NCBI GenBank assembly: GCA_944350325.1
Contig: CALVOS010000030.1
Location: 1-40,725, forward strand
Length of the DNA: 40,725 nt
Source: an uncultured Bacilli bacterium
Lineage (GTDB): Bacteria; Bacillota_I; Bacilli_A; RFN20; CAG-826
Direction of reading: 5' to 3'
Shown piece by piece: positions 1 through 40,725 of the stretch. Position 1 is the stretch's first letter. Each line of letters opens with the position of its first letter. A model generated the notes under the pieces. It saw nothing but the letters and a program-made list of their open reading frames with translations, ran no database searches and was not told the DNA's origin. A program made the position numbers and the translations under genes.

Positions 1-408
1 GTTCTCAAGCCGAACCCGTCCCCCTTCCTTGTCCCCAAGCGCCTTCTCAAGACTCCTGATCTCTTCCTCGGAGAGAGGGCGGACGCTATGGACGATACCT
101 CTCCTCGTCCCGTTCTTCTTATCAAGAAGCGAGAGATATCCCTCGCAAACCTCGGGCAAAAGGGAGATTTTCCTCTTCTTTGCCAAAAGAAGGAGCAAGG
201 AGAGGAGATGACTCTCCTTTATAGGGGAAAACGCCTTCCTGGCAAGGGACAGGCGTTCTTCCCCCTCCACGCGCGGAGACATGAGGACCTCGCGGAGTCC
301 AGGGGTGCCCTGGAGGATGTCGAGCGAAAGCCGGAGCTCGCCCTCAATGTCCTTCCCTTCCTCCAGAAGGAAGAGGGCCTCCCCATAGGACTTCCCGAGG
401 TCAGCCAT
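1..408 (-). CDS. atpH: ATP synthase F1 subunit delta (partial, C-terminus beyond window)
   Basis: Peripheral-stalk subunit that links the F1 head to the b subunits of F1Fo ATP synthase at the membrane. The reading frame opens at 408 (MADLGKSYGEALF) and stays open for 136 codons to the window edge, so the C-terminal part is missing. The N-terminus is the helical domain typical of the delta/OSCP family (YGEALFLLEEGKDIEGEL, then a helix with LREVLMSP). Its start overlaps the end of atpF by 8 bases and is preceded by a purine-rich stretch (GGGGGAGCGGAAGG), consistent with coupled translation. Position after atpF in the order I-B-E-F-H is the strongest evidence; sequence similarity alone would be moderate. 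Confidence 0.88.
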   Translation of the reverse strand, partial: MADLGKSYGEALFLLEEGKDIEGELRLSLDILQGTPGLREVLMSPRVEGEERLSLARKAFSPIKESHLLSLLLLLAKKRKISLLPEVCEGYLSLLDKKNGTRRGIVHSVRPLSEEEIRSLEKALGDKEGGRVRLEN

Positions 409-949
409 CCTTCCGCTCCCCCTGGATTTCCTTCGCGAAGCCCTCGAGGAGCGCGCGGTCCCTTTCCTCGTCCATCTTCTCCCCCAGGAGCTTCTCGGAC
501 ATGTGGAGGGCAAGGTCGACCGTCTCGTCCCGGAGGCGCGCGCGGGAGCGCTCCTCCTCCTGGCGGATCCTCTCCATCTCGCCCTTCTCGCGCCTTGCTA
601 TGTCATCCTCGGCGAGAAGCACCCGTTCCTCGCGGATCCTCTCCCCCTCGCGTTCCGAGGCCTTGAGGATTTCCGAGGAGCGCCTCTCGGCCTCGGAGAC
701 GATGTCCCTTGTCTCTTCTTCCCGACGTCTCCCTTCCGCAAGGAGCCTCTCGCCTTCCTCGCGCTCGCCCCTCATCTTCGCCCGGCGCGCGTCCACCAGC
801 CTCCGGAGAGGCTTGTAGGCGATGAAATAGAGCACGACGAAGAAGACGATGAGCGCCAGGAGGTTGATCAGGAGGCTCCAGAAGTTCGGGATGAGCTTGT
901 TGAGGAAATCCTCCGGGGTGAACGGCGTGTCGTTGACGAAGAGCGTCAT
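401..949 (-). CDS. atpF: ATP synthase Fo subunit b
   Basis: Membrane-anchored stator subunit of F1Fo ATP synthase. The 182-residue product has the classic layout: one N-terminal membrane span at about residues 24-46 (SLLINLLALIVFFVVLYFIA), then a long, highly charged Arg/Glu-rich helix that would form the dimeric b stalk, ending in a segment (ALHMSEKLLGEKMDEERD) like the delta-binding end of b proteins. The start at 949 has the Shine-Dalgarno sequence AGGAGAGG. It lies 9 bases after atpE and overlaps atpH. Length is slightly above the usual 155-170 residues. Confidence 0.95.
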   Translation of the reverse strand: MTLFVNDTPFTPEDFLNKLIPNFWSLLINLLALIVFFVVLYFIAYKPLRRLVDARRAKMRGEREEGERLLAEGRRREEETRDIVSEAERRSSEILKASEREGERIREERVLLAEDDIARREKGEMERIRQEEERSRARLRDETVDLALHMSEKLLGEKMDEERDRALLEGFAKEIQGERKDG

Positions 950-958
950 CCGCCTCTC

Positions 959-1201
959 CTAAGCGCGGCCGCCGAGGACGAAGAGGATGAGGATGGCCAT
1001 GATCAGGCAGTAGATGGCGGTCGACTCGTCGAGGGCGACGGCGATCATCATCGAGGACTGCAGCTTCTTCTGCATGTCGGGGTTCCTCGCCATGCCGTCG
1101 AGGGCATGGGCGCAGATGATTCCTTCCCCGATGGCGGAGAGGCAGCCGAACGCCACGCAGATCGAGCAGGCGATGGCGATGAGTCCGAGATTGATGTCCA
1201 T
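959..1201 (-). CDS. atpE: ATP synthase Fo subunit c, two-carboxylate type
   Basis: Rotor-ring subunit, 80 residues, two membrane helices joined by the conserved polar loop A-R-N-P (residues 38-41). Helix 2 holds the ion-binding acid in DEST (E59, S60, T61) with Y64 five residues after E59. Helix 1 has a second acid, E26, in AIGEG, where Na+-type c subunits usually have Gln. The E26-E59 spacing of 33 equals the 32/65 spacing of the known Na+ rotors of Ilyobacter (Q32/E65) and Fusobacterium nucleatum (E32/E65). This pattern suggests a Na+-coupled ring, which is inference. The start has a near-perfect Shine-Dalgarno (AAGGAGGT). Three Cys residues in helix 1 (C12, C15, C20) are unusual. Confidence 0.96.
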   Translation of the reverse strand: MDINLGLIAIACSICVAFGCLSAIGEGIICAHALDGMARNPDMQKKLQSSMMIAVALDESTAIYCLIMAILILFVLGGRA

Positions 1202-1234
1202 GGTGTTACCTCCTTACCTCAATCATTGGATAGC

Positions 1235-2077
1235 CTAGGAAACTTGCGGAGCCGGGCGAACCCCGAGGACGGGGATCTCCTCCTCCGGCTGCGGCACCTC
1301 CGCCCCAATCCACAGGGCGTTGAGGTTCACGAATACGAGCGTCTGGACGTAGCCGCTGAAGAGGCTGAAGTAAAGGTTCAGCACCCCCATCGCAAAGGGG
1401 GCGAGGAAGATCTCGGTCCAGACGTAGCTCTGGTTCTGGTCCCAGAAGGGCTGGTAGTTCACGTGCGCGGCCTCCGTCAGGCCGCCGACAAGGTCGAGGA
1501 GTCCGCCCGAGGCGGCGCCGAGCGCCCACTGGACGAGAGCGATGATGACCGTCCCGGCGAGGCAATTCCCCAGCATCCTCATCGTCGTGGAGATGATGGG
1601 GGTCCAGCAGGTGATGAGGTTGATGGGGAGCCAGATCTTGATGGGCTCGACGTAGCGATGGAAGTACCCCCAGCGATTCGTTCGGATGCCCTGGTACTGG
1701 ATGAGGACGAACATCACGAGGGCCAGGGAAAGGGGCGCGGCGATCCAGTCGACGATGGTCGGCAGCCCGAGCAGCCCCCAGTTGAAGGCGACGAAGAGAT
1801 AGCAGGTCAGCCCGAAAAGGTAAGGCTCCCACTTCCTTCCGTACTCATCCCCCATCCTTTCGGCGGAGAAGCCCTCGATTCCCTCGAGGAGCCATGTTCC
1901 GAGGAGAAGCACCCCATGCTCGGCCTTCTCGAAACTCTCCTCCTTGAGCGCCCTATGCGCCTTATAGCCAACGATTCCCCCGAGGATGAGGACGAGCAGC
2001 ATGCAGAGGAGAGAGCTATACAGGTTCGCGTCTAGGTTCCAGTCCATCATGGACGCGACCCGTTCCTCGAAGGTCAT
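1235..2077 (-). CDS. atpB: ATP synthase Fo subunit a
   Basis: Ion-channel subunit that works with the c ring. The 280-residue product is strongly hydrophobic, with several membrane spans. The essential arginine is visible in TTMRMLGNCLAGT (R167), matching the family motif L-R-L-F-G-N-x-x-A-G. A second conserved-looking region near the C-terminus (GVLNLYFSLFSGYVQTLVF) matches the last two helices of the family. The start at 2077 overlaps the stop of the upstream atpI-like gene (ATGA) and has GGAGGTGAAGGA just upstream; an in-frame extension farther upstream would overlap that gene and is not used. The sequence diverges clearly from common AtpB proteins, especially residues 60-140. Confidence 0.92.
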   Translation of the reverse strand: MTFEERVASMMDWNLDANLYSSLLCMLLVLILGGIVGYKAHRALKEESFEKAEHGVLLLGTWLLEGIEGFSAERMGDEYGRKWEPYLFGLTCYLFVAFNWGLLGLPTIVDWIAAPLSLALVMFVLIQYQGIRTNRWGYFHRYVEPIKIWLPINLITCWTPIISTTMRMLGNCLAGTVIIALVQWALGAASGGLLDLVGGLTEAAHVNYQPFWDQNQSYVWTEIFLAPFAMGVLNLYFSLFSGYVQTLVFVNLNALWIGAEVPQPEEEIPVLGVRPAPQVS

Positions 2078-2574
2078 TCCTTCACCTCCGAGCTCGGCTC
2101 GTCCTTCTTCTCGGGAGAAGCTCCCTTCTGCGCTTTGCGGAAGATCCTCCCTCCCTTGCCCTCGAGGTAGTGCATGAGCCAGGTAACGATGGGGAAGGGC
2201 AGGATCGCGACGAAGCAGGTGTAGAAGGAGAAGGCGTCGAATCCCCCGAACCAGTCCGGCCGGAAGGTGCAGATGGCGCTGACGAGGAGGACGGCGGCGA
2301 AAAGCACGAAGCGGAGCGAGGCCCCGAGGTAGACGCTCAGGACCCCCTTCCCGTCCTTCCCGAGAGAGGAGACCATCGCCCTCATGGAAAGGAAGCCGAG
2401 GATCTCGGCGAGGGACCCTAGGAGCCATCCGAGCGGGTAGACCCCATAGCTCCCGTTCTCGTCATGGAGCAGGAAGAGGGGGGTCAGCAAAAGGAAGCCG
2501 AAGACAGCGATCGCAAGAAGGATCCGGAATGTCTTTCCTCCCGCGTCCAGCTCTTTCCACTTCTTCCAGCGCAT
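2074..2574 (-). CDS. AtpI-like four-helix membrane protein, first gene of ATP synthase operon
   Basis: A 166-residue protein with four predicted membrane spans (about residues 17-36, 46-66, 78-104, 114-137) and a charged Lys/Glu-rich tail. Position directly before atpB and four-span topology match AtpI (UncI), a small protein thought to help ring assembly or Mg2+/ion supply, but I see no diagnostic sequence motif and it is longer than usual AtpI (about 120-130 residues). The start at 2574 (MRWKKW) was chosen because a -10 hexamer TAAAAT ends 7 bases upstream, matching other leaderless genes here; an alternative ATG at 2610 would place that hexamer inside the coding region. Ends in an ATGA overlap with atpB. 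Confidence 0.75.
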   Translation of the reverse strand: MRWKKWKELDAGGKTFRILLAIAVFGFLLLTPLFLLHDENGSYGVYPLGWLLGSLAEILGFLSMRAMVSSLGKDGKGVLSVYLGASLRFVLFAAVLLVSAICTFRPDWFGGFDAFSFYTCFVAILPFPIVTWLMHYLEGKGGRIFRKAQKGASPEKKDEPSSEVKE

Positions 2575-2581
2575 CGACGGA

Positions 2582-2587
2582 ATTTTA
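2582..2587 (-). promoter_or_regulatory. -10 element of ATP synthase operon (leaderless)
   Basis: Read on the minus strand: TAAAAT, then 7 bases (tccgtcg), then the ATG at 2574. No Shine-Dalgarno sequence lies between. Transcription would start at or next to the start codon. No convincing -35 box is visible. Confidence 0.6.
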
Positions 2588-2616
2588 CCCCGAAGTAGGT
2601 CCCAGGGCATAGTAAA

Positions 2617-2634
2617 TGTGTAAGCGCTTGCACA
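2617..2634. promoter_or_regulatory. cre-like / LacI-family operator between atp operon and nucleoside kinase gene
   Basis: TGTGTAAGCGCTTGCACA is an 18-base inverted repeat with 16 of 18 bases symmetric. The core TGTAAGCGCTTGCA closely matches the CcpA catabolite-responsive element (TGWAANCGNTNWCA) and other LacI-family operators. It overlaps the -35 box of the rightward nucleoside kinase promoter and lies about 50 bases upstream of the leftward atp start. Protein binding would be expected to block the kinase promoter; the effect on atp cannot be told from sequence. Confidence 0.65.
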
Positions 2635-2655
2635 GCAGATGGATGCTGATACAAT
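2628..2655 (+). promoter_or_regulatory. Promoter of nucleoside kinase gene
   Basis: TTGCAC (2628-2633), a 16-base spacer, and TACAAT (2650-2655) with an extended TG one base before it (2647-2648). The -35 box lies inside the cre-like palindrome. The transcript would have a leader of about 23 bases with the Shine-Dalgarno sequence GAGGAGG ending 6 bases before the ATG at 2685, unlike many genes in this window. Confidence 0.65.
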
Positions 2656-2684
2656 CAAAACCCGCCCCAAAGAGGAGGTTTTCG

Positions 2685-4337
2685 ATGCCCTTCAACGTCA
2701 CAATCAACGGAATCACATCTAGAATCGAGAAAAAGACATCGCTTTTGTCGCTGCTTTCCAAGGAGGACCGGGAGGCGAAGAGGTTTGTCGCCGCGAAGGT
2801 GAATAACCGGGTCCGCAATCTGGACTACGAGGTCTACTACGACGCGGACGTCGAGTTCCTCGACTGCTCCTCGATCGAGGCGATGAAGATCTACGAGGCC
2901 TCCCTCCGCTACCTCGTGGCGATGGCCTTCCATAACGTCTACCCGGATCTTCCCATCCGCTTCGCCTATAACGTCTCCCGGAGCATATCCATCCATCTCC
3001 TCGACCCGAAGGCGAAGGCGAACACGAACATGTACATCCGCATCAGCCAGGAGCTGGAGCGCCTCGTCGCGCAGGACCTCCCCTTCGAGCGCATCGTCGT
3101 CCCGAACGAGGAGGCCGAGAAGATCTACGAGCGCTGCGGCTTCGAGGACAAGAAGGCCCTGCTCCGCTACCGCCCCGAGAAGACGGTCCACTTCTATCGC
3201 TGCGGGGACTACCTCAACTACATGTACAGCCACCTCGTCCCGTCCACCGGCTACCTCAAGGAGTACAAGCTCCGTCTCTACGCGCCGGGCTTCATGCTCC
3301 AGTACCCGCGCGCGGAATGCGGGGGCAAGATCCCCGAGTTCGAGGACGCCCCGACCTTCATGAGGACCCTCAAGGAATCCCATGACTGGGCAAAGATCAT
3401 TTCCGCGGACACGGTCGCGAAGATCAACGGCAAGATCGAGACCGCCGGGCCCGTGGAGTTCATCAATCTCTGCGAGGCCCGCCATAACAGGATGCTCTGC
3501 GAGCTCGGGCAGCTCATCGAGGACGACATCGACGACATCCGCCTCATCTGCATCGCCGGGCCCTCCTCCTCCGGGAAGACGACGTTCGCCAACCGCCTGA
3601 GGATTGAGCTCCTCTCCCGGGGCATCTCCCCCATCCGCATCTCCATCGACGACTACTACCTCCCCCGCGAGGCGGCGCCCCTGGGGCCGGACGGGAAGCC
3701 GGACCTCGAGAACATCGCGGCGCTCGACATCGAGCGCTTCAACGAGGACATGCTCGCCCTCATCTCCGGCGAGGAGGTCGACCTCCCGCGCTTCGACTTC
3801 GCCATCGGGAAGCAGGTGTTCGGGCGCAGGCTCCGGGTCGGGTCGAGCCAGCCCATCATCATCGAGGGGATCCACGCGCTCAACGACACGCTCACTCCCT
3901 CCATCCCCAAGAGCGACAAGTTCAAGATCTTCATCTCCCCCCAGGCCCAGATCAACCTCGACGACCATAACCCCGTCTCCCTGACGGACCTCCGCCTCCT
4001 CCGCCGCCTCGTCCGGGACCGGAAGTTCCGGAACGCCCCCGCCGAGGAGACCTTCTCGATGTGGCCGAGCGTGCGCGCCGGCGAGTTCCGCTGGATCTAC
4101 GCGCATCAGGAGAAGGCGGACTTCGTCTATAACTCCTACCTACCCTACGAGCTTCCGGTGATGAAGAAGTACGCGATGCCGCTACTGCTGGCGATCGACA
4201 AGGAAAGCCCCCACTTCATGGTGGCCCAGCGCCTGATCCGCATGCTCAAGTACTTCCTCGACCTCGAGGACGACTGGGTCCCGAGCAACTCCCTCATGAG
4301 GGAGTTCATCGGGGGATCCTGCTACAAGGACGTCTGA
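2685..4337 (+). CDS. Nucleoside (uridine-type) kinase with N-terminal TGS/ThrRS-like domains
   Basis: Two-part protein of 550 residues. The first 60-odd residues resemble a TGS domain (MPFNVTINGITSRI), followed to about residue 275 by a region like the second additional domain of threonyl-tRNA synthetase. From about residue 290 comes a P-loop kinase of the uridine kinase/phosphoribulokinase family: Walker A GPSSSGKTTFANRL, ISIDDYYL downstream, and EGIHALND. Such proteins are common in Bacillota and are annotated as nucleoside kinases, presumably phosphorylating uridine/cytidine for salvage; the role of the N-terminal part is not established. Start at 2685 chosen for the Shine-Dalgarno GAGGAGG. 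Single-gene unit ending at a bidirectional terminator, with a cre-like site over the promoter. Confidence 0.88.
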   Translation: MPFNVTINGITSRIEKKTSLLSLLSKEDREAKRFVAAKVNNRVRNLDYEVYYDADVEFLDCSSIEAMKIYEASLRYLVAMAFHNVYPDLPIRFAYNVSRSISIHLLDPKAKANTNMYIRISQELERLVAQDLPFERIVVPNEEAEKIYERCGFEDKKALLRYRPEKTVHFYRCGDYLNYMYSHLVPSTGYLKEYKLRLYAPGFMLQYPRAECGGKIPEFEDAPTFMRTLKESHDWAKIISADTVAKINGKIETAGPVEFINLCEARHNRMLCELGQLIEDDIDDIRLICIAGPSSSGKTTFANRLRIELLSRGISPIRISIDDYYLPREAAPLGPDGKPDLENIAALDIERFNEDMLALISGEEVDLPRFDFAIGKQVFGRRLRVGSSQPIIIEGIHALNDTLTPSIPKSDKFKIFISPQAQINLDDHNPVSLTDLRLLRRLVRDRKFRNAPAEETFSMWPSVRAGEFRWIYAHQEKADFVYNSYLPYELPVMKKYAMPLLLAIDKESPHFMVAQRLIRMLKYFLDLEDDWVPSNSLMREFIGGSCYKDV

Positions 4338-4341
4338 GAAA

Positions 4342-4378
4342 GCAAAGGGGGCGCCTTAGCTGGCGTCCCCTTTCTTGC
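4342..4378. terminator. Bidirectional terminator between nucleoside kinase and DUF5677 genes
   Basis: Stem GCAAAGGGGGCGCC (4342-4355), loop ttagct, and partner GGCGTCCCCTTTCTTGC (4362-4378), with one mismatch-type interruption. A/T-rich flanks serve both strands. The loop contains the stop codon of the DUF5677 gene (4356-4358). Confidence 0.75.
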
Positions 4379-5477
4379 TCCTTCGCCGGGCTTCCTCGGC
4401 GACGTATTTCTCCACGGCCAGGAGCTCCGAGCGGTATAGCCCCCGCATCGCGAGGTAGCGCTCCCGCTCCGCTTCCCCGACCTGGGGGAGGTAAAGCCCC
4501 GAGAACACTTTCTCGAGCCGGAAGAAGGAGGAGTAGAGGTTCAGGAGCGCCTTGATGAAGAAGTAGCTCTTGCTCGAGTAGATGAGAAGCGGGGAGCTAT
4601 GGGCGATCTCGCTGCTCGTCTCGTACTCCTTCCGGAGGGAGCCCAGGCCCGCGAGGCGCTCCACGCCGTCCCGGAAGTTCAGCTTGAACCCCTCATCCTC
4701 CTTCGCGAACGGGAGGTCCATCATCCAGCCGTACTCGATGAAGCGCTTCATGTCCTTGCTTTTCAGCCCGTGGGCCCTCATCCCTTCCTTGATGGACTGG
4801 AAGACGCTGTCGGTCTCGTCCTTATCCTTGATCTCGCCCCGGAAGGCGAGGGCGTAGCGCATGTGCCGGAGATAGCTGTCGAGGGCGTCCTTCCCTCCCT
4901 TGAGGAGAACGAGGAGCACGCACTCGTTCTCATGGAGGGTCCTCCACGTCGAGAAGGCCTCCGTCTCAAAGCCGGATGTCAGGAGGACGAGGACGCACCT
5001 CGCCATCGAGAAGGCCTTCACCAGCATGTCGACGACGAGGGTCTCGCGCGGGTCCCCCTGCTTGTAGCGCTGGAGCATCCCCAGCAGGAAGGAGAGGTAG
5101 AGGCTCAGCGTGCTGATCTCAGGACGGAAGCGGTTGCTGAAGGTGCTCTCCTTCGGGGAGAGGCGCTCGATGGTCAAATACTTGTCGAGGGAGATCGAGA
5201 CCAGAAGGCTCTGGTAGCGCTCGTCCTTCGTCAGATCGTCCTCCTTCTGCTCGGGATGGGCCTTCAGATAGAAGTCATGCTCGTTCAGGAGATAGAGGCT
5301 CAAAAGAAGCGGGTTGGGAGGAGTGCCCCCGAGGGCGTTCGTCTTCCCGTCCATCTCCTTCGCCGCTGCAAGCCCGGCCTTGAGGCATTCGAACAGAAAG
5401 GCGGCGTCATGCTTCCCCACGCCTGGCTGGCCTTCGACCAGGACGAGGAAGCGCTGGAACATCTCCTTCTCTTCCAT
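4356..5477 (-). CDS. DUF5677-like helical protein
   Basis: A 373-residue, mostly alpha-helical protein without clear membrane spans or signal peptide. The central part (SGFETEAFSTWRTLHENE, about residues 188-205) followed by helices and EIAHSSPLLI looks like the DUF5677 family, whose function is unknown. The start at 5477 was chosen over an upstream extension because that extension overlaps the end of addA, and because a -10 hexamer (TATACT) ends 6 bases upstream. It lies 16 bases after addA and may be co-transcribed with addBA as well as having its own promoter. DUF5677 members occur near defence genes in some genomes, but nothing here proves such a role. Confidence 0.65.
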   Translation of the reverse strand: MEEKEMFQRFLVLVEGQPGVGKHDAAFLFECLKAGLAAAKEMDGKTNALGGTPPNPLLLSLYLLNEHDFYLKAHPEQKEDDLTKDERYQSLLVSISLDKYLTIERLSPKESTFSNRFRPEISTLSLYLSFLLGMLQRYKQGDPRETLVVDMLVKAFSMARCVLVLLTSGFETEAFSTWRTLHENECVLLVLLKGGKDALDSYLRHMRYALAFRGEIKDKDETDSVFQSIKEGMRAHGLKSKDMKRFIEYGWMMDLPFAKEDEGFKLNFRDGVERLAGLGSLRKEYETSSEIAHSSPLLIYSSKSYFFIKALLNLYSSFFRLEKVFSGLYLPQVGEAERERYLAMRGLYRSELLAVEKYVAEEARRRSKKGDAS

Positions 5478-5483
5478 GCGTAG

Positions 5484-5489
5484 AGTATA
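5484..5489 (-). promoter_or_regulatory. -10 element of DUF5677 gene (leaderless), at the end of addA
   Basis: Minus-strand TATACT, then 6 bases (ctacgc), then ATG at 5477. It sits immediately after the addA stop codon, so the gene can be transcribed independently of addBA. No Shine-Dalgarno sequence at usable spacing. Confidence 0.55.
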
Positions 5490-5493
5490 TGCC

Positions 5494-8400
5494 TCACTCA
5501 GACGCTCCGCCCGGAGGAACTTCCTCCGGAACCTCCCGCCACTTCCGGGAATCAAGGAGGCTCAGGAGATAGCAGCGCACCTTCCTAAGTTCCGGGAAGG
5601 CCAGGCGGAGATGCTCCCGATATGCGTTCAGTTGCGCGTCGTAGAGGGGGTCCTCGATGGAGTAGGTCTTGTAATCGACGATGATGGCCTCATCGCCCCT
5701 CATCGCGACAAGATCCATCCTCCCGCTCGAACCGCTCTCCTCGTCGACATAGGGATATTCCTTCAAAACTCTGTCAAATTGTTGGATTTCCCTCATCAAT
5801 GGGCAATCAAGTACCCTTTTTACGGCGTTAGCAAGGTCGAAGGAGCCTCCATCGCCCTTGGACAAGCAGGACGAAGGAATCCCGCGTTTGATGTCTGAAA
5901 TCTCAAGCGCGCGATGGATCTTCGTCCCGAAGAGAAGGCGCGAGGGCTCCGGTGCCTCCCCGAGGGGCTTGCTGGGACGTGGCCTGGGAGGTTCCCTCAT
6001 GCCAAGGTCGACGTCCTTAAGCTCCTCCAGCTTGACGGCGATCTCGCGTTCGCCGCTTGGGGCCATGGGCTGGTAAGGGGAAGAAGGATAAAGAAGCCGC
6101 GCCTTTGGCAGTTCGAATCCTCGGCTCCCGTCCTTGCGGATCGAGGAGGCAAGGAGCATGTCGGCGAAGGAGGCGATCTTGCGGACGGAGACCTTGCTCT
6201 CGCCCTCCCTGTCCTTTGTCTCAAGCGCGATGTAGTGCCCCGAGCGGCCAAGAAGCTTCGGGAGCCCGTCCTCGCCGTCCAGGACGAACGAGCAGGTCCT
6301 CTCCGCACGGGTAATCGCGACGTAGAAGAGGCGCAGGAGCTCGCTTAGTCCCTCGCGGGAATTCTCCGCGTGTCCCAGGACTTGGTTGAGAGGAGCCCTC
6401 GTCCCGGGATACTCCATGTCCTTGAGGTAGAGAAGATGCCTGTGGTCGGCCAAGGATGTATCCGGCTTAGCCTTCTTCCACTCAAGCTCAGGAAGATAGA
6501 CATAGGTGAACTCGAGCCCCTTCGAGGCATGGATCGTCATCAGCTTCACCGCGTCCGAATCCGCCTTGTCGGAAGGAAGGACGAGGCTCTCCTCATTCCT
6601 CGAGTCGCGCATGAAGTGGCAGAAGTCGATGAAGGTGCGAGAGAGGGCGCCCATCGTCGAGGCGTAGTTCCGAAGAGCGAGGAGCTTCCGGTAGTTGACC
6701 TTGATGTCCCCGAGGAATTCGATGTCCTCGAACAGATGGAACTCTTCGATCGCCTTCTCGAGCCCGGCGGAAGGAGAGAGCTCGCGCGTCTTCTTCCAAA
6801 GCTCCCGAACCCGTTCCATCAGCGGGGAGCGGAGCCAGTCCCCCCTGAGGACATCCAGGAGAGCCTCGTCATCGGAAAGGAGGCGGATCTTTCCGCTCCC
6901 ATGGTCCTTGATCGAAAGGTACGAGCGCCACAAGGAGGCGAAGGGATGCTTCATCCCCTCGGCGATTGCCTTCTTCTCGTTTTCAGGCGCCCGGGAGAGA
7001 TCCTCGAGGGAGGCAAGGAGGCTAAGGAGAGAGGACACGCTCATGACAAGGTCCTGCGAGTTGAGCTCGGTCTCCGACGTCATCGCCACGGGGATCCTCA
7101 GCCGGGAGAGAGCCTCGCGGTACAAAAGGAAGTTGTTCTTCGTGCGGAGAAGGATCGCGAAATCCCCCGGGCTATGAAGGGCATTTCCTTCCTCGTCCTT
7201 CTCCTGGAGCCTCCGCGCGATCTCCGAGGCGACGTAGCGGGCCCGCCGCTCCGCCTTGGAAAGCCCGTTGTCCTCCTTATCGCCATGCCCGCCGTCCTTG
7301 GGAGGGTCCGGGACAAGGAGCAGCTCGTAACCAGGCTCGCCCACGCTGGCGCGTGCGGCCTTCATCGCCTGGCTCGCGTCATAGTCGACGCCGCCAAGAG
7401 ATCGCTCCATGATTGCGCCGAAGATGGCGTTCACCCCAGAAATCACCTCCGGGGTGCTACGGTAGTTGGTGGGCATCGAAATCACTTCGCTTCCGGCGCC
7501 AATTTCTCGGTATTCCATTTCCCTTGCCACGAAAAGGTCGGGATTCGCCTTGCGGAAGCGGTAGATGGACTGCTTGACGTCCCCCACCATGAAGAGGCTG
7601 CAGCCGGGGCAGATCGAACGAAGGCGGTCGACAAGGAGGTACTGGAGGTCGTTGTTGTCCTGGCACTCGTCCACGAGAATGTGGCGGTAGCCGCTCTTTC
7701 CCAGCTCCTCCCTGGCACGCGGGAGCTCGAGGGCGCGAAGGGCGAGACGGAAGATGTCCCCGAATCCAAAGACGCCGTTCCTCCGCTTGTACTCGTCCAT
7801 CTTCCTCCAAAGGCCGAGAGCGATCTCGGAAAGCATCTCCGCATAGGGGGCAAGGCGGTTCGCGAAGTCCTCGCGGACGATCGTCTCCGCGGACTTCATG
7901 GATTCGGAGCTCTTCCCGCTCTTCGTCCAACACCGGTAGGCCTTTGCGTTCACAAGATCCTTCGCCTTGCTCCTCCATGCCTTGGCAAGCTCCGCCTCCT
8001 TGGGAAGGGCAAGGGCGCCTTTCGCGTGAGGGAAGCTGAGCGCGCTGAGCGCATCGAAGGGAGAGGCTCCTGGAGGAAGAGTTCTGAGAGCGAGCTCAAG
8101 AGAGTCGAGGGCCTCCTCGTCCTTCCGCGCGAGCTCCGGGTTCCCGACTTCCTCGAGGTCATAAAGGGAGACCATGTCCTTGGCTTCTTCGATGGACGAG
8201 AGCAGGTTCTTCCGGAGAAGCTCGAATTCCTCGCGGAGGAAGGCTTCCCCCCTCATCCTCCCGGCCAGGGAGGAAATCCATCCTTCGGGGTCCTCGCTCC
8301 GGTCGGCAGCGGAAAGGATGTCCTTGACGGCCGCTCTTAGGGGATCGTCCGTTCGATGGCAGTAGTTCCTGAGGTACTGGTAGAGGAGGCGGTCTTTCTC

Positions 8401-8892
8401 GGGAAGGGGACGGTCCCCTTCCAGTTCCTTGAGAATTCCCTCATATCGTTCCTCGAGAATGCTCTCGAGGAAATCGCTCTCCGTCCCGGATAGGACGGAC
8501 TCGTCCCCGATCGAAAGGTTCGGGGAAAGCCCGAGGAGCGGACGGTAGCGCTTCACGAGGTCGAGGGCGAAGGCGTCAAACGTGGTCACATCCGCGGAAT
8601 CAAGCTGATGCTCCAGTTCCCGGAAGCCGGGATTCTCCGCGGACCTTTCGCGGAAAGCCGACCGGATCTTGTTCTTCATGCTCGCGGCCGCGGCGTTCGT
8701 GAACGTCAGCACCAGGAGCTCCGAAAGCTCAGCCCTTCCTTCCCTGGAGGGATCGACGAGCCGCGAGATCCTCGACTGCAGGACGAAGGTCTTCCCCGAC
8801 CCTGCGCCTGCGGAAAGGAGTATCTCCCGGGCGTCGCTTCCGATCGCCCTTTCCTGCTGCGGGTTCGGCCTGTCCTTCTTTCCCTCAGGCAT
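5494..8892 (-). CDS. addA: ATP-dependent helicase/nuclease subunit A
   Basis: Helicase-nuclease subunit of the AddAB complex, which resects double-strand breaks for RecA-dependent repair and degrades foreign linear DNA. The 1132-residue protein is a UvrD/Rep superfamily 1 helicase with Walker A AGAGSGKT (residues 28-35), a DECQD Walker B motif (about 405-410), motif GDVKQSIYRFR (about 440-450) and motif LMTIHASKGLEF (about 785-795). The C-terminal RecB-type nuclease has GRMDLV and IVDYKT (about 1055-1080), the expected Asp and D-x-K residues. The start overlaps the end of addB by 8 bases. Length is a little below B. subtilis AddA (1232). Confidence 0.95.
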   Translation of the reverse strand: MPEGKKDRPNPQQERAIGSDAREILLSAGAGSGKTFVLQSRISRLVDPSREGRAELSELLVLTFTNAAAASMKNKIRSAFRERSAENPGFRELEHQLDSADVTTFDAFALDLVKRYRPLLGLSPNLSIGDESVLSGTESDFLESILEERYEGILKELEGDRPLPEKDRLLYQYLRNYCHRTDDPLRAAVKDILSAADRSEDPEGWISSLAGRMRGEAFLREEFELLRKNLLSSIEEAKDMVSLYDLEEVGNPELARKDEEALDSLELALRTLPPGASPFDALSALSFPHAKGALALPKEAELAKAWRSKAKDLVNAKAYRCWTKSGKSSESMKSAETIVREDFANRLAPYAEMLSEIALGLWRKMDEYKRRNGVFGFGDIFRLALRALELPRAREELGKSGYRHILVDECQDNNDLQYLLVDRLRSICPGCSLFMVGDVKQSIYRFRKANPDLFVAREMEYREIGAGSEVISMPTNYRSTPEVISGVNAIFGAIMERSLGGVDYDASQAMKAARASVGEPGYELLLVPDPPKDGGHGDKEDNGLSKAERRARYVASEIARRLQEKDEEGNALHSPGDFAILLRTKNNFLLYREALSRLRIPVAMTSETELNSQDLVMSVSSLLSLLASLEDLSRAPENEKKAIAEGMKHPFASLWRSYLSIKDHGSGKIRLLSDDEALLDVLRGDWLRSPLMERVRELWKKTRELSPSAGLEKAIEEFHLFEDIEFLGDIKVNYRKLLALRNYASTMGALSRTFIDFCHFMRDSRNEESLVLPSDKADSDAVKLMTIHASKGLEFTYVYLPELEWKKAKPDTSLADHRHLLYLKDMEYPGTRAPLNQVLGHAENSREGLSELLRLFYVAITRAERTCSFVLDGEDGLPKLLGRSGHYIALETKDREGESKVSVRKIASFADMLLASSIRKDGSRGFELPKARLLYPSSPYQPMAPSGEREIAVKLEELKDVDLGMREPPRPRPSKPLGEAPEPSRLLFGTKIHRALEISDIKRGIPSSCLSKGDGGSFDLANAVKRVLDCPLMREIQQFDRVLKEYPYVDEESGSSGRMDLVAMRGDEAIIVDYKTYSIEDPLYDAQLNAYREHLRLAFPELRKVRCYLLSLLDSRKWREVPEEVPPGGASE

Positions 8893-11869
8893 CCTCGTCC
8901 CCTCCCTTCAAGTCGATCTTTCCGATTCCCTGGTGAAAGTCCTTCCCCTGGAAGTCCGGCCCGAAACGTCGGAAGAAATCCCTTCTCGCGTAGCAGACGT
9001 CCTGGAAGGAGCAATCCTTGCAGGCGATGTAGGAGAGCGCCTTCCTGCCCTTTCTCCTAGTTCCCGAGGAGGATCCTTCTCCTTCGTTTCCCTCCGAGTC
9101 CTCCTCGTCCTCGCCAAGCTCGCCCTCCTCGGCGAGACGATCGTCGATCGCGTCGATGTTGAGGCAGAGCGGAGCGATGGGGAAGGCCCAGGCGGAGATG
9201 AGCTCCTCGGCAAGGATGCTGACCTCGGGGACGGAGGGAAGGTAGCCCCCTTCCTCCAGGATCCCGACGGGCCCTACGAGCCCTTCGAGCTCCTCGATGG
9301 AAAGGTCGGCCTCTCCCGGGCTCGCGATCTTCCAATCCGGGGCGCCCGCCTTCCGTTCTTCCTTGTTCGTAGGCTTGATGCCGGCGATCCAGGACGAGGA
9401 CCCTTTCCCGAGGACGAAGGGAGAATCCAGGATAGAGGGGTCGAAAGGACCTTGGAATTTCAGTTTTCTGGTCACTTCCTGGTAGGCGGCTCCCTCGCCT
9501 TTCGCTTCCCGTGGGAACTCCTTGTCGTAGACGTGGGCGACGAACATCCCGAGCAGGCGGTCCTCCGGAGAGAGGACGCGGGTCCTCGTCCCGCTCCGAT
9601 GGACCACTTCCCCGTCCTTCCGTCCCCAATAGGCATAGATCGGGAGCTGGAGGGAAAGCCCCGCCCGATAGCGATCGAGCGAGAAGGAATAGGAGCCCGT
9701 CTTGTAGTCCACGACGAGGAAGTCCTTCCCTCCCATTGGATTCGATACGGACAAAACGGCGTCGAACCTGCCCTTCAGGGGGTAGTTCCCTCCCTTGATG
9801 GAGGAGGGAATCTCGAAGGCGCCTTCGCTCACGACGTGGAGCTCATGCTTGGCGAGATGGTCGAAGTAGTCTTTGTAGCCGCGGACGATGCTCTCGGCAT
9901 GTTCCTTCTCGATCCGGAGAAGAAGCCGCTCGAGGGCGGTCAATGGAGCGCCCCCCTCCGACCTCTTCGATGCCTCCACGGCAAGCGCGGCTCCCCAGGA
10001 CTCATCGAAATCATATTCTTTCTCCCCGCCATAGGAGAGCCCTAGCTTCTCGAACACCTCGTGGAGGATGTTCCCGAAGCTTAGGTAGAAGCTGGATTCG
10101 AAGGGATCGAGCCTCAGGACGTCCTTTGCGAAGAAAAGGAAGGGGCAGGAGTAGAAATCCTCAAGGGCGCTCGGGGCAAGGGGCTTCCTATAGGGATTGT
10201 CCCGAGGAGCGGAACCTGGGCGCGGGACAAGCGGCAGGAGCCTGATGTCGAAGAGAGGGTAGAGAATCTCGGCGTTCCGCTCGACCTTCGTGAGGTCCAC
10301 GCTGACGCGCCTTCCCGTCGCCTTGTCCACCAGCATCGCGGTGGCCTTGCTGATCGCGCGATCAGGGAAGAGGGCCTCCCCCGGCGCGCCTGGCTCTCCC
10401 GCTCCTTCCTGCCCCTTGCCCGAGAGCAGGCGCTCGCGGTAGGCGGCTAGCTCCTTGCCCTCATAGCCGAAGCGGACATACTCGTCCAGCAGGACGTGAT
10501 AGCGGAGCCTCAGCCCCGCGGAGGAGCGCTCGATGATCCTGGACTCCCCAAGGGGGGCCCCATGCATCTCCCGCGGGAGCTCAGGCAGGAGCGTGGAGCA
10601 GAATCCGGTCCCAGACTCAGAGCGCCTCGCATAGCTAGCCCCGGCGATGTCGCCTCTTTCCTTGAGCGCGAGGAAACGGGAAAGCCATTCCTGATCCTCG
10701 TCCTTCGCCGTCATCAGGGAAAGACGGGCCTTTTCCTCTTCGGAAAGGAGGCCTCCGCGCGGATGGATGCGCGGGTAGCTCCTCAGGTCGCAGGAAATCA
10801 GGAACACATGTGATCCGGGAGGGGCGGAAGGCTCGCCGATCAGGGAAATCCCATGCCTGTACTTAGCATTCCACCGAAGTCGGAGGGAGGACCCGATGTC
10901 GCGGAAAACCCCTTGAATCTCAGATGGAATGCTGGAAATTGAACTAAAGTCGCGTACAAGTGCCTCCATTTCGGAGAAAAGGGAGGCGACTACGGGCGTC
11001 TCGCTCCTTTCCTTGTCCGCGCGAAGCTCCTCGAGAGCCTTAGAGGGCTCCGCCCCCTTCCCTAGCAACTCTAGGAAGTCTTGGTAGAGAGGGTAGGAAG
11101 CAAGGGGGAGGCGGAGGTCCCTCTCCACGGGAATCCCGTAGAGGCCTCCCAGGTCCCCGAGCATGCAGGCGGCTTCCTCGTCCGCCCCATGGACGTATAT
11201 CGTCCCGGGGTCCACGCCCTTGGAAAGGAGGGCCCCGATCTCGTTCAGCGTCCAGTGAACCTCGTCCATGCGGTCCGGAAAGGAACGGACGAAAACATCT
11301 TCCCTCGCTCCAGGATTTCCTGCCGGTGGAGCGAATAGGGGCAAGGAGGCGACGTTCCCGTAGGAGGAGCGTTCCAAGGCTTTCGAGAAGCGAAGGAGCT
11401 CCGAAGGGGCGACGAGCACGGTCCTTCCCCTCAGGTCAAAATCCGGGTCGAGGTTCGCCTCGAGGAGCCCTTCCGCAAGATACTCTCCCTGCTTCGCTCC
11501 CAGGCCAAACAAGGAAAGGCACGAAGGTTCCTTCATCCCGGGACGACAATCTTTCGTCGCACCGAAAGGAATCCGGAGGATATCGACGATTCTGAGGGCG
11601 TCGAGATAGCGAAGCGGCTGAATGCTCCCGGAGGAGTCCGCCCTCCGCGCCTCCAGGGAATCGCGGAAGACCCTTGCTATAAGGTTGGGAACGGCAAGGT
11701 AGCTATAGTTCTCCTCGATTTCTCGGGCAGTCCTCACGATAAGGTCGTATTCCGGATGCCTCACGCCATATTGGATCCAGAAAGCCTTCTCGCCGAAAGG
11801 GACGACCAGGGTGACTGCGCTTCCTGGCCGGGCTCCTTTCAAAGGGAACGAGAACCGGGACCTATCCAT
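8885..11869 (-). CDS. addB: ATP-dependent helicase/nuclease subunit B (RexB-like, no Walker A)
   Basis: Partner of AddA, 994 residues. It has an inactivated helicase-like N-terminus and a C-terminal RecB-family nuclease: GRFDAVLS and VVDYKTGSYSF at about residues 700-725, followed by LQLPIYAYWG. Cysteines for an iron-sulfur staple are present: one in YSCPFLFF (about 574) and three in ACKDCSFQDVC (about 947-956). The N-terminus (VTLVVPFGEKAFW) lacks the GxxGxGKT Walker A seen in B. subtilis AddB, as in streptococcal RexB. First gene of an addB-addA operon. Start 11869 has AAGGA about 10 bases upstream; no -10 box at leaderless spacing. Confidence 0.9.
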   Translation of the reverse strand: MDRSRFSFPLKGARPGSAVTLVVPFGEKAFWIQYGVRHPEYDLIVRTAREIEENYSYLAVPNLIARVFRDSLEARRADSSGSIQPLRYLDALRIVDILRIPFGATKDCRPGMKEPSCLSLFGLGAKQGEYLAEGLLEANLDPDFDLRGRTVLVAPSELLRFSKALERSSYGNVASLPLFAPPAGNPGAREDVFVRSFPDRMDEVHWTLNEIGALLSKGVDPGTIYVHGADEEAACMLGDLGGLYGIPVERDLRLPLASYPLYQDFLELLGKGAEPSKALEELRADKERSETPVVASLFSEMEALVRDFSSISSIPSEIQGVFRDIGSSLRLRWNAKYRHGISLIGEPSAPPGSHVFLISCDLRSYPRIHPRGGLLSEEEKARLSLMTAKDEDQEWLSRFLALKERGDIAGASYARRSESGTGFCSTLLPELPREMHGAPLGESRIIERSSAGLRLRYHVLLDEYVRFGYEGKELAAYRERLLSGKGQEGAGEPGAPGEALFPDRAISKATAMLVDKATGRRVSVDLTKVERNAEILYPLFDIRLLPLVPRPGSAPRDNPYRKPLAPSALEDFYSCPFLFFAKDVLRLDPFESSFYLSFGNILHEVFEKLGLSYGGEKEYDFDESWGAALAVEASKRSEGGAPLTALERLLLRIEKEHAESIVRGYKDYFDHLAKHELHVVSEGAFEIPSSIKGGNYPLKGRFDAVLSVSNPMGGKDFLVVDYKTGSYSFSLDRYRAGLSLQLPIYAYWGRKDGEVVHRSGTRTRVLSPEDRLLGMFVAHVYDKEFPREAKGEGAAYQEVTRKLKFQGPFDPSILDSPFVLGKGSSSWIAGIKPTNKEERKAGAPDWKIASPGEADLSIEELEGLVGPVGILEEGGYLPSVPEVSILAEELISAWAFPIAPLCLNIDAIDDRLAEEGELGEDEEDSEGNEGEGSSSGTRRKGRKALSYIACKDCSFQDVCYARRDFFRRFGPDFQGKDFHQGIGKIDLKGGDEDA

Positions 11870-12170
11870 GATTCAACTTTCCTTACAAGGATTTGGCTCT
11901 ATCATTAGGGACCAATGAATCTGCGGATACCCAGAGAAAACGCTGTTCTCATCGAACATTCGCTTCAGAGAAGCCAAAATCCCGAAGCTCCCGAGACATG
12001 TGTTTCCAAAGAACATGGACGAGCGAGGAAACGTCTCGAGGCATCTCCCCCTTACTCCCTTTAGAAGCCCAGAGCGAGGGGAATCCCGCCAAAACAAAAT
12101 CCCGTCAATAAGCGCCTTAAGGAACGAAATGACAGGACTCCTCATTGCCACATCTACTTCTACGTACGCC
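11870..12170. other. Unassigned 300-base region of lower GC upstream of addB
   Basis: This stretch is clearly less GC-rich than its surroundings and lacks their codon pattern. A minus-strand frame runs through it from inside pepP (stop at 11873), with a possible internal start near 12150, giving about 90 residues (including MFFGNTCLGS and SVFSGYPQIHWSL) that I do not recognise. It may be a gene remnant, a leader/promoter region for addBA, or a non-coding RNA. No terminator hairpin for pepP is evident in it. Confidence 0.4.
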
Positions 12171-13466
12171 TTAGCGAAGCCGGCTCGCCAAGAGACGCTC
12201 GATGTCCGGAATCTCCTTGATGATGCCCGCGGAGAGGTTCTCGCATCCATCCTCCGTGATGAGGAGGTCGTCCTCGATGCGGATCCCAATCCCTAGGTCC
12301 GCGAAGTAGAGTCCGGGCTCGTCGGAGATGATCGCCCCGGGCTCGAGAGGGACATCCCGGTAGCTGACTCCCTCCTCCGCGGGGACATAGGGGTCATGGG
12401 TGTCAAGGCCGATGAAGTGGGAGACGCTATGGAAGTAGACCTCGGAAACCTCATCCTTCGAGGAAAGGAACCCGCGGCTCACAAGCGCGTCCCCGTAGAA
12501 ATCGATGACCATCTGGTTCAATTGCCGGATCGTAAGCCCCGGACGCGCGTTCTTGATGATCATCTTGTTCGCCTCAAGGACGATGGAATAGAGCTCCTTC
12601 CTCGTTCCCTCGAACTTTCCCGAGACGGGGAAGGTGCGCGAGATATCGGCGTTGTAGTAGTTGTACCTGGCGCCGAGGTCCATGAGCACGAGGTCCTCCT
12701 CCCCCAGTTCCCCGAGGGGATCCGGGTAATGGAGGATGGTGGCGTTCCTGCCCGAGGCCATGATGGTGTTGAAGCTCAGTCCCTGATAGCCGGAAAGATC
12801 GTTGATCTCGTGAAGGAAGGCGTCGGCGAGCTCCCACTCCTTCCGGCCAGGCCGGATAAGGGTGGCGACCTTGAGGATGCCCCTGTTCGTGATGTCGATC
12901 GCCTTCCTCAGCTCGTCGGTCTCGGCGTTGCTCTTCCGCAGGCGCAGGGCGGTGAGGAGGGGCTGGCAGTCGACAATCGAAAGGCTGGGAAACTTGGCCC
13001 CAAGCCCAGAGGCAAGCTCCCTCGTGGACGTCATGGGGGCGATCTTCAGCTCGGGTTCAAGGTCGAGATAGAGGGTGTCGACGAAGCCGAACTCCTCCAT
13101 GGAAGGATCAAGGGTCCCCTCGACGAAAGCCTCCATGGTCGTCGTCGACATAACGTTCAGCACCCCGCTGATCCTCGCCCCTTCCTCCGGGGCGAGGCGG
13201 CGGCCGTACCACTTCTCCTTCGTCTTGTCCGCGGGAGGAAGGAAGAGGTATTCCTTCCCTTCCCCGCCTTCCTTCACGAGGAAAAGGGCGCTTCCTTCCT
13301 GGCGGATCCCGGTCAGGTAGAGGAAGTTCCGGTTCGGCTCGAAGGGATAGCTATCGTCCGCGGAGCTTTTCTTCGCCTCGCCGGCGAAGAGGAGGAGGGC
13401 GCTATCCGCCCCCATGAGGCTGAGGAGGCGCTCCCTCCTCGCACGAAATTCCCTATCTTCGATCAT
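12171..13466 (-). CDS. pepP: Xaa-Pro aminopeptidase (aminopeptidase P, M24B family)
   Basis: Cytoplasmic metallopeptidase removing N-terminal residues before proline, 431 residues. The N-terminal creatinase-like domain includes the FLYLTGIRQEGS segment of the family. The C-terminal pita-bread fold has the metal ligands: two Asp in LMDLGARYNYYNADISRTF (about 260 and 271), His in SHFIGLDTHD (about 349), and Glu in DEPGLY (about 378) and RIEDDLL (about 399). The start overlaps the yigZ-like stop (ATGA), so it is the third gene of the operon with the CvpA-like protein and YigZ; the shared function, if any, is unclear. Confidence 0.94.
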   Translation of the reverse strand: MIEDREFRARRERLLSLMGADSALLLFAGEAKKSSADDSYPFEPNRNFLYLTGIRQEGSALFLVKEGGEGKEYLFLPPADKTKEKWYGRRLAPEEGARISGVLNVMSTTTMEAFVEGTLDPSMEEFGFVDTLYLDLEPELKIAPMTSTRELASGLGAKFPSLSIVDCQPLLTALRLRKSNAETDELRKAIDITNRGILKVATLIRPGRKEWELADAFLHEINDLSGYQGLSFNTIMASGRNATILHYPDPLGELGEEDLVLMDLGARYNYYNADISRTFPVSGKFEGTRKELYSIVLEANKMIIKNARPGLTIRQLNQMVIDFYGDALVSRGFLSSKDEVSEVYFHSVSHFIGLDTHDPYVPAEEGVSYRDVPLEPGAIISDEPGLYFADLGIGIRIEDDLLITEDGCENLSAGIIKEIPDIERLLASRLR

Positions 13467-14071
13467 TCGATTTCCTCCACGAGGGCGACCGCCCGTTCCT
13501 CAAGGCGCCTTAAGGAAGGGAGGCGGACCCCTTCCAGGAACGCCGGAAGAATTTTAGCGCTTCCGCGAAGAAGGAAGCGAACCGACATGCCGAACTCCAG
13601 GCCCTGGACCAGGATCCCGCGGGAACGGGCGAGGTTCTCCATCTCCGCGAAATCCTTGTAGTTCGCGCTCATCTCGCACTCGATTCCCTTCTCTGTCCTA
13701 CCGAACCTAGCGCTTTCCATCGCCAGGCGCCCGGCCGCATCGTAGGCATGCATGAGACGTCCTGCCCCAAGGAGGACGCCGCCGAAATAGCGGGTCACCA
13801 TGAGAATCCCCCCATCGACGTCCTTCCCCCGAAGAAGCGAAAGGAGGGGCGCGCCCGCGCTCCCCCTCGGCTCGCCGTCGTCGGAGGATTTCTCCAAGGA
13901 AGCAAGGCGCAGGGCGTAGGCGACATGGCGGGCACCAGGATTCCTTGCCCGTTCCTCCTCAAGGAAGGAAAGCGCCTCCCCTTCCTCATGGATCGGCAGG
14001 AGGCGCGAAAGGAAGCGCGAGCGAAGGACGGCGACCTCGCCCCGGCCCTCGGAAAGGGGGAGGAGGCTCAT
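13463..14071 (-). CDS. yigZ: YigZ/IMPACT family protein
   Basis: 202-residue protein with the IMPACT N-terminal signature: HVAYALR, then SSDDGEPRGSAGAPLLSLL, then ILMVTRYFGGVLLGAGRLMHAYDAA. These match the conserved A-x-H-x-x-Y-R, D-D-G-E-P-x-G-T-A-G and RYFGG blocks of bacterial YigZ. The C-terminal part would be the small alpha-beta domain. The family is of uncertain function; eukaryotic IMPACT regulates Gcn2, while bacterial members are only structurally known. It overlaps both neighbours by 4 bases, indicating translational coupling. Confidence 0.9.
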   Translation of the reverse strand: MSLLPLSEGRGEVAVLRSRFLSRLLPIHEEGEALSFLEEERARNPGARHVAYALRLASLEKSSDDGEPRGSAGAPLLSLLRGKDVDGGILMVTRYFGGVLLGAGRLMHAYDAAGRLAMESARFGRTEKGIECEMSANYKDFAEMENLARSRGILVQGLEFGMSVRFLLRGSAKILPAFLEGVRLPSLRRLEERAVALVEEIE

Positions 14072-17000
14072 GCCCCCTCTCCCGGGCGAAGCCAGTCGGG
14101 AAGCTCGATGCCCGGGAACATCTCCTCGATCGTGTCCCAGACGTCCTCCGGGACCTGCTCAACGTAGTCCCCGACGTCCTCGGGGAGGTCGTCCGGCGAG
14201 GGGGCAAAGGAAAGCAGGGCCTCCTCAAGGGCGTCCGAGAAGGAGTCGTAGGGGGTCATCTTCCCGGCCTGGACGTCTTCCTCAGAGTGGAAGACCTCGC
14301 TCTCCTCCATGGAGGAAAGCAGGGACCTCGCGTTATAGCGCACGAGGCCGACCGCGATGTCGGGGTTCTCGACGAAGTAGTCCTTCGTAAGGCGGTTCTC
14401 CAGGGAGCCCTGATCGGAAACGAACCCGTAGACCGGGTCGACAAGGCAGCGCATCATGTCGACGAGGTTCCCGCATTCCTTCTCGACGAAGGAAAGGTGG
14501 GCGGGGTCGCGGTAGTCCCCGGAAAGAAGGTCGATGCGGGCGTTCTCGAATCCCTCGAAGCCGCCTTCGACCATCGCTTTCGAGAACTGCGAGAAGAAGT
14601 TCGGGATCATCGCCGGGCCGAAGGCCTTCGAATGGACGATGAGATCAAGCGCGCGACTTACGAAATCGATGTTCACGAAAGTGAGGTTCTGATCTTCGAT
14701 GAAGAAGGTCATCGAGGACACCTGCTCCATGCAGTAGAGGATATCCCCGATCGTCTCGGCCTCCTCCAGCCATTCCTCTCTCGTCATCGACTCGACGCTC
14801 GCGCGGAAGGTCTCGAAGGTGTAGGTGGGATTCCCGTCCTCGCCGAGCTGGGGGTCGAGGTCGGCAAAGAGCGAGGGGATGGAGCCGAGGTCCATCGTTT
14901 CGAAGCAGCGGATCATCTCCTCGGCAAGGAAGCGCGAGAAGCCATACTCCCCGTCCGTGTCGAAGAGGCTCGTCTGGCTCAGCCCTCCGACGAGCAGGCG
15001 GATGGCGTCGGGGTCGCTATTGAAGTAATCGATGGAGTCGAGGTCGGAAAGATACCTCGCCCCCTCCAGCGCACGGTCGAGCGCGAGACCTTCCCTGGCC
15101 CAGTCCTCGATGTTCGCGAAGGAGGCCCGCCCGCCGAGGAACGTCCCGGCAAGGACGTTTTCGTCAAGGAAGGAGGTCACGGCAAGGGAGAGGATGCGGC
15201 TCTCCCCGAGGGCGCCGAAGAGATCCTCGAAAGACAGGTTCGCGTAGTCGCCCAGGTTTGTCCCGGACATGATCACCATGAGGGCGTCCTGGCGATCCAG
15301 CTCCTCGACCACCCCCACGATGGAGGAAATCTCGCCCGTGATGTCGAAGGAGGGATCCCTTAGAACGGCGGAAGCCTCCTTCACAGAGTCCCCGAGGAGC
15401 GGGGTGAGGAAGGTCTCGAGAAGGCCCGCGATGTTCTGGTTGGCGAGAACCTCGCCATCCTGCTCCATCGTAGGATTGAGGACAGGCGAGGAGGCGATGG
15501 CGATGAGAAGGGTCCGGAACTCGTCTCCGTAGGAGGCGAGCCTCCGGAAGACGGCGCTCGTCTGCCCGCCGGTCGAAAGGCTCAGGGAGCCCATCCCCAT
15601 GAGATAGATGACGAGCCCTTGGGAATCGCGGTAGGCCGCGACGATCTTCGAGAGCTCGCTCCCGAGGTTCTCCACGTCAAGGTCGATCCCTGCCCGGAAG
15701 CCGAGGGCCTGAAGGGGAGAATCCTCTCCGGAGAGCATCCCGGAGAAGGAGGAGGAGAGCACCTCGGTTGCGATGAGGGAGCTGTCCATCCTGAGGAGGG
15801 CGGAGTCCAGGGCATCGAGAAGCCCGTCCTCGACCCCAAGGAGGGTTCCTTCCGGATCCACGTAGATTCCGGGCTGCGACTCGATGTCCTTGAGGAAGGC
15901 CTTCCCTTCCGGAACCTGGCAGAAGGAATCGACGATCGAAAGGAGGCTCCTCATCTCGTCCTGGATCCTCTTCATGGAAGGCGCGATCCCCTCCTCGCCC
16001 TCCTGCGGCCGGAGCGTATCGATGGCAAGGGAAAGGTCGGTCTCCATCCCCTCGCCCATATCGTTCATGGACTTCTCGAGCATCTCGAGGAGCTTCGGCA
16101 TCCCGCGGCAGAGGAGCTCCGAGCCAAGGAGAGAGGAAGAGGCCTCCTCCTCGTCGGCGCCCGCGATAATGGAGACCATCTCCGCGCTATGGTCGGCGAT
16201 CAAATCGAGGGCGAGGTCCATGAAATCGACCCCGGCCTCCTCTTCGCCAGGAGAGGAGGGCTCTTCCGTCCCCTCGCCCCCTTCCTCGGTCTTTGGGAAG
16301 AGGATGTCGAGAAGGAGGCCGGGCTCAAGCGCGTTCGCTCGAATGAGGTTGTTATAGAAGATGCCGAGCTCATGGCCCCAGTCGATCGCGAAGAACTCCT
16401 CGGGCACCGCGTCCGGGATCCCGTTCCCGTCCTGGTCCGGCTCATCGAAAGGAGGAAGGAAGTCGATGAGGCCGACCTCCCCGTAGCGATCCTCCTCGGG
16501 CGAGGCCCATTCCTTCGAGGCCATCACGTAGGCGACGGTGGCCAGGAGGTCGTTCACGAGCTCAAGGTCTTTCCCGGAAAGGGAGGAGAAGGTCTCCTCG
16601 AAGGCGGCGTCGAACTTACCGCTGAACGCCTGGTCGACCAGCGCCTCCCCCGCGCCATCCCCCTCTAAGTCGATGTCGTCAAAGAACCCGGAATCCTGGA
16701 ACGAGGAGAGGATGTCCGCGGCGGTGTCGAGGGTCACCTTGTAGTCGAAGGCGTGGAAGTCGATGCCGGCGTCGGTGAGAAGGTAGGTGCTCACCCCGTC
16801 GAAGTGCGTCACGAGGGTCAAGGCGGTCGGGAGGAGCGTGGTCACGAGCCCCGAGTTCCCAAGCGAGCGGATCATGTCCGGGAGGAAGACGGAGGAAAGC
16901 GCGGCAAGGTAGTCGAACGCGCCCCCATCCTCAGGGACGAGCCCGCTCTGGATGAAGAGGGAGAGGAGGTTCCCCCACGCCGGAAGCTCCGAAAGGAAGC

Positions 17001-17937
17001 TCACCGCGCCCTCGTGGCCCATCGTCGCGAAATAGTCGACGAGCTGGGTGTCGATGGTCACCCCGCTCTCGTCCTTGTTCCACGAGAAGAAGGCCTGGGC
17101 GAAGAGGCTTTCCTGGTAGACGTCGAGGAAGCCGTCGATCGTCTGGTACATGCCGTTCTCTTCGAGGAGCCCGACCTCCTCCTCGCTCGGGGAGGCGCTC
17201 TCCCAGCCCTGGGCCAGGGCGTTGAACATGGAGCTCAGCGGGAAGACGACGAGGCAAAGGGAAACGACGCCGCATAGCGCTCCCTCGAGGAGGGAGACGA
17301 GCCTTCCCTTGCGATAGGTCGCCTTCCTGTGCTTGACCTCGTAGTTCCCGTCGGAGCGCAGGCGCCAGAGCGACCTCTTCCTGTAGTAGCGCCTCCGTTC
17401 CTGGAACTTCTCCGGCGTAAGGACCTTCTTCTTCCGGATAAAGATGCGCTTGACGATGAGGTGCCAGAGGAGCCAGGAAAGGAACGCCCAGAGCGTGACA
17501 AGCAGGATTCCTTCCACGAAGAGCAGGACGACCGCGATGAGGGAGTAGGAGAAGTTCTCGGCGATCGTCGCAAGCTCCGAAGGATCGAGGTTCGTCCCAA
17601 GGGCCATGTACACCCTGGAGACGGCCTCGCGGATCATCTCGGAGAGGTTCGTCCACGGAACGACGATCGTCACATCCTCCACGACCACGCTGATCGGCTC
17701 GAGCCCGAGCCCGGAAAGATCAATGCCGCCAATGAAGTCCACCAAGGGGCGAAGGGTGAAGAGGGCAACGAGGGCGAAGCCAACGGTCATGACCAAGTGA
17801 TAGGTACCGTAGCGCCACCCACGGAAGAACCCTCGCAAGGCGGAGTAAATCAGGCAGACGACCAAGAGGGCGAAAAGAAGGATGAGCCCAATTGGGAGGT
17901 ACTGCTCGATGTAGGCGATCGCGCTGTCAAAATCCAT
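14068..17937 (-). CDS. Very large CvpA-like membrane protein with ~1050-residue acidic domain
   Basis: 1289 residues. The first 240 contain hydrophobic segments at about 14-35, 46-66, 130-162 and 216-238; the pattern S-A-L-R-G-F-F-R-G after the first span resembles the CvpA (colicin V production) membrane family, including basic loops (RIFIRKKK, RRRYYRKR). The remaining roughly 1050 residues are strongly acidic, helical-looking and contain no membrane span and no motif I recognise; repeated short patterns (LVDYF, FLDENVL, LLEDGL) suggest possible divergent repeats. The orientation of the large domain is not known. Start at 17937 chosen because a -10 hexamer (TAGGAT) ends 7 bases upstream and any longer frame would run into the divergent gene. 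First gene of the operon with yigZ and pepP. Confidence 0.8.
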   Translation of the reverse strand: MDFDSAIAYIEQYLPIGLILLFALLVVCLIYSALRGFFRGWRYGTYHLVMTVGFALVALFTLRPLVDFIGGIDLSGLGLEPISVVVEDVTIVVPWTNLSEMIREAVSRVYMALGTNLDPSELATIAENFSYSLIAVVLLFVEGILLVTLWAFLSWLLWHLIVKRIFIRKKKVLTPEKFQERRRYYRKRSLWRLRSDGNYEVKHRKATYRKGRLVSLLEGALCGVVSLCLVVFPLSSMFNALAQGWESASPSEEEVGLLEENGMYQTIDGFLDVYQESLFAQAFFSWNKDESGVTIDTQLVDYFATMGHEGAVSFLSELPAWGNLLSLFIQSGLVPEDGGAFDYLAALSSVFLPDMIRSLGNSGLVTTLLPTALTLVTHFDGVSTYLLTDAGIDFHAFDYKVTLDTAADILSSFQDSGFFDDIDLEGDGAGEALVDQAFSGKFDAAFEETFSSLSGKDLELVNDLLATVAYVMASKEWASPEEDRYGEVGLIDFLPPFDEPDQDGNGIPDAVPEEFFAIDWGHELGIFYNNLIRANALEPGLLLDILFPKTEEGGEGTEEPSSPGEEEAGVDFMDLALDLIADHSAEMVSIIAGADEEEASSSLLGSELLCRGMPKLLEMLEKSMNDMGEGMETDLSLAIDTLRPQEGEEGIAPSMKRIQDEMRSLLSIVDSFCQVPEGKAFLKDIESQPGIYVDPEGTLLGVEDGLLDALDSALLRMDSSLIATEVLSSSFSGMLSGEDSPLQALGFRAGIDLDVENLGSELSKIVAAYRDSQGLVIYLMGMGSLSLSTGGQTSAVFRRLASYGDEFRTLLIAIASSPVLNPTMEQDGEVLANQNIAGLLETFLTPLLGDSVKEASAVLRDPSFDITGEISSIVGVVEELDRQDALMVIMSGTNLGDYANLSFEDLFGALGESRILSLAVTSFLDENVLAGTFLGGRASFANIEDWAREGLALDRALEGARYLSDLDSIDYFNSDPDAIRLLVGGLSQTSLFDTDGEYGFSRFLAEEMIRCFETMDLGSIPSLFADLDPQLGEDGNPTYTFETFRASVESMTREEWLEEAETIGDILYCMEQVSSMTFFIEDQNLTFVNIDFVSRALDLIVHSKAFGPAMIPNFFSQFSKAMVEGGFEGFENARIDLLSGDYRDPAHLSFVEKECGNLVDMMRCLVDPVYGFVSDQGSLENRLTKDYFVENPDIAVGLVRYNARSLLSSMEESEVFHSEEDVQAGKMTPYDSFSDALEEALLSFAPSPDDLPEDVGDYVEQVPEDVWDTIEEMFPGIELPDWLRPGEGA

Positions 17938-17941
17938 GCTT

Positions 17942-17960
17942 CTTATCCTAGCAGGATAAG
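17942..17960. repeat. Perfect inverted repeat in divergent promoter region
   Basis: CTTATCCTAGCAGGATAAG: two 8-base arms (17942-17949 and 17953-17960) around AGC. It covers the leftward -10 box of the CvpA-like gene and sits just upstream of the rightward -10 box. It could be an operator or partly a by-product of the TAGGAT -10 sequence. Confidence 0.6.
17945..17950 (-). promoter_or_regulatory. -10 element of CvpA-like/yigZ/pepP operon (leaderless)
   Basis: Minus-strand TGCTAGGAT (extended -10 with TG), 7 bases (aagaagc), then ATG at 17937. The same TGCTAGGAT string occurs before the ppa start at 20155. Confidence 0.6.
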
Positions 17961-17972
17961 CGCCTCGCGTGC

Positions 17973-17978
17973 GACAAT
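17973..17978 (+). promoter_or_regulatory. -10 element of CPBP/TraX/trx operon (leaderless)
   Basis: GACAAT with an upstream TG (TGCGACAAT), 7 bases (aaccgcc), then ATG at 17986. No Shine-Dalgarno sequence. Confidence 0.5.
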
Positions 17979-17985
17979 AACCGCC

Positions 17986-18867
17986 ATGCAATGGGATTGG
18001 GCTAAGCAGTGGCTTGACGGATTCCGGCCCCATAAGTGCCCGGAGTGCGGGGCGGAGAGCGACCCGACGGAGACGAAGTGCCCTCGCTGCGGGAAGGACT
18101 TCGAGGCAACTCCCTTCATGCGCTCCTCCCGGAACCTTACCTTCCTCGGCGCCCCGAAGGAGCTTGCGCTCTCCCTCGGCGGATACGTCCTCCTCATGTT
18201 CGTGTCCCTCGTAGTGAGCCTCGCCGTGACCGCCCTCGCCCAGAGCGTCCTGTGGCAAGGGGGCCTCACGGGAGCCGCCCTTTCCGAGGCGCTATCGAAA
18301 TACCTTTCGAGCAGCTCCGCCCTCGCGCTGGTGAACTATTCCTCCTACGCGATCTTCCTTCTTCTTCTCGCCCTGTTCCTTTGGAAAGACTGGCCGAGGA
18401 TCCTGAAAAGCTTTCATTCTAAGAGGGTTTTGCTAGGATTTGCCTTTGGTGTCGGGCTTTTCCTCCTAAGCCTCGCCCTGTCCTCGCTCCTTGCGATATG
18501 GGCGGAGCCAAGCCAGAACCAGGAGACGAACGACCTCATGACGAAGGACTTCCCGGTCCTCGTCTTCCTGATGACGGTGTTCGTCGTCCCCATCGCTGAG
18601 GAGGCGATATACCGGCTCGGTCTCTTCTCCTTCCTCAAGAGGGTCAGCCCGATCCTCGCCTATGTCCTTGGCGCCATCCTCTTCGCCATGGTCCACATGC
18701 ATGACCTCTCTTCGGCGAACGAATGGCTCAACTTCCCCGTCTATCTCCTGGGCGGAGCGGTCCTTTGCGCCGCCTACGACCACTCCGGCATCGGAGGCTC
18801 CTACCTCGCGCACGCCACGTACAACGCGCTGGCGATCACGATCAACCTCATTGGGATCTTCGCCTGA
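17986..18867 (+). CDS. CPBP intramembrane protease with N-terminal zinc ribbon
   Basis: 293-residue membrane protein. The first 45 residues carry a zinc ribbon with two C-x-x-C pairs (CPEC and CPRC), then six to eight membrane spans. The C-terminal half matches the CAAX-protease/bacteriocin-processing (CPBP, Abi) family: IAEEAIYRLGLF supplies the E-E-x-x-x-R motif, FAMVHMHD the second and AHATYN the third. These would be the metal or catalytic residues of a glutamic-type intramembrane protease; the substrate is unknown. Start 17986 places the -10 hexamer 7 bases upstream. First gene of an operon followed after one base by the TraX-like gene. Confidence 0.87.
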   Translation: MQWDWAKQWLDGFRPHKCPECGAESDPTETKCPRCGKDFEATPFMRSSRNLTFLGAPKELALSLGGYVLLMFVSLVVSLAVTALAQSVLWQGGLTGAALSEALSKYLSSSSALALVNYSSYAIFLLLLALFLWKDWPRILKSFHSKRVLLGFAFGVGLFLLSLALSSLLAIWAEPSQNQETNDLMTKDFPVLVFLMTVFVVPIAEEAIYRLGLFSFLKRVSPILAYVLGAILFAMVHMHDLSSANEWLNFPVYLLGGAVLCAAYDHSGIGGSYLAHATYNALAITINLIGIFA

Positions 18868-18868
18868 T

Positions 18869-19774
18869 ATGAAGAAAGCGTCTCTCTCCGAATTCTGGCT
18901 CAAGTGCTTTGGGCTCCTCTTCATGACGGTCGACCACATCGGGGTCTTCCTCCAGGGCGATCCCGCCTTCGCCGACGGGAGCCTTCCCGACACCGTTGGG
19001 TTCTGGCTCCGCTGCGTCGGACGCCTGGCGATGCCCCTGTTCCTCTTCATGCTCGCGGAGGGGATGCATAAGACCCATGACCGCGAGAACTACCTGCTTC
19101 GCCTCGGAATCCTCTGGGGCGGGGTCTTTCTCGTGGAGCTAGGGCTCTACCTCATTCCCTCGACGCGCTACCTGAGCATGCCCCAGCCCTTCACGGACCT
19201 CATCCTATGCGCGCTCTTCGTCTATCTCCTGGAACGGAAGGAATGGTGGGCAAAGGCGCTCTCCGCGCTCCCCCTCGCATGGATTCTTGTCAGCTACGCG
19301 ACGGGCTTCGCGGAGGGGATGGAAGGCTATCTCGTCACGTGGACCGCCTACTTCCCGCCCTTCCTCCGGAGCTCCTATTCCCTCTACGCCCTCCTGGGCT
19401 TCCTTGCCTTCTACTACGGGCCCAAACTCGCCGATTGGATTCATGGGAAGGCTGCGATGCTCGAGGCGCAGGAAAAAGGAAGCGAGGAGGAAGGGGAAGG
19501 CGCGGACAAGGCGCCCCAGCGACTGAGGAACATGGTCTCCTCGCTCCTCTTCCTCGTCGCGGTCCTCGTCCTATGGGCAATCCACCGTCTCGCTCCGATC
19601 CCCGATCCCCTGTCGATGGGCCTCCAGACGTACGGGCTTCTCTCGCTCTTCCTCATCATTCCCTACGACGGGACCAGGGGGTACGACAAGAAGTGGTGGC
19701 GCTACTTCAACTACCTCTATTACCCCATGCATATCGCTATCCTCGCCCTCTCCTTCGGCCTTATGATCCTCTAG
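18869..19774 (+). CDS. TraX-like membrane protein
   Basis: 301 residues with many membrane spans. The N-terminus (FWLKCFGLLFMTVDHIGVFL and later RLAMPLFLFMLAEG) matches the TraX family (PF05857), named after the F-plasmid protein that N-acetylates pilin, a broad group of chromosomal membrane acyltransferase-like proteins in Gram-positives. The final region (YYPMHIAILALSFGLM) is also typical. A charged, low-complexity stretch (EAQEKGSEEEGEGADK) lies in one loop. It starts one base after the CPBP stop. The true acyl acceptor is unknown; no conjugation genes are nearby. Confidence 0.83.
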   Translation: MKKASLSEFWLKCFGLLFMTVDHIGVFLQGDPAFADGSLPDTVGFWLRCVGRLAMPLFLFMLAEGMHKTHDRENYLLRLGILWGGVFLVELGLYLIPSTRYLSMPQPFTDLILCALFVYLLERKEWWAKALSALPLAWILVSYATGFAEGMEGYLVTWTAYFPPFLRSSYSLYALLGFLAFYYGPKLADWIHGKAAMLEAQEKGSEEEGEGADKAPQRLRNMVSSLLFLVAVLVLWAIHRLAPIPDPLSMGLQTYGLLSLFLIIPYDGTRGYDKKWWRYFNYLYYPMHIAILALSFGLMIL

Positions 19775-19789
19775 CAAGGAGGAGCCAAC

Positions 19790-20095
19790 ATGATCAAGCA
19801 CATCAATACCATCCAGGAATTCCACGAGGAGATCGCCTCGGGAAAGGTCCTCGTCGACTTCTTCGCGACCTGGTGCGGACCCTGCCGCATGCTAAGCCCC
19901 CTCGTCGAGCGTCTCGCGGAAGAGCATCCCGATATCAAGGTGCTGAAGGTCGACACCGACCAGGTTCCCGCGGCGGCGAGCGAATACCAGGTCTACTCGA
20001 TCCCGACCCTCGTCCTCATCGAGGAGGGAAAGACCATCGAGCAGACGGCCGGGTACCGTCCCTACGACTCCCTGGTCCGCTTCTGCCGGCTCTAG
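19790..20095 (+). CDS. trxA: Thioredoxin
   Basis: Disulfide reductase of the cytoplasm, 101 residues. The active site WCGPC is at about residues 28-32 (FFATWCGPCRM), with cis-proline in YSIPTLVLIEEG near residue 70. Length and motifs are those of classic thioredoxin 1. The start at 19790 has the Shine-Dalgarno AAGGAGGA at good spacing, consistent with an internal operon position, 15 bases after the TraX-like gene. A strong terminator follows directly. Confidence 0.93.
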   Translation: MIKHINTIQEFHEEIASGKVLVDFFATWCGPCRMLSPLVERLAEEHPDIKVLKVDTDQVPAAASEYQVYSIPTLVLIEEGKTIEQTAGYRPYDSLVRFCRL

Positions 20096-20096
20096 G

Positions 20097-20123
20097 AAGA
20101 AGGGGTTCGCCCCTTCTTTTTTC
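20097..20123 (+). terminator. Rho-independent terminator after thioredoxin gene
   Basis: Perfect 9-base stem AAGAAGGGG/CCCCTTCTT around a TTCG tetraloop (20106-20109), followed by a run of T. It ends the CPBP-TraX-trx operon just before the ppa promoter. Confidence 0.9.
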
Positions 20124-20142
20124 ATTTCTGGGCTCAATTTGC

Positions 20143-20148
20143 TAGGAT
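20143..20148 (+). promoter_or_regulatory. -10 element of ppa (leaderless)
   Basis: TGCTAGGAT (extended -10), 6 bases (agccct), then ATG at 20155; the preceding terminator excludes read-through as the main source of transcript. No Shine-Dalgarno sequence fits in the gap. Confidence 0.65.
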
Positions 20149-20154
20149 AGCCCT

Positions 20155-20691
20155 ATGAACCTGATCCATTCCTTGCCAGCCGACAGGCAAAGTCCCGAGC
20201 GCTTCTTCGCCGCGATCGAAATCTCCGCGGGCACTTCCTCGAAGTACGAGATCGACCACGAGACCGGGGCGCTCGTCCTGGACCGGTTCCTCAGCACCTC
20301 CACCCACTACCCCCATAACTACGGCTTCATCCCGAAGACCTGGGCGGACGACGGAGACCCTCTGGACGTCCTTGTCATCTCCAGCGGGCCCATCATCCCC
20401 ATGGCCCTCGTCGAATGCCACGCCATCGGCCTCCTGGAGATGAAGGACGGAGGAAGGGTGGACGAGAAGATCATCGCGGTCCCGGAGAAGGACCCTTTCT
20501 ACGGATCCTTCCGCTCGATCGAGGAGCTCCCGAGCCATGTCGAGGAGGAGCTTCGCCATTTCTTCCAGGTCTATAAGGAGCTGGAGCACGGGAAGACCAC
20601 GATCGTCGAAGGCTACCTTGGCCCGGAAGCGGCGAAAAAGGCGATCCTTCGCGGGCTCGCCCTCTATCGGAAGGAATTCCCGGACCGCTAG
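20155..20691 (+). CDS. ppa: Inorganic pyrophosphatase (family I)
   Basis: Hydrolyses pyrophosphate released by biosynthesis, pulling those reactions forward, in the cytoplasm. 178 residues, the usual bacterial length. Family signatures: YEIDHETGALVLDR, then HYPHNYGFIPKTWADDGDPLDVLV with the Mg2+-binding Asp cluster (about residues 45-70). The start codon directly follows the -10 box, so the mRNA appears leaderless. It converges on the aldo/keto reductase gene with the two stop codons touching (20691/20692). Confidence 0.96.
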   Translation: MNLIHSLPADRQSPERFFAAIEISAGTSSKYEIDHETGALVLDRFLSTSTHYPHNYGFIPKTWADDGDPLDVLVISSGPIIPMALVECHAIGLLEMKDGGRVDEKIIAVPEKDPFYGSFRSIEELPSHVEEELRHFFQVYKELEHGKTTIVEGYLGPEAAKKAILRGLALYRKEFPDR

Positions 20692-21834
20692 CTATTTCCC
20701 GAAGAGCGCAAGGGCTTCCTTCATGTTCCCGGGGGCGTCCACCCCAAACGGGCACCGTTTGGCGCACATGCCGCAGGAGATGCACTCCCCGGCAAGGTGC
20801 TCAAGGGAGAGGTAGTGCTCGCGCACGGTCTCAGGAAGGCCTCCCTCGGCCTTGGCGAGGTTGAGGAACCGGGTGACCTCCGCGACCTTGATTCCCTTCG
20901 GGCAGGGTGCGCAATGGCCGCAGTACATGCAGCGTCCCCTCCAGTTCAGCCGCGGGAAGGAGCGAAGCGCGGAGGCGTAGTCCTTCTCCTCTTCCGTCGC
21001 ATCCTCAAAGGCGAGGGAATCCAGGAGCTCCTGTTCGGAATGGACGCCGCTCATGATGGAGGCGACCCCGGGCCTATCGAGGGCGTAGGCGATGCATTGG
21101 GCCGGGGTAAGCGCGACGCCGGCCGGTGACTTATCGGAAAGCAGCTCTCCCCCGCCGAAGGCCTTCATGACGTCGATCCCGATGCCCTCGCGGGCGCATG
21201 CCTCATATAGGGACTCGCGCTGCGGGTCCAGGTTCAGCAGATCGCCCTCGTACTTGGCGTGGTCGAAGAGATCCTCCACGTCCTCCGAAGGCGGCAAGAG
21301 GTCGTAGCAAGGATTTACCGAGAACATGAGCACGTCGATGAGGCCGGACCTTAGGGCGGCGAGGGCGGCCTCGGGATTATGGGAGGAAAGGCCGATCGCC
21401 CCGATTCTCCCTTCCCTCTTGAGCTTCACCGCGTAGTCGAGGACCCCGTTCGTTACGATCGTCTGCCAGGTTGCGAGGCTATCCACGTAATGGATCATCC
21501 CGATTGGGAAATAGGTGACTCCGAAATCACGGAAGTAGCAATCGAACCCCTCCATCACCTCCTGGAGGTCGCGCGCTGCCTTGTACTGCCCATCCTTCCA
21601 CACGGTGCAAAGGTGCGCCTGGACGATCACCTCTGGGTGCTCCCGGAGCACCGGGGCGATCGCGCGATGCATCTTGGGATTGGGCGAGTACATGTCGATG
21701 AAGTTGACTCCTCCCTCGATCGCCTTCCGCAGAAGGGCGCGCGCCTCCTCAGGAGGCAGCTCGTTGAAGCCTTCGCATCCAAGGCCGATTTCGCTGACGA
21801 GGAGGCCGGTCCTTCCAAGAGTCCGATATCGCAT
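20692..21834 (-). CDS. Aldo/keto reductase with C-terminal 4Fe-4S ferredoxin domain
   Basis: 380 residues. Residues 1-270 are an aldo/keto reductase barrel (MRYRTLGRTGLLVSEIGLG, NFIDMYSPNP, IGAIGLSSHNP). The C-terminus adds a domain with two cysteine clusters, RCMYCGHCAPCPKG and CISCGMCAKRCPFG, expected to bind 4Fe-4S clusters. Such ferredoxin-fused reductases are common in anaerobes and may take electrons from ferredoxin rather than NADPH; the substrate is unknown. The first cluster has its last Cys two residues after the third rather than three. Start at 21834 (not the upstream in-frame codon) because GATAAT ends 6 bases before it. Confidence 0.9.
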   Translation of the reverse strand: MRYRTLGRTGLLVSEIGLGCEGFNELPPEEARALLRKAIEGGVNFIDMYSPNPKMHRAIAPVLREHPEVIVQAHLCTVWKDGQYKAARDLQEVMEGFDCYFRDFGVTYFPIGMIHYVDSLATWQTIVTNGVLDYAVKLKREGRIGAIGLSSHNPEAALAALRSGLIDVLMFSVNPCYDLLPPSEDVEDLFDHAKYEGDLLNLDPQRESLYEACAREGIGIDVMKAFGGGELLSDKSPAGVALTPAQCIAYALDRPGVASIMSGVHSEQELLDSLAFEDATEEEKDYASALRSFPRLNWRGRCMYCGHCAPCPKGIKVAEVTRFLNLAKAEGGLPETVREHYLSLEHLAGECISCGMCAKRCPFGVDAPGNMKEALALFGK

Positions 21835-21840
21835 AGCGGG

Positions 21841-21846
21841 ATTATC
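21841..21846 (-). promoter_or_regulatory. -10 element of aldo/keto reductase gene (leaderless)
   Basis: Minus-strand GATAAT, 6 bases (cccgct), then ATG at 21834. This supports the start nine residues inside the longest frame. Confidence 0.6.
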
Positions 21847-21930
21847 GACCAGGGGAGGCATGATTTCATCCTGCCAGGAAGTTGGATTTTTCTTCTGCCC
21901 TGCCGGACTTTGTGATTAAATACGCGCGCT

Positions 21931-22007
21931 GGACCATTGGTGTAGCGGCCTAACATGCCTCCCTGTCACGGAGGAGATCACGGGTTCGAATCCCGTATGG
22001 TCCGCCA
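21931..22007 (+). tRNA. tRNA-Asp (GTC)
   Basis: Acceptor GGACCAT pairs with ATGGTCC; anticodon arm CCTCC-CTGTCAC-GGAGG gives anticodon GTC; T arm ACGGG-TTCGAAT-CCCGT; encoded CCA at 22005-22007. A weak -10 (TTAAAT, 21916-21921) lies 9 bases upstream. Confidence 0.97.
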
Positions 22008-22009
22008 GC

Positions 22010-22083
22010 GCGGGCGTAGTTCAGTGGAAGAACACCACCCTTCCAAGGTGGCTATGCGGGTTCGATTCACGTCGCCCGCTCCA
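22010..22083 (+). tRNA. tRNA-Gly (TCC)
   Basis: Acceptor GCGGGCG pairs with CGCCCGC; anticodon arm CCACC-CTTCCAA-GGTGG gives TCC; encoded CCA at 22081-22083. Only two bases separate it from tRNA-Asp, so both are one transcript, ended by the hairpin at 22100. Confidence 0.97.
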
Positions 22084-22099
22084 GGAATCAAAGAAAATA

Positions 22100-22122
22100 C
22101 CCGGCATTCGCCGGGCATTTTT
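22100..22122 (+). terminator. Terminator of tRNA-Asp/tRNA-Gly transcript
   Basis: Stem CCCGGC/GCCGGG (22100-22105, 22110-22115) with loop attc, followed by CATTTTTAT. Confidence 0.8.
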
Positions 22123-22134
22123 ATCAATAACGCC

Positions 22135-22671
22135 CTACTCTTCGGGAAGAGGCGCGGCAAGCGCCTCCCGGACCAGGGAAAGCAGCTCCGTTTCCTTGCT
22201 CGGGAAGTCCTTCCCGCGGGTCGAGATCCCCTTGAGGAGCCTAGCGCCCGGGAGAGCCGCCTTGAGGTGCTTCTCGGTCTGGCCGATCCCTTTACCGTCA
22301 TGGACGCAGACGGGGATCACTCTCTTGCCCTCGAAGCTATGGTGCGAGAGATAGGTGAACACGGGCATCGGGCAGCTCCCGAACCAGTTCGGATAGACGA
22401 GCAGGATGGACTTGAAGTCGATGGGGTCCATGTCGTAGAGGAGCTCCGGGAAGACCCCTTCCTCCTTGTCCTTCCTCGCCTGCGACATGCAGGCGTCATG
22501 GTCGCGGCTATAATCCCTCTCGGGAATAACCTGGAAGGTCGGCGCGTCGATCGCGGAGGCGATGCGCCTGGCGACGATCTCGGCATAGCCTTTCGTCAAG
22601 GTCCTGGGAGTGCGTTCCGGGTCATAGGTCTCCGCCCGGTGGGAGAAGAAGATCACGGCGGCGTTTGGCAT
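22135..22671 (-). CDS. Flavodoxin-like protein
   Basis: 178 residues. N-terminal beta strand and loop AAVIFFSHRAETYD resembles the FMN phosphate loop of the flavodoxin_4 group (T/S-rich loop after strand 1), and the strand-loop ILLVYPNWFGSCPMPVFTYL matches the W-centred flavin loop of that family. A later strand and loop (IPVCVHDGKGIGQTEK) fits the third FMN-contacting segment. Probably a cytoplasmic FMN electron carrier or quinone-type reductase; partner unknown. It has a clear Shine-Dalgarno (AAGGAGGA) at 22680 region and so a normal leader. Transcribed away from rdgB; ends near the tRNA terminator. Confidence 0.82.
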   Translation of the reverse strand: MPNAAVIFFSHRAETYDPERTPRTLTKGYAEIVARRIASAIDAPTFQVIPERDYSRDHDACMSQARKDKEEGVFPELLYDMDPIDFKSILLVYPNWFGSCPMPVFTYLSHHSFEGKRVIPVCVHDGKGIGQTEKHLKAALPGARLLKGISTRGKDFPSKETELLSLVREALAAPLPEE

Positions 22672-22800
22672 CAGCTCGTCCTCCTTCGGGAAGGCGCTAA
22701 AGTCTTACTCTTCGCGGGAAGGATGTAAAACAGAAATTGAAGAAACGCGCGAGAACCGTCCCCCTGGGCCGCGGAAGTTGCCCTCCTAGCGAGCGCTCCC

Positions 22801-22806
22801 TAGAAT
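22801..22806 (+). promoter_or_regulatory. Probable -10 element of rdgB
   Basis: TAGAAT, 9 bases, then ATG at 22816; no Shine-Dalgarno sequence. The predicted leader is 0-3 bases. Confidence 0.45.
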
Positions 22807-22815
22807 CCAGACGAC

Positions 22816-23412
22816 ATGGAATTCCTTAGGAAAGAGATCGTCCTGGCGACCAACAACCCTCATAAGCTTCGCGAGTACCGGGAGATGCTGGGCCCTCTTG
22901 GCTTCATCGTCCTTTGCCCCCACGACCTCGCGATCGAATCCGACCCGGAGGAGAACGGGCGTGACTACAGGGAGAACTCCCTCATCAAGGCGCGCGCCCT
23001 CTCCGAGCTATCTAGCCTCCCCGTCCTCGCGGACGACTCGGGGCTCGAGGTCTTCTCCCTCCTGGGCTTCCCAGGCCTATTGTCGAGCCGCTTCGCCGAG
23101 AGATGCGGGAACTACCGCGAGGCCCAGTCTTCCCTGGTCAGGATGGGGAAGGATGCCGGTTCCCTCGAGGCGCGATTCGTCTGTACGATCTGCTACCTCG
23201 AGAAGAAAGGGGCGCGTCCCCTGTTCTTCGAAGGAGAATGCAGGGGCCGTCTCCTGGAAACCCCCGAAGGGACCAACGGCTTCGGCTTCGACCCGATCTT
23301 CCAGGCCGACGAAGGCGGGCTCAAGTTCGGGCTGGCGACGGAAGAGCAAAAGAACCGCGTCTCCCACCGTCAGGACGCACTCAGGAAGCTTGCCGTCTAT
23401 CTCGCGATCTAG
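22816..23412 (+). CDS. rdgB: XTP/dITP diphosphatase (non-canonical purine NTP pyrophosphatase)
   Basis: House-cleaning enzyme of the Ham1/RdgB family that hydrolyses XTP, dITP and ITP to keep them out of nucleic acids. 198 residues. Signatures: IVLATNNPHKLREYREML at the N-terminus, ENSLIKARAL, VLADDSGLEV (metal/catalytic Asp), FGFDPIF and SHRQDAL at the C-terminus. Length and order are standard. Single-gene unit, converging on the lipoprotein gene with 3 bases between the stop codons and no terminator. Confidence 0.95.
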   Translation: MEFLRKEIVLATNNPHKLREYREMLGPLGFIVLCPHDLAIESDPEENGRDYRENSLIKARALSELSSLPVLADDSGLEVFSLLGFPGLLSSRFAERCGNYREAQSSLVRMGKDAGSLEARFVCTICYLEKKGARPLFFEGECRGRLLETPEGTNGFGFDPIFQADEGGLKFGLATEEQKNRVSHRQDALRKLAVYLAI

Positions 23413-23415
23413 GGG

Positions 23416-24597
23416 CTAGTAGACGAACCACGCCTTGATGGCGCCCATCACGTGCAGGAGCTCTGCCTCCTGGCCGCGGTAGTTCGGGGCGACGTCCTTC
23501 GCCTCGATCACCGCCCCCGGAACCCCAGGAACGGAGTTATCCCCGCCCTCGACATAGTCGAAGTACTGGGCCCTCACGCCCGTCGCCCCAAGGACGGAGA
23601 TTTCCTCGCCCCCTTCGACGGATAGCGCCCAGCCATCCTCCGTACCCACGGAAAGAAGGGCCTCGGTATAGGGGACGTAGATGGTCCCGAGGCAGTTTGA
23701 GAGGGTCTCGTCCTCGTATACGTACACAGGGAAGTCCCTCGTCTCTCGCAGGTAGATCGTCTGAAGGTCCACGAAGGCAGACTGCCCCATGTTCCCGAGC
23801 CGATAGAACTCGTCGAGGTAGCGGAAGTAGAGGGGGTAGTCCTCGCTTGTGGGGTTCGCGACGTCCTCCGCGGGCAGCCCGAGGTAGAAGGACCCTTCCG
23901 GGCAGGAGGAGACGCTAGGCTCCCCCTCCCCCGAATGCCACGTGGCGGAAAGAAGGAGGGAGTCGACCGCCTTCAGCTCGACGCCGCTCGGGAGCGAGTC
24001 CACGAGGGGGCTGAAGTTATGCCCCAGGAAGGTTTCCTTCATCCCGTAGGGGGCGTAATCCTCCTTGGTCCCCTCAAGAAGGAAGGAAGAATCCCAGGCG
24101 TCCCCGTAGGAAAGCGTCATCGTGACGGGGTTCCCTTCCTCGTCCCGGACCGTCTCGCCCCGGTCGCTTTGGGAGAAGACGATCGAGAAGCTTTCCTCCC
24201 GGAAGGTCGCGTATACGTCGCAGTCGGCCCTTACGTTCGTGAGGTCGACCGCCATTCCGTCTAAGGGCAAGGATTCGGACGAAGAGAAGGAGTTGGATTC
24301 GGAATCGATGGAATAGGTACCGACCCAACTATCGAAAACCTTGTAGTTCCCCGGTGTTTCCGGTCTTTTTCCCGAACGAGACTGGTAGTCGTACTGCGTT
24401 TCGCCGACATAGCGGATCGAATCGAGCGCGTCCCGCCCCTCCACGACATAGCTGTAGGCGACGAGCTGAGGCTCTCCGGGAGTGTCGTCGAAAAACTGGA
24501 CCTTGTAGATGCCCTTGGCAAGGCTTCCTTCTTCCCCGCCCCCGCAGGAGACGAGCGCCAGGAGGGCGACAGGCAGGATATAGAGCACCTTCTTCAT
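23416..24597 (-). CDS. Predicted lipoprotein of unknown function
   Basis: 393 residues beginning with a lipoprotein signal: MKK, a hydrophobic core, and the lipobox LVSC with Cys at about residue 18 followed by GGGEEGS, so it should be lipid-anchored outside the membrane. The mature part is acidic and beta-rich; KGIYKVQFFDD and CDVYATFREESFSIVFSQ resemble internalin-B-type beta repeats found in surface proteins of Gram-positives, but the match is weak. It ends in a short tail (GAIKAWFVY). Leaderless start: GATAAT ends 7 bases before ATG. Likely a surface protein of narrow distribution. Confidence 0.78.
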   Translation of the reverse strand: MKKVLYILPVALLALVSCGGGEEGSLAKGIYKVQFFDDTPGEPQLVAYSYVVEGRDALDSIRYVGETQYDYQSRSGKRPETPGNYKVFDSWVGTYSIDSESNSFSSSESLPLDGMAVDLTNVRADCDVYATFREESFSIVFSQSDRGETVRDEEGNPVTMTLSYGDAWDSSFLLEGTKEDYAPYGMKETFLGHNFSPLVDSLPSGVELKAVDSLLLSATWHSGEGEPSVSSCPEGSFYLGLPAEDVANPTSEDYPLYFRYLDEFYRLGNMGQSAFVDLQTIYLRETRDFPVYVYEDETLSNCLGTIYVPYTEALLSVGTEDGWALSVEGGEEISVLGATGVRAQYFDYVEGGDNSVPGVPGAVIEAKDVAPNYRGQEAELLHVMGAIKAWFVY

Positions 24598-24604
24598 GGG
24601 TCCG

Positions 24605-24610
24605 ATTATC
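24605..24610 (-). promoter_or_regulatory. -10 element of lipoprotein gene (leaderless)
   Basis: Minus-strand GATAAT, 7 bases (cggaccc), then ATG at 24597. Confidence 0.55.
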
Positions 24611-24647
24611 GCGCAAGGAGGGGCTCGCGCGTAGGGGCAAGCGCGTA

Positions 24648-24676
24648 TTGATGCCCAAAAGGGCGGGGCGTATATT
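24648..24676 (+). promoter_or_regulatory. Promoter of small four-span membrane protein gene
   Basis: TTGATG (24648-24653), 17-base spacer, TATATT (24671-24676): the best -35/-10 pair in the window. The leader to the ATG at 24699 would be about 15 bases, with no Shine-Dalgarno sequence. Confidence 0.6.
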
Positions 24677-24698
24677 TACCGCCGTTGGGAAAAGACCT

Positions 24699-25196
24699 AT
24701 GAAAAAGAACCAGACCACCCGTATCCTCAGCCTCATCGGCGCCCTTGGCGGGGCCATCGCCTTCTTCTGCCTGTTCGCCGCCGCCTTCACCGAGGAGGTG
24801 ATCAACGTCCGCGGCAATCTCTTCAACATCATGTTCCCGGGAACCAACAGCGGCTATGAGATCGTCATCCCGCTCGTCGTCGCGATGTCGGTCCTCTGCC
24901 TTGCCTTCCTTTCCTCCCTCGTCGCGGCCTTCCTCAACGAGAAGGCCAAGAGGATCCTCTCCATCGTCAACGCGGTCCTCTACGTGGCCGTCGCCGTCTC
25001 CTTCCTCTTCACGACGGACTTCTACCTTCTCGCGAACCCGGGGGTCTATCTCCAGGAGACCGGCAACACGAGCATCGGGGCGGGCCCCATCTGCGTCGCC
25101 GTCTTCTCCTTCCTTGCCGCCGCCTGCTCGCTCGCGATCCCCTTCCTCCGCCTCCCGGACCAGAACCCCTCCGGGAAGAGCATCCGCAAGAACTAA
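24699..25196 (+). CDS. Small four-span membrane protein
   Basis: 165 residues starting MKKNQTTR, with hydrophobic segments at about 9-29, 52-74, 83-103 and 126-147, and a short basic tail. I recognise no family. The start was set at 24699 because a longer reading frame begins upstream of the promoter. It is flanked by the divergent lipoprotein gene and a bidirectional terminator, so it stands alone. Possibly an envelope or small transporter-like protein; no function can be assigned. Confidence 0.7.
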   Translation: MKKNQTTRILSLIGALGGAIAFFCLFAAAFTEEVINVRGNLFNIMFPGTNSGYEIVIPLVVAMSVLCLAFLSSLVAAFLNEKAKRILSIVNAVLYVAVAVSFLFTTDFYLLANPGVYLQETGNTSIGAGPICVAVFSFLAAACSLAIPFLRLPDQNPSGKSIRKN

Positions 25197-25208
25197 GGGA
25201 CCTTGATG

Positions 25209-25242
25209 GAAAAAGGGCCGCCTTCGGGACGGCCCTTTTTTG
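25209..25242. terminator. Bidirectional terminator
   Basis: Perfect 11-base stem AAAAAGGGCCG (25210-25220) / CGGCCCTTTTT (25230-25240), with inner C-TTCG-G tetraloop and one bulged A. It serves the membrane protein gene (+) and the ABC exporter operon (-). Confidence 0.88.
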
Positions 25243-25264
25243 TCGCTCCTTCTTGGAAGATCCC

Positions 25265-27001
25265 TTATTCGAACTGGGCGCTATAGAGGCTCCGGTAGAA
25301 GCCGTTCCTCTCCATGAGCTCCCGGTGGGTGCCCTGCTCGATGATCTCCCCGTCCTTGAGGACGATGATGAGATCGCTTTCGACGATCGTGGAAAGGCGG
25401 TGGGCGACGACGATCGAGGTCTTCCCCTCCATGAGGGCCCGGAAGCTTCTCCCGAGAAGCGCCTCGGTCCTCATGTCGATGTTGCTAGTCGCCTCGTCGA
25501 GGATGACGATCTCCGGCGATAGGAGAAGGACGCGAGCGACGGAGATGAGCTGCCTCTCCCCTTTCGAAAGGGCGCTCCCCTCGCCGATGAGGGTGTCATA
25601 CCCCTTGGGCAGGCGCTCGATGAAGGAGGAGGCCTGGGCGCGCCGGGCCGCCTCCTTGACCTCCTCGAGGCTCGCCTCCGGCTTCCCGTAGGCAATGTTC
25701 TCCCTCACCGTCCCTTGGAAGATCCAAGAGTCCTGGAGGACCATCCCGACCTTCTTCCGGATGTCGCTCCTTCGGTAGGAGGTGATAGGGGAGCCATTCA
25801 GGAGGAAGGCGCCGGAATCCGGATCGTAGAAGCGAAGGATAAGGTTGATGAGGGTCGTCTTCCCGCATCCCGTCGGGCCGACGAGGGCGATCCTCTTCCC
25901 TTCCGCAGGAGCAAGGGAAAACCCGCGGATGACTTCCTTCCCCGGCACATAGGAGAAGCGGACGTCCTCGGCGGACAAGGCGCCCGCGCGCGAAAGCTCC
26001 TGGTCGCCCGTCTCCTCCTCGCGGGCGGTCCTCACGAGCGCGTCCACCCTTCTGAAGGAGGCAACCGCGTAGTCGATCTCGCTCATGACGTTGCTGATCT
26101 CGTTGAACGGGTTCATGTAGTTGCTCGCATAGGTCAGGAAGGAGGAAAGGTCCCCGACGAGGAAGGGGATGCCAAGGGGCGTCTCGAGGATGATCGTCGC
26201 GGCGCCCACGAAGATCAGGATCGCGTTGATGAGGGAGTTCACGAGCCTCGTCGCGGGATTGATGAGGCTGGCGCCCATGTTCGCGCGGAAGGCATCCTTC
26301 CTATTCTCCTCGTTGAGGCGGCTGAACTCGGCGATCCTCTCCTCCCCGAGCTCGTAGGCGCGCACGGTCTCGCTGTTCTCGAGCCCTTCGCGGGCATATC
26401 CCACGAGGGCGCTCTGGCTCCGTGCCTGCCCTTTGAAGTGCTTGCTGTTGAACTTCGATATGGCGCGGGAGACGAGGAGCGAGACCGGAGTGAGCACCAC
26501 GACGATCAGGGCCAGAAGCCAGTTCAGGGAGAACATGAAGCCCATCGTCACAAGGATCGTGACGACCCCCTCAAGGAAGGAGGCAAGTCCGGCGACGAGG
26601 CCGGTCTGGATGTTCTCCACGTCCACGAGCATCCGGTTCACGAAGTCCCCCTTGGAGGACTCGTCGATCGTGCGGATGGGGCAGAGGAGCAGGCTCTCGT
26701 AGAGGAGGGACCGCGCCTGGCGGATCACCTTCTGACCGATGAGAGAAGTCAGGTACTGAAAGAGGTAGCCGAGCAGGGTGCCGAGGACGAGGAAGATAGC
26801 CATTAGGATGAAGTGGAGGGAAAGCTCCGCCCCCGTCCCTCGCTCGAGGATCTCGTTGACCGCCTTCCCGGCGACGTAGGGGATCGCGAGCTTGCTCCCG
26901 GTGGAGACCACGACCGAGAGGATGGTCCAGAAGAGGAGGCGCTTGCTTCCCTTGAGATAAGGGATAAGGCCCTTGATCGCGCGGAAATCCAGCTTCTTCA
27001 T
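25265..27001 (-). CDS. ABC exporter half-transporter, catalytic-site subunit
   Basis: 578 residues: six membrane spans in about residues 20-310 and a C-terminal ATPase domain. The ATPase has Walker A GPTGCGKTTL, Q-loop MVLQDSWIFQG, Walker B VILDEATSNID with catalytic Glu, and switch His in VVAHRLST. Its signature is LSKGERQ instead of LSGGQ. In a dimer with the upstream gene product its own Walker A/B pairs with an intact LSGGQ, forming the active site, while its damaged signature faces the inactive site. Such heterodimeric exporters (BmrCD, LmrCD, TM287/288) pump drugs or lipids. It overlaps the upstream ABC gene by 4 bases. Confidence 0.93.
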   Translation of the reverse strand: MKKLDFRAIKGLIPYLKGSKRLLFWTILSVVVSTGSKLAIPYVAGKAVNEILERGTGAELSLHFILMAIFLVLGTLLGYLFQYLTSLIGQKVIRQARSLLYESLLLCPIRTIDESSKGDFVNRMLVDVENIQTGLVAGLASFLEGVVTILVTMGFMFSLNWLLALIVVVLTPVSLLVSRAISKFNSKHFKGQARSQSALVGYAREGLENSETVRAYELGEERIAEFSRLNEENRKDAFRANMGASLINPATRLVNSLINAILIFVGAATIILETPLGIPFLVGDLSSFLTYASNYMNPFNEISNVMSEIDYAVASFRRVDALVRTAREEETGDQELSRAGALSAEDVRFSYVPGKEVIRGFSLAPAEGKRIALVGPTGCGKTTLINLILRFYDPDSGAFLLNGSPITSYRRSDIRKKVGMVLQDSWIFQGTVRENIAYGKPEASLEEVKEAARRAQASSFIERLPKGYDTLIGEGSALSKGERQLISVARVLLLSPEIVILDEATSNIDMRTEALLGRSFRALMEGKTSIVVAHRLSTIVESDLIIVLKDGEIIEQGTHRELMERNGFYRSLYSAQFE

Positions 27002-28731
27002 GCGACGGACCCTCTCTGCATCTCGTAGATCTCGCGATACCCCTCGGAGCGTTCCAGGAGCTCCTCATGGCTTCCGCGGGCGCTGATCCGCCCGTCCTCG
27101 AGGAAGAGGATCTCGTCCATGTCCCGGAGCGATCCCACCCTCGAGGAGACGAGGAGGAGCCCCATGCCCCTTTCCCTAAGCCGGTCGAGGATCTTTCGTT
27201 CCGTCAGGTAGTCGAGGGCGGACAAGGAGTCGTCGAGGACGAGGAGGGGGCTCCCCCGCAGGAAGGCGCGGGCGATGAGGAGCCTCTGCCTCTGCCCGCC
27301 CGAAAGGTTCGCTCCTCCTTCCTCGACGGGATGGTCGAGCCCGTCGTCCCACTTCAACACGTATTCCCAGGCCTCCGCGTCCTTGAGCGCCTGGATGACC
27401 TCTCCCTCGCTCGCGCCGGGCCTTCCAAGCAGGACGTTCGAGCGGATCGTCCCCTTGAAGAGGGAGGGCTTCTGGGAGACGTACCCTTCCGCGCGGTGGA
27501 GCTGGGGGAGCGAGAGCTCCCGCTCGTCGATCCCGCGGAAGAGCACCTTCCCATGGGAAGGGTCGCGGAGCCGGAGGGCGAGGGAGAGAAGGGTGCTCTT
27601 CCCGGAGCCCGTGGGGCCGATCAGCCCCACCCTTCCCCCTTCCTTGAGGGAGAAGCTGATCCCGGAGATGACCTCGCGGTCCCCCTTCTCGCCGAAGGAG
27701 AAGGAGACGTCCTGGAATTCCAGAAGATTAACCTTGGATTCTGCAGGGATTTCCTTCATGTCCCCGTCGACGATGTCGGGGGTTAGGGAAAGGAAGGCGT
27801 CGATCCTCTTCTTCGAGCTCATCGCCTTGTTCAGGGAGACGATGAGCCTCGAGAACATGACCATGGCCTGGAGCGAGTGCGTGAGATAGGAGATAAGGGA
27901 GACGATCTCGCCGGTGGTCAGGATTCCCCCTCCCTCCGCCAGACCGCCGAGGTACACCACGAGGATCATCCCGAGATCGACGAGGAAGAAGGTTCCGGGC
28001 GAGACGAGCGCGTTATAGACGGCCATGCCCATGTTCTTCCTCTCGTAGGAAAGGAGGGATTGCGAGAAGCGGGCCTCCTCCATCTCTTCCTGGTTGAAGG
28101 CGCGGATATGGCGCGCCCCGCGAAGGCTGTCGTTCGCGTGGCTGGAAATCTCATCAAGATTGGCCTGGATCGCGCCGTACTTTCTCGGCGAGACGAGGAT
28201 GACGACCAGGAAGATGAGCGCGGAGAGGAGGATGACCGCCCCGAAGATGATCCCGGCGCGATAGTCGATGAGGAAGGAAAGCGCGAAGGACCCGATGAGG
28301 AGGAAGGGCGGACGGAAGATGAGGCGCATGAACATGTTCACGCCCGACTGCATGTTGAAGGAATCACTCGAAAGGATGGTGGTTGCCTTGTCCTTCCCAA
28401 AGCGTGAGAGCTGCCCTTCGGAAAGGAGGGTCATCTTCTCGAAGATCGCCCCTTTGAGGGCATGGCCGTAGTCGGCGGCGACGCGCGAAGAAAGGTACTG
28501 CGCGAAAAGCGTGATCCCGAAGCCAAGGAAGGCGAAGGAAAGGATGACTCCCCCGAGGCCAAGCGCGAGGCCCATGTTCCCCTTGGCGATGCCCTCGTCG
28601 ATGATGTAGCGGATGAGGAAGGGCGTCAGCAGCTCCGTCGCCACCTCAAAGAGCTTCAGGGCAGGGGCAAGGAACGTCTTAAAGAGATAGGGCCTGAGAG
28701 GGACGAGCGAGGGCGAGGCTTTCCTATGCAT
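26998..28731 (-). CDS. ABC exporter half-transporter, degenerate-site subunit
   Basis: 577 residues with six membrane spans followed by an ATPase domain. Walker A (GPTGSGKSTL), Q-loop (YVSQKPSLFKG) and signature LSGGQRQR are intact, but Walker B is LLVLDDSLSALD with Asp replacing the catalytic Glu, and the switch His is Ser (LLVSSRVGSL). It therefore contributes the degenerate ATP site and donates a good signature to its partner. ATG at 28731 lies one base after the stop of the upstream gene; a GTG at 28740 overlapping that stop is an alternative start. Substrate unknown. Confidence 0.92.
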   Translation of the reverse strand: MHRKASPSLVPLRPYLFKTFLAPALKLFEVATELLTPFLIRYIIDEGIAKGNMGLALGLGGVILSFAFLGFGITLFAQYLSSRVAADYGHALKGAIFEKMTLLSEGQLSRFGKDKATTILSSDSFNMQSGVNMFMRLIFRPPFLLIGSFALSFLIDYRAGIIFGAVILLSALIFLVVILVSPRKYGAIQANLDEISSHANDSLRGARHIRAFNQEEMEEARFSQSLLSYERKNMGMAVYNALVSPGTFFLVDLGMILVVYLGGLAEGGGILTTGEIVSLISYLTHSLQAMVMFSRLIVSLNKAMSSKKRIDAFLSLTPDIVDGDMKEIPAESKVNLLEFQDVSFSFGEKGDREVISGISFSLKEGGRVGLIGPTGSGKSTLLSLALRLRDPSHGKVLFRGIDERELSLPQLHRAEGYVSQKPSLFKGTIRSNVLLGRPGASEGEVIQALKDAEAWEYVLKWDDGLDHPVEEGGANLSGGQRQRLLIARAFLRGSPLLVLDDSLSALDYLTERKILDRLRERGMGLLLVSSRVGSLRDMDEILFLEDGRISARGSHEELLERSEGYREIYEMQRGSVA

Positions 28732-28732
28732 G

Positions 28733-30187
28733 TCAGTCACCGATCAGCTGGGCAGGATCCTCTCCGTAGCGGACGTCGACGACGAGGGCGAAGTCCGAGC
28801 GGTCGCCGTTCCGGAAGAAGCAATAGGAATCGAAGCCTTCCTCCCCGGTCACCACCATGAAACAATCGAAGTCCGCCCTCTCCCCCACCGTGACGCCGAC
28901 GACATCCTCGAAGCGGAAGGCGATGTCGCAAGGACCTTCCCTCTTCTCGAAAAGGACCTTGCCCGCCTCGATGTCGACAAGAAGAGGCGCCCGCTCGAAA
29001 TGGCAGATGACCTCAAGCGACCCGTCCTCATCCGGATGGTCCTTCCTCACAAAGACGGCATGGGGAGTCCGGTCGAAGAGGCGGAAGCCCTCCTCGGCAT
29101 CGGAAAGAAGCGAGTCCGCCAGCACGAAGCCCGTGTAGGCGAAGGGCAGGCTCCAGTCGAACCGGCCCGCCCAATAGCGCTCCCTCGCCTCAGGAAGGCG
29201 CTTCTCGATCTTCCTGACGATGGACTCTATCCCAGGGTAGCCGACCTCGAGGCGCTGGGCGGCCTCGACGAAGTGAAGCGCGATGAGCCCGTAGAGGATG
29301 GCGGAGAAGTAGCTCTTCTCGTCGTAGGCCCTCTGGAACCAAAGGGCGAAAAGATAAAAGTAGGGCAAGGGCTGCAGGTCATGGAGGACCGACAGCATGG
29401 ACAGGAGGCCGGAGGCCTGCTTCCGGAGCGAGGCGCTCGCCACGAGAAGGTCCTTGTCCATCCCGATCCCGTACTCGTAGCAGTAGGCCAGGGCCAGGGT
29501 CGCCCACGGGGCGTTGAGGGCGACGGCGTCCGTGACGTACAGGATCAGGGAGTCGCCGTTCATCTCCAGCGTCTGGCCGCAGTAGGCGCGGGAAAGCTCG
29601 CTCCAGACCAGAAGCATGAGCTCATCGGGATCCAGGAAGAGGTCCGCGTTGTCCTCGAGGCACCGAACCGCCTCCCCAACATCGCGCCGGAATCCGAATT
29701 CGCCGCGAATAAGGGACTGGTAGCGAATCGCGTCCAGCATCTTCCGGGGGCCACGGGAAAGCCCCCCATGCTTGAGGAGGTCCGTAAGGGCGTCCCGGAT
29801 CGCCTCCTTCTCCTTACGCTTCAGCTCTCCGCTGGGGCGGTGCGAAGCGACGTAGACGAGGTAGGAGTAAAGGTAAGGGGCGAGCGCCTCGTCGATCGGG
29901 CGCTCCGCGACCAGGGCCTCCTGCATCGCGCGGAGGTCGTCCCAGCCCTTGTTCCCAAGGGCGCGAGACGGGATGACGAAGCTATTTCCGCAAACGGGGC
30001 AGCGGGCGCTGAGCTGCCCGTTCCCGTGCTCCGCCCAATCGTGGATATCCTTGGCGGGAAAGGTCTCGCAGCAGACGAGGCAGCCGCAAGTGCCTCCCTC
30101 GAGGATGTATCCGTCGTTGGCGCGCGTAAGGGCAAGGGCATCGAGCGCGTCTTTCCTCAGGGAGGATGGTTTTCTCTTTGATGCCAT
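28733..30187 (-). CDS. Zinc-ribbon protein with Sel1-like repeat, linked to ABC exporter
   Basis: 484 residues, cytoplasmic. Residues 31-70 carry a Cys-rich module (C34, C36, C39, C40, then C63 and C66 in CPVCGN) similar to the zinc ribbon of small bacterial proteins with the pattern C-x-x-C ... C-P-x-C. The middle is helical; PWATLALAYCYEYGIGMDKDL followed by A-S-A-S-L-R-K-Q-A matches a Sel1/TPR-like repeat. The last 130 residues are beta-rich with no motif I recognise. Leaderless start: TAAAAT ends 6 bases before ATG. It is first in the operon, touching the degenerate-site ABC gene, so it may regulate or sense the cargo of the exporter, which is inference. Confidence 0.7.
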   Translation of the reverse strand: MASKRKPSSLRKDALDALALTRANDGYILEGGTCGCLVCCETFPAKDIHDWAEHGNGQLSARCPVCGNSFVIPSRALGNKGWDDLRAMQEALVAERPIDEALAPYLYSYLVYVASHRPSGELKRKEKEAIRDALTDLLKHGGLSRGPRKMLDAIRYQSLIRGEFGFRRDVGEAVRCLEDNADLFLDPDELMLLVWSELSRAYCGQTLEMNGDSLILYVTDAVALNAPWATLALAYCYEYGIGMDKDLLVASASLRKQASGLLSMLSVLHDLQPLPYFYLFALWFQRAYDEKSYFSAILYGLIALHFVEAAQRLEVGYPGIESIVRKIEKRLPEARERYWAGRFDWSLPFAYTGFVLADSLLSDAEEGFRLFDRTPHAVFVRKDHPDEDGSLEVICHFERAPLLVDIEAGKVLFEKREGPCDIAFRFEDVVGVTVGERADFDCFMVVTGEEGFDSYCFFRNGDRSDFALVVDVRYGEDPAQLIGD

Positions 30188-30193
30188 GGCCGG

Positions 30194-30199
30194 ATTTTA
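30194..30199 (-). promoter_or_regulatory. -10 element of zinc-ribbon/ABC exporter operon (leaderless)
   Basis: Minus-strand TAAAAT, 6 bases (ccggcc), then ATG at 30187. It is back to back with the TATAAT box at 30239 in a 63-base divergent region. Confidence 0.62.
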
Positions 30200-30238
30200 C
30201 CAAAGCAGGCCAATCCTTCCCATACGCGCGAGGGCCCT

Positions 30239-30244
30239 TATAAT
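30239..30244 (+). promoter_or_regulatory. -10 element of PAP2 operon (leaderless)
   Basis: Consensus TATAAT, 6 bases (cgcccc), then ATG at 30251. No Shine-Dalgarno sequence and no clear -35 box. Confidence 0.7.
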
Positions 30245-30250
30245 CGCCCC

Positions 30251-31270
30251 ATGGCCAAAAAGGAAAGCAAAGGGCTGGGCTTCTGGTCGCTCCTTGCAGC
30301 AGGAGTCGCACTGCTCCTGATCCTCGTCGGAAGCTTCCTCGACCTCCCGATCATGGAGAGCATCTACATCGGGGAGAACGCCTTTTCCCTGGTCTTCGGC
30401 CTCATTGGGTCGCTGCCTCTTTACCTTGTGGCGATATCCGGGGTTGTCCTTCTGGACAACTATTTTAGGAAATCCCCGCATTTCTCTGTCAAAGTCATCG
30501 GAAAGGTTATTTTGTTCCTGGTCCCGGGCGTTCTGGGCGTCCTCGTGGCCATCCAATCCCTGGACGAATACACCGGGAGCCTCCTCACCTCCCTTCTGAT
30601 CGCCATCCCGCTCGCCTATCTCGCCCTTTTCCTGTGGTGGATCCTCCTGAAGGAGGCAAGCCCGGAACGTTCCCTGGACGTTGCGATCGCCTTGCTTCTC
30701 GTCGCCGGGCTCACCTTCGCCCTCACCCATCTGGCCAAGGAGGTCGCGGAAAGGCCCCGCTACTTCTTCCTGAGGGAATACGGCACCATTCACTTCCGCG
30801 ACTGGTGGGAGTGGGGCTCGGGGCTGAAGGAGCTTTACCCCGACCTTGACTCCGACTGGTTCAAGAGCTGGCCCTCCGGCCATTCCTGCTGCGCTTCCGT
30901 GGCGTTGCTATTGCCCGTCCCCCTCTCCTTGGGGAAGAAGACCAAGGGCTTGGTCCCATGGGCCTATCCCATCGGGCTTCTTTGGTGGGCCCTCACGGCC
31001 CTCGCGAGGATGCTGGACGGCCATCATTTCCTCACGGACGTCGCCTTCTCCCTCCTGTTCACCGCGATCCTCCTGCTCCTTGTCGCCGTCCCTCTCCTCA
31101 GCCGCCAAGGGGATGAGGATGAAGAACCCAGGCGCCTCTTCCGCACGTCCGAGTACAGGATCCTGAGGCGGAGGGCCGACCTCGCCGTCGAGGAACTTGA
31201 CGATAGGGCCGTGAGGAAGATCCGGGCGAAGCGCGGGAGGAGGAAGAGTTCGCGCTCCTCAGGCGAATGA
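30251..31270 (+). CDS. PAP2-family phosphatase (lipid phosphatase-like)
   Basis: 339-residue membrane protein with about six spans. The three PAP2 motifs are present: K-E-V-A-E-R-P-R (about 160-168), WPSGHSCC with the catalytic His (about 207-214), and ARMLDGHHFLTD with the second His (about 250-262). Members dephosphorylate phosphatidic acid, undecaprenyl pyrophosphate or phosphatidylglycerophosphate; which one applies here cannot be read. A long basic C-terminal tail (KIRAKRGRRKSSR) is unusual. Starts a three-gene operon, overlapping the next gene by ATGA. Confidence 0.88.
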   Translation: MAKKESKGLGFWSLLAAGVALLLILVGSFLDLPIMESIYIGENAFSLVFGLIGSLPLYLVAISGVVLLDNYFRKSPHFSVKVIGKVILFLVPGVLGVLVAIQSLDEYTGSLLTSLLIAIPLAYLALFLWWILLKEASPERSLDVAIALLLVAGLTFALTHLAKEVAERPRYFFLREYGTIHFRDWWEWGSGLKELYPDLDSDWFKSWPSGHSCCASVALLLPVPLSLGKKTKGLVPWAYPIGLLWWALTALARMLDGHHFLTDVAFSLLFTAILLLLVAVPLLSRQGDEDEEPRRLFRTSEYRILRRRADLAVEELDDRAVRKIRAKRGRRKSSRSSGE

Positions 31271-32187
31271 CCAAGCCCTCCATGAGCAGAATGAACACGA
31301 CGAGCAAAAGAGGCGCCGCAGCCGTCCTCAAGGCAATCCCGCCCCGTGACGGAGCGAGGGGAAGGATCTTCGAAATCGACTTCCTCAGGGGGTTCGACAT
31401 CATCCTCATGGTGCTCATCCACCTCGTCTTCGCCTGGAGCAGCCAGTCTTCCGGGCTATTCGCATGGGAAGGCCCCGGCCCCCAGCCCGACTGGGTGATC
31501 GGGATGCGCTCCCTCTTTGATTCCGTCGGCTCCATGATCCTTGGCGGCAGCCTCTACTTCCTGGAGTTCTTCTTCTCGGGCCTTTTCGTCTTCCTCTCCG
31601 GGATCTCCTGCTCCTTCAGCCGGTCGAACGGACGAAGGGCCGCAGAGCTAGGGATCATCGCCCTCGGGCTTACCTATGCGGTGGAAGGGGCGGACTTCCT
31701 CTTCCATATCGGAGCGCACATCTATCTCGGAATCCTCCACGTCATTGCGCTTTCCCTAGCCCTTTACGCGCTTGTGGACCATTTCTTCCCCGACTGGAGG
31801 GTGACCTTCGGCGTGGCCATCTTCCTCGTCGTCCTCACCGGCATCACCGAATGGCTGCGGATCCGTACGGGCAGCCAGAGCGTCAACCTCGGCGATCCCG
31901 CCCAATGGAAGAACCTCTGGCTCTGCATCCTCGGCATCCGACGGACGGGGAGCGACTACTTCTCGACCACGAGGCTCAGCGCGATCCTCTTCCTCGGGGC
32001 GACGGTCGGAAAGCTCGCCTATGGCAAGAGGAAGAGCCGCCTCCCCGCCTCCTTCCCGACCGCATGGGGGAGGCCGATCGCCTTCCTCGGAAGGCACACC
32101 CTCCTCATCTACTGCGTCCATGTCCCCCTCATCTATCTCCTTCTCGGCATCCTGATGCTCCTTTCCGGCTATACGCTTAGAATCTGA
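31267..32187 (+). CDS. DUF1624/HGSNAT-like membrane acyltransferase
   Basis: 306 residues, mostly membrane spans. The N-terminal RIFEIDFLRGFDIILMVLIH matches the family of heparan-alpha-glucosaminide N-acetyltransferase-like proteins (DUF1624), with R-G-x-D near the first span. Bacterial members are thought to transfer acyl groups to sugars or lipids in the envelope, but the acceptor is not known. A 35-residue basic, cytoplasmic N-terminus precedes the family domain. It sits between PAP2 and an AMP-forming ligase, suggesting a shared envelope lipid/glycan modification pathway, which is inference from context. Confidence 0.82.
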   Translation: MTKPSMSRMNTTSKRGAAAVLKAIPPRDGARGRIFEIDFLRGFDIILMVLIHLVFAWSSQSSGLFAWEGPGPQPDWVIGMRSLFDSVGSMILGGSLYFLEFFFSGLFVFLSGISCSFSRSNGRRAAELGIIALGLTYAVEGADFLFHIGAHIYLGILHVIALSLALYALVDHFFPDWRVTFGVAIFLVVLTGITEWLRIRTGSQSVNLGDPAQWKNLWLCILGIRRTGSDYFSTTRLSAILFLGATVGKLAYGKRKSRLPASFPTAWGRPIAFLGRHTLLIYCVHVPLIYLLLGILMLLSGYTLRI

Positions 32188-32194
32188 TCGGCCT

Positions 32195-33790
32195 ATGAGA
32201 ATCAACTCCCCCTACGAGCAATTCCTCCTCATGGCGGGCCGCCACCCAAGGAACGAGTGCGTGCGTTTCGAAGGAACGGTCATGACCTATAGAAAAGTCC
32301 TCCGGGGCGTCATGGAGGCGGCAAGGAAGCTGAGCGCCCTCCATGTGCGGCCCGGGGACGTCGTGGCCGTGGCCCTCCCGAACTGCCCGGAGTCAGTTTT
32401 CCTTTTCTACGCCATCAACTACCTCGGGGCCTGCTCCTACAACATCCATCCCCTGACCCCGCCCGAAGGGATGGCCGGCTTCCTCAGGAAGGTGGAGGTG
32501 AAGGCGCTCTTCGCGCTCAGGAACAACGCGAACAACTTCAGAAGGGCCCTTCCTTCCTCGCTCCCGGTCGTGTCCGTCAATCCTTATCGCGGCAGGAATC
32601 CCATCAAGTCCCTCGCGATCCAGTCCATGGGCGGGAAGGAGGAGTGCCTTCCCTACCATTCGCTCCCGGAGGAGGAGGCAAGGCCTGGGAACGTCCTCCC
32701 TGAGGACGACTGCGTCTTCCTGAACACCGGGGGGACCAACGGGGAGCCCAAGGTCGCCCGGCTTTCCAACCGTGCGATCAACTACACTGCCTCCCAGGGC
32801 TACGACCTCATCCGGGAGGACGTCCGCACGATCCACATGCTCACGGCGATCCCCCTCTTCCACACCTTCGGGCTATGCATGGGCGTCCACACTCCCCTCT
32901 CCCACGGCGCGAGCACCACGCTCATGCTGAAGTTCAACACGAAGGAGGCCATCCGCCATATCCGGAAGGGCCATGCCACCACCATCATCGGCGTCCCGGC
33001 CCTCTATAGCGCCCTCCTTTCGCGTGAGTCCTTCTACGGCCCGTGGCTCAGGAAGCAGATCGTTGCCTGGGTTGGCGGCGACACCTGCCCCGAGTCGCTT
33101 CTTGAGAAGTGGAACGGGACGATGAAGGCCTACGGCTCGAAGGCGAGGCTCTACGAAGGCTACGGGATGACCGAGACCACCGTCACCCATGTCAACTGTC
33201 GCTTCTACCATAAGGAAGGCTCCATCGGGAAGGCCTTCCCGGAGATCAAGGACGGCATTCTCGACCTCGATTCCATGGAGCTGGCAGGGCCTAACAAGGC
33301 AGGCGAGATCCTCATCGGCGGGCCGACCGTCATGAGCGGCTACCTGATGTCCCCCGAGCTGAACTTCTCCTCCCGGATCGAGCTGGACGGAACGCTTTAC
33401 TTCCGGACCGGCGACTATGGCTTCAAGGACGAGGAAGGCTTCCTGCACTTCAAGAACAGGATCAAGAGGGTCGTGAAGATCGCGGGGGAGGCCCACTGCC
33501 CGAGCGACGTCGAGCGCATCGCGGAGGAGGTCCCGGACGTCAAGGAGGCCTTCTGCTACGGAGTCCCCCACAAGATGAAGGGGCACATATTCCGCCTCGC
33601 GGTCTCCCTAGAGAGAACCGGCAGGACCAAGGACGAGATCCGTTCCGATATCCTTGGGAAGATCGCGAAGGAGCTCGCGCCCAGCTATCTCCCCGAGAGG
33701 ATCCTGGTCGTTGATCGCCTTCCCCGCACCTTCATCGGGAAGATCGATCCCAAGGCGTTCCAGCGCGAGATCGATCCCGAGATGGACTAG
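32195..33790 (+). CDS. AMP-forming acyl-CoA synthetase/ligase
   Basis: 531 residues of the ANL superfamily, activating a carboxylic acid as acyl-AMP and then loading CoA or another acceptor. Motifs: A3 loop NTGGTNGEPK (about 178-187), A5 YEGYGMTETT (about 318-327), A7 YFRTGDYG (about 401-408), A8 FKNRIKRVVKIAGE (about 417-430), and the A10 lysine in PRTFIGKIDPKAF (about 511-523). All catalytic elements look intact. The chain length and substrate cannot be determined. TAGAAT lies 11 bases before the start; otherwise it follows the DUF1624 gene by 7 bases. Its stop shares CTAG with the convergent NUDIX gene. Confidence 0.92.
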   Translation: MRINSPYEQFLLMAGRHPRNECVRFEGTVMTYRKVLRGVMEAARKLSALHVRPGDVVAVALPNCPESVFLFYAINYLGACSYNIHPLTPPEGMAGFLRKVEVKALFALRNNANNFRRALPSSLPVVSVNPYRGRNPIKSLAIQSMGGKEECLPYHSLPEEEARPGNVLPEDDCVFLNTGGTNGEPKVARLSNRAINYTASQGYDLIREDVRTIHMLTAIPLFHTFGLCMGVHTPLSHGASTTLMLKFNTKEAIRHIRKGHATTIIGVPALYSALLSRESFYGPWLRKQIVAWVGGDTCPESLLEKWNGTMKAYGSKARLYEGYGMTETTVTHVNCRFYHKEGSIGKAFPEIKDGILDLDSMELAGPNKAGEILIGGPTVMSGYLMSPELNFSSRIELDGTLYFRTGDYGFKDEEGFLHFKNRIKRVVKIAGEAHCPSDVERIAEEVPDVKEAFCYGVPHKMKGHIFRLAVSLERTGRTKDEIRSDILGKIAKELAPSYLPERILVVDRLPRTFIGKIDPKAFQREIDPEMD

Positions 33791-34224
33791 AGGATCCGGC
33801 GGACCCTCTCCTCGAAGGGAAGGCCCTTGCACATGCGGATGAGGATTTTCTCGAAGTCGCTAGAGAACGGGTAATCGCGGAGCGATTCGACAGGGCACCA
33901 GAAGACTTCCCCCTCCCTGCTGCCAGAGAGGGCTCCCGTCCAGCTAGGGGAACGGAAGAGCCGTGCCCGGTGGACCTCTTCCCAGTCCCACACGAAGTCA
34001 CCAAGGCATTCAAGAGAAACAGGGGAAAGCCCTGTCTCCTCCCTCATCTCCCTCCGGCATGCTTCCTCTTCCCCCTCCCCGGGCTCGACATGGCCGCCGG
34101 GAAAGGTGAGTCCTGGCCAGTCGCACTTCCGCCTTTCCTGGACAAGGATTTCCCCGTTGGGGCGGTAGAGCATACACATGTTGGTGCGGATGATTGTCTT
34201 CATAATTCTCTTGACAGAAACCAT
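33787..34224 (-). CDS. NUDIX hydrolase (MutT-like)
   Basis: 145 residues. The Nudix box spans about residues 43-65: G-G-H-V-E-P-G-E, then the seven-residue gap, then REMREETG, matching GX5EX7REUXEEXGU. The context KCDWPGLTFPGG is typical of 8-oxo-dGTP diphosphatase-like or related NUDIX proteins, but the substrate is not specified by these residues. Leaderless start: TATTTT ends 7 bases before ATG at 34224. Shared stop tetramer CTAG with the convergent ligase gene. Diverges from the TetR gene, with a near-palindrome between them. Confidence 0.9.
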   Translation of the reverse strand: MVSVKRIMKTIIRTNMCMLYRPNGEILVQERRKCDWPGLTFPGGHVEPGEGEEEACRREMREETGLSPVSLECLGDFVWDWEEVHRARLFRSPSWTGALSGSREGEVFWCPVESLRDYPFSSDFEKILIRMCKGLPFEERVRRIL

Positions 34225-34241
34225 TGCCTGTAAAATATCTT
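34211..34241 (+). promoter_or_regulatory. Promoter of tetR-methyltransferase operon (probable)
   Basis: TTGACA at 34211-34216 is a perfect -35 box; the best -10 is TATCTT (34236-34241) with a 19-base spacer, so the pair is imperfect. The transcript leader would be about 12 bases without Shine-Dalgarno sequence. Confidence 0.45.
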
Positions 34242-34242
34242 A
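34231..34242. promoter_or_regulatory. Near-palindrome, candidate TetR operator
   Basis: TAAAATATCTTA, 10 of 12 bases symmetric. It covers the -10 box of the leftward NUDIX gene (rc TATTTT, 34232-34237) and the likely -10 of the rightward tetR gene, a suitable site for autoregulation. Short AT-rich palindromes also arise by chance. Confidence 0.35.
34232..34237 (-). promoter_or_regulatory. -10 element of NUDIX gene (leaderless)
   Basis: Minus-strand TATTTT, 7 bases (acaggca), then ATG at 34224. Confidence 0.45.
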
Positions 34243-34260
34243 GTCAATTCAAAAACGATT

Positions 34261-34848
34261 ATGGCAAGACCGAGGATCAAGAACCTGGACCAGAACATCA
34301 TCCATGAGGTGATGGAGATGTCCTACGAGGGAGGGCTCTCCCTGCTCTCGACGAAGAAGATCGCGGCGAGGCTCAAGATCAGCGAGCCCACCATCTTCGC
34401 CCACTTCGGTACCAAGGCGAAGCTTCTTCTTGCCGCATTCGCGGAGGCATGGAGCCTCGCCCCGGTTGACTTCGTCCTTCCCGGAGAGGATGGGGACGAG
34501 GAGTCCTACAAGGTCTTCCGGGAGCACTGCATCGGGGCGTCAGAAAACCCCCTGGCCTGCCGCTACGTCGCGAACTTCATGAAAAGCGACTACTACCACC
34601 GGTATTTCGAAGAAGCAAAGTCGATCATGAAGGTCTTCTGGGACAAGGTCACCGCGCTGATCCGGGGCAGGGATCCGACGATCGACGACAGGCATTGCGA
34701 GATGCTAGCGACGATCTTCGTCGAGAGCGCCGTCGCGAACCATAACAGCATCTGCGACCTGAACCTTTCGCAGGAGGAGTGCTATCTCCGCACGCTCTAC
34801 GAGTGCCGCTACTACGGGTTCACCTATCTCCTGAAAAACCATCGATGA
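34261..34848 (+). CDS. TetR-family transcriptional regulator
   Basis: 195 residues. The N-terminal helix-turn-helix is clear: STKKIAARLKISEPTIFAHF at about residues 31-50, followed by G-T-K-A-K-L-L-L, matching the TetR DNA-binding domain. The C-terminal ligand-binding domain is divergent, as usual. It overlaps the methyltransferase gene (ATGA), so the two are coupled. It may control itself and the divergent NUDIX gene through the near-palindrome at 34231-34242. The ligand is unknown. Confidence 0.88.
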   Translation: MARPRIKNLDQNIIHEVMEMSYEGGLSLLSTKKIAARLKISEPTIFAHFGTKAKLLLAAFAEAWSLAPVDFVLPGEDGDEESYKVFREHCIGASENPLACRYVANFMKSDYYHRYFEEAKSIMKVFWDKVTALIRGRDPTIDDRHCEMLATIFVESAVANHNSICDLNLSQEECYLRTLYECRYYGFTYLLKNHR

Positions 34849-35840
34849 ACGAAGAGGCGCTCCGATCTCTCGCGCGGCTCACGAAGGCCCAAAGGGAATC
34901 CTTTCACGAGGCCGAACGGGTAAACTCCCTGCTCCTTGAGTCAAGGACGGCCAAGGAACTCGCTTCCATCAACGCAAGGGAACTTTCTGCGGATACCTAT
35001 AGAAAGAACCCAATCTATCGGCTCTTTTTGGAACATAGGGAAGCAATCCCCTCCCTCGTCTGGACAAGCTACAAGCCCCTCGAGCCCTTCCTCTACGAAG
35101 AGGCGGGGACCGATCCGAACAACATCGCAAAGACAAGGTCCAGCGTAGGCTACTTCAAGGAGGAGTTCCCTTTCCCGGCGCTAATCGACAAGCGGGACGA
35201 GACAGTGTGGATGAGCCTCATCCCTCACGAGATGAACACCATGGAGAGGCACCTCAAGGAGGTCTCGGGAAACGTCCTCGTGCTTGGGGGCGGTCTTCTC
35301 TATTTCCCCCTCATGGCTGCCATGAATCCGCGGGTCAAGTCCATCCGCGTCATCGAGATTGACCAAGAAATCCTGGATATCGATAGGAATATCCTCGGCA
35401 TAACCCCATTAAGCGAAAAGATTTCCCTTGAGGAAGGCAATGCGATCGAGCTTTCCCGGAACACCTCTTCCTATGACCATGTTTTCGCGGACCTCTGGCA
35501 TATGGCGGAGGACGGAATTCCCCCATATCTCGCCCTCCTGGAGAACGAAAGGGAAAACCTAGGAACCAAGTTCCACTACTGGATCGAGGAGGAGATGATC
35601 ATCTACCTGAGGGAATGCGTCCTTGTCTACCTTGAGGAAGTCGCTGACGGGCTCCCCGCCAAGGAGCCGGAAGCCTATGAGGACTACGAAGGGCAGCCTG
35701 TCTCCGAGGCGATCGTCCACGCGCTCAGAAGGATGCGAATTGAGGAAGGAGTCAAGGACACAAAGAGCCTTCTTCGGCTTTTATCCAGGGATTCGATCCG
35801 AAATCTTGCGAAGGAAATCCGTCCGGACTGGCAGGACTAG
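34845..35840 (+). CDS. SAM-dependent methyltransferase-like protein (spermidine synthase-like fold)
   Basis: 331 residues. A Rossmann-type motif I, VLVLGGGLLYFPLMAA, at about residues 142-157, acidic loop VIEIDQEILDI (about 168-178), and YDHVFADLWHMAEDG (about 210-224) match a widespread Gram-positive family annotated as methyltransferase or spermidine-synthase-like. The N-terminal 130 residues are helical and form a family-specific cap. Activity is unproven. Start chosen at 34845 because ATG overlaps the TGA of the tetR gene; the longer frame would run into tetR. Converges with the DUF3737 gene, sharing CTAG as stop codons on both strands. Confidence 0.85.
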   Translation: MNEEALRSLARLTKAQRESFHEAERVNSLLLESRTAKELASINARELSADTYRKNPIYRLFLEHREAIPSLVWTSYKPLEPFLYEEAGTDPNNIAKTRSSVGYFKEEFPFPALIDKRDETVWMSLIPHEMNTMERHLKEVSGNVLVLGGGLLYFPLMAAMNPRVKSIRVIEIDQEILDIDRNILGITPLSEKISLEEGNAIELSRNTSSYDHVFADLWHMAEDGIPPYLALLENERENLGTKFHYWIEEEMIIYLRECVLVYLEEVADGLPAKEPEAYEDYEGQPVSEAIVHALRRMRIEEGVKDTKSLLRLLSRDSIRNLAKEIRPDWQD

Positions 35841-36721
35841 CCCTTCCTCCTGCCGACTTCCACAGGGGTAAGGAGGCTAGGGTCGACGATGACCTGGCCC
35901 TCGGACTCATGGACGGCATCCCCCCGGATCAGCTCGCCAAGCGAGCCGACCCGGATCACGCCGCTCCCGGGATTCTTCGCCGAAGGAAGATGCCCGCGGA
36001 TAGTCGCGCTCGTCTCGCTATATTCGAAGGACAGGTCGCAGTCCTCCATCGTGCAGTCGATCAGGGTCAGCTTCTTGCAGTAGCAAAGGGGCTGGGTCCC
36101 GCGGATGCGGCAACGGACGAGCGTCAGCCCTTCGCTGAACCATCCCAGGTACTCCCCGAAGACGTCGGAATCCTCGACGAGGACGTTCCTGCTGTGCCAA
36201 AAAGCGTCCTTCGTGTGGAGCGAGGAGCGGGATATCCGGAGGTTTTCCATGTACTGGAAGCTGTACTTCCCCTCGAAATCGACGTCCTCAAGCACCACGT
36301 CCTTAGAATCCAGGAAGGCGTACTCCGAGCGAAGAAAGGACCTTCTCAGGGAAATATCCCTGCATTTCCAGCCGAATTCCTCGCTTTCGATATGGGAATC
36401 CTCGACGGAAGCCCCTACGCATTCCCGAAGCGCCTTGATGCAGCCAAGGCGGGATCCCGCTACCCTCAGGCCACGACAGTACCAAAGGGGCGCCCTCGCG
36501 TTATTGAGGAACTCGCATCCCCTGACTCTCACCTCTTCCCCATGCCACAAGGGATAGCGAAGGTTGAACAGGGAGCCGGATACCGTCACGTCCCTGCACT
36601 CCTTGAGGACGCTTTCGCCGTCCTCCTCGCCCTCGAAGCGGCAGGAGTCGACCTCCGCGTCCCTCAGGGCGTATAGGGAACGCTCGGCGCTGAACGAGCG
36701 CCCTTCAATCATCTCTCTCAT
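35837..36721 (-). CDS. DUF3737 beta-helix protein
   Basis: 294 residues of short repeats with the pattern of a right-handed beta-helix (D-V-x-x-x-D, S-x-L, C-x-F). Blocks such as SVLKECRDVTVS, YPLWHGEEVRV, KDAFWHSRNVLVEDS and GEYLGWFSEGLTLV match DUF3737 (PF12541), widespread in gut Bacillota; function unknown. Cytoplasmic, with no signal peptide. Start 36721 (MREMIEG) has GGGGAGG upstream; a longer frame would include the tRNA-Ser gene and its terminator. An ATG at 36754 is an alternative but falls beside the terminator T-run. Confidence 0.86.
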   Translation of the reverse strand: MREMIEGRSFSAERSLYALRDAEVDSCRFEGEEDGESVLKECRDVTVSGSLFNLRYPLWHGEEVRVRGCEFLNNARAPLWYCRGLRVAGSRLGCIKALRECVGASVEDSHIESEEFGWKCRDISLRRSFLRSEYAFLDSKDVVLEDVDFEGKYSFQYMENLRISRSSLHTKDAFWHSRNVLVEDSDVFGEYLGWFSEGLTLVRCRIRGTQPLCYCKKLTLIDCTMEDCDLSFEYSETSATIRGHLPSAKNPGSGVIRVGSLGELIRGDAVHESEGQVIVDPSLLTPVEVGRRKG

Positions 36722-36755
36722 AAGGCCATTCTCCTCCCCTTGGCAAGACCCCATT

Positions 36756-36782
36756 AAGGAAAGGCGGCCCGACTGGGCCGCC
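36756..36782 (-). terminator. Terminator after tRNA-Ser
   Basis: Perfect 8-base stem GGCGGCCC/GGGCCGCC around a 4-base loop (36771-36774), followed on the minus strand by TTTCCTT. Confidence 0.8.
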
Positions 36783-36792
36783 CATGCTTCTC

Positions 36793-36884
36793 TGGCGGAG
36801 GCATCGAGATTCGAACTCGAGCACCGGGAAACCCGATCTAACAGGTTAGCAACCTGCCCCCTTCGGCCTCTTGGGTATGCCTCC
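36793..36884 (-). tRNA. tRNA-Ser (GCT)
   Basis: Acceptor GGAGGCA pairs with TGCCTCC; anticodon arm CAGGTTGCTAACCTG gives anticodon GCT; a long variable arm is present, as expected for serine; encoded CCA at 36793-36795. Length 92 bases. Confidence 0.96.
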
Positions 36885-36895
36885 GTGCGGGGGGA

Positions 36896-36901
36896 AGTGT
36901 A
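36896..36901 (-). promoter_or_regulatory. -10 element of tRNA-Ser gene
   Basis: Minus-strand extended -10 TGCTACACT; the mature tRNA begins 11 bases downstream. No strong -35 box seen. Confidence 0.55.
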
Positions 36902-37023
36902 GCACATAGGATAGAGGTCGGCTAGTGAGGAATCCGCGGCCTAAGGAAGGCCCTCATAAGGAAGTGCAGTCCTTCATTCCTGGGGCACTCAGGGACGGGC
37001 GCCTCCTCTAGAGGCAAGAGAAA
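36902..37023. other. Intergenic region between tRNA-Ser and jetC-like gene
   Basis: About 120 bases with no open frame of note. Short inverted repeats are visible (GGCC-TAAGGAA-GGCC near 36938; AAGGA-AGTGCAG-TCCTT near 36960), but none resembles a known RNA. There is no space for a JetD nuclease gene here. Confidence 0.5.
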
Positions 37024-37050
37024 GGGCGGCCCCCCCCTCTGGGACCGCCC
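37024..37050 (-). terminator. Terminator after jetC-like gene
   Basis: GGGCGG (37024-37029) pairs with CCGCCC (37045-37050) with an interrupted G/C-rich stem; on the minus strand it is followed by TTTCTC. Weaker T-run than the others. Confidence 0.6.
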
Positions 37051-37068
37051 GTTGAGACGGAAGCAAGG

Positions 37069-40000
37069 CTACTGCGCCTGGCCCTCCTCCCCTTCCTCCC
37101 CCTTCCGGAGGCGCTCGCCCTGGTAGCAGGTGAGACGCTCGTTCCGGCTGACGAGGACGAGGGTGCTGTCGATGTGGTCGGCGAGGTAGCTGAAGCGCGA
37201 GGTCGGGACCGAGACGAGGAGCTGGATGTCCAAGGAGCGATAGAACTCCATCATGTCCTCGATGCGGTCCGAGTCCATGTTGTTGAACGCCTCGTCGAGC
37301 ATCACGATCTCGCAAGGAGAGGAGCCGCCCCGCTTCTTCAGCTCGAAGGCGCTGTCGAAGCTTGCCGCGATGAGGACGTAGAAGGGGGTCTGGGTCTCGC
37401 CGCCGGAGCGGGCGCGGACGTTGTCGCTATAGCGCTTCTCCTGGCCGTCCGGGGTCGTCTCGACGATGTCATAGCTCAAATAGTTCCGGTAGTCGCAGAA
37501 GCGCTCGATCGTCTCGGCGCTCGACTCGGCCGGGTTCTCGCTGGCAAGGATGCGGAAGAGGTAGTCCATCGTCGAGCGGTTCTCCCCCGAGAGGAGGGAG
37601 CTGAGGAGGTCGCCCTGGTAGTAGTCCTCGCTCGTGTTCACGGCGATGTCGTAGATCTTCCTGAGCTCGGGGTCTCCCGTCGGCTTCACGAGGAAGCGGT
37701 AGATGGAGCGCGCCGACCCGAAGGGGTGCTTCCGAAGGGTGCGGTTCAGCTTCTCGATCTGGAGGGAGGCCTGCTCGATGTTGCTCCGGAGCCCAACGAG
37801 GAAGCTGGTCTTGAAGTTCTCGGCGGCGGTGATCGAGGCCTGCTCGGCCCTGCTCCTCGCGGTGACCAAGGAGTCCTTCACGATCTTCTGGTAGCGCTCG
37901 ATATAAAGCGGGAGGTTCTCGAGGACGGGCTCGACGTCGTTCTGCTGGAACTTGTCGTTATACCCGCCCATGATGCGCACGATCTTCCTCTCGCTATCCA
38001 GGAGCGCCCGGTGGTTCTCCTCGCGCGAGGACTGGATCCGCGGGTACGGGTTCTTCCCGAACTCCTGGAGCTTATGCTCGGCAAGCTCGAGGAGGAGGGG
38101 GTCATTATGGTCCATGAGGAAGAGGTCGTAGTTCTTCTTCCCTTCCTGGTAGTCCGAGGTCGCCTGCTCGAGGGCGAGGTTATGGCGCCCGCGCTCCTCG
38201 GCGATCAAATCCCTCTCCTCGAAGAGCGACTCGAGCTCGGCCTTGAGGCCCCTCTCCCTTTCCTCCAGGGCCTCGAGGGCGCTGTTGAAGATGGTGAGGT
38301 CCTCCGCCGCCATCGATTCCTCGAGGGCGCGGACGCGGTCCTCGAGCTCCGCCTTCTTGCGGAGGGCGTCCTCCTCCTCCGCCCAGTGGCGGGGAAGGCT
38401 CCGGAGCGACATCGGGTCGAGGGCCATGGAGCGGGAGAGCTTCTCCTCAAGCGGCTCCTTCTCCTCGTCAAGCTCGCGGATCCGCTCGCTCAGGTCGCGG
38501 TAGCGCTCCTTCATGTCCTTCAGCTGGCGCGCGATCGCCTCCTTCCCGAGGTAGGGGGTGAAGCCCTTCTCGCGCGTGAGGTAGCGGACCGAGGCTCCGT
38601 CGTAGTAGAGCCCGTCCTTCGTGATCCACTTGAACTCGCCCCGCCCGGCAGGCTCCTCCACGGCCTTGATGTCGCCAAGGAGGAAGTCCACGTAGTCGCG
38701 GACCAGGGGGAGCTCGTCCCCGCCGGAGGCGTCCACCGCGCAGCGGATCTTGTCCGCGAGGGACCCCTCGACCTTGAAGGGGGTGCTCTCCAGGGTCGCC
38801 GTATCGACGATGCCGGAGGCCCCTTCCATGCGGAGCTCAGGGTTCTGGGAGAGGACCTTCTGCGCCTCCCCGTAGAACTTCTGGGGAAGGAAGCAGTCGA
38901 ACCGGCGGTTCCCGAGGAGCGTCTCGATGGCCTCGCCCCAGCCCTCGTCCACCAGCTCGAGGCAGTCGCAGAGCGGGTTGAGGGCGAACTCCGCGTCGAG
39001 CTGGAAGCGGTCCTTCAAAAGCCCGTAGAGCTTGCTGACGCCCTCGGGGAAGTCCTTCTCGTGGCTCTCCAGGATCTGGATGCGGGGAGCGAGGAGGCGG
39101 AGCTCCTCGAGGAGCCCGGAGCGCGTCTGGGAGATGCGGTCGATCTCGCCCCGGAGGCTGCTCCGGACGAGGGCGAGGTTCCCCTCGTAGGACTCCACGG
39201 CCTTGCGGAAGGAGTCGCCCTCCCTCTTCTTCCCGAGGGTGAGGAGGCTGCTCCGGAAGCCGAGCTTCCCGGCGCTATCGTCCATCTCCGAGAGCGAGCC
39301 CTCGAATATGACGTCATCCGCGGAAAGCGCCGCAATCTTCGTGTCAAGAAGCGCAATATCGCCCTTTAGACGCGCGATCTGCGCCTCTTCGTCCCGATGC
39401 TCGAGGGCGCTCCGCTCCTGGCGGACCTCCTGGAGGGCCTGGTTGATCTCGAGCCTGCGCTGGTCGGCCTTCCGCTCGCGCTCGCGGAGGGCCTGGAGGT
39501 CTTCCTCGGCGCGGCGGCGCCTCTTCTCCCCCTCCTCGACGCCGAGGCGGAGGGAGAGGAGCTCGAGGGCGGCCTCGTCCTTCAGATAGCCGTCCCGCTC
39601 CTCGCTGAGGGCAAGGAGGGGGAGGAGGGCCTTCGCCTTCTCCTCCTCGTGATGGAGGAGGGTGGCGATGTCCTGGTAGGCCTTGGCGGCCTCCTTCACC
39701 TCGTCGAGGGAGACGTTCCTCTTCTGGAGGAGGAAGTTGTTCGTGAACTCGAGGAGATCGGCGTTCGGGTCGAAGGCGATCGCGCTCGAGAGCAGCGTCT
39801 CGTACTCGTCCGGGAGCTCGAGCGAGCGCCGGACCTGGGCGTAGGAGGCGCCGAGCGAGCTCGCCTCGAGAGGAATGAAGGGGAAGGCGAGGGCGGTGGC
39901 CGTCTTCCTGAGACCTTCGAAGGCGCGGACGGACTTCGTCCCGTCCTCCTGGATCTCGAAGAAGAGGGAGTCCTGGAAGGGCGCGCGCAGCTCATAGAAC

Positions 40001-40374
40001 TTCGCCGGAAGGAGGACCCCGCCGGTGATCTGGAGGACGCAGCCGAGGGTCATCCTCTCCGACCCCTCCTCGAACTCGAGGGCGATGTGGGTGATGATGT
40101 CGCCCTCCGGACGGAGGAACTCGCGCCCGACGGCGCCGATCCTGGCCCTCATGTAGGTCTCGACGGTCCTCCTCGTCCCGGAGAGGCCGTTCCGGGAGGC
40201 CATGTTGAACTTCCTCTGGGCGAGGCCGCCGGAAAGTACATAGTGGATCGCGTCCACGAGGGTCGACTTCCCGGAGCCGTTGTCTCCCGAGATCAGGAGG
40301 TTCCCCTTGATCTCGATGGTCTCGTTCTGGAACAGGTGCCAGTTAATCAGCTTCACGCGCGATAGCTTCTTCAT
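37069..40374 (-). CDS. SMC-like ATPase of Jet/Mks type condensin (JetC/MksF-like)
   Basis: 1101 residues with the layout of MukB/MksB/JetC proteins. N-terminal LINWHLFQNETIEIKG and Walker A GDNGSGKSTLVDAIHYV (about 31-47); a long coiled coil from about 240; a hinge-like globular part near 450-620 (AIETLLGNRRFDCFLP); a second coiled coil to about 860; C-terminal signature ARSGGETQTPF (about 985) and Walker B EIVMLDEAFNNMD (about 1020). This matches COG4913, the JetC/MksB-type ATPase of Wadjet and MksBEF systems, which loop-extrudes DNA. The start at 40374 has GGAGGTAG upstream and overlaps the jetB-like gene by 32 bases. No jetD-like nuclease gene follows; the gene ends at a terminator. Confidence 0.88.
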   Translation of the reverse strand: MKKLSRVKLINWHLFQNETIEIKGNLLISGDNGSGKSTLVDAIHYVLSGGLAQRKFNMASRNGLSGTRRTVETYMRARIGAVGREFLRPEGDIITHIALEFEEGSERMTLGCVLQITGGVLLPAKFYELRAPFQDSLFFEIQEDGTKSVRAFEGLRKTATALAFPFIPLEASSLGASYAQVRRSLELPDEYETLLSSAIAFDPNADLLEFTNNFLLQKRNVSLDEVKEAAKAYQDIATLLHHEEEKAKALLPLLALSEERDGYLKDEAALELLSLRLGVEEGEKRRRRAEEDLQALRERERKADQRRLEINQALQEVRQERSALEHRDEEAQIARLKGDIALLDTKIAALSADDVIFEGSLSEMDDSAGKLGFRSSLLTLGKKREGDSFRKAVESYEGNLALVRSSLRGEIDRISQTRSGLLEELRLLAPRIQILESHEKDFPEGVSKLYGLLKDRFQLDAEFALNPLCDCLELVDEGWGEAIETLLGNRRFDCFLPQKFYGEAQKVLSQNPELRMEGASGIVDTATLESTPFKVEGSLADKIRCAVDASGGDELPLVRDYVDFLLGDIKAVEEPAGRGEFKWITKDGLYYDGASVRYLTREKGFTPYLGKEAIARQLKDMKERYRDLSERIRELDEEKEPLEEKLSRSMALDPMSLRSLPRHWAEEEDALRKKAELEDRVRALEESMAAEDLTIFNSALEALEERERGLKAELESLFEERDLIAEERGRHNLALEQATSDYQEGKKNYDLFLMDHNDPLLLELAEHKLQEFGKNPYPRIQSSREENHRALLDSERKIVRIMGGYNDKFQQNDVEPVLENLPLYIERYQKIVKDSLVTARSRAEQASITAAENFKTSFLVGLRSNIEQASLQIEKLNRTLRKHPFGSARSIYRFLVKPTGDPELRKIYDIAVNTSEDYYQGDLLSSLLSGENRSTMDYLFRILASENPAESSAETIERFCDYRNYLSYDIVETTPDGQEKRYSDNVRARSGGETQTPFYVLIAASFDSAFELKKRGGSSPCEIVMLDEAFNNMDSDRIEDMMEFYRSLDIQLLVSVPTSRFSYLADHIDSTLVLVSRNERLTCYQGERLRKGEEGEEGQAQ

Positions 40375-40725
40375 CTTCGCTACCTCCGATGTACTTCTTG
40401 AGGCGCTCCTCGAGCTCCAGGAGCGAGCTGGAGTCGACGAGCACGAGGATCGTGTTGAAGATCACGACCTGGGTCTCGCCCTTGCTCACGTCGTCCTGGA
40501 AGTCGATGACCTTGTAGCGCCGGAGCGTCCCCATGGCGAGGCGGAACTCCGTCATCGACACCCCGTCGGGATAGATCTCGGTCTCCTGGAGGCGGCGAAG
40601 CACCTCGTCCACGGTCACGACGACCGCGTTATAGCTCGCGATCGTCCTCTCGCCCTTATAGGCAAGCGAGCGGAAGAGGAGGAGGAGCACCGTCTCGAGC
40701 TTCCTGAGGCGGAGGCGGTTCCTCT
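40343..40725 (-). CDS. JetB/MksE-like protein (DUF4194), partial
   Basis: The last 127 residues of a protein that continues beyond the window edge. Its visible part, rich in L/R at the start (RNRLRLRKLETVLLLLFRSL) then TEFRLAMGTLRRYKVIDF, matches the winged-helix DUF4194 (JetB/MksE) partner of the SMC ATPase. Stop TAA at 40343-40345, 32 bases inside the jetC-like gene. The upstream kleisin-like JetA/MksF gene would be expected beyond 40725 but cannot be seen. Confidence 0.78.
   Translation of the reverse strand, partial: RNRLRLRKLETVLLLLFRSLAYKGERTIASYNAVVVTVDEVLRRLQETEIYPDGVSMTEFRLAMGTLRRYKVIDFQDDVSKGETQVVIFNTILVLVDSSSLLELEERLKKYIGGSEDEEAIAREAD

What the first reader, a model, noticed from the sequence alone, without database searches (positions are those of the whole stretch)
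959..1201. ATP synthase c subunit with two membrane carboxylates, pattern of a Na+ rotor
Residues E26 (helix 1) and E59 (helix 2) are 33 apart, with S60, T61 and Y64 following. The same spacing and E/E/S/Y arrangement is the two-carboxylate Na+ motif known from Fusobacterium nucleatum (E32/E65); single-carboxylate Na+ rotors have Gln at the first site. In H+ rotors both the second acid and the S-T pair are usually absent. This suggests an Na+-coupled ATP synthase in a lineage where it would not be assumed. Three Cys in helix 1 add to the oddity.
Basis: partly seen in the sequence, partly recalled or inferred. Interest (0 to 1): 0.62.

Follow-up and report, generated by a model that had tools for sequence, protein, structure and literature searches.

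The report
Sodium-type ATP synthase rotor, third acid
The gene encodes the rotor piece of a bacterial ATP-making motor that is probably driven by sodium; that motif turns out to be normal for this group of uncultured gut bacteria, but next to the essential glutamate these rotors carry a third, overlooked acid, and the stationary channel facing them has been rebuilt in the same lineage.

Summary
Window 959-1201 is atpE of a standard F1Fo operon. Gapless alignment to the Fusobacterium nucleatum c subunit (3zk1) puts E26, E59, S60, T61 and Y64 on Fn E32, E65, S66, T67 and Y70. All side-chain Na+ ligands are present, and the genome encodes Rnf genes. Na+ coupling is likely but unproven: the two-carboxylate ring of Burkholderia pseudomallei binds H+.

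The motif is not exceptional. E26 is found in 124 of 130 c subunits sampled from the order, and Na+-type sites (mostly Gln at that position) across the class.

A scan of ~85,000 species genomes found A-[L/F]-D-E-[S/T]-T-[A/G]-I-Y in 51 c subunits, all from uncultured Bacilli. A coarse ring model points D58 inward, behind E26.

In the window's clade (39 of 39 stators examined) subunit a has lost the Asp and His otherwise near-invariant in its last helix (LHxYFD to LNxYFS) and gained an Asp (D110) found in none of 89 other order members. I read this as a two-carboxylate Na+ rotor with a third, second-shell acid and a remodelled stator: a new variant of a known kind.

The parts
959..1201 (-). atpE, F-type ATP synthase subunit c (80 aa)
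   Evidence: Pfam ATP-synt_C 61 bits; TIGR01260 51.7 bits, over cut-off; AlphaFold2 helical hairpin, mean pLDDT 90; Foldseek hits are c-rings including 3zk1, 1yce and 4bem
1124..1126 (-). codon of E26, second carboxylate in helix 1 (Fn E32 / Ilyobacter Q32 position)
   Evidence: gapless phmmer alignment to 3zk1; E in 124/130 order c subunits
1025..1030 (-). codons of D58 (third acid) and E59 (essential carboxylate, Fn E65)
   Evidence: GAC GAG; across relatives both GAC/GAT and GAA/GAG are used, so the amino acids are what is kept; D58 in 40/41 clade c subunits
1010..1024 (-). S60, T61, Y64: remaining side-chain groups of the Na+ site (Fn S66, T67, Y70)
   Evidence: distances for Fn from PMC3692424
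1235..2077 (-). atpB, subunit a (280 aa), stator half-channels; essential Arg is R167
   Evidence: Pfam ATP-synt_A 93 bits; translation
1748..1750 (-). codon of a-D110, acid gained in the window's clade
   Evidence: D in 39/39 clade members, acid in none of the rest of the order
1364..1378 (-). codons of a-N234 to a-S238 ('NLYFS'), replacing the near-invariant 'HxYFD' 11 and 7 residues before Q245
   Evidence: clade N36/Q3 against H 86/87; clade S29/G4/T3/A2/other 1 against D 87/89
401..949 (-). atpF, subunit b (182 aa)
   Evidence: Pfam ATP-synt_B 73 bits
1..407 (-). start of atpH (delta), cut by the contig end; start near 407 is approximate
   Evidence: frame open to the window's end following b; in sister locus L033 the gene after b matches OSCP
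2074..2670 (-). small membrane protein upstream of atpB, in atpI position; no Pfam match
   Evidence: ORF overlapping atpB by 4 bases; same place in L033; no Pfam match

Best explanation
This is the c subunit of the only rotary ATPase found in a small-genomed uncultured gut bacterium (Bacilli, same family as Candidatus Alloenteromonas). Shown: it has the complete two-carboxylate Na+ ligand set of F. nucleatum, plus a third acid, D58, next to the essential E59. Inferred: each site binds one Na+ through E59 and E26 of one subunit and the L57 carbonyl, S60 hydroxyl and a T61-held water of the neighbour, and only Na+ is translocated. E26 keeps a proton throughout, as in F. nucleatum. D58 does not touch the ion. 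It points into the ring, behind E26, and acts as a mostly protonated second-shell hydrogen-bond partner that tunes E26 and E59. The enzyme would use the Na+ gradient made by Rnf, or make one by ATP hydrolysis in relatives without Rnf. In the window's clade the stator also changed: two largely conserved channel His became amides, and the Asp of the last helix (now S238) is lost while an Asp appears at D110.
For: Gapless alignment to 3zk1; published Fn site geometry and ligand comparison. Class-wide conservation of the Na+ residues. D58 seen only together with E26: 51 of 51 in the sampled set. rnfD, rnfG, rnfE on contig C96 of the window's genome and rnfCDGEA in sister G018. No complex-I/Mrp-type proton module, no membrane pyrophosphatase and no NhaC in 15 clade genomes. 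Clade-wide stator change in a clade supported at 1.0. Coarse c11 model restrained by published distances and the E. coli a-c crosslink face: residue 64 faces inward (163-177 degrees from outward), its C-beta about 6.3 A from the neighbouring Na+ and 3.9-6.3 A from the nearest residue-32 C-beta.
Against: No biochemistry exists. Two-carboxylate rings can be H+ selective. Several same-genus genomes have D58 but no Rnf and no OAD beta, so the rotor is not tied to a known primary Na+ pump, and Rnf can pump H+ in some bacteria (own knowledge). The conserved Pro28 of Fusobacterium is S22 here. The ring model uses ideal helices and an assumed c11, so it gives direction but not hydrogen bonds; without the crosslink restraint the opposite ring hand fitted slightly better. 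D58 and the stator change do not track one-to-one: other genera have D58 with the usual stator, and G010 has the new stator with C58.
Confidence: 0.6

Rival explanations
1. The ring is H+ coupled under physiological conditions. The second and third acids carry constant protons and the hydroxyls only stabilise a protonated E59, as in the B. pseudomallei N-type ring.
For: B. pseudomallei ring has Glu30/Glu61 and Tyr66 but is H+ selective; S. pneumoniae and M. tuberculosis are H+ enzymes with two carboxylates; some D58 relatives lack Rnf and OAD; c-rings characterised so far are in themselves H+ selective and Na+ coupling depends on Na+ excess.
Against: B. pseudomallei has Met where predicted Na+ rotors have a polar residue; here it is Thr (Cys in some relatives). 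In the window's clade the stator lost the two largely conserved His that could relay protons, replaced by amides. The full Na+ ligand set is kept across much of the class.
Confidence: 0.22
2. D58 is a functional third carboxylate of the ion path: E26, D58 and E59 share protons so that the site carries extra negative charge, changes Na+ affinity or the number of charges moved per step, and works with the relocated stator acid.
For: D58 nearly fixed in the clade (40/41); several gains or losses on the stator tree (8 changes), always with E26; clade stator lost its one near-invariant last-helix acid and gained D110.
Against: The model puts D58 on the inward face, away from the stator; the second carboxylate of F. 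nucleatum is constitutively protonated and not co-transported; D58 lineages with an unchanged stator exist.
Confidence: 0.12
3. D58 is tolerated variation at a position that accepts A, V, T, S, C, I or D, without functional meaning.
For: The position varies within the order and mitochondrial c subunits have Ser there (own knowledge).
Against: A buried acid in a membrane helix is costly, yet it is kept in 40 of 41 clade members with both Asp codons in use.
Confidence: 0.06

Closest known systems
Fusobacterium nucleatum two-carboxylate Na+ c-ring (3zk1/3zk2; Schulz et al. 2013, PMC3692424)
   Same: E/E pair at the same spacing, S-T after the essential Glu, Tyr five residues after it; gapless alignment
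   Different: window has Asp (D58) at Fn Ala64, Ser (S22) at Fn Pro28, and an N-terminus about six residues shorter; ion specificity not measured
Ilyobacter tartaricus / Acetobacterium woodii Na+ c-rings (1yce, 4bem)
   Same: the other Na+ ligands and the fold
   Different: Gln instead of Glu at the helix-1 site; no Asp before the essential Glu
Burkholderia pseudomallei N-type c17 ring (Schulz et al. 2017, PMC5376962)
   Same: two carboxylates and a Tyr
   Different: that ring binds H+ and has Met where the window has T61; the window gene lies in an ordinary F-type operon

Membership tests
F-type ATP synthase subunit c | helical hairpin matching ATP-synt_C, inside an atp operon | tested here: met
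   full operon a-c-b-delta-alpha-gamma-beta in sister G018, followed by an 88-aa ORF in the epsilon position
Two-carboxylate Na+ rotor (F. nucleatum type) | Glu at both ion-site positions (Fn E32 and E65) | tested here: met
   gapless alignment
Two-carboxylate Na+ rotor (F. nucleatum type) | Ser/Thr66, polar residue at 67, Tyr70 | tested here: met
   S60, T61, Y64
Two-carboxylate Na+ rotor (F. nucleatum type) | Na+ binding and Na+-only translocation measured | not testable with these tools
   needs NCD-4 labelling and transport assays
Na+-based energy metabolism | a primary Na+ pump in the same genome | tested here: inconclusive
   Rnf genes present but Rnf may pump Na+ or H+; no OAD beta in the window's genome
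N-type ATPase (B. pseudomallei type) | alternate atp operon in addition to an F-type one | tested here: not met
   only one ATP-synt_C gene in the genome; NCBIfam alternate-F1F0 models score far below cut-off

The most novel reading that the evidence does not exclude
A three-carboxylate rotary ion site (E26-D58-E59) that has evolved together with a stator whose channel acid was moved and whose conserved His were replaced by amides, giving a motor with an altered ion path, affinity or charge per step.
Probability: 0.15. Interest if true: 0.75.

Novelty: new variant of a known kind. Interest (0 to 1): 0.45.

Why it matters
What sets Na+ against H+ use in ATP synthases, and which residues of subunit a form the half-channels, are long-standing questions. 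This order offers a natural series in one background: position 58 is A, V, T, S, C, I or D while E26 and E59 stay, and one clade shows stators with N/S plus a new D110 in place of H/D. Swapping these residues would test what the channel acid and a buried second-shell acid do. It also suggests that Na+-type F-ATPases are the norm among these uncultured gut Bacilli; a 2020 survey of related lineages (PMC7301438) discussed Rnf only as a proton pump.

Tried and rejected
Plus-strand reading of 959-1201: an antisense frame, rejected. Cys as a functional feature: not conserved. D58 strictly coupled to the stator change: rejected, since seven other genera have D58 with LHxYFD, and G010 has the changed stator with C58. 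D58 tied to Rnf: rejected, G004, G007, G012 and G029 have D58 without Rnf. First ring model without an outward-face restraint: its best fits had the wrong hand, with the crosslinked face inward; rejected and redone. AU test for a single origin of D58 did not finish. The a-subunit match to solved structures did not give a trustworthy alignment of the last helix, so equivalence of a-S238 to E. coli H245 rests on its distance from the conserved Gln (7 residues), and equivalence of a-D110 to E. coli D119 is approximate.

Full report
What is there. The feature lies on the minus strand. Reading that strand, the window's left end carries a small membrane protein, atpB (a, 1235-2077), atpE (c, 959-1201), atpF (b, 401-949) and the start of atpH, cut by the contig end. 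A sister genome, G018, whose c subunit is identical, has the full order a-c-b-delta-alpha-gamma-beta plus an 88-aa ORF in the epsilon position. The window's genome (1.24 Mb, 108 contigs, 94.6% complete) has one ATP-synt_C gene, so no second rotary ATPase was found. From the literature and memory the order is probably GTDB RFN20; the tools did not name it.

The observation. phmmer aligns the window protein with the F. nucleatum c subunit 3zk1 over 72 columns without a gap. That puts E26 on E32, L57 on V63, D58 on A64, E59 on E65, S60 on S66, T61 on T67, Y64 on Y70 and S22 on P28. In the F. nucleatum structure Na+ is bound by E32, E65, the V63 carbonyl and S66 of the neighbour, and a water held by T67 and the A64 carbonyl, with Y70 bonding E65 (PMC3692424). 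Every side-chain group is therefore present. AlphaFold2 gives the expected hairpin (mean pLDDT 90) and Foldseek returns c-rings.

How unusual is the two-carboxylate motif? In 130 single-hairpin c subunits of the order, position 26 is E in 124, D in 4 and M in 2. In 69 from the rest of the class it is Q in 60, E in 7 and L in 2. E59 with S/T60, S/T/C61 and Y64 is present in 41/41 of the window's clade, 78/89 of the rest of the order and 51/69 of the class sample. The Na+ motif is thus normal here, with the switch from Gln to Glu marking the order. Published alignments of two-carboxylate and related rotors already include Bacillota (Figure S1 legend of PMC3692424).

The third acid. D58 sits directly before the essential Glu. 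A pattern for A-[L/F]-D-E-[S/T]-T-[A/G]-I-Y run over one genome for each of 84,980 species gave 59 stretches; translating each shows that 51 are c subunits, all from uncultured Bacilli or Erysipelotrichaceae-labelled genomes, and 8 are unrelated chance hits. The pattern would miss D58 in other sequence contexts. In the sampled set D58 is in 40/41 of the window's clade (g1 plus g23), 11/89 of the rest of the order and 0/69 of the class sample, always with E26 (51 of 51). Both Asp codons are used. On trees of subunit a built without the ion-path columns, D58 changes 8 times, so it was gained or lost repeatedly.

Where D58 points. I built a coarse c11 ring of ideal helices restrained by the published Na+ distances. 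With the face that crosslinks to subunit a in E. coli (own knowledge of Jiang and Fillingame 1998) required to point outward, only one ring hand fits (penalty 1.05 against 40.6). In the 14 best solutions residue 64 faces inward (163-177 degrees), with its C-beta 6.2-6.6 A from the neighbouring subunit's Na+ and 3.9-6.3 A from the nearest residue-32 C-beta. D58 would sit behind E26 as a second-shell partner. The model shows direction only.

The stator. Subunit a carries H and D, 11 and 7 residues before the conserved Gln of the last helix (LHxYFD...Q), in 86/87 and 87/89 of the order outside the clade and in most of the class. In all 39 stators examined from the window's clade these are N/Q and S/G/T/A or, once, N (window N234, S238). 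The same 39 have a new Asp (window D110), absent from the rest of the order, Thr or Val three residues before the essential Arg (R167), and mostly Gln 16 residues after it; a further His position (84% His or basic in the rest of the order) is mostly Gln, window Q127. By distance from the Gln, S238 matches E. coli H245, which can be exchanged with E219 (PMC5214741); D110 lies near E. coli D119 (approximate). The clade is supported at 1.0, so this is one event. It does not coincide exactly with D58: seven other genera have D58 with the usual stator, and G010 has the new stator with C58. The simplest order is D58 first and the stator change later, with C58 a later loss.

Ion source. The window's genome has rnfD, rnfG and rnfE on contig C96, cut by the contig end; sister G018 has rnfCDGEA, a short rnfB-like gene and apbE. 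No proton-pumping antiporter-type module, membrane pyrophosphatase or NhaC was found in 15 clade genomes, and no OAD beta in the window's genome. This fits Na+ coupling but does not prove it: Rnf may pump H+ elsewhere, and several D58 relatives have no Rnf.

Judgement. Shown: gene, operon, ligand set, third acid, stator change, their distribution. Inferred: Na+ as coupling ion, the role of D58, the functional link to the stator. Against certainty stands the B. pseudomallei ring, predicted Na+ from sequence yet H+ selective; it differs at the Thr67 position, where it has Met. I file this as a new variant of the known two-carboxylate Na+ rotor.

Noticed in passing
L177:524-3454:- and L178:8614-11661:-: The RnfG-position protein is 976-1015 aa, about five times the usual length, with repeated units resembling each other; only its N-terminus weakly matches the RnfG models.
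   Followed up: partly
G018:C1:36789-37016 and relatives (L229, L230): RnfB in this genus seems reduced to about 110-125 aa, matching only the first half of TIGR01944 and below its cut-off, so the C-terminal iron-sulphur part appears missing.
   Followed up: partly
L178:7297-8610:-; also G032 and G052: The genome search reports both Rnf-Nqr matches (rnfE, rnfA) in one open frame of about 438 aa in G018, G032 and G052, while L178 lists two separate ORFs; a possible fusion or an artefact of how the open frame is reported.
   Followed up: no
G010 (L017): The one genus member with Cys instead of D58 has a Na+-decarboxylase beta subunit (OAD_beta) and no Rnf.
   Followed up: no
window 14068-18258 (-), 28733-30187 (-), 23416-24597 (-), 18466-19050 (-): Long open frames, up to 1396 aa, without any Pfam match.
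   Followed up: no
L133, L134, L135, L146 (genus g20): c subunits with Asp instead of Glu at position 26 (motif A-D-G) and Ser at position 58: another variant of the two-carboxylate site.
   Followed up: no
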